Origin: a virus
DNA length: 37,249 nucleotides
Reading direction: 5' to 3' (one strand)
Virus record (IMG/VR): IMGVR_UViG_3300023109_002024
Coordinates: 1 to 37,249 of that record
This document shows positions 1 to 37,249 of the stretch, piece after piece (the first letter of the stretch is position 1; every line of letters begins with the position of its first letter). A program made the translations under genes and the position numbers. The notes beneath the pieces are model-generated. The model searched no databases. It was not told where the DNA came from and saw only the letters and a program-made list of their open reading frames with translations.

Positions 1-890
1 ACTGCATCAAACCATTTCATAGTTTTTAATGCACCTTTATCGATTTCTTCAGCAGGAATAATAGGACTTAATCCTAAATCTGCCATTTTTGTATTAACTC
101 TATGACGAATAAAGTTTTTTAATTCGTTTTTAGTTAAGTTTTCAAGATCACCCATTTCAAATATCTTATCGATAAAATTAAACTCTAACTGTAATGCAGT
201 TGCTGCTGCTTCATTTATATCAGCTATAAGTTCTGGAGTCTTAAATTCAGGATGTTCTTGCATAAGAGTTCTAAATAACCAACATCCTGCTTCTGAGTGA
301 AGACTTTCGTCTCTTACAGACCATTCTACTATCTGTCCTACTCCTTTAAGTTTATTTCTCATCTTAAATGATAATAAAACTGCAAAAGAACTAAATAAGT
401 TTACACCTTCTGTAAATGCTGAAAATATAGCTAGTGATTTAGCTCTATCATGCCAGTTAGGTTCACCATTATGACCATCTCTAACGTCCATTAGGTTTTC
501 TATCTTAGCCATAGTAGCTTCATCTTCCATAAACTCTGCAAAGTTGTCTAAACCTAACTGCTCATTTAATAATGAATAAGCTTCAGCATGAATAGTTTCA
601 GAAGAACCTAAAGTAGTACCCATCATAATAACTTCTGGCTTCCTAAACCATTTAGTTACCAATGTAGACCAGTAATCATTAACTACTGTTTCGGTTTGAG
701 CAAATCCTTTTAAGATTCCTCCTACTACATTTTTTTCATGATCCTTCATATTAGACTTCCAGTCAGTTACATCTTGAGCCATAGGAACTTCTGTGTGTAG
801 CCAATGTGCTTGTTGTTGTTTTAACCAGTAATCGTATGCTTTTGGGTACTCAAAGGGTTTATACACAACCCGTTCTTTTAATAAACTCAT
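1..890 (-). CDS. nrdB: Ribonucleotide reductase class Ia small (R2) subunit, 3' end outside the window
   Basis: This is the radical-generating small subunit that, with NrdA, reduces ribonucleoside diphosphates to deoxyribonucleotides for phage DNA synthesis. About 296 residues are visible from the ATG at 890; the C-terminus runs off the left edge. The di-iron set is recognisable: E67 in QTET, E98 and H101 in the SETIH motif, E161 in TEGVN, and E195 and H198 in DESLH. Tyr105 sits seven residues after E98, as the radical tyrosine does in E. coli R2, so a normal tyrosyl radical enzyme is expected. It is the last gene in the transcription direction here and is separated from the helicase gene by a hairpin terminator. 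The nrdA partner is not in the window. The leader is A/T-rich with no Shine-Dalgarno sequence. Confidence 0.93.
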   Translation of the reverse strand, partial: MSLLKERVVYKPFEYPKAYDYWLKQQQAHWLHTEVPMAQDVTDWKSNMKDHEKNVVGGILKGFAQTETVVNDYWSTLVTKWFRKPEVIMMGTTLGSSETIHAEAYSLLNEQLGLDNFAEFMEDEATMAKIENLMDVRDGHNGEPNWHDRAKSLAIFSAFTEGVNLFSSFAVLLSFKMRNKLKGVGQIVEWSVRDESLHSEAGCWLFRTLMQEHPEFKTPELIADINEAAATALQLEFNFIDKIFEMGDLENLTKNELKNFIRHRVNTKMADLGLSPIIPAEEIDKGALKTMKWFDA

Positions 891-921
891 ATATACTTAT
901 ATATTGTTAAATGTTACAGAC

Positions 922-953
922 AAAAATGCCCGTCAGACTAAGTCTTTCGGGGC
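922..953 (-). terminator. Rho-independent terminator after the helicase gene
   Basis: On the coding strand a GCCC(C)G arm pairs with CGGGC. An inner AGAC/GTCT stem with a TTA loop lies between them, and the hairpin is followed by ATTTTTGT. It lies in the gap between the helicase stop and the nrdB start, so nrdB probably has its own promoter or depends on read-through. Confidence 0.6.
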
Positions 954-974
954 GTGATAATAAATATGCGCTCA

Positions 975-2321
975 TTAAGATTTTGCGAAAATTTGTGCCA
1001 TTTTATCTGAAGATAAATTAAATACTGGTTTGTTTTCGTCTTCTAATAAATCTGCTGGATTAGCTTTTTCTAAAAATTCAATGTGACCGTTATTAGTGTC
1101 CATTTTTACATTGTAGGTCATACCATCTTGTCCGTATCTGTTTTTCATAACATGTACTCTACCTGTACCTAAAACTTTATCTTCTTTCTGTCGAGAAAGA
1201 GAAAAACACATGTCAGCAACCATCATTTTATCGTAACTCCCTGCTGCTTTATCTCCTTCAATTACATTATCTCTAGCACCCATCCTATTAACCTGAGAAG
1301 GTGTTAAAATAGGTATCTTCATCTCTTTTGCTAACCCTTTAGTAGCAATAAATACGTCATCTATTTCATCTTTACGTTCAAATGTCTTACCACGAGAAGG
1401 AGCTCTCAAGTAATCGACATAATCTATAATAACTAAATCAGGTTTATGGTCCATATCTATACATTTTTGGATATGGGACTTGACAGTATTAACTGTAGCA
1501 TTTTTAGGAGCATACTCTTTTACGATTAACTTACCTTTTAGGTTATCTACATGAGTTTGAACTTCTTTACGTTTTCCATTAATCTCATCAATACCGTACC
1601 CTGTAAAATAACAGTCAAATCTTTTACCGACGTAATCTTCTCCAAGTTCCAAAGTGTAATAATTGACTTTATACCCCAATTTAACAGCATGAGCAGCAAT
1701 AGCAACCATAGTCCACGACTTACCGCCACCAGGGTTACCAAACACAATAGCCAAGTCCCCAGGTCCAAATCCACCTTGTATACCATCATTGAGAATAGGC
1801 CAAGGAGAAGGAATAGTAGGACGGTAGTCCACTCTATAACGAGTTTCAATGTCTTTATTATATTCATGTCCAATATTTTTATCCATACCAGCTTTCATAG
1901 CTTTCTCAATCATGTTTCTGATTCCGTCAAAGTCATGATCTTTAAGAAGGTCAGCAGAACTAAGTATAGCGTTCTTCATTTCTTGATTCTTACAAAAAGT
2001 TTGAAACTCCTCTTGTACGTAGTCTAGGTCGTCTTGAGAAGCTTCGTAAGAATTTCTTAACTCTTCTTTAAGAGCTACTTGAAGCACATCATTCTCTAAC
2101 TTTTGAAGTTCTACTTTAAGAACGTCCATAGTAATGTTAGTATGGTATTTATCAAAATACTCACATATTTGCTTAATAATCCACTTATGTGAATCAGCAT
2201 CAAAGTAATGATCATGTAAAACATCTCTTACGTTTAGTAAAAAACTTTTATCTGTAAGTAGTGATCCTAAAACCTTTAACTGAAACCCCTTTCCGTACTG
2301 CTGTAAACTCTTTAATGTCAT
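975..2321 (-). CDS. Replicative DNA helicase, DnaB/T4 gp41 family
   Basis: This is a hexameric 5'-3' helicase that unwinds DNA at the phage fork, normally together with a primase. It has 448 residues. The N-terminal ~150 residues form the helical DnaB N domain. The RecA-like motor follows: Walker A GNPGGGKS at 195-202, Walker B DLVIID at 295-300, and a DnaB-type H4 motif PSQVNR at 341-346. The length matches gp41. It lies downstream of the two nucleotidyltransferase genes and is followed by a hairpin terminator. The ATG start lies behind an A-rich leader without a Shine-Dalgarno sequence. The family assignment is firm. The orthology to gp41 rather than to bacterial DnaB is inferred from the gp32, UvsX and NrdB neighbours. 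Confidence 0.93.
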   Translation of the reverse strand: MTLKSLQQYGKGFQLKVLGSLLTDKSFLLNVRDVLHDHYFDADSHKWIIKQICEYFDKYHTNITMDVLKVELQKLENDVLQVALKEELRNSYEASQDDLDYVQEEFQTFCKNQEMKNAILSSADLLKDHDFDGIRNMIEKAMKAGMDKNIGHEYNKDIETRYRVDYRPTIPSPWPILNDGIQGGFGPGDLAIVFGNPGGGKSWTMVAIAAHAVKLGYKVNYYTLELGEDYVGKRFDCYFTGYGIDEINGKRKEVQTHVDNLKGKLIVKEYAPKNATVNTVKSHIQKCIDMDHKPDLVIIDYVDYLRAPSRGKTFERKDEIDDVFIATKGLAKEMKIPILTPSQVNRMGARDNVIEGDKAAGSYDKMMVADMCFSLSRQKEDKVLGTGRVHVMKNRYGQDGMTYNVKMDTNNGHIEFLEKANPADLLEDENKPVFNLSSDKMAQIFAKS

Positions 2322-2353
2322 TTATAACCTTTTATTATATCTTAATATATGAT

Positions 2354-2770
2354 TTATTTTTTTAATAGCCAAGAAGAAGACTGTATTTTATCTCCTAATC
2401 CGTCTATAAGTTTTATTCCTAATTCTTTACATGTTTTTGTTTCAGGTATTGATTCGTTAGTTTGGTCACCACCGTTGCCAAATGATAAAGAATAATCGTA
2501 AGAGAAAAAATTACTAATAGTGCTTAGAGTTTTACATTGAGTAGAATCTCTATCTATAGAAATGAAAGCTTTATCAACTACTTTGAGTGCTCTTATAATT
2601 TCTAACCGTTCATTTTCATCCATAAATGCTTTACTCCCTTTTAACTCTCGTTGAAAGTCACTATTTACTATAACCCATAGTTCCGTTCCTTTCCTTCTTG
2701 CATTTTCAAAAAGCTCTAGATGACCTTTGTGAAGTGGGTTGAAGTACCCACTAACTATTACTGCGTTCAT
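2354..2770 (-). CDS. Cytidylyltransferase-like nucleotidyltransferase (HxGH)
   Basis: This 138-residue single-domain protein belongs to the HIGH-type nucleotidyltransferase superfamily that includes glycerol-3-phosphate cytidylyltransferase (TagD) and the heptose-1-phosphate adenylyltransferase domain of RfaE/HldE. Such enzymes transfer a nucleotide to a phosphorylated alcohol or sugar. The signature lies at the N-terminus: GYFNPLHKGH, with the catalytic pair H14 and H17. A conserved VIVNSD strand and a DENERLEII helix follow. The TagD-like C-terminal ISTT motif is not obvious, so the nucleotide and acceptor cannot be named. Its start overlaps the end of the related upstream gene by 20 bases, and the two are probably translated together. 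A role in making an activated precursor for the phage glycan genes is inferred from the gene content only. Confidence 0.75.
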   Translation of the reverse strand: MNAVIVSGYFNPLHKGHLELFENARRKGTELWVIVNSDFQRELKGSKAFMDENERLEIIRALKVVDKAFISIDRDSTQCKTLSTISNFFSYDYSLSFGNGGDQTNESIPETKTCKELGIKLIDGLGDKIQSSSWLLKK

Positions 2771-3164
2771 AACTTTCTGCTATTAATTTTTTAAACTTTG
2801 TTGTACTCCAACCGTGGTCTCTGTTAAGAAAATGAATAGGTATTTTTAAATTATCACCTGTAAAAGGTTTTTCTTTATAATCGTCACCTAAAAATCTTAA
2901 ATCGAATTCACCAATTTTAAGTAAATCATATAGTTGCTCTTCGTAAGTATACCTTATAACGTCGTCAACATATTTTATACTTTCTAATAATTCCTTTCTT
3001 TCGTCTGGTGAAAGTATAGGTTTAAGTTTGTGGGGTCTTTCTATTGACGGGTCTGTATGAAGTAGTACTGTTAGTGAAACACAATGTTGATTCATTTCCT
3101 TGAACATCTTCACATACCCTGGGTGTATTACATCAAAATTTCCTGCTATAACTCCTTTAATCAT
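2751..3164 (-). CDS. TagD/RfaE2-like nucleotidyltransferase with HxGY in place of HxGH
   Basis: This 137-residue protein has the same fold as its downstream neighbour but is closer to TagD in plan. It has GNFDVIHPGY at the N-terminus, a SPDERKELL helix, FLGDDY near residue 92, and a C-terminal GWSTTKFKK segment (S120, T121, T122) matching the ISTT motif that binds the nucleotide phosphates in TagD. The second histidine of the catalytic HxGH motif is Tyr17. That would weaken a classical mechanism, so the protein may be a changed enzyme or a partner subunit for the neighbouring intact copy. Its first bases overlap the membrane protein gene by 8 bases. Family is likely; activity and substrate are unknown. 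Confidence 0.72.
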   Translation of the reverse strand: MIKGVIAGNFDVIHPGYVKMFKEMNQHCVSLTVLLHTDPSIERPHKLKPILSPDERKELLESIKYVDDVIRYTYEEQLYDLLKIGEFDLRFLGDDYKEKPFTGDNLKIPIHFLNRDHGWSTTKFKKLIAESYERSNS

Positions 3165-3513
3165 ATTTCCAAAATACTTGTAATAAAACTATAACAACTG
3201 CAAGTATCAAAATCGTACCAGTCTTAATGTTAACACCTTCTCTCATAAATGCATATGTTAGAATAGTAAAACTAAAAATACCTGTTGCAAAACCTGTTAA
3301 TCTTGAAGGCCACAACTGTCCATCAAATGCTTGAACTACATAAGTAGTGCCATAAATGTACGCCATACCTACAGGAATGCCGAAAAGGCCAGCTATAATG
3401 ATAGGGTGATCTTTAACCCATTGGTTTAAAAACTGACCGTTTGTCTGAAACCAAGATAAGGATTGTGCTATAAAAAATAAACCAGCTCCTATAAGAAAAT
3501 CTTTTAAGTTCAT
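3157..3513 (-). CDS. Small multi-pass membrane protein of unknown function
   Basis: The 118 residues contain about four hydrophobic stretches: roughly residues 5-20, 38-60, 72-92 and 97-114. Short polar links lie between them, including a QWVKDHP loop and an FDGQLWPSR segment. The C-terminus ends in WKYD. The plan resembles small inner-membrane proteins seen in other marine phage genomes, from memory, but I cannot assign a function. It does not look like a typical holin, because it has four segments and no lysozyme neighbour. The start overlaps the 5' nuclease stop by four bases (ATGA), and its end overlaps the next gene by 8 bases, so it is translated inside the replication operon. Confidence 0.75.
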   Translation of the reverse strand: MNLKDFLIGAGLFFIAQSLSWFQTNGQFLNQWVKDHPIIIAGLFGIPVGMAYIYGTTYVVQAFDGQLWPSRLTGFATGIFSFTILTYAFMREGVNIKTGTILILAVVIVLLQVFWKYD

Positions 3514-4538
3514 GATACTGTAGTTAATCCTCTAAAGTTTTCCAACCAACTTTCGGTGTTTTTAGTTATACCTTCTATCTTATCTTGATCTAAGTGGTGT
3601 AAAAAAGCTCCTGACTGTAAATCAGGTATGGTGCTGTTCAGTACGTCCATTACGTACTTCTTTTCTTTTTCGTCTAGAGTAGATACATGTAGGTCCATTA
3701 TCTCAAAATTACGTACTACATCATCCCAACTGTGCAATATTTTAGCAAAGATTTTTTTTGCTTTTTTATCTTCAAGTTTAGATTCACATAAGTCCCAAAC
3801 GTCTTGTAGTGAGGAATTTTCATCGTGTGTAAATTTACTCCATTCTGATAGTATAGTTTTAATGCCTAACCCTTTTACACCTTTAAGGTTGTCTGAACTA
3901 TCACCTGTTAGAGCTTTTACTATATTGTAGTTTTGGGGTAGAACACCTATTTCATCTTTTACATTGTCTATTGTGAAAGTTTTCTTTTTTATAGGTGCAT
4001 ATACTTCAACTGTGTCATCAACTAATTGTAAAAAATCTTTATCAGAGGATACTATTGTACATTTTTTTACGCTTGATACAGAAGCTCTTTTAGCTATATA
4101 CGCTATAACATCGTCTGCTTCTAATTTTTCAATCATTAACTGATGTATTGGTAAACATTCAACATACTCCTGTACTCTGAATAGCTGGTTGATTAGTGCC
4201 TCTGTTTCTTCTGCTTTAGTGTCGTAAAGTCCCCAATGTGTTATTCGTGAAGTAGCACGTTGTGCTTTATAGTTAGGGTCTATATTTTGCCTATTTCCAG
4301 AACCACCTTTGCCGTCCCAAACTATCACAACCCTTGTTGGATCAAATATTCTAGTTACATACCCTAAAGAGCGAAGAAAACCCACCAGACCTCCAATATG
4401 GGTGCCAGTGGGATTCATCGCTTTGAGCAGTGAGAAACTACGAATTAACATATTCATAGCGTCTACGACCAAGATATGATCGTTCAAAGCTCGGGGTGGG
4501 GTTTCTTTTAAATTACTTAGTATGTCGTCGTACGCCAT
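3510..4538 (-). CDS. rnh: 5'-3' exonuclease / RNase H of the FEN (T4 Rnh) family
   Basis: This 342-residue structure-specific 5' nuclease is expected to remove RNA primers and flaps from lagging-strand fragments. The acidic metal-binding residues of the family are present: D26 in VVDAMN, D75 in VWDGKG, the E140/D142/D143 cluster in LEADD, D166 and D168 in SSDKDF, and D213 and D216 in TGDSSDN. A helix-hairpin-helix like GVKGLGIKT segment follows (about 220-229). It starts one base inside the stop of the 2OG oxygenase gene (TAATG). The nearby polymerase-like protein lacks a 5' nuclease domain, so this separate enzyme would supply that activity. The family is certain; the name rnh is given by analogy with T4. 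Confidence 0.9.
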   Translation of the reverse strand: MAYDDILSNLKETPPRALNDHILVVDAMNMLIRSFSLLKAMNPTGTHIGGLVGFLRSLGYVTRIFDPTRVVIVWDGKGGSGNRQNIDPNYKAQRATSRITHWGLYDTKAEETEALINQLFRVQEYVECLPIHQLMIEKLEADDVIAYIAKRASVSSVKKCTIVSSDKDFLQLVDDTVEVYAPIKKKTFTIDNVKDEIGVLPQNYNIVKALTGDSSDNLKGVKGLGIKTILSEWSKFTHDENSSLQDVWDLCESKLEDKKAKKIFAKILHSWDDVVRNFEIMDLHVSTLDEKEKKYVMDVLNSTIPDLQSGAFLHHLDQDKIEGITKNTESWLENFRGLTTVS

Positions 4539-5041
4539 TATATTTTATCTTTTTTACCTTCATTGTCTGTCCAACCAATAATACTGTACCTAACACCGGA
4601 TGTAACTTTATTTACTTTATGTTCTATGCTAGAATCAAAAATTATTCCTTCACCTGTATTTAGTTTAAATGGGTGTTCTATTTCATTTTGCCTTAATACT
4701 AATTCACCGCCTGTGTAGTCTTGAGGTTTGATACCAATACAAATAGTGTGTTTTCTCCACCGGTTGGTATCGTAGTGGTAAATAAAATGATCCCCTACAT
4801 CGTATTTCAATAGGTTCAGTACACGTACAGTTAAAGATGTAATATCTTGTATACTTTCTTGCACTTGTTTGAAAACCTCAGGGTGATGCTCAAGATTATA
4901 TTGTTTACTGCTTCTCAATGACTTGTCTACACTAGTGATACCTGTAGAACGGTCTATATTTTTACTATGCCTCCAATGATGTTCTGATAGTAGTATATCA
5001 TCTATAGTAGATGTATCTACCATTTGGAGCTTAGTATACAT
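4538..5041 (-). CDS. 2-oxoglutarate/Fe(II)-dependent oxygenase (prolyl 4-hydroxylase-like)
   Basis: The 167 residues match the double-stranded beta-helix core of the P4H-like oxygenases. Iron ligands H89 and D91 lie in YHYDT, and the distal H141 in EHKV. R151 in VRYS is placed to bind 2-oxoglutarate, and the protein ends in the typical IIGW strand. A TGGEL turn lies between the HxD and the distal histidine. These enzymes hydroxylate protein side chains, nucleobases or small molecules; many T4-like marine phages carry one, without a known target. It is translationally coupled on both sides by one-base TAATG overlaps, between uvsX and the 5' nuclease. That placement hints at a job in DNA metabolism or base modification, but this is inference. 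Confidence 0.85.
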   Translation of the reverse strand: MYTKLQMVDTSTIDDILLSEHHWRHSKNIDRSTGITSVDKSLRSSKQYNLEHHPEVFKQVQESIQDITSLTVRVLNLLKYDVGDHFIYHYDTNRWRKHTICIGIKPQDYTGGELVLRQNEIEHPFKLNTGEGIIFDSSIEHKVNKVTSGVRYSIIGWTDNEGKKDKI

Positions 5042-6111
5042 TAATCTAACAAATTAGGAGATATTGGTGTTTCTTCTAAATCTCCTTCTTCGATCAAATC
5101 AAAATCTAACGTACCGACTAACTTTAACCAGTGGTCTTTATGAGCATCTTTATATTTATCGATCTCTCTTTTGTCGTCTGGTATAAAACCGTGGGCAGTC
5201 ATAACTACTCTACCTCTTGATTGAACTCCACCAATATGGTTCTTTTCAATCTGAACGTTAGTTCTTTTAGCAAACTCTACTTGCATACCGTTCTTGATAG
5301 CCTTGATCTTTGAAGTACCAGGATTAGTAATATTACCGAAAGTAACAACTAAAGTAGAGTCATACCACATAGACATTCCACCTTTGTTCTGTAGCTTAGG
5401 TTGACCCATTGGTGATTCAGGTTTCTGAGTCCATACTTTATTAATAGCAACTAATGTATTAGTATAGGGTGAATTCTCTTTTCTAGATAATAAAATCTTC
5501 TGATTAAGATTATTACCAAATTGAGTAGACATAGCTCCTGCATTCCATTCATTATTGTTCTTGTTAGAACGTACTGAAAGATCACAAGGTACTGATCCTA
5601 TACTGTCCCAAAAGAAACACATATCATAAGGTAAGTTACCTTTAGCTTGTTCGTCCATAAGATCAGCAATATAAACTGCTACATCTTCAATAGTGTTAAG
5701 TTGACCTCTATCTGCATATAAGAAATGTCCTTCGTAATCGGTTACGTTACCGTTCTCGTCTTTCACTTCTTCAAATTGTAGGCCCATTTCTTTAGCATGG
5801 TCCCATGACCATTTCATCTCAGTAATAATAAAAACCGGGAGAATGCCCATGTTTTGAGCATTCACCGCAGCTTCAAGTAGGGCAGTTGTTTTACCCGTAT
5901 CACTATGTCCACGCAATAGAGTGATGTGTCCGGTAGGAATACCGGGTAGAGAGGTAATGTCTTGAAAGGCTTGAGATAGTGGTATCCATCCTTGTTCTTT
6001 AAACTTTACTGAAGCATTAGAGAAACCTTTCTTCTTTTTGAAATTTGATAAGTTGAATGACTTACGTACTGCAGCAGTTGCTTTAGCTTGTACTTCTTTT
6101 TTCTTCGTCAT
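5041..6111 (-). CDS. uvsX: UvsX-type RecA-like recombinase
   Basis: This is an ATP-dependent strand-exchange protein that forms filaments on single-stranded DNA and drives recombination-dependent replication in T4-like phages. It has 356 residues. A basic N-terminal tail rich in lysine precedes the core. Walker A is GHSDTGKT at 68-75, and Walker B ends in FFWDS with D169. A TGGEL-free, UvsX-like central region contains the glycine-rich QNKGGMSMWYD segment that may correspond to a DNA-binding loop. The C-terminus is acidic (EEGDLEE). The gene follows gp32 and the small glycosyltransferase-like gene and overlaps the oxygenase gene by one base. The ATG start has an AAAAACAG-type leader and no Shine-Dalgarno sequence. 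Confidence 0.9.
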   Translation of the reverse strand: MTKKKEVQAKATAAVRKSFNLSNFKKKKGFSNASVKFKEQGWIPLSQAFQDITSLPGIPTGHITLLRGHSDTGKTTALLEAAVNAQNMGILPVFIITEMKWSWDHAKEMGLQFEEVKDENGNVTDYEGHFLYADRGQLNTIEDVAVYIADLMDEQAKGNLPYDMCFFWDSIGSVPCDLSVRSNKNNNEWNAGAMSTQFGNNLNQKILLSRKENSPYTNTLVAINKVWTQKPESPMGQPKLQNKGGMSMWYDSTLVVTFGNITNPGTSKIKAIKNGMQVEFAKRTNVQIEKNHIGGVQSRGRVVMTAHGFIPDDKREIDKYKDAHKDHWLKLVGTLDFDLIEEGDLEETPISPNLLD

Positions 6112-6831
6112 TTATATAACTGTTTTTGGTTTTAATTTTTTATATTTTTGAGGACCTCCTAAATGTACATAACTGTTTTTTTTATTAGAACCTCTTATAT
6201 CAATATATGAATATTTTCCTTCATATAAAACTATTCCTAACAAATACTGTCCCAATAAAATTGAAAAACTAGGAAACTGTATTTTAAGTTTACTTAAGAG
6301 GTCTTCTTTAAATAAATTATAAAGGTCAATGTATTCTCGAAGTAAATTAGTATTGTTAATTTTAAAAAATGCTATATTAGGAACAAAAGGAATATTTTTT
6401 ACTAACTTTATTTTATCATATAACTTAGTACCTTTTATTTTTTCTATATCATTTAAATACCAATCATGAGAAGGAGAATCTTTACGGTCAAAAATTAAAT
6501 CGACACTTGTATCAAATTTAAGTTTTTCAAATACCATTACATCAGGGTCAATTAATATCTCATTTGACGTAAGATTTTGTAAAACCTTTATTTTGAAATC
6601 ATCTAAAAACTTAAAGTTATCTGTATTTACTATTTCTATATTATCAGATAATTCTTCTAGATCGTCGTAAGTCTGTAGATCAGTAAAAAACTTACACTGA
6701 TAAAGGCCTTTTAAATGTTCAACTGATTTCGATAGTACCTCTAAATTAACTTCGTACTGCTCTTCATTAACCGCTAAAGTTTTAGAAAAGCAGTATACGA
6801 AACTAATATTACTCGTTGAATAGGTCGTCAA
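6112..6831 (-). CDS. Glycosyltransferase-like protein (GT-A type) between gp32 and uvsX
   Basis: This 239-residue protein is of uncertain function. The N-terminus reads like a GT-A nucleotide-sugar domain: ISFVYCFSK, then a KFFTDLQTYDD strand, then ILIDPDVMVF near residues 92-101, in the place of a DxD metal site. A region of similar plan, with a DNDF motif, occurs in the protein at 33434-34285, so the two may be remote relatives. The C-terminus is basic and ends in KKLKPKT. There is no ATG near the 5' end. The start given is a TTG at 6831 inside the end of the gp32 gene (23-base overlap); initiation just after the gp32 stop at an AUU is also possible. The location inside the replication block is odd for a sugar enzyme. 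Confidence 0.6.
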   Translation of the reverse strand: MTTYSTSNISFVYCFSKTLAVNEEQYEVNLEVLSKSVEHLKGLYQCKFFTDLQTYDDLEELSDNIEIVNTDNFKFLDDFKIKVLQNLTSNEILIDPDVMVFEKLKFDTSVDLIFDRKDSPSHDWYLNDIEKIKGTKLYDKIKLVKNIPFVPNIAFFKINNTNLLREYIDLYNLFKEDLLSKLKIQFPSFSILLGQYLLGIVLYEGKYSYIDIRGSNKKNSYVHLGGPQKYKKLKPKTVI

Positions 6832-7594
6832 ACTTACTTACGGTATCTTTGTTACCTTCTGTAGCAGTTTCTAAAGTAAAGTCAGTTTTGACTGGAGTTG
6901 CTGGAGTTTCAGCTCCTGCTGCTGGTGTATTCTCCTCTGATCCAGGATTGAGATAACCTTGTAATTGTTTTTTGATAAAGTCATAATCGTACTGAGTAAA
7001 TACTTCTGTAGGATTAGGTTGTTTCTTTAACCAACTATCAACAAGATCGTTATTATCTGATAACGGTGTTTGTTTAGGTTTGATACGGACAGATGTTTCT
7101 GGGTAAGGATTACCTTGAACCTGTTCTACAACCATATCCCATCCATTGATTACGTCTGTAAAGTCTCCAACATCTTCATCTTCAGCTAAAGCAAGTAATG
7201 CCTTATAGATAGTAATACCGAATCCCCATAAACGAACTCCTTTATCTTCTTCCCCTCTTACAACAATTGGGGCAAAGATACGAGTTTTAGGATTAATTTT
7301 ACCAGATAGAGACCAATTGTCCTTATCATTTGTTTTTCTAAGTTCTTTTACGAACTCTTCAATAGGGTCCTGCTTACCAAAGTTTGATAAAGCAATCATT
7401 GGGTATTTACCAATACCGTAGTGAAACTTTAATTCCTTAAAAGGAAATGCAGGATCAAAAGCAGAAGGAACAATACGTATAGTTTGTTTACCTACCTGCG
7501 GTTTCCAAAAAATTTCTGAGTAATCTGTTTTCTCTTTTTGCTGGCCGTTATTATTTAACGTATCCAGCTTTGCCTTAATAGCATTTAAATCCAT
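6809..7594 (-). CDS. 32: Single-stranded DNA-binding protein, T4 gp32-like
   Basis: This 261-residue protein coats single-stranded DNA at the fork and coordinates UvsX and the polymerase. The layout fits gp32: a short basic N-terminal arm, an OB-like core from about 25 to 190 containing FPFKELKFHYG, GKYPMIA and the RLWGFG strand, a proline/alanine linker near 215-235 and an acidic tip ending in FDDLFNE. The core has no cysteine at all, so the zinc site of T4 gp32 (His plus three Cys) is missing. The 5' leader is AT-rich and contains a small hairpin about 37 bases before the ATG. The identification rests on core pattern, tail and context rather than a single motif. Confidence 0.85.
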   Translation of the reverse strand: MDLNAIKAKLDTLNNNGQQKEKTDYSEIFWKPQVGKQTIRIVPSAFDPAFPFKELKFHYGIGKYPMIALSNFGKQDPIEEFVKELRKTNDKDNWSLSGKINPKTRIFAPIVVRGEEDKGVRLWGFGITIYKALLALAEDEDVGDFTDVINGWDMVVEQVQGNPYPETSVRIKPKQTPLSDNNDLVDSWLKKQPNPTEVFTQYDYDFIKKQLQGYLNPGSEENTPAAGAETPATPVKTDFTLETATEGNKDTVSKFDDLFNE

Positions 7595-7630
7595 ATATAA
7601 CTAATTTTAATATAACTTATTATTAATATA

Positions 7631-7649
7631 AGAACTATTTTTTAGTTCT
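7631..7649 (-). promoter_or_regulatory. Hairpin in the gp32 leader, overlapping the upstream stop codon
   Basis: AGAACTA pairs with TAGTTCT around an all-A loop on the coding strand. It is followed by about 36 bases of nearly pure A/T before the gp32 ATG. There is no clear U-run, so it is a weak terminator. A structured element followed by an unstructured A/U leader is also the plan of the T4 gene 32 translational operator; that comparison is inference. Confidence 0.35.
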
Positions 7650-8100
7650 CCAACTCTATAATCTTATAAAGTTTAGTGTTTACTCTTTTGAGTTCTGGGC
7701 CTTTTGTAAGAAGTATACAGTTTCTATAGTCAGTCCAGTTAATCCTGTATGATGTATCTAAAACACCTCCATTAAGTTCTTTAATAAGGGTATTTAGTGC
7801 GTTGATAGTGTATAGGGTGTTAGACTCCTTTTTACGGTGCACTAATATTGTATTATCTAAAAATGTTCCTACGTTTCCAAAATCAACATTGTATGTACAA
7901 ATGTATTCATCTTGAGATTTGGAATATAATACAAAAATTTTACTATATATGATCTTATACCTTTCTTGTATTTGCTCCAGGATGTCTGTTAATGTATCCT
8001 CCGTGGCAAAGGTACAAAATAATTTGTTGCTCATATCTTCGTTCAAATATATCGGCTCTAGGTCGTAATCAAATGCCGGTGCCGTAACTTCTTTAATCAT
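7642..8100 (-). CDS. Conserved-looking phage protein of unknown function
   Basis: The 152 residues show no motif I recognise. The protein is mixed alpha/beta, acidic in the first third (YLNEDMS, TEDTLTD), has three cysteines, and contains a repeated aromatic pattern (IIYSKIFVLYSK, YICTYNV). It has no signal peptide or membrane segment. A TYNVDFGNVG strand is followed by a helix with INALNTLIKELNGG and an INWTDYRN segment, which looks like a compact soluble domain. It lies between the polymerase-like gene (18-base gap upstream) and gp32, so a replication accessory or regulatory role is possible. It is not RegA-like in sequence. The ATG start lies one base from a TATAAATA octamer on the opposite strand. 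Confidence 0.7.
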   Translation of the reverse strand: MIKEVTAPAFDYDLEPIYLNEDMSNKLFCTFATEDTLTDILEQIQERYKIIYSKIFVLYSKSQDEYICTYNVDFGNVGTFLDNTILVHRKKESNTLYTINALNTLIKELNGGVLDTSYRINWTDYRNCILLTKGPELKRVNTKLYKIIELEN

Positions 8101-8118
8101 ATATAAATATCATTTAGT

Positions 8119-9444
8119 TTACAAACAAAGATCTTTAGAAAACTTAAATTTTACTGGGTATTTACCATCAGATTGAAGTATTTCTTGTATATCTTCGAGT
8201 GTTTGTTTACCATCTTCTTTGTTATAGTCGAAAAGTAGTGCATCGTACGTGTATAACACTAATTTCGACTTTTTATCTTTAAGGTACCTTAGTACTTCTT
8301 TTAATATAAGAATATTTCTTGAAGTCTCTAACGATTGCATGATATAATTCATTAATTTTTGGGAATGCATGTCTTTGAGCGAGCTTGTGAAAGACTTTCC
8401 ACTAATTGGAGCCAAGACTTTTCCGTCATCTTGGAACCGTCTCCATAGCTCTTTGATATAATCATCAATTCTTGTAAAGATGTCAAGGAAAGCGTACTTC
8501 TCTGGTATCTTTCCATAAATTGCGTGAAAGTTAATTTGCTTTGCTTTGACATATTCTTCTTCAGTTATTTCTTCTTTCTTAAAATATTGTTTAGCTAGCT
8601 GCTTATGAGCTGATTCGTCTGTCAACGGATAGTCAATCTCATCACAAAGTAAACGAAGGTGGTAACCGTCAAAATCAAACTCAATAAAGTAGTCGTTTTC
8701 AGGTCTGAAACATTTTCGATGTTCTTGAGATTTTGGTATTGCAGCGAAATTAACGCTATTAAAAGCATTAGTTGGTCTACTTGTAACATTGTATAAATTG
8801 TATGAAGTTAAAACTGTGTTATTAAATTTATTGTATAGTGCATCCTTAGGTTTAAACATATTAACAAACGCATCATGGTACACTCCTATACCGTTTTGTT
8901 CAATTAAGAAAAAAACGTTAGTAGCAGTACTGTTGTAAAACTCAAATCCAGAAGGTATATTGTAATTAATTATTGACTTAACAGATTCATAAACTTTTTC
9001 ACAAGACTCGTAAAGTCTACTTATAGGAATCAACTGATTAATATTTACAAAATTACTATATCTGTTGTAAAAGTAATTTATCGAGTTATTGTCTCTTGAG
9101 TATTCAAGTCTTTCGTACTTGACCATTGAATAAAGTAACGATATATCTATCGCATCTTGTAAATTAAAATGGTAGAGTAAGTTTTTCTTATCTAATGTAT
9201 ATAGTTTAGTAGCAGAAGATAAAATGTCGTAGACACGTTCTTTTGAGGTATTAAGACCTTCGTCGTGATTGATAGGAATAATAAAACCATGTTTAGAATT
9301 AACAGGTCTTACGTAAACTGCAACTGTGGATGTTAGTTTAGGGTGGTAGTTATTGTTTGATGATATGATATCAACATAAAGACCTAACTTTGCAAGTCTT
9401 TTTAAATTTTCTAATTTCGAATCTTGTTCAACTATATAAAACAA
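8119..9444 (-). CDS. Short family-A DNA polymerase-like protein with degenerate exonuclease domain
   Basis: This 441-residue protein carries the three palm and fingers motifs of PolA enzymes. Motif A is FDFDGYHLR with D257 in the place of the metal-binding aspartate (H262 where E. coli has E710). Motif B is KQINFHAIYG with K302, F306 and Y310. Motif C is YTYDAL with D401, while the usual HDE is YDA. The first ~130 residues resemble the 3'-5' exonuclease fold (FIIPINHD, then a LYTLDKKNLL / LQDAIDISLL pattern), but I see no DxE catalytic motif, so proofreading is probably lost. There is no 5' nuclease domain. A TTG directly after an in-frame TAG is the only near start. It may be the phage replicase or an auxiliary polymerase; no family-B polymerase is in the window. 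Confidence 0.78.
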   Translation of the reverse strand: MFYIVEQDSKLENLKRLAKLGLYVDIISSNNNYHPKLTSTVAVYVRPVNSKHGFIIPINHDEGLNTSKERVYDILSSATKLYTLDKKNLLYHFNLQDAIDISLLYSMVKYERLEYSRDNNSINYFYNRYSNFVNINQLIPISRLYESCEKVYESVKSIINYNIPSGFEFYNSTATNVFFLIEQNGIGVYHDAFVNMFKPKDALYNKFNNTVLTSYNLYNVTSRPTNAFNSVNFAAIPKSQEHRKCFRPENDYFIEFDFDGYHLRLLCDEIDYPLTDESAHKQLAKQYFKKEEITEEEYVKAKQINFHAIYGKIPEKYAFLDIFTRIDDYIKELWRRFQDDGKVLAPISGKSFTSSLKDMHSQKLMNYIMQSLETSRNILILKEVLRYLKDKKSKLVLYTYDALLFDYNKEDGKQTLEDIQEILQSDGKYPVKFKFSKDLCL

Positions 9445-9475
9445 CTAATAACCTTTTCTTAAATATAGAAAAAAA

Positions 9476-10000
9476 TTATTTACGAACAAACTGTCCAGGG
9501 TCTTTTAAGTGTTGAGTTTGGATACCCGGTAACTCTTTTTCAGCAAGTCTTATTACTTCGTTGTTTTGAGCTTTAACTCCAGGGTATATATAACCATTAA
9601 TTTGTTGGTCTTCTAATTGACCTGTGACGTACCACTGAATTTTAAGTGTTTTTCTATAAACTTTCTTTTCTTTCTGTATTCTAAGATAATTAACTTTATC
9701 TAATTCTACAACTTTTCCATCTCTTCTATCTCTTGCAAAGTAACGTATAAAGGTTCCTTTTGAATAATCTTGAGAAGAAGGTGATCTATATACATTTTTA
9801 AAGTACTCATCGGTACTAATAGAATTACCATCAGGGACAAATTCTAACTCTTCAGCATCATCAGTTACTTTATTTCCCTTGAAAAATTTACCTCTGTAAT
9901 CTTTTACAAAAGAGCCATTAAATTTTTGACCAGTTAATTTATCTTTTAAAAAACCAGCCAATTTAGGTCCTACTACTTGTTTAATTTTTGGTATATACAT
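9476..10000 (-). CDS. Probable virion or baseplate-associated protein, unknown
   Basis: This 174-residue basic protein has no recognised domain. It begins with MYIPKIKQVVGPKLAG and has many lysine-rich beta-like segments, for example FNGSFVKDYRGKFFKGNKVT. It contains TFIRYFARDRRDGKVVELDK and ends in PGIQTQHLKDPGQFVRK. It starts one base inside the stop of the hub-like gene (TAATG), the same coupling used by the baseplate genes upstream. It is also the last gene before the polymerase-like gene. Position and coupling suggest a baseplate or central spike accessory component. No signal peptide, coiled coil or catalytic motif is visible, and a non-structural role remains possible. Confidence 0.65.
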   Translation of the reverse strand: MYIPKIKQVVGPKLAGFLKDKLTGQKFNGSFVKDYRGKFFKGNKVTDDAEELEFVPDGNSISTDEYFKNVYRSPSSQDYSKGTFIRYFARDRRDGKVVELDKVNYLRIQKEKKVYRKTLKIQWYVTGQLEDQQINGYIYPGVKAQNNEVIRLAEKELPGIQTQHLKDPGQFVRK

Positions 10001-12303
10001 TATTCCGTGTCAAAAAATTGTGCTCTTATACTTGTAGTCCATTCATTATTTTGTACCTGATGTTCTAATCCAACAACTATAAAACAGTACTTTTTGTACT
10101 TAGGTAAAAGTAAACTATCCTGAACTTTAAAAGATTGACCAATTTTAAGTCCTGAAAATCCTTTCATAGTTATATCCAAATTTACAGGTATAGGAATAGG
10201 ACTTGGTTTTTGATTGTCGAACAAATAACGTTGGTATGCAATAATCAGGAAAGAATTTAATTCGTTTTCTATTTTATCTTGAGTATCTAGATTAATTTCA
10301 CCGTCGTCAAATAACAGTTCGTAGTACTGTTTAGTTTGGTCTGCTATATCTTGGTTTTGTTGAATATATTTTTCAACAGTCAAAGGAGTTTTATCCTCTT
10401 GGTCACTAGGTTTAAGTTTATCCACAAAGAACCTGTCAACGTAACCCTCATTCCACCCTCTTATAGATCTCACATTAGTTGGGTAGGTTGTGTCTCTGCC
10501 TTGTGCTGCAATTGCTATTTGAGCTGCTATATTGTTAGTAACAGAACTTGCAATATTTAAATTTTTAACTGTAGACTTTAATCCTGTTAAATTTATTTTA
10601 GGTATGGTTTTAGGTTTAGGTCCGTTTCTGTCTACTATTTCAAACTTATCAGCTGTTTCATTAAAATACACATCTAAGTTAGTAATATTTCCTAATGAGC
10701 CATTTATCTCAGAAAGCACACCTTTGATAAAATCTATAAAATTCACACTATCCCCTACATCTTTTACTAGTGCTTCTAACTTTTCAAATATTACACCTAT
10801 ACTAATATGTATGTCTAATATTTTATTGTTTCCATCACTGTAACTTTTTAATTTATCGTTTACTGGGTAAACAGTATCACTGCCAACGAATACTGAGTTT
10901 GTAAATTTAAGAAATCCATAATGAATACCATTGTACTCTTTTTCAGTTGGAATTAAAACTTTATGTATCTTAGTAGAAAACATTCCTGGAAATCTGTTAT
11001 ACTTATTACTATTAACAGTTTCAAACTCTACAAGGGTTTGTCTATCAGCACCTTTTCTATCGTATAATGAACCACCCAAGTTAAAAATTTCTAATAAAAA
11101 TCGTAGTGGAATATATGTAGTTTTTACATCCTCAGCAAAAAAATATGCGTCTTCTGTAACATCGGTGTATATTGCATGAAAAGAATCATAAAGTTTTGTT
11201 AGGTCTTCATAAGGTACACATTCTACTTTATTTTTACTACTAAACTCGTCAAAAATGGTACCTAAACTAGTACCTGATTGAGTAAATGTGTCAGGTCCTC
11301 CTTTTAATGCTTCACTATGATATTCCGAAACTACTGTTAGCCAGAAGTGAAAAATACTTTTTATATAACCTATCTTGCCGTCTTTTTTCTTTCCAGCTTC
11401 CTTGGGAGTTATTTTAATTGATTCAGATGCAGTACCACTTTTTATCGAATCTAATACCTGTCCTTTTGATGCGATTTTCATACTACAGTCAAAACCTCCA
11501 TCTGGTCTGAAAATATAATCAAAGTTTGTTACATACCCAAAAAAGGCATCGTAATTGAAACTTGAATTTATCCTTTTTTGCTGCATTTCATTCTCAACAT
11601 CTACTATTTTACCTCTATCGAAAAGGGTAGAGTTTGATAGTGTTGTGCTACCCATAACGGGTTTTTTATGTTCTCCGCTGTTGTTAATATAGTCAGTATG
11701 TCCCCACTCTACTATACAAGAGTAACCTGGACGTAAAAATAATTTTTCTACTAAATCTAAATCTTCTAATGTATGTACAACGAATTTTACATTTGCTATT
11801 CTCAAGGTACCGTAAGGGTTATAACTTTGAATATCAAAACTAGTTATACCGGGCATTGGACGTATTCCCAAAGAGTTATAGTGATTGTATGCTTTATCAC
11901 TAGTTGTTAAAGGTATACCGTCAAAATCTATACCAGATCTCATCTTTACACCACTACCGTCAGCTTTAGATGTACCGTTAAATAGTATTACTCTTCTTGC
12001 AAGATATGCAGAAGTTTCTTCTGGGTAGTAAGTTTGATTGTACCCACCTTGTTCTCCTTGTTGTAAATCTTGATACTGTGTGAAAGGTACAGCCCTCTTT
12101 CTATAGTCTGGGTCTTCAAATCTAGCATTCCTAGTAATGGCATCTACACCTGAAGTTACTTTAACAAATCCTGTGTTAGAGTTGAGATAAGACACTTGTT
12201 GAGTGGTCTTGAATTCTGCTGATGCGAGTTCTTCTCTAGCTTTTAACTGAGCTGCTGCTGCATCTGAAATACCTGAGTAAAAAGTTTCTCCTGTTCCTGA
12301 CAT
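10000..12303 (-). CDS. Probable baseplate hub protein (gp27/gpD-like)
   Basis: This 767-residue protein is likely the hub that joins tube, spike and baseplate. The strongest cue is the C-terminal segment: FSGLKIGQSF, then LLPKYKK, then FIVVGLEHQVQNNEWTTSI at about 730-760. This is the pattern of late-control-D/gp27-type hub domains, which end in an Ile-x-His strand followed by N-x-W-x-T. Upstream there is a VTNFDYIFRPDGGFDCSMKI beta segment near residues 257-276, and IVEWGHTDY near 198. Gene order supports it: it lies downstream of the tape measure and next to the gp53-like gene, with one-base TAATG overlaps to both neighbours. The family call is inferred from motif plan and position, since I could not run a profile search. 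Confidence 0.68.
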   Translation of the reverse strand: MSGTGETFYSGISDAAAAQLKAREELASAEFKTTQQVSYLNSNTGFVKVTSGVDAITRNARFEDPDYRKRAVPFTQYQDLQQGEQGGYNQTYYPEETSAYLARRVILFNGTSKADGSGVKMRSGIDFDGIPLTTSDKAYNHYNSLGIRPMPGITSFDIQSYNPYGTLRIANVKFVVHTLEDLDLVEKLFLRPGYSCIVEWGHTDYINNSGEHKKPVMGSTTLSNSTLFDRGKIVDVENEMQQKRINSSFNYDAFFGYVTNFDYIFRPDGGFDCSMKIASKGQVLDSIKSGTASESIKITPKEAGKKKDGKIGYIKSIFHFWLTVVSEYHSEALKGGPDTFTQSGTSLGTIFDEFSSKNKVECVPYEDLTKLYDSFHAIYTDVTEDAYFFAEDVKTTYIPLRFLLEIFNLGGSLYDRKGADRQTLVEFETVNSNKYNRFPGMFSTKIHKVLIPTEKEYNGIHYGFLKFTNSVFVGSDTVYPVNDKLKSYSDGNNKILDIHISIGVIFEKLEALVKDVGDSVNFIDFIKGVLSEINGSLGNITNLDVYFNETADKFEIVDRNGPKPKTIPKINLTGLKSTVKNLNIASSVTNNIAAQIAIAAQGRDTTYPTNVRSIRGWNEGYVDRFFVDKLKPSDQEDKTPLTVEKYIQQNQDIADQTKQYYELLFDDGEINLDTQDKIENELNSFLIIAYQRYLFDNQKPSPIPIPVNLDITMKGFSGLKIGQSFKVQDSLLLPKYKKYCFIVVGLEHQVQNNEWTTSIRAQFFDTE

Positions 12304-12608
12304 TATCTATTGGCATTAAACTCTTCAAATAGACTTACAGCGTTACCGGGACTAGCAGGAATTCTTAGTTGTATTCCTTGCTTTACAGCCAAGCTATCAG
12401 TTTTTGAATTGTTTGCCATTGCTATGACCCACCATAAACTACTGTCTTGATAAAACTGTAAAGCTAATTTATCATACCTATCTGTACCTGTAGTAATAAC
12501 GTAGATGTCATTCTCTGTTACAGGTATTTCCGGATAGATAGGGTTGGTAAAAAATCTTTTACCTTTTCTATCTCTTGATAAAGTACTATTTTCGTATCTA
12601 CTAGCCAT
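12303..12608 (-). CDS. 53: Baseplate wedge protein, gp53-like with LysM domain
   Basis: This 101-residue protein has a plan typical of the T4 gp53 N-terminal LysM-like domain and the small LysM baseplate proteins of other myoviruses. It has TNPIYPEIP, then IYVITTGTDRYDKLALQFY, then SSLWWVIAMANN, then a strand with LRIP near the end. The tryptophan pair and the 'YDKLA.QFY.D..LWWVIA' pattern are the main evidence. In T4, gp53 helps join the wedges into the baseplate ring. The gene starts two bases before the stop of the upstream 616-residue gene ends its spacing (TAAGATG) and is coupled to the hub gene by TAATG. It is shorter than T4 gp53, so it corresponds mainly to the LysM part. Confidence 0.75.
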   Translation of the reverse strand: MASRYENSTLSRDRKGKRFFTNPIYPEIPVTENDIYVITTGTDRYDKLALQFYQDSSLWWVIAMANNSKTDSLAVKQGIQLRIPASPGNAVSLFEEFNANR

Positions 12609-12609
12609 C

Positions 12610-14460
12610 TTAATCTACTATGTACCCTCCTTTTTGTCCTCTTTTCCTTTCATCACCAGTACCTATTGTATCAAGACCTTGGCCGGTAGTTGTAAACTGT
12701 ACTGTGTCGCTAACTGCATTCGGTACTGTAAAATCTAAACTCACAGGTATGGTAGGAGTCATGGTAGGAGTCAGTGTTAAAGGCCCTTTAGGTATTTCTT
12801 TAGGTATTTCTGGGGTGATTTTCTTTTTTCTAACTTTAGGTCTAGGTTGTGGAGGGTTAATTGTTCTTTTACCAAAGTACTTTTCATCATCTAAATTCAC
12901 ATCAGATTTAACATTAAATGAATGAAGTGGAGTAAAGCTAACGGACACGTTTAGTACGTGAGGTAATTTTTCTAACCCCTCTTCATACGCATCTATTTCC
13001 CACTGATAGCTGTTATTCCAACTCAAACCTATACTTGTGATAAATCCATTCTGTCTATAAAGTAAATCACCTATCGTAATCCTAGTTAAGGTTCCTCTCA
13101 TAAAATTACCACCTTCTGAATAATTAGCGGCTGTAGTACCTGCTAATAAGTTAAGCTTTTTATAAAGGATATCCAAACTATCTTTGTTAAAAGATGCTGC
13201 TTTAAAACTAAACGTTATATTTCTAGTTGAATTGTTAAAGGTAAAAAATTCTTCTCCTCTTCCTACGTATTGTGTAGAATTCCAATTAGCTGTATAGTTA
13301 TCATCGTAACTATCAAGTAGTGCTTGAAAAAGAAACGTTTTTGAAGATTCTGGGGTAATACTACTAAATCTAAATGGTATTATATCTTTTTTAAACGTAT
13401 CAGGTAAATTGTCATCCAATTCTACATTAACAGTAGAATCTTCATGTATGTCAAAAGTACCTAATTCCTTTCCTTGATCATTAAGTTTATAGTCTATTGT
13501 GTATTTACTAACCGTGTAAACGTCTTCATCTTGAGATGGTTTATACACAGGTGTATTAAATTCAGTTTCACTAGTACCTTTAAACTCTTCTCCTTTTTGT
13601 TTATTAACTCTTGTGTACCTAGATGCAGCAAATGCCTGTGATAAGGGTGCTGAATTATCTAAAAGAGGTTCACCTGATAAACTTTTCTCACCTAAAGCTT
13701 GTCGTTTACTATTTTCTAAACTTTTATTTGCTTTTTTTGCAAATGCATCAAGTGTTTTCTTAGCACTTCTTATAGGGTCTTGAAGGAGATCGTCTGATAG
13801 ATTAGGTTCTGTATCATAAGAACTATCCATTAACCTATCTGTCCCGTCTACAAAATTAGATTTTACAGCACCTGCTCCTTCTGGATCTGGACCTAATGGA
13901 GCTGATCCTCCGATTCTCATACCGAATGCAGTTTCCGGTAAAGCTATAGTATCTTTAAGAAAATTACCTAAAGCTGATTTAGGGTCACCACCTTGTTTGA
14001 GGTATGTTGGTCCGTTAAGGTTGTTTACGAAGTGTGTGCCGGTACCGTTGAGTGGTATTTGTTTTGCTATATTAGCTGTAAACCCTAAATTACCTTTAAT
14101 GGTATCTAGAGCAATTGCTTTTGCCGCTCTTAATATGTTACCTACTTTAGACCCTCCTGCCTTTTTGTTTTTGTTAAAAGTAGCTCTAAGATCTCTACCA
14201 GACTGTTGTAAGATTGCAATATTAGCTTGCATCTTTAGTCCGCTTGGTGTACCTAGAAACTTTACAAAACGTTCTAGATCTGTAGCACGGCTGTTAACCT
14301 GATTATATTTGAACTCAAATGGCTTTGTAACTAAAGGAGATCTATCTGCACCGCCTATGTTATTTCTGTTTGGATTGTTTGGATCTACATGTTCTGATCC
14401 ATCCGCAGAATAACGTTCAAACTGGCCACGAAGGTCTCTTTTTTTTGTTAAGAAAGCCAT
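12610..14460 (-). CDS. Large baseplate/tail structural protein, possibly tube-fold containing
   Basis: The 616 residues have three parts. The N-terminal half is low in hydrophobic core and rich in K, G and N. From about residue 355 to 525 there is a beta-rich domain with repeated tail-protein hallmarks: ITFSFKA, LDILYKKLNLLAG, TIGDLLYRQNGFITSIGLSW, and LPHVLNVSVSFTPLHSF. That pattern resembles tube-initiator or hub-adjacent proteins of contractile tails. The C-terminal ~70 residues are rich in proline, threonine and lysine, with short repeats. It is encoded between the tape measure region and the gp53-like gene. I cannot match it with certainty to a named T4 protein; gp48/gp54-like or a separate baseplate protein are both possible. 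Confidence 0.65.
   Translation of the reverse strand: MAFLTKKRDLRGQFERYSADGSEHVDPNNPNRNNIGGADRSPLVTKPFEFKYNQVNSRATDLERFVKFLGTPSGLKMQANIAILQQSGRDLRATFNKNKKAGGSKVGNILRAAKAIALDTIKGNLGFTANIAKQIPLNGTGTHFVNNLNGPTYLKQGGDPKSALGNFLKDTIALPETAFGMRIGGSAPLGPDPEGAGAVKSNFVDGTDRLMDSSYDTEPNLSDDLLQDPIRSAKKTLDAFAKKANKSLENSKRQALGEKSLSGEPLLDNSAPLSQAFAASRYTRVNKQKGEEFKGTSETEFNTPVYKPSQDEDVYTVSKYTIDYKLNDQGKELGTFDIHEDSTVNVELDDNLPDTFKKDIIPFRFSSITPESSKTFLFQALLDSYDDNYTANWNSTQYVGRGEEFFTFNNSTRNITFSFKAASFNKDSLDILYKKLNLLAGTTAANYSEGGNFMRGTLTRITIGDLLYRQNGFITSIGLSWNNSYQWEIDAYEEGLEKLPHVLNVSVSFTPLHSFNVKSDVNLDDEKYFGKRTINPPQPRPKVRKKKITPEIPKEIPKGPLTLTPTMTPTIPVSLDFTVPNAVSDTVQFTTTGQGLDTIGTGDERKRGQKGGYIVD
12749..12772 (-). repeat. Two tandem 12-base repeats in the Pro/Thr-rich tail
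   Basis: The 12-base unit ATGGTAGGAGTC (plus strand) occurs twice in a row and encodes the TPTMTPTIP region of the 616-residue structural protein. A second short duplication (TTAGGTATTTCT) follows just after it at about 12788-12812. Slippage-prone linker DNA is the simplest reading. Confidence 0.6.
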
Positions 14461-14475
14461 TAATTAATGTCATTT

Positions 14476-14793
14476 TTATTGGAAGTCCTTTGAATACTGA
14501 TCGTACTGTTTGTCAGCTGAAGGTGTTGCACCGTATAGTGAACTATTGCCACTACCTTGTACACTTAAAGGTGATACTTTAGCAACACTTGATTTTAAAG
14601 CTGCATTTTTAGAAGGTACGTTAAATCTACCTGCTAATTCATTTTCTACAGTTGGGTCATTATTCAATGAAGTCACGTTGTGTAACGTTGATCCATCTCT
14701 TTGAGTGTTCAAAGGTACATCAGAATTATTGACATCTCTTGAATACCCATAGTCAGATGTAAATTGTCTTTCGAACATTGATTTATTTGCCAT
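14476..14793 (-). CDS. Small unstructured-looking tail protein, unknown
   Basis: The 105 residues are polar and low in hydrophobic content: rich in S, N, D, G and Q, with no cysteine or tryptophan. There is no signal peptide, membrane segment or recognisable domain. The start MANKSMFERQF lies 15 bases after a TATTTATA element on the coding strand, and the gene sits between the tape measure gene (14820 stop) and the 616-residue structural gene (14460 start). A disordered tail or baseplate accessory protein fits the position and composition. The ATG shows no Shine-Dalgarno sequence. Confidence 0.62.
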   Translation of the reverse strand: MANKSMFERQFTSDYGYSRDVNNSDVPLNTQRDGSTLHNVTSLNNDPTVENELAGRFNVPSKNAALKSSVAKVSPLSVQGSGNSSLYGATPSADKQYDQYSKDFQ

Positions 14794-14808
14794 GGTAAAA
14801 TATTTTAA

Positions 14809-14816
14809 TATAAATA
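14809..14816 (-). promoter_or_regulatory. TATTTATA element 15 bases before the 105-residue tail gene
   Basis: The coding strand reads CTATTTATATT. The octamer lies in the 26-base gap after the tape measure stop, so it is well placed for a separate late transcript. A promoter role is inferred from recurrence before late genes. Confidence 0.35.
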
Positions 14817-14819
14817 GTG

Positions 14820-17711
14820 TTAAGATAGGTTAGTCGCAGCTGCAAATATTGAATTACCAGCTTTGTTACCGTCTATGAATACATCTCCTCTAATATTAGC
14901 TACTTTATCTATAAGTTCATCTAACTTTTTCTCCAGGCTTGTTGTATCTGAACTTCCTCCTGATTGTATACCTTCAGGTCTTAACCCTACTACTATATCA
15001 CCTTTATCAAAAGCAGCTGGTGGTTGTCCAGGTCTAATTATAAAGTCTTGTAGTCTTTCACTACTGTTGTATGTGGGTATTTCCTGCTTTCCAGGTTCTT
15101 TAAATCCTTTTTTCAGACCAAAAACGTCAAAGTAATCTAAAATAGCACCAATTGCTGGTCCAATAATTAAACTTATACCTCCTGTGAAAGGTGCAAGTAA
15201 TGCTCCAACGACGGCACCAAGTGTAGCTCCAGCATTATCTCTTAAAGTTTTTTCAATACCTTTTATAAATCCATATTCAAAAAAGTTGGAAACGGCTTCT
15301 GCTGCAACAAGTAAAGCAGTTAAAATTACTGATCCTTTAGCAAATACTTTTCCAAACTTACCGAAAGATTTCATTCCTTTAAATAAAGAACCAAACCTAG
15401 TGGAAAGATTATTATAGAACTTGGTTATTGTAGGCACTAGTCCTCCTTTGACTGTTCCAGCTGCTGCCCTGCCGCCTCCTTTTAAGAACTGACCACCTAC
15501 CTTGGTACCGAAAAGTAGTTTACTCAATCCGCCTTTTTTAAACAAGTTTTTAAGCATAGAAACTGTACCACCGCCTTTTACATCCATCACTACCATCGGG
15601 TTAAAAAATGTACCTCTAGTAGCCCAGGCAAGTAAAGCTGTGCCAAGTTTAAATGTAACTACTCCTCCTATTACGCCACTGAGTATTTTTAAAAGACCTC
15701 CAAAAGGAGATTCCATTATTTCATCAATATTAAAAGCTTTTCTTATTGAAGGACCTAGTTGTGATACTTTCGCCAGCATTTCACCTAAATGTTGAACAGG
15801 TACTAACAAAATATCCAATAGGGGTATAAATGCATCAATAAGTGGACCTAAAGATTGTTGTAACTTAGTGATAGCTGTTTGGAACTTATCTTGAGCATCA
15901 ATTTGTAAAAGTTGCTCTTTTCTCATATTCATTTGTTCCGCTACTACATCAGCTGAAATACCTGAACGTAGTTTCTCTAAGGCAATCATGTTACCAAGTT
16001 CCTTTCTAGACATACCTAATGCCTTCGCCATTGCATCTTGCTGTATACGATTAGATTTACCAAAATCGTTACTAAGTGCATTATTGTTAAGAATCTCATC
16101 TGACAAGGTTTTAAGGTCGTTATTCAACGCTGCCTCTCTTGCTTTAGAAAGATTTATGTTTTTACCTGTCAGTAACTGTGCTTCAAGTTCACTTTGTATG
16201 GAAGATTCAAAATCAAGCATACTTCCTGCAATACCGTCGACCTGTTCTAACGTAAGACCTAACCTTTGTGCTGCTGCATTGGCTTTAGCAATTGAAGCAG
16301 GATTACTACCTAATGATAAAGCAATTTCTTGAGATGTATTAGCAGTATCCTTAAGAACTTTTCCTAAATTGATTCCAGCTCCTCCAGCTGCTACGACACT
16401 TTTAGCCCCAGATAATGCTCCTTCATTAAAGTCATCGATGTTTCTACCTGATAATTTTAGGTTTTGTGCTAGGTTTGCACCTCCTTCTGCTCCGATACCT
16501 AACATCTTAGCAACTTCTGCTAACTTACCTACTTCCTGTGGACTGAATAAATTATTTAGGTTAAGGTTAGTTTGCTCTGCAAACTTATTCATTAACTCTA
16601 AAGTTTCAGCAGAAGTAACTAAAGCAGAATTTTGACCAGCAATTGCTCTAGCGTTCTGACCCGTAGTTCTTTGAAAATCTGTTGCAGCTTTATCTATAGC
16701 AAGATAACCTTTTAGCATTCCTGTTATGAACACTAGAGGGTCTGAAAGTTGTTTTGCAAACTCTTTTGCAGCACTACCTAAAGCTTCAAATTTGGCACCT
16801 AAGGTTGCCGTTGTACTAACTTGATCTATTAGGGTATCAAGTGACTCTTGATGCGATGCTTCCTTTTTCTCAAGAGTTGCAAGTTGGCTTTTTTCCTTTT
16901 TGGTTAACTCTTCTTCACTATCTGCCTTTTCACGTAATATAGATAACGTCTCCTTATCTATAGCACTTAGTCTTTTTGCGGCAGGTATTCTTCCTTCTGC
17001 AGTTTTGACAAGGTTAGCCCTTATGTCATCTTCTAATTTCTGGGAAATATCGCTTATACTTTCAGCAAACCCTGAGAGTCCTAATGAAGCAGCAAGATTG
17101 CCTATACCTTGTAAAGCACCTCCAGTTAGTTTAACATTGTCTAAAACTTTTCTTTCTAATGCTAATCTTTGTTCAATTTTTGCTACAGCTAAATTTTCTT
17201 GTGCAAATCTTGCTTTTTGTGCACCTAGTAATGCTAATTGACTTTCAGTTGCTTCTAGACCTGCTCGTTGACGAGCTGTTATTTCTTGTTGAACTAATGA
17301 TATGGAATCTTGTAAAATACGAAGACTTGATTTAGCTCTATCTTTTGATGTTTTAAGTTCCTTAAGTGATAGTGAATAAATACCTGCTTGTTCATCAGCT
17401 AATTTTTCAACCTCTTTTACTAAGCTTGCATAAGCTCTTTGACCTGTTCTAGTTGCTGTGTTAGTTTTACTAATTTCAGATAAATTAGCTTTTAACTGAG
17501 ACTCTAAGTCTGAAAATACTCCGAACAACCCTCTTGCTTCTCTTCTCGCATTATCGACAGCTGTTTGAAAAAGAGACATTTGCTTTTGAGCTTCCTCAGT
17601 ATCTTTAGACATTTGAGCAAACATTTTTGGGGGTTGTTGTTTAGTGAACCTTTCATAGTCCTTTTTCAACCTCTCAAAATCTCTTTGCATTTTTTCAGAC
17701 GAATCTGCCAT
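14820..17711 (-). CDS. Tail tape measure protein
   Basis: At 963 residues this is the longest gene in the window. The first ~300 residues are charged and helical with coiled-coil character (many K, E, Q and heptad-like leucines). The centre is alanine- and serine-rich. Hydrophobic segments lie at about 680-697, 795-812 and 828-862, as expected for a tape measure whose C-terminal part may enter the host envelope. A glycine-rich KGGG region separates them. The gene directly follows two overlapping tail-chaperone frames, the standard arrangement in tailed phages. If the usual ratio of about 1.5 angstrom of tail per residue holds, the tail would be roughly 140 nm. The role is secure by length, composition and position; sequence identity to a named protein was not checked. 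Confidence 0.9.
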   Translation of the reverse strand: MADSSEKMQRDFERLKKDYERFTKQQPPKMFAQMSKDTEEAQKQMSLFQTAVDNARREARGLFGVFSDLESQLKANLSEISKTNTATRTGQRAYASLVKEVEKLADEQAGIYSLSLKELKTSKDRAKSSLRILQDSISLVQQEITARQRAGLEATESQLALLGAQKARFAQENLAVAKIEQRLALERKVLDNVKLTGGALQGIGNLAASLGLSGFAESISDISQKLEDDIRANLVKTAEGRIPAAKRLSAIDKETLSILREKADSEEELTKKEKSQLATLEKKEASHQESLDTLIDQVSTTATLGAKFEALGSAAKEFAKQLSDPLVFITGMLKGYLAIDKAATDFQRTTGQNARAIAGQNSALVTSAETLELMNKFAEQTNLNLNNLFSPQEVGKLAEVAKMLGIGAEGGANLAQNLKLSGRNIDDFNEGALSGAKSVVAAGGAGINLGKVLKDTANTSQEIALSLGSNPASIAKANAAAQRLGLTLEQVDGIAGSMLDFESSIQSELEAQLLTGKNINLSKAREAALNNDLKTLSDEILNNNALSNDFGKSNRIQQDAMAKALGMSRKELGNMIALEKLRSGISADVVAEQMNMRKEQLLQIDAQDKFQTAITKLQQSLGPLIDAFIPLLDILLVPVQHLGEMLAKVSQLGPSIRKAFNIDEIMESPFGGLLKILSGVIGGVVTFKLGTALLAWATRGTFFNPMVVMDVKGGGTVSMLKNLFKKGGLSKLLFGTKVGGQFLKGGGRAAAGTVKGGLVPTITKFYNNLSTRFGSLFKGMKSFGKFGKVFAKGSVILTALLVAAEAVSNFFEYGFIKGIEKTLRDNAGATLGAVVGALLAPFTGGISLIIGPAIGAILDYFDVFGLKKGFKEPGKQEIPTYNSSERLQDFIIRPGQPPAAFDKGDIVVGLRPEGIQSGGSSDTTSLEKKLDELIDKVANIRGDVFIDGNKAGNSIFAAATNLS

Positions 17712-17730
17712 AGTGTGTAATAATGTTTTA

Positions 17731-17738
17731 TATAAATA
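17731..17738 (-). promoter_or_regulatory. TATTTATA element 19 bases before the tape measure gene
   Basis: The coding strand reads CCTATTTATATAAAA. It follows the hairpin at 17742-17762 by three bases, giving a hairpin-then-element order before the tape measure ATG. Confidence 0.4.
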
Positions 17739-17741
17739 GGA

Positions 17742-17762
17742 AAGGCCCTATTTACGGGCCTT
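17742..17762 (-). terminator. Hairpin over the chaperone stop codon, before the tape measure gene
   Basis: A perfect 7-bp stem, AAGGCCC with GGGCCTT, encloses GTAAATA on the coding strand, so the stop TAG of the second chaperone frame lies inside the hairpin. The following TCCTATTTATA is only moderately U-rich, so this may be a partial terminator or attenuator that lowers tape measure expression. Confidence 0.45.
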
Positions 17763-18047
17763 AGTTGTATAGTCTGGCTGTCTTATTGCAGGGCCAGTAG
17801 GTTGGTCGTCAAGTTTCTTTTTTTGGTTATTATTTGCTTTAGCTTGTTCGTCGTAAAATTTCTTTATTTCTTCGAACGTGTAATTTCGTAACCAAATAGG
17901 CATATTATAAACGGTATGCCAATCATAACCTCCTTTACCGTGAAATACTATTTCGTGTATTTGCTTATAAAACTGTTTCCTATAGGACTGCGTCAGGCCA
18001 AAGAAAGTTAATCCCGATGGGGATATCAACACCCTCCTCCGGACCAT
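17748..18047 (-). CDS. Second tail-assembly chaperone frame, likely made as a frameshift extension
   Basis: This frame overlaps the end of the 247-residue chaperone gene by 68 bases and lies in the +1 frame relative to it. Its first ATG at 18047 lacks an upstream Shine-Dalgarno sequence. The distinctive part begins after the overlap: SYRKQFYKQIHEIVFHGKGGYDWHTVYNMPIWLRNYTFEEI. It has a histidine- and aromatic-rich helix pattern, then a polar lysine-rich tail. The position just before the tape measure gene, and the overlapping frame, match the G/GT (gp26/gp51-like) chaperones that hold the tape measure during tail assembly and are often made by programmed frameshifting. A separate initiation at the GTG or TTG codons near 18032-18027, after GGAGGAGG, is the alternative. 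Confidence 0.65.
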   Translation of the reverse strand: MVRRRVLISPSGLTFFGLTQSYRKQFYKQIHEIVFHGKGGYDWHTVYNMPIWLRNYTFEEIKKFYDEQAKANNNQKKKLDDQPTGPAIRQPDYTTKARK

Positions 18048-18723
18048 TTTCAGGATAAAACGTTAAATCCAAATCCGGTTGAATTGACGCATAATGGTTC
18101 CTGAATGCTCTAGCATCTCTAGCTAAAAATTCATTATCAACAAAGTCTCTAATAGTTTTTTGGTCTGTCTTACCATCGACTGAAATTAAAATATGTTTCA
18201 GTCTAGTAGACATTTCTGGACTACTGTCTTTGTTAATTTTTTGTAATCCTTTTATTTCTTGATCTATATCTAGATCATCTTGATGTGTGAGTAGTTTAAA
18301 TGTAATATTTTTTTTGGTAGTAGGTAAAGTAAATGCAAACTCATTTTTACCTGCTTCAAACATAGTATCGTCAATTGTTTTATTATCCAATTTAGATAAA
18401 TCAACTGACTGTTTAGTACCGTTATACTCAAATTCGTAAATTTCACCATATCCAAGTATACGTGCTGCAACAAGTAATACGTTCTTATCACCTGCAAGTA
18501 GCTCTCCATACTTAATGCTCTTATCTACTATTAGTGCTTTAATTAGTTTATCAATTACAGTACCTCTAGTGATGTAGTTTTGATTAGTAAGTATATCCTC
18601 TTCTTTAGCAGTCATATACTTCATTTCAATCTTACCAGAAGATAAAAGAGAATCTTTAGGATAAAGTAAACCTTTTGATGGTAGATCGATAAATTCAGTT
18701 GGAAATTTGTTTTCTGATTCCAT
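17980..18723 (-). CDS. 26: Tail-assembly chaperone / baseplate hub assembly protein, gp26-like
   Basis: The 247 residues begin with the pattern of T4-like gp26 homologues: FIDLPSKGLLYP at 10-21, KIEMKYMTAKEEDIL near 32-46, and VIDKLIKALIVDKSI near 56-70. A GDKNVLLVAARILGYG helix follows. The centre has LPTTKKNITFKLLTHQDDLDID. These features link it to the protein family that assists hub and tape measure assembly in T4. The C-terminus ends in a short frame (FLWPDAVL) where a second frame takes over. The gene has a long A/T-rich leader with a TATTTATA element 29 bases before the ATG and no Shine-Dalgarno sequence. Being the G-like partner in a G/GT pair is inferred from position beside the tape measure. 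Confidence 0.78.
   Translation of the reverse strand: MESENKFPTEFIDLPSKGLLYPKDSLLSSGKIEMKYMTAKEEDILTNQNYITRGTVIDKLIKALIVDKSIKYGELLAGDKNVLLVAARILGYGEIYEFEYNGTKQSVDLSKLDNKTIDDTMFEAGKNEFAFTLPTTKKNITFKLLTHQDDLDIDQEIKGLQKINKDSSPEMSTRLKHILISVDGKTDQKTIRDFVDNEFLARDARAFRNHYASIQPDLDLTFYPENGPEEGVDIPIGINFLWPDAVL
17983..18062 (-). other. Window in which a +1 (or -2) ribosomal frameshift could join the two chaperone frames
   Basis: The second frame is open from just after a TAA at 18063-18065 to beyond the first frame's stop at 17980, so a shift must happen here. Candidate slip codons in the first frame are CCC-A at 18021-18019, GGG-A at 18015-18013 and CTT-T at 18003-18001. A shift at CTT would join ...GINF to FGLTQSYRKQ. 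A GGAGGAGG purine run lies upstream at about 18040-18033. No choice between these sites can be made by eye. Confidence 0.45.
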
Positions 18724-18752
18724 AAATTTTATTAGTTGTAACTATTGTTATA

Positions 18753-18760
18753 TATAAATA
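18753..18760 (-). promoter_or_regulatory. TATTTATA element 29 bases before the gp26-like chaperone gene
   Basis: The coding strand reads ATATATTTATATATAAC in a very A/T-rich 77-base gap between the SGNH-like gene and the chaperone gene. Local composition makes a chance match more likely here than at other sites. Confidence 0.3.
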
Positions 18761-18800
18761 TATAAATTTTATCTTTTTCTACAAACTATTACTAAGGTTA

Positions 18801-19424
18801 TTATAATAAATTTACAGGAAAAGGTTTAAAATCTACAAAAGGAGTGTATCCTTTGTGTAATATTTTTTCTGTCATATCATTACCGTATATTACATTACCC
18901 AATACTCCAAGGTGTTTGTCTAATGTAGATATTTTGTAACGTGTCTGATAGTATTCAAAATCGATAGGTAAGTTATAATCGTTAATATCTGTTAAATTGT
19001 TAAGAGTGTCGTGAGTTATGCCTGCAAAATAAAACTTTATACCAGAACTCAAAAGGTAGTGTAATATATAGTTTACATAAACCTTACTTGTAAACTCAGA
19101 GTCATAATCTGAATAAAAGTACTTATAGTATGTTTTGTTTATTCTTTTTTCATTATTAGGTGTAAAATGTTCGAAAGAATATTTGCTTTCTAACTTAGTA
19201 TGACGTAATGTATAGGACCATAACACTACTACAGTGTCTGTAGGAAGAAAATTAAAATTTCTTATTTGATGAGCGATAAGTTTATTACTTGAACGGTATA
19301 TACCTTCATTTACAAATTCTAACCCTAAATGCTTACTAACTATCTTACCCCATACTTGTTCATTACTCTGTGGAAGAGATGAACCTTCAGTGTGACTACA
19401 ACCAAACGTTATTAATCTGTTCAT
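18801..19424 (-). CDS. SGNH/GDSL-like hydrolase, apparently without the C-terminal catalytic His block
   Basis: The 207 residues begin with the block I pattern of SGNH esterases, FGCSHTEG, with S10 as the expected nucleophile. A block II-like glycine (NEG at 39-41) and a SSN segment at 45-47 follow. SGNH enzymes remove acyl groups from glycans, lipids or sugars. The usual C-terminal DxxH is not visible; the protein ends in a short FKPFPVNLL tail. It may therefore be inactive, or its histidine may lie elsewhere (for example AGITHDT near 138-144). Its N-terminus matches the plan of the longer SGNH protein at 23629-24426. It is encoded between a terminator-flanked small gene and the chaperone genes, an unusual site inside a tail module. 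Confidence 0.7.
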   Translation of the reverse strand: MNRLITFGCSHTEGSSLPQSNEQVWGKIVSKHLGLEFVNEGIYRSSNKLIAHQIRNFNFLPTDTVVVLWSYTLRHTKLESKYSFEHFTPNNEKRINKTYYKYFYSDYDSEFTSKVYVNYILHYLLSSGIKFYFAGITHDTLNNLTDINDYNLPIDFEYYQTRYKISTLDKHLGVLGNVIYGNDMTEKILHKGYTPFVDFKPFPVNLL

Positions 19425-19455
19425 TAAATATAGATATATTAACTTTGCCTTTTCC

Positions 19456-19463
19456 TATAAATA
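19456..19463 (-). promoter_or_regulatory. TATTTATA element 31 bases before the SGNH-like gene
   Basis: The coding strand reads TTTTTTATTTATAGG, directly after the 19467-19487 hairpin. The T-run of that terminator and the element overlap. Confidence 0.35.
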
Positions 19464-19466
19464 AAA

Positions 19467-19487
19467 AAGAGGGTTATTTACCCTCTT
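19467..19487 (-). terminator. Rho-independent terminator with the stop codon in its loop
   Basis: AAGAGGG pairs with CCCTCTT around TAAATAA, followed by TTTT on the coding strand. The TAA stop of the 71-residue gene is in the loop. Stem length and T-run make this one of the clearest terminators of the window. Confidence 0.7.
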
Positions 19488-19689
19488 CTTTTCTTAAATG
19501 TTTAATTTTCTTGTGCCAGAGTTTCTGTGCCTCCTCTAATGTAATTTCTCCGGACTCTATTTTTACTTTAATTTCATAGTAAATAGATTTTTTCTTAAGT
19601 GTGTTTAATCTATCATCACCGTCTTTGCCGGATGTGGCTTGTGCATTCATCCCGAATAACAGCAAGCCAATTAATAGTGCTCTCTTCAT
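19474..19689 (-). CDS. Small exported protein with signal peptide, unknown
   Basis: The 71 residues start with a typical secretion signal: MKR, a hydrophobic ALLIGLLLFGM core, and a likely cleavage after AQA at about residue 19. No lipobox cysteine is present. The mature ~52 residues are charged and helical, with an ESGEITLEEAQKLWHKKIKHL segment that recalls the short 'ITxEEA' helical hairpins at the ends of small bacterial proteins. It would act in the periplasm or outside the cell. It forms its own unit: a terminator precedes it at 19771-19798 and another covers its stop codon. Position between the tail tube and SGNH genes does not explain the role. Host-envelope modification or superinfection control are guesses. 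Confidence 0.7.
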   Translation of the reverse strand: MKRALLIGLLLFGMNAQATSGKDGDDRLNTLKKKSIYYEIKVKIESGEITLEEAQKLWHKKIKHLRKEEGK

Positions 19690-19705
19690 AAGGATGTTTT
19701 TATAT

Positions 19706-19713
19706 TAATAAAT
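19706..19713 (-). promoter_or_regulatory. TATTTATT element 16 bases before the exported protein gene
   Basis: The coding strand reads ATATTTATTAATATAAAAAC. It lies downstream of the tail tube terminator and could drive this isolated gene, which no run-through should reach. Confidence 0.35.
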
Positions 19714-19770
19714 ATAAGAACTTCTCTTAAACTTCTCTTAATATTTACTTAAACTTAGGAATAAAAGATA

Positions 19771-19798
19771 GGAAAGCCGGCACAAGGCCGGCATTTCC
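19771..19798 (-). terminator. Strong hairpin terminator after the tail tube gene
   Basis: GCCGGC pairs with a second GCCGGC around CTTGT, extended by GGAAA with TTTCC across one bulged base. TATCTTTTATT follows. It is the most GC-rich hairpin in the window and lies about 20 bases past the tube stop, which would keep tube mRNA separate and stable. Confidence 0.7.
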
Positions 19799-19818
19799 AG
19801 GTGGTTGGAGGTAAAAAG

Positions 19819-20310
19819 TTAGTAATTAAGTACGCAGTAATCCATTGCCACTGTCATAGTCAATTCTGCTACATCAGAAGTTGACCAATCGAATGAACCT
19901 TGAGACATGTTTGTGATGAATGCTCCCTTTAATACCCATTCGCTCACTACGTCCCCTACTGGTCCTAATATTTGTAATTTGATTTCTTTTTTATAAAAAT
20001 CTCTGTATCCAGCTCTACCAGTTACACTCTCATAAGATAAACGAGCCCAATCCATTACTGCCTGTGCTCCTGAAGGTGTGATTGGATCATATAAAGTCAT
20101 GTCCATGTTACCCCATTCTCTTTTTCCTCTTATTTTAGTATATGTGTTGATATGGTCCAACTTTACTACTTCGTCCTCAAAGTTAGGAGCAGTAACGTTT
20201 TTAACCATAAAGGCTGGTATACCTGTATCACCCATTGACATAAGAAACCTATTTTGCACTTTAGGTTCAAATATCGCTGCGTTAATCTGAGTTGATTCTA
20301 GTACTGCCAT
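19819..20310 (-). CDS. 19: Tail tube protein, T4 gp19-like
   Basis: This 163-residue protein forms the inner tube through which DNA passes. The length equals that of T4 gp19. The sequence has the gp19 plan: an N-terminal PKVQNRFLMSM strand, FMVKNVTAPNFE, WGNMDMTLYDPI in the centre, then VMDWARLSYE, LQILGPVGDVVSEW and WTSSD-type loops before AELTMTVAMDYC. The gene follows the sheath gene with a 34-base gap, as in T4. It ends before a strong terminator. A TATTTATA element lies 13 bases before the ATG, and an A-rich AATAAAGCAATAAA leader replaces a Shine-Dalgarno sequence. Confidence 0.9.
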   Translation of the reverse strand: MAVLESTQINAAIFEPKVQNRFLMSMGDTGIPAFMVKNVTAPNFEDEVVKLDHINTYTKIRGKREWGNMDMTLYDPITPSGAQAVMDWARLSYESVTGRAGYRDFYKKEIKLQILGPVGDVVSEWVLKGAFITNMSQGSFDWSTSDVAELTMTVAMDYCVLNY

Positions 20311-20323
20311 TTTATTGCTTTAT

Positions 20324-20331
20324 TATAAATA
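20324..20331 (-). promoter_or_regulatory. TATTTATA element 13 bases before the tail tube gene
   Basis: The coding strand reads GTATATTTATAATAAAG, between the sheath stop and tube start. An extra transcript start here would help supply the excess tube subunits; this is inferred. Confidence 0.38.
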
Positions 20332-20344
20332 TACATTAATTAAA

Positions 20345-22102
20345 TTATGCTCCAAATGTTGCTCCAGTAGGTTCAATTGTAAAGTCAAGTTGAATAAATT
20401 CTACCGTTTTTGCTGGTTGAATAAATATTTGCCCGATCAATTGGTTTCTATCGATCACATCTGGTGTGTTATTGCTGTCGTCCATTACTACTCTAAAGGC
20501 ATACAATCCTTGTCTTTGTACAACTGATTCCAAAAATGGATTCACTTGTGATAAGAATAAGTCTCTAGTTACTGTAGTGTTTTGTTCAAATACCAAGTTT
20601 CTTGATACATCGCTAACAAACTTTTTCAAGTTAATTAACAATCTACGAACATTTACTCTATCAAGAGCAGATTTCTTTTTCTGTAATGTTTTTTGTCCAA
20701 ATACTGAAATTCCACTTCCTGGGAAGGTAGCAATTGGGTTAACATTAGCATTGTAAAGTGAATCTCTTTGTGCTCTTGTTAGCTTTCTTTCTGCTTGGAT
20801 AACGTTAGGAATTCCTCCTCTTGTTAAACCTGCTGGTGCAAACCAAGGTGCGGCTGCTCCATCTGTAAATGCATATACTCCTGGTATTACTACTGATGCT
20901 GGGATCCAAACATTCTTGCCTGTAGCAGATTGTGTTTGTAACCATGGCCAGTAAGTTGCTGTATATGAACTATTGATTGTTCCTGCTGCAGCTACTGCAT
21001 TGCTCACTGTAGCTCCGTATTGCTCTACATCTATTACAGCAATTGAATCACCTCTATTCTGTGCTAGAGATATAATACTGTCTAGTTGTGTTTTATGTGT
21101 TCCAAAATCGTAAATAAGACCAGGTGCTGAAATAATGTTAAACACGTATTCGTCTTTATTTTCTAGAATTGCAATTGCATCAGCATAAGAAGTTGCTTCT
21201 AAACCTTGTGTATTGGTATCTGTAATATCACCAAAATGGTTATTAGCTGCATCGTTCTTATATAATTGTCCTGCTGCTCCGTGGAAGGATCCAGATTGTG
21301 CCACTGGTAAAGAACCAGAATAACTTACACTATCTCCATCTGTTCCTACTGTAATACCGTCATTTCCTACATAGTTAAGTGTAGGAGTGTTTACTGAAGT
21401 AATTCTAATATAACGTGATCTGTTAACATATTCACCTACTGTTGAGATGTATGTTACTTCTCCGTCTGTTGATTTTGTCTTGTATTGATTACCAATAACT
21501 CTTTCGATATAATTCTCTGAATTTGGATCTAATGATAAGTCATTAAATGATTCAAGAATAATTTTACCTTTTGTGTTATCATCTCCTCTACGTACAAGTA
21601 GTGAAAATGTACCAACACTGTTATTAACATTAGAAATCTCAAATCTTAAATTATCAGCTTCTCCATCTGCCAAACTTCCGTCACTATTGTGAACAGCTGA
21701 ATCTGGGGATGACCCTGTTGCGTTGTTAAGCAAAGCTCCTTTGCCAAGAGTTTCTAAAGTAAATGGTTGTGATGCAACTCCTGATGCCGTAATAGACGTG
21801 TTAGATGCTGCGGTGAATGAACCAGATACTACTCTGGTTACTAATACTGAATTTCCTCCTTGTTCAAAGTATGATTTAGCTGCGATTGAAGTAAAGTACT
21901 CAAACTTGTTTGAACCTGATGCAAAAGTGGTACCAAACACTCTTTGGTATTGTCCGTATGAAGTAACTACTGTAGGTTCTTCTACAGGTCCTTTTACGGT
22001 AGGTCCAATAAGTGCAGCTCCAGCTTCTAACGGTGCAGGTGCAATAAACGAGATATCATTCTCTCTTGCTAAAACGCCTGGGGAGATTAAAGTTTCTGCC
22101 AT
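20345..22102 (-). CDS. 18: Contractile tail sheath protein, gp18-like
   Basis: This 585-residue sheath subunit surrounds the tube and contracts on infection. The N-terminus is diagnostic: ISPGVLARENDIS, then AGAALIGPTVKGPVEEPT and SYGQYQRVFG. The C-terminal domain has the conserved RDSLYNANVNPIATFPGSGISVFGQKT region, then VNVRRLLINLKKFV and the FRVVMDDSNNTPDVID strand used for inter-subunit handshakes. The middle, about residues 100-310, is a variable Ser/Gly/Thr-rich domain exposed on the outside. It follows the end of the glycan cassette with a 113-base gap that contains a TATTTATT element 28 bases before the ATG. The leader AACTTAAAATAAC is A-rich, with no Shine-Dalgarno sequence. Confidence 0.95.
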   Translation of the reverse strand: MAETLISPGVLARENDISFIAPAPLEAGAALIGPTVKGPVEEPTVVTSYGQYQRVFGTTFASGSNKFEYFTSIAAKSYFEQGGNSVLVTRVVSGSFTAASNTSITASGVASQPFTLETLGKGALLNNATGSSPDSAVHNSDGSLADGEADNLRFEISNVNNSVGTFSLLVRRGDDNTKGKIILESFNDLSLDPNSENYIERVIGNQYKTKSTDGEVTYISTVGEYVNRSRYIRITSVNTPTLNYVGNDGITVGTDGDSVSYSGSLPVAQSGSFHGAAGQLYKNDAANNHFGDITDTNTQGLEATSYADAIAILENKDEYVFNIISAPGLIYDFGTHKTQLDSIISLAQNRGDSIAVIDVEQYGATVSNAVAAAGTINSSYTATYWPWLQTQSATGKNVWIPASVVIPGVYAFTDGAAAPWFAPAGLTRGGIPNVIQAERKLTRAQRDSLYNANVNPIATFPGSGISVFGQKTLQKKKSALDRVNVRRLLINLKKFVSDVSRNLVFEQNTTVTRDLFLSQVNPFLESVVQRQGLYAFRVVMDDSNNTPDVIDRNQLIGQIFIQPAKTVEFIQLDFTIEPTGATFGA

Positions 22103-22130
22103 GTTATTTTAAGTTAAATTGTTTTTCTAT

Positions 22131-22138
22131 AATAAATA
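22131..22138 (-). promoter_or_regulatory. TATTTATT element 28 bases before the tail sheath gene
   Basis: The coding strand reads GAATATTTATTATAG within the 113-base gap ahead of the sheath. That gap also holds a short AGAG/CTCT repeat; no other feature is evident in it. Confidence 0.35.
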
Positions 22139-22215
22139 TTCAAAGAGAATCGAAACCGTTTATATGTATAGAGTAATCTCTTACTTAAATAAATATACAA
22201 AAAAAGTGTCAAAAT

Positions 22216-22482
22216 TTAAGAAGCTGTAAATTCTCCTGTTTTAATATCAATAGAACCGTTACCGTATTTATCTTCTAATAATTTAGCAACAGAACTTTCT
22301 TGTTGTTCGAGTTCAGATAAAAAGTTTTCTGCATTCTCTAAACGTTTTTCTAAAGTTATTTCTGCTAACTTTATTTGTCCTAACTCTATTAAAAGTTTGT
22401 TTCTATTTACCTGGGTGGTTTCAAGTTGTTTTATCTCTTCTTCTGTAAGTTTCACAGATTTTTTACTTTCTTGTTTTGCCAT
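22216..22482 (-). CDS. Small coiled-coil protein, unknown
   Basis: The 88 residues are highly charged and helical. From about residue 10 to 70 leucine, isoleucine and valine recur in heptad spacing (for example IKQLETTQVNRNKLLIELGQI), ending in LSELEQQESSVAKLLEDKYGNG. This is a clear coiled coil. There is no cysteine, signal peptide or membrane segment. The start overlaps the end of the dehydrogenase gene by 20 bases, so it is the last member of the glycan cassette by translation coupling. Such short coiled coils often serve as multimerisation or chaperone factors; a link to the sheath gene just downstream is equally possible. Function unknown. Confidence 0.72.
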   Translation of the reverse strand: MAKQESKKSVKLTEEEIKQLETTQVNRNKLLIELGQIKLAEITLEKRLENAENFLSELEQQESSVAKLLEDKYGNGSIDIKTGEFTAS

Positions 22483-23632
22483 AATGTATAACTTTAATAT
22501 TTGATTTAGTTTTGAATGATCTCCATGGATCTACTACTACAGAACCTTCTGGAAAATTATAATCGTGATGTTTACCCATATGTCCTAATAGGTAAACTGC
22601 TTTTATTGGTTGTACTGGGTCGTATGTTACTTTTTTAGCTGAACCGTATGATTCACAGTAGTGTCCTACTAATATAGAAGATGAACCGTCTTTATAGTGT
22701 ACGTCTGGTTTGTAAGCTTCTCCTAATATAACAATAGGTAAATTAGCTTTATCTGATTCTATAACAAGTCTGGTTGCCATATTTTTAGCTTGCTTCTCTC
22801 TTGCTTCCATTATAGCATCAAATAAGTCGTAACCTAATCCTAACTCTTCAGCCATGTACCTCAATGCTATATTATCTCTTGGATGACATCCTCCTCCATC
22901 ACCCATGCCTGCTTTCATGTAAGCTGGTCCTAATATACGGTAAGTAGATCTCTCTAATGCACCAGTTACTACGTCAACATCCATATTCCCTCCTTTTTCA
23001 GCAACATCTTGTATCATGTTTACTAATGCTACTTTAGTAGATATAAATGTGTTGTAGAATATCTTAATTGCTTCTGCTTCATCCCATGTACCTACTTCAT
23101 ATCTTGTACCTTCTGTGATAAAGGTTTCATAGAACTCTAACAATAGTTTTGCATCTCCAGTAGTAGATCCATCTTCAGTCCCTACTATAATCATTTCTGG
23201 ATTAACCATATCCCACTTTACTGTACCCATTGCTATTAAGTAAGGGTTGTAAATGAATCTACCATTTGGTATTTTATCTATAAACTCTCTTCTTATAGTT
23301 CCAGGTAGAACAGTAGATATAAGTACAATAAGTTGGTCTTTATTTACGTGTTTATTTACTTCATCTAACACGTCACTAACTATAGTATAGTCGAAATCTT
23401 TATTAGGTAAATGAGATGTTGGGTATCTACCATCATAGTCTGGGTCATGAGGAGTAGGTACTGCTATAAATATAAGTTCACGATCTTGACATGCGTCTTC
23501 AATCGTAGGTACCATTTTAAAGTTTTCAGGAGATACTTCTATTACATCGTAACCTATAACTTCATGTTTTTCTGCCATAACTTCGGCAGCATCTTTACCG
23601 AGTTTCCCAACTCCAATAAAACCTATTTTCAT
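22463..23632 (-). CDS. UDP-glucose/GDP-mannose dehydrogenase family enzyme
   Basis: The 389 residues match the NAD-dependent nucleotide-sugar 6-dehydrogenases, which oxidise a UDP- or GDP-hexose to the uronic acid. The Rossmann motif GVGKLG lies at 7-12. The central helix has K190, N194 and K200 (EAIKIFYNTFISTK). The catalytic cysteine C249 sits in GGGCHPRD, equal to the GGxCxxKD active site of the family. A C-terminal third domain follows, with LGEAYKPDVHYKDGSS close to the canonical 'G.ayK......R.Sp' pattern, although an arginine is replaced. The sugar specificity cannot be read. It overlaps the SGNH gene by four bases (ATGA). It is the main precursor-making enzyme in the cassette. Confidence 0.88.
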   Translation of the reverse strand: MKIGFIGVGKLGKDAAEVMAEKHEVIGYDVIEVSPENFKMVPTIEDACQDRELIFIAVPTPHDPDYDGRYPTSHLPNKDFDYTIVSDVLDEVNKHVNKDQLIVLISTVLPGTIRREFIDKIPNGRFIYNPYLIAMGTVKWDMVNPEMIIVGTEDGSTTGDAKLLLEFYETFITEGTRYEVGTWDEAEAIKIFYNTFISTKVALVNMIQDVAEKGGNMDVDVVTGALERSTYRILGPAYMKAGMGDGGGCHPRDNIALRYMAEELGLGYDLFDAIMEAREKQAKNMATRLVIESDKANLPIVILGEAYKPDVHYKDGSSSILVGHYCESYGSAKKVTYDPVQPIKAVYLLGHMGKHHDYNFPEGSVVVDPWRSFKTKSNIKVIHYGKTRK

Positions 23633-24426
23633 ATTAACTCTTTTTTTTGAAATAAATAGTTTTCAATTACGTTATGCTGTAACAAAAAAGGTAAAATAAC
23701 ATTTTTTGCAAAATATTCTTGACCTGAAGGTAAAGGATGAACTCCTTCATCATTTGGCATTCCTTCAGGGTAGTGCTGAGTCAAGTGTTCGTAACAACCT
23801 TTTACCGGTAAGAACTTGTTAAATTTAACCATTTGGTAAAGGTACTCTGTTTCAGGAGAAGTTTTAACGTTTATGGGTATGTATGGAATGTTAAATATAT
23901 CCATGTATGTTGTCATGAAATACTTAATTTGTTTTGCTTCAAGATACAGTTGTAAAAATATTATACACTCCAAAGTACTAATATAAGACCCTACATGACT
24001 ATGAAAGGTAGAGTAATAAAGTGTGGAATGGTCGTTAACCCAACCGGCATTCATGAAGTACCACTTATAGTGATGTTCAACAATACTACGTGGATTAATG
24101 ATATTTGAATTTCCATTTCCACCCCAATCGTTAGCGTCTAATTGTTCCTCTGAGTGAAAGCTCCACCGATCCGGTCCTGACCACATTACTCCTACTACGA
24201 TGTCTTCTGGTTTAGTGGTTTTAAGTTCTTTCTCTACTTGTGCAACAATACTTTTTTTAATAAGATCATTACCATTTGAACCCATTGCAACGTTAACTAA
24301 CTCTAAATCGTCGAAAGTCGTTGTGTTGTATCTGGAAGATACTTTTTTTAATTCTTTTTGTAGATGACCGGGCCAGCACCAATCTTCATAAGTAAAGCTA
24401 CACCCACCTGCGATAAGTTTCTTCAT
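23629..24426 (-). CDS. SGNH/GDSL-like hydrolase (putative carbohydrate esterase)
   Basis: The 265 residues have all parts of an SGNH hydrolase. S10 lies in GGCSFTYED (block I). G49 and N51 lie in MGSNGND (blocks II and III region). A C-terminal NDEGVHPLPSGQEYFA segment holds the Asp/His pair (D226, H230) and the usual 'HPs..G...fA' ending. Enzymes of this fold deacetylate or deacylate surface polysaccharides. No signal peptide is present, so it works in the cytoplasm or on the virion. It is in the glycan cassette, 14 bases from the upstream gene. The shorter relative at 18801-19424 lacks the C-terminal block. Activity is likely; the substrate is unknown. Confidence 0.8.
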   Translation of the reverse strand: MKKLIAGGCSFTYEDWCWPGHLQKELKKVSSRYNTTTFDDLELVNVAMGSNGNDLIKKSIVAQVEKELKTTKPEDIVVGVMWSGPDRWSFHSEEQLDANDWGGNGNSNIINPRSIVEHHYKWYFMNAGWVNDHSTLYYSTFHSHVGSYISTLECIIFLQLYLEAKQIKYFMTTYMDIFNIPYIPINVKTSPETEYLYQMVKFNKFLPVKGCYEHLTQHYPEGMPNDEGVHPLPSGQEYFAKNVILPFLLQHNVIENYLFQKKELI

Positions 24427-24430
24427 TAAC

Positions 24431-24438
24431 TATAAATA
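24431..24438 (-). promoter_or_regulatory. TATTTATA octamer in the 14-base gap before the SGNH gene
   Basis: The coding strand reads ATATTTATAGTTAATG. Only four bases separate it from the ATG, too close for a normal promoter, so it may simply be an A/T-rich leader. Confidence 0.2.
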
Positions 24439-24440
24439 TA

Positions 24441-25934
24441 TTATATAATAGGTTTGGGCTGTAGGTATATATCATCAGGTGTGTACATATCGTAATATAG
24501 CCTCTTATGTTTCTTGTTTATTCTTTGACCACTCATAAACACGTTAAAGTTATGTCGAAGTATAGGTTCAAAATCTTCCATATAACTGTTTAACTCTTCC
24601 ATTGGAGTTTCGGCTATTTTAATCATTGTATCAAAAAGTCTTTTTAACCTTTCTGCTATACTTACGTCCTCATCATAACTTTCATCCCAAAATTTATCGA
24701 AAGTTTTATACCCCATTTTTTTTAGGACCCTTAGTGTGCCAGGGTTACCAAAAATAATAAATGGTTGTGCTGTATAAAAAGGTCTATATGTTTTTTCACT
24801 TAAAAATATTTCCTCAGAAGGTCTTTGATGAGTCTCTATAGTGACGTTCACAAGAGTATCCATATGAATCACTGGGTTTAATTCTGATGCCCAGTTAAAT
24901 TCTGGGTTGTGTAGATCACAACTATGTCCGCTAACAAAATCAAAATTACTACTTAACCAATTGACTACATCTTTACCAAGCTCTAAATGTTTAACTAACT
25001 CTAAACAATGGTGTTTTTCTGAACCGTATGGGTTGTGTAGACTAGAGTATGTATTTTCCTTTAGTACTGGAGTTGTTTGCACTTTATGAAAAATTGCAGC
25101 TCTTTCTCCTGAAAATCTTCTTGCTACAGCACTTAATTTTTTGGTATGCTGGTAGTTAATTTTGTGATCTAAATAATCAAAAAACTGTTCATAGTGATAC
25201 TTTAGTTCGTGAGGATAAAGTTTAGGTCGTTTTGAAAACCATGGTCTATCTTCAAAATCAGTACTTGGTAGTATTTGAAATCTATTTTTTTCTAAAAGTG
25301 ATTTTTTTTCGTATTTACTACATAGTACCTCGAAATTTTGATTTGCACTCTCAACTAAAAAGTTAGTTTTGTTAAGGTTGTGCTTTTTAGCAAAATCATT
25401 AAACCATTTTATGTCAGAATCTTTATATAAAAATCCTTCTGCATCTTGATAAATTAAAATTTTAGCTTTTCCTTTTGATATATACTCTAATAAGTCTTGA
25501 GGTAACGTTACTTTATCAAGATCAACATCGGGTAATTGGTGATTAAGTATAGGAATAGGTACATAGAACTTAATGTCTCTTTTGATAAGTTCTGTATACT
25601 CTAACCTTACGTGGTGGTAGTACCTGTTGTCTACACCGTACTTTGACCATCTAAGTGAATTAGCTATATTATCCTCGAGGTTATTAAATTTTTCTTGCGA
25701 AATAGGAAATTTAGCGTGTATTTTGTTTTCGATCTCTTCAACTGTATAGTTCCTGAAAATATATTGAGGATAAACTGTTTTTAAGAATTCTTTATTGTCG
25801 TATAGTACGGGTAAAAATTCAGTATACATTTGACAATACCTGTCAGAATATATTTCTTTATCATGATTACATCTAAGGTCGTTACCTTTAACCAATCCTG
25901 CTTTATACCCTAAGTATATCTTTTTCTTATTCAT
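24441..25934 (-). CDS. Putative glycosyltransferase, GT-B-like
   Basis: The 497-residue protein has no clear family, but the region of about 360-420 looks like the donor-binding domain of fucosyltransferase/exostosin-like GT-B enzymes. It contains VNVTIETH, then LSEKTYRPFYTAQPFIIFGNPGTL, then GYKTFDKFWDESYDE, in the usual order of a Glu-Lys pair, a 'PF..fG' turn and a 'tF...iDEsYD' ending. An earlier ARRFSGERAAIF segment is also typical. The N-terminal half is mixed and unassigned. The ATG at 25934 overlaps the stop of the radical SAM gene in the sequence ATGAATAA; a TTG six bases earlier would add two residues. The acceptor is unknown, but the neighbours argue for glycan assembly. Confidence 0.6.
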   Translation of the reverse strand: MNKKKIYLGYKAGLVKGNDLRCNHDKEIYSDRYCQMYTEFLPVLYDNKEFLKTVYPQYIFRNYTVEEIENKIHAKFPISQEKFNNLEDNIANSLRWSKYGVDNRYYHHVRLEYTELIKRDIKFYVPIPILNHQLPDVDLDKVTLPQDLLEYISKGKAKILIYQDAEGFLYKDSDIKWFNDFAKKHNLNKTNFLVESANQNFEVLCSKYEKKSLLEKNRFQILPSTDFEDRPWFSKRPKLYPHELKYHYEQFFDYLDHKINYQHTKKLSAVARRFSGERAAIFHKVQTTPVLKENTYSSLHNPYGSEKHHCLELVKHLELGKDVVNWLSSNFDFVSGHSCDLHNPEFNWASELNPVIHMDTLVNVTIETHQRPSEEIFLSEKTYRPFYTAQPFIIFGNPGTLRVLKKMGYKTFDKFWDESYDEDVSIAERLKRLFDTMIKIAETPMEELNSYMEDFEPILRHNFNVFMSGQRINKKHKRLYYDMYTPDDIYLQPKPII

Positions 25935-27228
25935 CTTCAAATAAACCTAAATCTATGAGTTCTTTAAATGTCTCTTTATAATTAGTTGGTCTAAGTTTAT
26001 CTAAGTTTGTTAGGTATTCTTTAAGTTCAGGTAAACGGTGGGACCCGTCTGAACTGTTCATCATATCTATATATGCTTGTAAGTTCTCATACACTAACTT
26101 ATCTTTATACTCAACTATATGTTTTTGTAGTTTTTCAGTTATGGCTGCTTTTACTTTTTTCGGTAATACATTAGGATTTAAAAACTCAGGATAATGTACT
26201 ACACCGGAAAAAATGTAAGCTCTTAATGGATCATCATCCGACCACCCTATACGGTAAAAATATTGATCTTCAACCCATTTTACAAAATCTGGTGTGTACC
26301 ATAAACTTAGGTTAGTAGTTGTAGATAGTATACACAACCTTGTGTTAGGTGCACACTCTTTATCGAATTTATGAAGATTCTTTTCTAAAACATCGAAGTA
26401 TGAAGGATATCTTAAGTACCTATTTACATCTTTAAAACTATCCAAAGAAAAATACAATGTAATAAAATTAAATTCTTTCCACAAATCTACCAACTCTTGA
26501 TCGTATATAGTTCCATTAGTGTGGTATGAAATGTCAATATTTTTAGATGAACCGTTCTCAACTAACTTCTTTATTAACTCTTTGTGTTCTTTTATATAAA
26601 AAGGTTCTCCTCCTGCAATAATCATATGGCGAATATTTTTACCATTATCAATTAATGACTGGGCGAATGAATCTTTTTTATACCACTCGTAATCTTCACG
26701 TTTATAGTTATCTTGCTTTTGTTGAAATATTCTTTTAGCTCCTCCATCGTTATCACCAAGCCTTGTCATTTCGACTAACTTGTCGTTATCACCAACCCAC
26801 TTACTACTGTCTTGAGGTTGGCACATAATACACTTGAGGTTACAGGTATTACCTAACCTAAAGTCTGTACTAATAAGATTAAAAGGAATAGTCCCGTCTT
26901 CTTCAGTTTTAGACACAATCTCCTCGATTACTTTAGAGGTTAGTTTATCTGTCCATTCTTTATTCTGATTCATTCTGTAACTAGTACCTCCATTAGATTC
27001 TTCTTTAAAACAAAACGAACATGTACGTGGTTTTTTACCTTGTAACATTTCCACTCTAACTCCTTTATAGTAATCAGAATTAACTATTTCAGGAAGACTC
27101 ATACTGTTAAGGTTTACTTCTTCTGGAGTCTCAGTAGCCATACAACATATTGGTGATCTTCCGTTAGGAAATGATGCCATATGTATCCATGGTAGTACAC
27201 AGAAAGTATCTGTTGGTAGTTTATTCAT
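25927..27228 (-). CDS. Radical SAM protein with N-terminal twitch-type cysteines (copy 3)
   Basis: The 433-residue protein carries the radical SAM cluster motif CNLKCIMC (C129, C133, C136), which binds a [4Fe-4S] cluster and SAM to make a 5'-deoxyadenosyl radical, and GGEP near 206-209. Before it lie extra cysteines: C10 in FCVLPW, C28 and C29 in a CC pair, and C70 and C73 in CSFC. This is the plan of N-terminal twitch-domain radical SAM proteins, where the extra cysteines hold an auxiliary cluster. The substrate class is not known; related enzymes act on peptides or sugars. It is the last of three such genes in this operon and follows the 440-residue copy with an 8-base ATGAATAA overlap. The ATG is preferred over a TTG six bases upstream. 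Confidence 0.85.
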   Translation of the reverse strand: MNKLPTDTFCVLPWIHMASFPNGRSPICCMATETPEEVNLNSMSLPEIVNSDYYKGVRVEMLQGKKPRTCSFCFKEESNGGTSYRMNQNKEWTDKLTSKVIEEIVSKTEEDGTIPFNLISTDFRLGNTCNLKCIMCQPQDSSKWVGDNDKLVEMTRLGDNDGGAKRIFQQKQDNYKREDYEWYKKDSFAQSLIDNGKNIRHMIIAGGEPFYIKEHKELIKKLVENGSSKNIDISYHTNGTIYDQELVDLWKEFNFITLYFSLDSFKDVNRYLRYPSYFDVLEKNLHKFDKECAPNTRLCILSTTTNLSLWYTPDFVKWVEDQYFYRIGWSDDDPLRAYIFSGVVHYPEFLNPNVLPKKVKAAITEKLQKHIVEYKDKLVYENLQAYIDMMNSSDGSHRLPELKEYLTNLDKLRPTNYKETFKELIDLGLFEDE

Positions 27229-28543
27229 TTTCAAAATAGTTAGGGTTGTGGTCGTACATAGCTTGGTAAAGTTCTGAACAAGATTTCTTAAAACTTTGCT
27301 TTCTATATTTATCTAACGAATTAGTGTAGTTTAAAAACGATTTGATTTTGTCATCGTTGTGTTCTTTAGATTCAGTTAGATAATTTAATATTTTTTCAGT
27401 ACTTGTTCTAGTCATATTATCTAAGTTAGTCTTGTCTAATGTCTTATAATATGCATAAAGTTTATTTTGAGCTTTTTCTCTTATTTCATAGGGTAAAATT
27501 TCTGCTTTTAGTAGTACTGGATGTGTGTTTAATAACCAGTCAATATGTATATTTCGGTTGTATTTTTTCTTAACTGATTCGATATATTCTATTAGTTGAC
27601 CTGCATTAAAAATATTATATACCTGAAATACTGGTGATATACCTAAGTGTATATTTTTAAATGATGCATACAGTTCAAAATTTTTGGATACAGCGTTCCA
27701 TTTTGCTGGTTGTCTAATATATTCGTTCATAGCTCCAAATCCATCTAAACTTCCGTTAATATCTACTTGATCGAATTGAGATATGAGTTCTATATATTTC
27801 TTATTTCTATTAGTCAGGTTAGTATTAAAGAAAGGTATAATGTCTGGTCTACCTTGGTCTAAACACTCTTGTAGAAATCTAAAATTGCCTTGAATCATAG
27901 TAGGTTCACCACCGGTAAAATATACTTTTTTAAGACTAGGAATAAAATCTACTATATCATCCCACAAAATATCTGCTTCAAACCATTCCTGTTGTTCATC
28001 TAATCCATGTGCTTGTCCTCCATATTCTTCAACCCATACTTCTCTATATTTTTTATCTTGAGACCAAAGTTGTTTGTTTTCTTTATCTATTTGAGAGGAA
28101 TTCCACGGGTTGCACATTCTACATTTAAGATTACATAAATTACCTAAACGTAAATCTAAGTAAACTGGGTTATCTAATAATTTGTAGTCGTTAGCTTGAG
28201 CTTCTTGTAAAAGTTTTGTTAGTCCTGCTCTTCCTATTTTATTAATCCATTCAGAGGTCATGCTTACTCTTGGACCATAGTTTGTAAAGTCTTCCTCTTT
28301 TACACATCTACTACATCCAGGTACCTCTTCACCAGCAATCATTTTACGTCTGGTTTCTTTAATTGTTTCACTGTTCCAACCATCTTTAAGTGTATCTTGA
28401 TTTATTGATAAATCAAATCCATCTTCTTGTAATAAATCTTCAGCAAAACAACAGTATCTCATATTACCACCAGAGGTAACGTTTACACCAACAAATGGCA
28501 TTGCACAATAAGAGTCTGAGTTAAAAAATTTCTGTCTAGCCAT
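27221..28543 (-). CDS. Radical SAM protein with N-terminal twitch-type cysteines (copy 2)
   Basis: This 440-residue relative of the downstream copy has the same order of sites: C13 in YCAMPF, the CC pair C31-C32, C77 and C80 in CSRC, then the radical SAM motif CNLKCRMC (C137, C141, C144), with GGEP at 211-214. The middle SQFDQVDINGSLDG segment matches the core barrel strand after the GGEP motif. It is not a recent duplicate: the two copies agree mainly at motifs. The start forms TAATG with the end of the GT-A gene. Iron-sulphur chemistry in the host cytoplasm is expected, with host reductants. A protein or sugar-modifying function tied to the glycosyltransferases is inferred from neighbours only. 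Confidence 0.87.
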   Translation of the reverse strand: MARQKFFNSDSYCAMPFVGVNVTSGGNMRYCCFAEDLLQEDGFDLSINQDTLKDGWNSETIKETRRKMIAGEEVPGCSRCVKEEDFTNYGPRVSMTSEWINKIGRAGLTKLLQEAQANDYKLLDNPVYLDLRLGNLCNLKCRMCNPWNSSQIDKENKQLWSQDKKYREVWVEEYGGQAHGLDEQQEWFEADILWDDIVDFIPSLKKVYFTGGEPTMIQGNFRFLQECLDQGRPDIIPFFNTNLTNRNKKYIELISQFDQVDINGSLDGFGAMNEYIRQPAKWNAVSKNFELYASFKNIHLGISPVFQVYNIFNAGQLIEYIESVKKKYNRNIHIDWLLNTHPVLLKAEILPYEIREKAQNKLYAYYKTLDKTNLDNMTRTSTEKILNYLTESKEHNDDKIKSFLNYTNSLDKYRKQSFKKSCSELYQAMYDHNPNYFENE

Positions 28544-29382
28544 TATATTCTAATAATATATTCTGTTAACATATTCCAGTGAGGGTAATCATTATAATCA
28601 ATATATGAATTATTTTTCATTTTGACTATCTTATACTCAGGTTTATTAACATCTATTTTAAATTTATTTTCTTTTATGGCATCGTATAGTTTCTTATACT
28701 CCCACCAGTAGGTATATTCTTCTTTGGTTTCTGAAACATCTTTCACTCTTTGTATGCAAGATGAATCCCACTTAAAATGATGTACCTGTGTAAATACCTT
28801 TTGGATAGGCATACGTTTTGGATGATGTCTACCCCAACTGTTGGTTTGTTCATCAAAATAAGCATAGTGTTGACCTGATGTGATCTTTTGTGAACCTTTT
28901 GTTAACGTGACCTTATTAGGGCAAGCACCAGACATTGGATATCTAAAATATCCTGCGTACGGAAAGGCTTTAAGTATATCTGTGTCTTTATGTACTTCAG
29001 GAAATGTACCATTTTCACCTATTCTGTCTAGAAACCCTCCTGTTACAAAGGTATATTTATTTTTCTCGCAGTCTTTTATTATCTCTTCTATATCATAAGG
29101 GTATGCATGAAATTCATCATCGTCAGCTATCAACCACCAGTCATTAGGTTTGGTTTCTTTCACTGTATTGTAGATTTCAGTTACTCTATCCCAATTGTAC
29201 TTCGGTTCAGTAAATACCATGAATGGTTCAATACCTAACTCATTTACTTGTTGCACAATATTATCGTCTTCTCCTTGTTTGTATACACATACGTACATCT
29301 TATCAACTTTATCCTCATAGTATTTTAACATGTGAGGAAGAAGGTGTGTATTACTTCCAACTACTGTAACTAAATTTAACAT
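28543..29382 (-). CDS. Glycosyltransferase, GT-A fold (family 2/92-like)
   Basis: The 279-residue protein begins with LNLVTVVGSNTHLLPHMLKYY, the 'no-travel' first strand typical of family 92-like and other GT-A enzymes. It reaches the acidic metal motif DDDE at 87-90 in WLIADDDEFH, which would bind the divalent ion and the nucleotide-sugar. Two later histidine-containing segments, HYAYFDE and VHHFKW, lie where the acceptor site usually is. There is no membrane segment, so it acts in the cytoplasm. The gene is coupled by TAATG both to the radical SAM gene before it and to the one after it. It is therefore embedded between two of the three radical SAM enzymes, which suggests a shared pathway. 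Confidence 0.8.
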   Translation of the reverse strand: MLNLVTVVGSNTHLLPHMLKYYEDKVDKMYVCVYKQGEDDNIVQQVNELGIEPFMVFTEPKYNWDRVTEIYNTVKETKPNDWWLIADDDEFHAYPYDIEEIIKDCEKNKYTFVTGGFLDRIGENGTFPEVHKDTDILKAFPYAGYFRYPMSGACPNKVTLTKGSQKITSGQHYAYFDEQTNSWGRHHPKRMPIQKVFTQVHHFKWDSSCIQRVKDVSETKEEYTYWWEYKKLYDAIKENKFKIDVNKPEYKIVKMKNNSYIDYNDYPHWNMLTEYIIRI

Positions 29383-30428
29383 TAAATGGCAGGTTTATTA
29401 CCCAATTCGGGAAAGTTAGTTGTTTTGTTTCTTAAAGGTCTAATTTTTTCTAATTCATTTAAAAAATCACCATACAACTCATGTTCAGGTTCAAATACTG
29501 CCTTAGTTTTAAATTCTTCAGGACTATACGTACCCCAATCGGTAAGTTTATTGTAAAATACAGTCCAATCAGCATTAGGAGCGTACTTATCAAATATTCC
29601 TTTGAGTAATTTATGAAAATCAAACATTTCTTTGTAGTTGTCATCTGAAACAACCATTGAAAAGTAAAAATTATTCACATGTGGAAGAGCAACTATGAAT
29701 TTTAAATTTTCCATTAATTTGTCCCAATCTCCTCCTCTTCTTACAACATCGTACGTACTTTTGGTAGCAGCATCAATACTTATCTCACATGTTTTAACTA
29801 GATGGTGTATTTTGTGTAACTTACCCCAAAATTGTTCAGTCCAAAGATTGCCGTTAGTGTGTATGTGTATATGATGCAGTTTAGGGTACCTACTTGGATC
29901 TAAATTCATCAAAAATTTCCTGTATGAGTTTGAAAAAAATGGGTCGGCAGTACCACTTAGGTAAAGGCTTTCTACTTCCTCGTTAATTTCCTCATCAACT
30001 TGTCTCATTTTTTCTTCTACTTCTTCTCTTTCTTTACCATGTACATTGATAAACTCAACTCTGCAGGAAGGGCATGCTAAATTACAACTTCTGTCGAAAC
30101 AAAAATTTACCATTGATATTCTTGTTTCTTCTCTAGTTTTTTTAATATTTTCTGGAGTTCTTTTTATAAAGTCCTTTGGTAGAACGTTGTCTTTTAATCC
30201 GGCAAGTTTAGGACAATGTGTTTCACTACATCGAGAGTAACTTCCATCTAAAATACTTTCACGGATATCGTTTGCTTTATCAGAATAGTAGTTATCTTTA
30301 ATACTATCTGTTAACTTAATATTATTATCTTCTGTAAGCCAGTTATTACAGCACAAGCGTTGCTCATTATCAAATACCTCTGTGTAGGTAAAAGGAGTCA
30401 TACATATAAAATCTTCTTTTTTGAGCAT
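29382..30428 (-). CDS. Radical SAM protein with N-terminal twitch-type cysteines (copy 1)
   Basis: This 348-residue protein is the shortest of the three. Its cysteines follow the same plan: C9 in FICMTPF, the C26-C27 pair, C67 and C72, then CNLACPSC (C115, C119, C122). The usual GGEP is replaced by GTAD at 159-162, a variant also found in radical SAM enzymes. The later CEISIDAATKSTYDVVRRGG segment has the typical SAM-barrel strand followed by the 'R.GG.w..L..NL' pattern of SPASM/twitch enzymes. It lies between the galactosyltransferase-like gene and the GT-A gene, with one-base TAATG overlaps on both sides. Substrate unknown. Confidence 0.86.
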   Translation of the reverse strand: MLKKEDFICMTPFTYTEVFDNEQRLCCNNWLTEDNNIKLTDSIKDNYYSDKANDIRESILDGSYSRCSETHCPKLAGLKDNVLPKDFIKRTPENIKKTREETRISMVNFCFDRSCNLACPSCRVEFINVHGKEREEVEEKMRQVDEEINEEVESLYLSGTADPFFSNSYRKFLMNLDPSRYPKLHHIHIHTNGNLWTEQFWGKLHKIHHLVKTCEISIDAATKSTYDVVRRGGDWDKLMENLKFIVALPHVNNFYFSMVVSDDNYKEMFDFHKLLKGIFDKYAPNADWTVFYNKLTDWGTYSPEEFKTKAVFEPEHELYGDFLNELEKIRPLRNKTTNFPELGNKPAI

Positions 30429-31825
30429 TACAATTCTATGTTAATCATTTTAGCATTAGGGGTTAAGGTTTCCTCACTTATAAGTTTGTACTTTACTTGC
30501 TTTATACCATCTTCTTTATATTTCCACGAACCCTTTTGCATTTCTAAAACGTACCTTCTTTCGTTCTTAGCAGTAGTTTCTCCTTTAGCCCACTTACCGT
30601 TAACTAAACCTTCATCTACATGAGGTAGGCAGTCATACATACCTTTTCTTCTGTGAGGAATAATAGAATTAGGTACTTTTAAGTCTTCTGTTATAACCTC
30701 TAAATTATGTTTTTCTAGTTTGTCTATATCTAATTTATAAATAAGACCTTCTAAAGGATATTCTTTATGTAGTGATTTTACTTCAGTTGAAGTTAAAGCA
30801 TAATCCCATACTTTTACATCTGCTATATCCCCTTTAAAAAATTTACCCGGGTTAATGTCATCTAAATTTGGTGAAGTACCTAAGTAAATTTCCTTAAGAC
30901 CGTATTTTTTTAACCTACCTGTATATTTCCAAGGTGATTCACTACCTGTACCTGCTTTACTATCAACTTCTGTACCATTAAGATAGAAGTGAGATAGCTG
31001 TAATTTTTCATCTATAACTACTGTTACCCAACTCCATTGGTTGTCATATCTCTTTAACCACATATAGTTATGTTGATTAAAACTATTCCAATACTGCAAG
31101 GATAATGCTCTAGAATTATTAAATGATATACCGTAATCATAACCAGGTACTCTAATAATAGGAAACTCAACATATGGAGTATCTTTTGCACCTATAAGAT
31201 GTGGTGCTACTTTGTCTGGTATTTGAAAAGATCTACATAAAACTGAAATAGTATGGGATTTAGAGTTAAAATCTTTTAGTTCTCTGGATTTCTTTATTTT
31301 AGCCCAAGAATCAACACCGTTGAATTTGAGATGCTTTTTTTTATTAAAAGGAATATCAAGATAAGTATCATTAGTTAAACCTTCTAAATGACATCTCCAG
31401 AATAGATCATCATCTTCCATTCCCCAATCCCAGTATTCGTTGGAATAACCATTGGTCATTTCGACTTGTTCTTTAGAAAATAAAACTGCACCACCGAAAT
31501 ATTCATGATATTTTAACCTGTAGTCCATCTGAGAAATATTGGTGGCAAGATGTATTGGGTGTTTGTCGGGAAATGAATAATCTGTATCGCCTTCAGGTAT
31601 CATATCAATATCATGCCATACTATGTAATCGCAACCGTCTTCAAAAGCATGTTTAGCGGCTATGTTTTTAGTAGCACCTCTATTAAAAAGTTTATCATCT
31701 ACTTGATGACAGAAATACATCTGAAAATCAATACCATGTTGTTTTAAGTGTTTACCTACTCTTGGTATAAACTTGTTGAGGTGTTCTTCTCTATTCCTGT
31801 ATGGTACACAAACTCCTAGTTTCAT
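30428..31825 (-). CDS. Beta-1,4-galactosyltransferase-like protein with internal LamG domain (copy 2)
   Basis: The first ~150 residues have the GT7 family signatures in order: VPYRNREEHL at 7-16, FNRG near 47-50, HDIDM at 71-75, FGG at 110-112 and WGMEDDDLF at 134-142, with the EDDD motif that binds UDP-sugar and metal in animal beta4GalTs. A LamG/concanavalin-like domain follows from about 166 (LKFNGVDSWAKI) to 365. After it come IIPHRRKG, with a histidine in the place of the metal-binding His of beta4GalT1, and EDGIKQVKYKL, like the family's C-terminal DGLnsL.Y segment. The LamG domain therefore looks inserted within the catalytic domain. It overlaps copy 1 by four bases (ATGA). It could be an enzyme or a virion lectin. 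Confidence 0.82.
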   Translation of the reverse strand: MKLGVCVPYRNREEHLNKFIPRVGKHLKQHGIDFQMYFCHQVDDKLFNRGATKNIAAKHAFEDGCDYIVWHDIDMIPEGDTDYSFPDKHPIHLATNISQMDYRLKYHEYFGGAVLFSKEQVEMTNGYSNEYWDWGMEDDDLFWRCHLEGLTNDTYLDIPFNKKKHLKFNGVDSWAKIKKSRELKDFNSKSHTISVLCRSFQIPDKVAPHLIGAKDTPYVEFPIIRVPGYDYGISFNNSRALSLQYWNSFNQHNYMWLKRYDNQWSWVTVVIDEKLQLSHFYLNGTEVDSKAGTGSESPWKYTGRLKKYGLKEIYLGTSPNLDDINPGKFFKGDIADVKVWDYALTSTEVKSLHKEYPLEGLIYKLDIDKLEKHNLEVITEDLKVPNSIIPHRRKGMYDCLPHVDEGLVNGKWAKGETTAKNERRYVLEMQKGSWKYKEDGIKQVKYKLISEETLTPNAKMINIEL

Positions 31826-33219
31826 AATTTTACCTCTAAATGATTATAATTACCATTATTAAAACTATTACGTAATTTGTACTCAATGGTAGATAGGCCA
31901 TCTTTTTTATAATCTGATCTATTTTCATAGTGTTTACGTAGGTATCTAAGTTGGTTTTCTCTACTAGCCCAGTTAACCCAGTATCCATCTCTATACCCGT
32001 TTTCATCATGCGGTAATACCTTAAACTTACCATTTCTACGATGTGGTATTGGCTTTTCTATATCTTTCTGTATGGGTGTATATACCTGCTTGCAGTTATG
32101 GATATATCCGTCATTATCTCCTACTAAATCTTTTAACAAATTTCCGTTTACGTTTAACATTTCATAATAGTGTTTAATACTGGTACTGTAATCTTTGTTA
32201 AAGAGGGTAAAGTCAGTAGATTTAGTAAGATTTATAGACTGTTCATCGTTTAAGTTAGAATCAAAAATAGCAAACCTATCAACTACACCTTTAAACCAGT
32301 TATTTTTTTCTTTTCTATTAGGATCTCCTACTCCTAAATACAACATAGGACTTTTATGTATTGGTGACAACTTATCAAAGGTATTACTACCTACTTTTAC
32401 TCCGTTTACATATAGGGTAGCAACTAAAGGTTGGGCTGTATTATTAAAAGTTACTAAAGCGTTTACGTGACCTCGGGGAAAAAGTTTACTTGTAATAGAA
32501 ATACTACTCAAATCCTTTTTCCAAAATTGAAAGTAAATATCAAAAAATGAATTGACAGCTAATGTAGTGTCAAACCCAGGTATACTAAAAATTGAATTAT
32601 TATCAGTTATTTCATCTACTTTACTGTTAACTCTAGTCAAGTCAAACGATGTATATATTGAAAAATCTCTTACTGATTTTAGAGTGTTTTTAATCCCAAC
32701 AAAACTATCCTTCCCGTTAAACTGTAATCCTATGTTATTTCTAGTGTATTGAGGCAGTAGTTTAGAGTCAATACTTATTCCACTTTCTAAACAACGTAAA
32801 AATAAATCATCATCTTCGAATCCCCATCCAAAGTAACTATTAGAGTAACCGTTTATTTGTCTGTATAGGTTACAAGGAAAAAGAGTTACACCACCGAAGT
32901 AGTTATCAAATAAATCTCTTTTAGTATCTGGTGGTAATTCTAAATCAGTAATTAAATGTATGGGGTAGTCACTATATGAGTAATCAGCAGATATGGGTAA
33001 CATATCTACATCGTGTAATACAACGTAATCACAACCAAGTTCTTCTGCTTTTATAAAACCTATATTAAGTAACTTACCTCTATTAAACTCTTGGTCGTCG
33101 GTTTGTTCAACTACTATAAGTTCATAAGGAAAAGTAATAAAATTTACAAGTGTTTTTTTAAATTTAGAGAGTTGGTTAGGTCTATTTTTGTACGGAACTA
33201 TTATCCCCAGTTTTTTCAT
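31822..33219 (-). CDS. Beta-1,4-galactosyltransferase-like protein with internal LamG domain (copy 1)
   Basis: This is a diverged tandem relative of the downstream gene, also 465 residues. Signatures are PYKNR at 9-13, FNRG at 45-48, HDVDM at 69-73, FGG at 108-110, GWGFEDDD at 131-138, and the late PHRRNG at 392-397 and KDGLSTIEYKL at 439-449. Between them lies a LamG-like domain (about 165-345) starting with LQFNGKDSFVGI. The two copies share the motifs but little else, so duplication is old. There is no signal peptide. The ATG overlaps the end of the small upstream gene by 38 bases; the AGGAG just before it lies within that gene's codons and may be chance. Galactose specificity is not proven. 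Confidence 0.8.
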   Translation of the reverse strand: MKKLGIIVPYKNRPNQLSKFKKTLVNFITFPYELIVVEQTDDQEFNRGKLLNIGFIKAEELGCDYVVLHDVDMLPISADYSYSDYPIHLITDLELPPDTKRDLFDNYFGGVTLFPCNLYRQINGYSNSYFGWGFEDDDLFLRCLESGISIDSKLLPQYTRNNIGLQFNGKDSFVGIKNTLKSVRDFSIYTSFDLTRVNSKVDEITDNNSIFSIPGFDTTLAVNSFFDIYFQFWKKDLSSISITSKLFPRGHVNALVTFNNTAQPLVATLYVNGVKVGSNTFDKLSPIHKSPMLYLGVGDPNRKEKNNWFKGVVDRFAIFDSNLNDEQSINLTKSTDFTLFNKDYSTSIKHYYEMLNVNGNLLKDLVGDNDGYIHNCKQVYTPIQKDIEKPIPHRRNGKFKVLPHDENGYRDGYWVNWASRENQLRYLRKHYENRSDYKKDGLSTIEYKLRNSFNNGNYNHLEVKL

Positions 33220-33397
33220 CTGTTTCTCCTATGTATTTATCCTTCCATAAGGAAAGGTACCATGCTAGTCTATCACCCCATTCATCTTTGTCAATTTCTT
33301 CAAACCACAATGAAAGATTATCGAGATTAGTAGCTATTTTTTCTAAAGCTTTTACCTTTCTTTCTTCTAGTAACACTTTTTCGGTATCAAAACTCAT
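33182..33397 (-). CDS. Small conserved-looking phage protein, unknown
   Basis: The 71 residues are charged: a helical first half (TEKVLLEERKVKALEKIATNL) then a tryptophan-rich part (LSLWFEEIDKDEWGDRLAWYL). The tail is hydrophilic. There is no signal peptide, cysteine or catalytic motif. A small helical protein of this kind, with 'LW.EEIDK.EW.DR..WYL', is familiar to me from other marine phages, but it has no known role. It overlaps the start of the first galactosyltransferase-like gene by 38 bases and is preceded by a 36-base A/T gap, so it opens the cassette. I consider it real because of codon character, the ATG and the tight coupling. Confidence 0.68.
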   Translation of the reverse strand: MSFDTEKVLLEERKVKALEKIATNLDNLSLWFEEIDKDEWGDRLAWYLSLWKDKYIGETDEKTGDNSSVQK

Positions 33398-33433
33398 ATT
33401 TACTTTTTTATTAATTTAAGAAAAAAAATTTAA

Positions 33434-34285
33434 CTATCCAACTACGTTCCAATCTATTTTTAATACATTTTTAATAACATTGTTAAGTACTGTGGATTCT
33501 TTTTCTAGACTATATCCTTTTTTGTTGTTTCTAATTTTAGGCTTTTCCATCCAGTAGTGTCTAAACGATAGGTTGTGTTCATCTGTTTTTATTAACCCCT
33601 TAACTTTTTCGGTGTATTTGTTTGATAAACAGTTATATTTTTTATCTAATAGGGGTATATAACTTATTTTATGTATGTCTAACAGGTGTTTAAGTAAAAG
33701 TTGTTCTGCTAAAATTAAATACTTGGAATTGGGAGCTTTTAACCTTGATAACTCTTGCATGAGCTCCAGACTAGTTTTAGCATAGTGTTGCATAAAGTTA
33801 ATGTCTGGAAAGTATAAAAAACTGCAATTTACAGCTTCTTGTTTGTATCTACTTAGTAAATGCTTAACCTTTTTTACGAAATGATCAGTTGGGGTAACAT
33901 AATAGTTTCGTCCATCTTCTATGTGGCTAACTATTACTTTATTTTTTTTGATATATTTTTCAAAACTAGTATATACAACAAAGTCATTATCCATTATAAT
34001 AGTTGGTTCATTTGATGTACGTAGTGCTTGAAGTTTAGAAGCTGCCCAAAATACTTTGAGATCTACTCCTACATTTCTTTTAAGTGTTATTTTTTCGTCC
34101 CACAATGTAGTTGCACCTAGATTGGTAATAACCTCATGAGTCATTTTATCGGCGTAAAGTACACAGTTGTGAGATGGATGATGCTTTTTCCATTGAATAA
34201 CAGATGCAAACATCATTAAAAAATCAAACTTATTATAAAAGGATTTTTTACCTTTTATATTTTCTAAAACCCAAATTGTTTTCAA
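33434..34285 (-). CDS. Putative GT-A glycosyltransferase
   Basis: This 283-residue protein is glycosyltransferase-like on the basis of order: a first strand with IWVLENIKG, an intermediate FWAASKLQALRT helix, and IIMDNDFVVYTSF with a DND motif at about 98-100 in the place of a DxD metal site. A later YFPDINFMQHY segment and SFRHYW near the end fit the acceptor half. The plan resembles that of the protein at 6112-6831, which also has an aspartate pair after an isoleucine run. The only in-frame start after a TAG stop is TTG at 34285. It sits between the fibre-type genes and the small cassette gene, 9 bases after the preceding gene. Substrate unknown. Confidence 0.6.
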   Translation of the reverse strand: MKTIWVLENIKGKKSFYNKFDFLMMFASVIQWKKHHPSHNCVLYADKMTHEVITNLGATTLWDEKITLKRNVGVDLKVFWAASKLQALRTSNEPTIIMDNDFVVYTSFEKYIKKNKVIVSHIEDGRNYYVTPTDHFVKKVKHLLSRYKQEAVNCSFLYFPDINFMQHYAKTSLELMQELSRLKAPNSKYLILAEQLLLKHLLDIHKISYIPLLDKKYNCLSNKYTEKVKGLIKTDEHNLSFRHYWMEKPKIRNNKKGYSLEKESTVLNNVIKNVLKIDWNVVG

Positions 34286-34294
34286 TAACTATTA

Positions 34295-34741
34295 TTATGT
34301 AAAGTAAGCGTAAAAATTTAGCTGTGATGTATAATCACTAACCGTTAGGGTTAGGTTGGCATTTGTACTTATTTGTGTACCTCCGCCTCCTGATGCAGTT
34401 CTCCACTCTGAAAAGTTATAAGGGTAGGTACCTGCTGCAGTTAACACTACTGAAGAATATACACTGTAATCAACATTCTTTATTACAATAGTACCAGTGG
34501 AAGTTCCCGATGAATAAGGGGTTGTGACTGAAACAGTCCCGTTTGCAGTAGCAATAACATTCCCGTAAAACCAACTTCTATTATAAATTTCACCGACACT
34601 TGCAGGATTACTAGCAGCTGGAAAAGAATCTGATAATACATCTGAAAGGTTAATATCAGTGTCATTTGTATAACCTTGATTGGACCAAGTATCAAATGTA
34701 CTGAAATCTATATTAGTTGTAGTGTACGTAAATACTGCCAT
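34295..34741 (-). CDS. Probable tail fibre or adhesin accessory protein
   Basis: The 148 residues are rich in threonine, serine, tyrosine and asparagine with little charge, a beta-strand type composition common in virion surface proteins. There is a tandem-like pattern of ANGTVSVTTPYSSGTSTGTIVIKN. It ends with YPYNFSEWRTASGGGGTQ and then ISTNANLTLTVSDYTS, which resembles the immunoglobulin-like repeats of phage fibres. No signal peptide is present. It starts one base inside the stop of the upstream gene (TAATG) and lies amid tail-fibre genes. The function as an adhesin tip or decoration is inferred from composition and position. Confidence 0.65.
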   Translation of the reverse strand: MAVFTYTTTNIDFSTFDTWSNQGYTNDTDINLSDVLSDSFPAASNPASVGEIYNRSWFYGNVIATANGTVSVTTPYSSGTSTGTIVIKNVDYSVYSSVVLTAAGTYPYNFSEWRTASGGGGTQISTNANLTLTVSDYTSQLNFYAYFT

Positions 34742-35295
34742 TATTTAACGATTTCAAGTTTATCTGCAGGAAAATACTGTGTAAGCTGTTCTTTTAATTG
34801 TATATAAGTATATTCAAATATGTTACTTATTACAGATGTGTCAAACAGTTTTTTCTCTATTTTATTTTCTCCTACTTTAACTTGTTCTAATTTTATTATT
34901 TTTCTTTTTTTTATCACCTCATTACCTTCCTCATCAAAAGATACAAAAGGTACCTCTTTTTCCACTTCTTTTTCTTCGTACAAAGGTTCTTTGATTACTT
35001 TTTTTCTAAACACATCTGCCATAAAATAATTAGGCAAAGTAATTTCAGTACCTTCATAATCTTCTTTGTCCTTGTAGTATATTACCTCTCTTTGTAACAT
35101 ACCTTCAGAACTACCTAACTCGCCACCAACTTCTTTCTTTTGAAAAGCTTCAGCTGCTTGTTTATTTACCCAAAACGAGGTGGTAAATTCCACCCTTGTG
35201 TTAACTCTATTAAATCTAACAGTTTCTAAAATAATGTATGCTTCATTTGTAGCACCTCTGTTAGTATCTAATTCAACATTTATACGTAAACCCAT
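34741..35295 (-). CDS. Probable virion or fibre-assembly protein, unknown
   Basis: The 184 residues are strongly charged, with lysine- and glutamate-rich stretches (KEPLYEEKEVEKEVPF, KKRKIIKLEQVKVGENK). Alternating hydrophobic and charged residues suggest a long beta-hairpin in the middle. The start MGLRINVELDTNRGATNEAYIILE looks like an edge strand of a beta-sandwich domain. There is no cysteine and no hydrophobic segment. The gene follows the S74 fibre gene after a 51-base gap with a TATTTATA element 23 bases before the ATG. It is coupled to the next gene by TAATG. A fibre chaperone or structural link is possible. Confidence 0.62.
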   Translation of the reverse strand: MGLRINVELDTNRGATNEAYIILETVRFNRVNTRVEFTTSFWVNKQAAEAFQKKEVGGELGSSEGMLQREVIYYKDKEDYEGTEITLPNYFMADVFRKKVIKEPLYEEKEVEKEVPFVSFDEEGNEVIKKRKIIKLEQVKVGENKIEKKLFDTSVISNIFEYTYIQLKEQLTQYFPADKLEIVK

Positions 35296-35318
35296 TTGAT
35301 TGTAACTTTGTTATATAA

Positions 35319-35326
35319 TATAAATA
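35319..35326 (-). promoter_or_regulatory. TATTTATA element 23 bases before the 184-residue gene
   Basis: The coding strand reads AACTATTTATATTATATAAC, in the gap after the S74 fibre gene. Spacing to the ATG fits a promoter with a short leader. Confidence 0.38.
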
Positions 35327-35346
35327 GTTTAATTCATTTTACAAAA

Positions 35347-36126
35347 TTACTCTAAGTTATTTACTTTATTATTTAGTTCTTTTATTGCTTGAATTAAAAT
35401 AGGTATAAGTTTTTCATATCTAACAGCTTTATAACCGTTGTCTCTGGTTACTACTGCCTCTGGAGCTATCTTCTCTATTTCTTGTGCTATTACTCCTATG
35501 TCTGGTCCTTCATTTTCATGGTGATCATTTTTTACCCATTCATAGCTATATCCATGTATCTCTCCTAGTTTATCCAACCCGTCTAATATAGGAGTTATGT
35601 TAGACTTTAACCTTTCGTCTGATGTAGAGAATGCAGTGATATCACCGGTTACTTTAAGTGATCCACTTATTACAACAGAGTCTGATAGTTCGGTACTAAA
35701 CCCATCGATAACTTTGACTGAATTACCCATTCCATTACCATGAGAAGTACAATAATACTTTAAAGCCAATGGAGTATCGTAGCCAACGTGAAACTGTGTA
35801 TAAGCTCCTGTACTGCCTGGTGTTCCTGATGCAACTACTCCTGCTGTATGACTGGTGTCATTGGGTGTTCTAAAAGCAAGTGGATGACCTGTATTGGTAC
35901 TGTCTGATAAGTTAAATCTGTAAGTATGTCCTCTTTGTAGTGATAGTTTAGGAGCAGTAACACCATCTATCTGGTATTTATTACCACCGTCGTTTACCAC
36001 CTTTACTAATACTTCATCATAGGACCCGGAATAGTTTATTCCTTCAAAAGAACCAGAAAATGAACCTGTAAAGGCTCCACTAAAGTCATCTGCTGTACCT
36101 ATAGATGTTGGATTGTGTATTTTCAT
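35347..36126 (-). CDS. Tail fibre with cupredoxin-like domain and S74 autoprocessing chaperone
   Basis: This 259-residue fibre protein begins with a short GSFSGSF-type Gly/Ser repeat. A beta-sandwich at about 38-140 follows, with cupredoxin features: GHPLAF holds H81, and YYCTSHGNGMG holds C126, H129 and M133, the ligand order of type 1 copper proteins. The C-terminal ~90 residues are the S74 intramolecular chaperone. S169 and K174 in SDERLK form the cleavage dyad, followed by GVIAQEIEKIAPEAV, then VRYEKLIPILIQAI and a closing coiled coil. The chaperone should trimerise the fibre and cut itself off. It lies among fibre genes near the right edge. Copper binding is not proven. Confidence 0.82.
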   Translation of the reverse strand: MKIHNPTSIGTADDFSGAFTGSFSGSFEGINYSGSYDEVLVKVVNDGGNKYQIDGVTAPKLSLQRGHTYRFNLSDSTNTGHPLAFRTPNDTSHTAGVVASGTPGSTGAYTQFHVGYDTPLALKYYCTSHGNGMGNSVKVIDGFSTELSDSVVISGSLKVTGDITAFSTSDERLKSNITPILDGLDKLGEIHGYSYEWVKNDHHENEGPDIGVIAQEIEKIAPEAVVTRDNGYKAVRYEKLIPILIQAIKELNNKVNNLE

Positions 36127-36137
36127 TTAATGATTTT

Positions 36138-36659
36138 TTACACCGGTAAGGATGATGTTATCCAGCCTTCTGTTTTTGGATCACCACTATCTGCTACATA
36201 CTTACTTTCGTCCCACTGGTAAGAACCTGTGTAAGAACCTGTTATGTTTCCTGATGGATAAGTTATAGGTGCTTCGTAAAAAAATGAACTTGTGTTTTTC
36301 GTCCAGCTATCATGAGGCTTAGGGGTAAAAAATGCATCTAAAGTAGAATCATATTCATACCCTATACCTGCATAATTTCCTCTTAATGCAAGTGTTTTAC
36401 TTGTATCTGAAGCTGTAATGGGTAGCGAACCAGATGCTGTTGCACTACTCTCATTATTAAACACTGAACCAGAGTTATCAATGTATATAACCGGTGATGG
36501 TGTATTTGAGTTTGGTTCATAATGAACTCCTCCTCTGGTGTTGTATGATGTTTGTAACCATGTACCTGGAGAATCATCTACGAAGTTATTAAAGAATGAA
36601 GCATCTGCTACTATTACTTTAATTACTTTTCCTTGTTTTACTTTTGCGTAATGTCCCAT
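36138..36659 (-). CDS. Conserved-looking virion protein family of unknown role
   Basis: The 173 residues start with MGHYAKVKQGKVIKVIVADASF and continue with GTWLQTSYNTRGGVHY. From memory this opening is common to short proteins near tail-fibre genes in many marine phages. The central part has serine/threonine-rich loops (SSATASGSLPITASDTS), and the C-terminal part contains GIGYEYDSTLDAFFTPKP and SYTGSYQWDES, with aromatic pairs that may form carbohydrate-binding surfaces. No enzyme motif, signal peptide or membrane span is seen. It lies between the LamG protein and the S74 fibre gene. A fibre-attached or capsid decoration role is a reasonable inference. Confidence 0.68.
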   Translation of the reverse strand: MGHYAKVKQGKVIKVIVADASFFNNFVDDSPGTWLQTSYNTRGGVHYEPNSNTPSPVIYIDNSGSVFNNESSATASGSLPITASDTSKTLALRGNYAGIGYEYDSTLDAFFTPKPHDSWTKNTSSFFYEAPITYPSGNITGSYTGSYQWDESKYVADSGDPKTEGWITSSLPV

Positions 36660-36662
36660 ATT

Positions 36663-36670
36663 AATAAATA
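36663..36670 (-). promoter_or_regulatory. TATTTATT octamer three bases before the 173-residue gene
   Basis: The coding strand reads GATATTTATTAATATG. The short distance to the ATG makes a promoter role unlikely here; it may be only part of the A/T-rich leader. Confidence 0.2.
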
Positions 36671-36697
36671 TCTAATTTTTTTATATAAATTTAATCT

Positions 36698-37249
36698 TTA
36701 TAGTCCGAATCTTTTTCTTAATGCATTCCAATTTTGAGTAACATCTGCATCAGATTTTTGAGCACTATATATTTTTACATTATGTATTCTACCTCCGAAT
36801 TCATAACTCTGAGATGGGTGATCTTCTTTACCTAAGTAAATAGTATCTCTTGCATGTAGTGTAGTGTTGCCGGGATTAGTCGAAGCATAAGCTGTTTTCT
36901 TACTTCCATTGACCCATATGTCATAAGAACTGCCATTCCAATTTGCCACTATCTGGTAGGTACCTGCTGAAAAAGAGTCTCGTATGTAGGTAAGTCCAGT
37001 TGATTGGTAGTTTGCTCCCCAGAAAGCAATACTTTCATTAGTGGCTATACCTGTGTAGTTCCCAAAAGTAAATCCACCTGGATAGTCTCCTAAACCGAGT
37101 GGTGAGGCATAAGTACTATCTGAGTATGTACCTGAATCGATTCCTATATCTGATGTTAACCAAATTTCAACCATATAAGGAGTGTAACTTATACTAGTTT
37201 TAACTGCATAGTCATCAATACCATCTAAACTTAAACCACCTCCATGGGT
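36698..37249 (-). CDS. LamG (concanavalin-like) adhesin, 5' end outside the window
   Basis: The visible 183 residues begin in mid-gene: the reading frame stays open to the right edge, upstream of an internal ATG at 37174. The edge reads GGGLSLDGIDDYA, the usual 'fdGvdDyv' opening of a LamG_3-type jelly roll. Typical strands follow: MVEIWLTSD, IVANWNGSSYDIWVNG near the middle and a GRIHNVKIYSAQKSDADV ending with the closing 'R.YnraLsdaEv' type helix. LamG domains bind glycans or proteins and are common at the tips of phage fibres. Two more LamG domains occur in the galactosyltransferase-like proteins of this window. The gene lies at the 5' side of the fibre cluster. Confidence 0.82.
   Translation of the reverse strand, partial: THGGGLSLDGIDDYAVKTSISYTPYMVEIWLTSDIGIDSGTYSDSTYASPLGLGDYPGGFTFGNYTGIATNESIAFWGANYQSTGLTYIRDSFSAGTYQIVANWNGSSYDIWVNGSKKTAYASTNPGNTTLHARDTIYLGKEDHPSQSYEFGGRIHNVKIYSAQKSDADVTQNWNALRKRFGL

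Follow-up and report, generated by a model that had tools for sequence, protein, structure and literature searches.

Two GT7-LamG genes in a phage glycan cassette

The window analysed here, a stretch of 37,249 nucleotides from an uncultured tailed phage, contains two neighbouring open reading frames (ORFs) on the minus strand, p1 and p2, which overlap by 4 bp and encode proteins of 465 amino acids each (Table 1). They belong to a glycan cassette that also has GT2-like, DUF6734, radical SAM and sugar-nucleotide dehydrogenase genes and is flanked by a tail-fibre gene on one side and the tail sheath on the other. Among the 54 related loci with enough upstream flank for their neighbours to be counted, the GT2-like gene is always present, the DUF6734 gene occurs in 46 and the Ser/Thr-rich gene in 45, the relatives of the latter averaging 28% S+T. 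A separate LamG protein near the cassette resembles a virion structural family. The nearest cultured relative of the tail sheath is that of Flavobacterium phage immuto (62%), which led us to drop a pelagiphage identity for the source; immuto lacks the cassette and carries a lysozyme and small ORFs at its position.

Table 1. Positions in the window of p1, p2, their parts and the neighbouring genes
Feature	Position	Strand	Evidence
UDP-glucose/GDP-mannose dehydrogenase-like protein	22463..23632	-	phrog_9148 E 3e-98; PF00984
Twitch-domain radical SAM protein	25927..27234	-	NF033640 E 4.8e-105
Twitch-domain radical SAM protein	27221..28543	-	NF033640 E 2.3e-103
GT2-like glycosyltransferase, conserved neighbour	28543..29382	-	PF13704, slightly below cut-off
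Radical SAM protein, abuts the end of p1	29382..30428	-	PF04055 E 7.7e-10
p1, GT7 with nested LamG, A-type	30428..31825	-	Pfam, AlphaFold model, VIA-align
p1 residues ~388-465, C-terminal GT7 part (PxR, LPH, N421, DG, C-terminal strands)	30431..30664	-	Tail profile, hhalign, VIA-align
p1 H402 codon, probable metal-binding C-terminal His	30620..30622	-	Conserved in family and bacterial GT7s
p1 residues ~161-387, inserted LamG/pentraxin-like domain and linker strands	30665..31345	-	Laminin_G_3, VIA-align
p1 residues 1-160, N-terminal GT7 part (PYRNR, FNRG, D72-x-D74, YFGG, WGMEDDD)	31346..31825	-	
p2, paralogue of p1, LamG likewise nested in GT7, 465 aa, B-type	31822..33219	-	Pfam, AlphaFold model, VIA-align
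p2 residues ~389-465, C-terminal GT7 part, includes H404	31825..32055	-	
p2 residues ~161-388, inserted LamG domain and linker	32056..32739	-	Pfam, VIA-align
p2 residues 1-160, N-terminal GT7 part	32740..33219	-	Pfam
DUF6734 protein, cassette neighbour	33434..34285	-	PF20508 E 1.6e-12
Ser/Thr-rich protein, 148 aa, 30% S+T	34295..34741	-	Conserved neighbour
Tail-fibre-like protein with Peptidase_S74 chaperone	35347..36126	-	PF13884 E 2.2e-17

Both proteins match Glyco_transf_7N (E 2.8e-16 for p1 and 9.7e-16 for p2) and Glyco_transf_7C (2.7e-19 and 3.9e-15) above the curated Pfam cut-offs, and the GT7 motifs listed in a first-pass annotation are all present. C-terminal to these matches lies Laminin_G_3 (E 1.1e-12 and 1e-9; 48.8 and 39.1 bits against a curated cut-off of 27.6), followed by a tail for which Pfam gives no match.

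One GT7 domain interrupted by LamG

A profile built from just the final ~80 residues, searched against a bacterial set of 77 GT7-containing and ~1,680 other ORFs, matched 75 of the 77, most of them uninterrupted GT7s, often starting 0-4 residues past the N-terminal GT7 part. Its best E value (1.5e-9) falls in an uninterrupted GT7, and just two of the ~1,680 other ORFs scored, at best with E 0.13. With LamG left in, the hhalign comparison with uninterrupted GT7s was correct to residue ~155 and then strayed into LamG, which is why an alignment with LamG excised was used. This alignment of the family profile to 16 uninterrupted GT7s of bacteria spans 221 of 236 columns. Compared directly with beta4GalT1, the tail gives a weak match of 5.2 bits.

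The AlphaFold models of both proteins are confident (pLDDT 91.6 for p1 and 93.9 for p2). In VIA-align, p1 from residue 1 to 465 aligns with residues 180-398 of beta4GalT1 (Z 27.1, 212 residues, 2.0 A), and p2 does similarly (Z 26.4, 208 residues, 2.2 A), so that the match runs along the whole catalytic domain. Both inserts adopt a LamG/pentraxin jellyroll in the models and align separately with PAPP-A and pentraxins at Z ~17-22 (p1 161-387 with PAPP-A, Z 21.3; p2 160-387 with 4dqa, Z 21.9). Foldseek alignments covered just the first ~152 residues or just the LamG domain, and nesting was decided by VIA-align instead.

Profiles and models together indicate that the tail shares its ancestry with the C-terminal end of GT7 proteins that lack an insert and completes the same fold, and that the interruption of a beta4GalT-like GT7 domain by LamG is real in both proteins. 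The first-pass annotation had proposed this nesting in two tandem genes, and tail homology, models and the LamG-excised comparison that it had suggested strongly support it: in the models the last ~90 residues do not form a separate domain, and in the profile searches the C-terminal segment does match GT7. An uninterrupted catalytic domain marks the characterised GT7 sub-type; here both proteins have LamG inserted past residue ~160, and we file them as a variant of GT7 and not as standard members. The fold had also been called animal-type; GT7 is not just animal, and its many bacterial relatives mean that no animal origin is implied for p1 and p2.

Conservation and probable catalysis

The nested order is kept in all 156 relative ORFs from 79 viral loci, 76 of which keep the tandem pair, and recurs in a small number of more distant bacterial contigs. 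Neither p1 as a whole nor its N-terminal part alone found a tblastn match in 50,697 cultured phage records, and other GT7-like ORFs in the relatives' genomes (L147-L150) are distant and have no significant LamG or tail match. Trees of the GT part and of the LamG part each split A from B types, suggesting that the insertion is older than the A/B duplication. Several bacterial GT7s sit beside the LamG group in the GT tree, where uninterrupted GT7s are placed by their N-terminal part with their tail columns outside the alignment; with this placement the tree does not show that all members with LamG, L097 among them, go back to one insertion.

Within this family R12, F47-N48-R49, D72, D74, W134, G135, E137 and D138 (p1 numbering) are invariant among 82 relatives, and both proteins have the DxD metal motif and the WGxED(D) catalytic motif. 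The metal-binding C-terminal histidine is probably that of LPH (H402 in p1, H404 in p2), which is His in 81 of the 82 relatives and invariant in 16/16 uninterrupted bacterial GT7s. The PHRR histidine (p1 H391), initially assigned this role, is replaced too often to fill it (H in 34, Y in 23 and F in 13 of the 82), whereas P390 and R392 are invariant. With catalytic residues essentially invariant, p1 and p2 are predicted to be active enzymes. A Tyr stands at the position of beta4GalT1 Tyr289, which we take as pointing to galactose as the donor sugar.

The LamG part is less conserved than the GT part, with mean identities of 48.5% against 79.5% in A-types and 34% against 60% in B-types, a pattern that diversifying recognition would explain, but weak constraint as well. 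The A-type LamG keeps a dense polar and aromatic set (E220, R225, N236-N237-S238-R239, H252, Y254, W256, K258-R259-Y260, W264, W266), whereas few residues are conserved in B-types.

Proposed function and known systems

The reading that we favour, with a probability of roughly 0.6, is that of a GT7 enzyme with a built-in LamG glycan-binding module that holds the acceptor, contributing to a cassette glycan on virion tail proteins or the host surface. p1 and p2 would then be soluble inverting glycosyltransferases of the beta4GalT type that require a metal; the sugar they transfer is most likely galactose, with UDP-galactose as donor. The LamG enters after the strand that follows the WGxEDDD helix and before the strand with the metal-binding histidine, just where the C-terminal tail begins, which commonly specifies the acceptor in GT-A enzymes. 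In this fold, hypervariable regions determine which acceptor is used, and the C-terminal tail that follows beta8 is one of them (PMC7185993). From that place the module would probably keep an acceptor glycan or glycoprotein next to the active site, as an enzyme tethering itself to its glycan might do. Both proteins may cooperate with the GT2-like, DUF6734, radical SAM and sugar-dehydrogenase proteins in making a phage-specified glycan, for which virion tail proteins or the host surface would be the target and the Ser/Thr-rich protein a possible acceptor. Activity, donor, acceptor, LamG ligand and biological target are all features that we infer. More speculatively, and rather improbably as a whole, these would be a widespread pair of viral enzymes, each retargeted by a glycan-binding LamG in its acceptor-specifying tail: the conserved LamG of p1 would read one fixed glycan and the diversified LamG of p2 varying ones, yielding a processive or virus-specific tail glycan coat, perhaps on the adjacent Ser/Thr-rich protein.

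The LamG fold is common to lectins, proteases and scaffolds, and by itself does not imply sugar binding. An active GT7 whose LamG serves structure or oligomerisation, through pentraxin-like assembly or docking on a cassette partner or tail protein, is a possibility of some weight, if an unlikely one. Among the nearest folds are the pentraxins, known to oligomerise, and the LamG of PAPP-A, which is not a known lectin; B-types have few conserved residues, and the paralogues, nearly always together, could form a heteromer. Against it, the dense A-type set is what a ligand site should have, and the insertion falls in the acceptor-specifying tail.

The remaining readings fare worse. A non-catalytic virion lectin on a GT7 fold, already entertained in the first-pass annotation, would suit the adjoining tail-fibre genes and the separate LamG protein, but catalytic and metal residues (nearly) invariant in 82 relatives are unexpected in a dead enzyme, and the conserved neighbours are biosynthetic; we ruled out this very improbable reading on those residues. 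Glycosylation of phage DNA, with hypermodified bases instead of surface glycans or proteins as products, has precedent among phage glycosyltransferases in literature that PMC12619734 cites. It is highly unlikely here, since no base-modification gene was found beside the cassette, which lies among tail genes and includes a sugar-nucleotide dehydrogenase. GT7 and LamG modules are not known to be linked to DNA. That a truncated GT7 is followed by LamG and an unrelated C-terminal domain is scarcely credible: the missing Pfam match and the 5.2 bits would favour it, yet bacterial GT7 tails match the tail profile at the expected place, and the structural match of the models is colinear from end to end, on which grounds it was discarded.

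Turning to known systems, beta-1,4-galactosyltransferases 7 and 1 (CAZy GT7; PDB 4irq, 3lw6, 1tvy) adopt this GT-A fold over their full catalytic length (Z ~26-27) and share the DxD, FGG, WGxED, C-terminal His, N and DG tail elements at 27-36% identity, but have no inserted domain. The animal enzymes also carry an N-terminal membrane anchor, whereas in p1 and p2 the chain begins with the fold's first strand. Uninterrupted bacterial GT7s (e.g. L104, L123, L112, L128) are closest in the tail, RRxGxFxxLxH...N...DGL, and reach 49% identity with p1 in the N-terminal part (L084); they lack LamG, and the N-terminal part joins the tail directly. LamG/pentraxin folds (Laminin_G_3; PAPP-A LamG, PTX3, CRP, 4dqa) resemble the insert at Z ~17-22 with 9-18% identity, and are usually free-standing or appended, in secreted proteins. 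The tail-fibre hypervariable region of pelagimyophages likewise combines genes for glycosyltransferases, UDP-glucose dehydrogenase and radical SAM proteins, some of them close to those for tail fibres; GT8 is its commonest family, and that paper contains no laminin, lectin or galactosyl- terms (PMC7029224). A search of limited, open-licence literature for LamG with glycosyl- or galactosyltransferases returned nothing relevant and no paper on the nested architecture. Polypeptide GalNAc transferases (GT27) are alike in principle, since a lectin guides acceptor choice by a GT-A enzyme, but they are retaining and their ricin-type lectin is C-terminal. Where a glycosyltransferase carries a lectin module, it is usually attached at one end of the chain; here a lectin-like module sits within the fold that does the catalysis, with the catalytic helix on one side and the metal-binding histidine on the other, and two paralogues have retained it there across many uncultured viral contigs. 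In the GT7-LamG pair, the evolution of acceptor specificity through insertion of a domain can be studied in a concrete and testable case, and the cassette suggests a phage glycan pathway, not yet described, beside tail-fibre genes.

The C-terminal segment and the GT7 fold

The nested GT7/LamG architecture of p1 and p2 is real and conserved. The window is a virus record of IMG/VR, 37,249 bases long. Both ORFs, each of 465 aa on the - strand, agree with the first-pass annotation; they overlap by 4 bp, and the following gene abuts p1. In each protein, Pfam domains follow the order GT7N, GT7C, Laminin_G_3, all above the curated cut-offs, and the first ~150 residues match beta4GalT1 and beta4GalT7 in PDB sequence searches (E 4e-27 to 2e-16), while the last ~100 residues find no Pfam match.

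Three tests agree that this tail belongs to GT7. A tail profile (p1 residues 384-465, built from 82 family members) was searched against 1,758 ORFs of bacterial loci originally found through the GT7 N-terminal part. Of the 77 ORFs in which the GT7 N-terminal part is recognised, it matched 75; of the remaining ~1,680 it matched 2 (best E 0.13). The tail match of uninterrupted GT7 proteins often starts 0-4 residues past the N-terminal part, so the ~230-residue insert is absent there; some of these matches are weak when taken singly (E 0.01-0.7). Excision of the LamG domain, as the first-pass annotation had proposed, bears out the single fold: 221 of 236 columns of the family align with 16 uninterrupted bacterial GT7 proteins, up to the C-terminus (hhalign). 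Against the PDB, the profile that includes LamG already aligned its tail colinearly, if weakly (5 bits), to a point close to the beta4GalT1 C-terminus, and positions 1-221 of the excised profile matched Drosophila beta4GalT7 51-255 in one single stretch.

AlphaFold models of p1 and p2 (mean pLDDT 91.6 and 93.9, pTM 0.84 and 0.88) align from residue 1 to 465 with beta4GalT1 180-398, ranges that give end points only (VIA-align 2; p1: Z 27.1, 2.0 A, 212 residues; p2: Z 26.4, 2.2 A, 208 residues). The N-terminal part has only ~160 residues, fewer than the 208-212 aligned, so the alignments must extend into the tail. By itself, the insert (161-387) matches PAPP-A, pentraxins and a Bacteroides carbohydrate-binding protein (VIA-align 2, Z ~17-22).

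Catalytic residues and a proposed activity

The PHRR histidine (H391), previously taken as the metal ligand, proved variable among the 82 relatives (H 34, Y 23, F 13), the flanking P390 and R392 being invariant. H402, in an LPH motif, is kept in 81 of 82, and its counterpart (H204 of the bacterial protein L104) is invariant in the 16 uninterrupted GT7s, so conservation makes H402 the probable metal ligand of p1; we take it to be the equivalent of His347 in bovine beta4GalT1. In those 16 proteins, RRxGxFxxLxH comes almost directly after the strand behind the catalytic helix.

What follows on function, beyond that of a GT7 enzyme with a LamG insert, is what we infer. Since the catalytic residues are intact, the simplest reading is an active transferase whose LamG domain would bind the acceptor. 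A conserved tyrosine ahead of FGG (81/82 relatives), at the position of Tyr289 in beta4GalT1, suggests galactose as the donor, given the role of Tyr289. A conserved polar/aromatic cluster is present only in the LamG of the A-type (p1), not the B-type (p2), so both domains may recognise different things. Read directly, the sequences of p1 and p2 have too few residues ahead of the first strand to hold a membrane anchor or signal peptide, so both are likely cytoplasmic enzymes. Acceptor specificity of GT-A enzymes lies in three hypervariable regions, of which the C-terminal tail that follows beta8 is the last (PMC7185993); by our mapping from predicted secondary structure, LamG sits where this tail begins.

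Distribution of the nested proteins

At least 522 confirmed viral stretches in IMG/VR match patterns from the family alignment; they are relatives of the query, a minority of which were checked for LamG. In the 79 best-scoring loci, a set biased to close relatives, all 156 ORFs with the GT7 N-terminal part carry LamG and then the tail, and 76 loci hold the p2-p1 tandem. The cultured phages searched yielded no relative. Most matches in the bacterial genome set are uninterrupted GT7s. Nested forms occur in MAG contigs with a phage-like look (L077, L079 and L082 hold the same cassette genes), and also in bacterial contigs: L080, from a ~3.4-Mb genome record, its close relative L081 and the more distant L097. 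The architecture is therefore mainly, not exclusively, viral. The A and B types split alike in the GT-part and LamG-part trees, which fits a LamG insertion before their duplication. To judge by the bins from which related contigs came, the viruses may be mostly marine. The L080 gene has no obvious phage context.

Genomic neighbourhood and known systems

Along the - strand, the gene order within the window goes from a tail-fibre-like gene (Peptidase_S74) through two small proteins, one of them Ser/Thr-rich, DUF6734, p2, p1, a radical SAM, a GT2-like gene, two twitch-type radical SAM, two unknowns and a sugar-nucleotide dehydrogenase to tail sheath and tube. Among relatives' loci with enough flank, the GT2-like neighbour is present in 54/54 and DUF6734 in 46/54, while 74/76 have a radical SAM gene. 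The Ser/Thr-rich protein adjoins the cassette in 45/54 (relatives' mean 28% Ser+Thr) and is a possible O-glycan acceptor. Multiple radical SAM copies are common in relatives. The 499-aa protein has no match in Pfam, PHROG or NCBIfam. Elsewhere, two adjacent ORFs matching one family are likely a tandem duplicate.

Features of the window and of one bacterial contig
Feature	Position	Strand	Remarks
p1	30428-31825	-	ORF, 465 aa
p2	31822-33219	-	ORF, 465 aa
Ser/Thr-rich small protein	34295-34741		30% Ser+Thr (window median 12%)
Three radical SAM proteins	25927-30428		two of twitch-domain type NF033640; glycosyltransferases adjoin
499-aa cassette protein	24441-25940		relatives in 33/79 loci
Separate LamG protein	36698-37249		runs past window end; similar to virion structural family phrog_8510
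Two adjacent ORFs	2354-3164		each matches phrog_7878, heptose-phosphate adenyltransferase-like
GT7-LamG gene	L080 3842-5428		bacterial genome record; GT2 and ABC exporter neighbours

By tail sheath (62%), Flavobacterium phage immuto is the closest cultured relative; it retains the tail genes downstream, with a lysozyme gene and small hypothetical genes taking the cassette's place. In pelagimyophages, genes for glycosyltransferases, a sugar dehydrogenase and radical SAM proteins lie close to those for tail fibres, and a change of the host surface was proposed (PMC7029224). Mycobacteriophages are reported to bear glycans on their capsid and tail tube (cited in PMC12619734). In p1 and p2 the GT7 fold takes a novel form, though they do not amount to a novel type of system.
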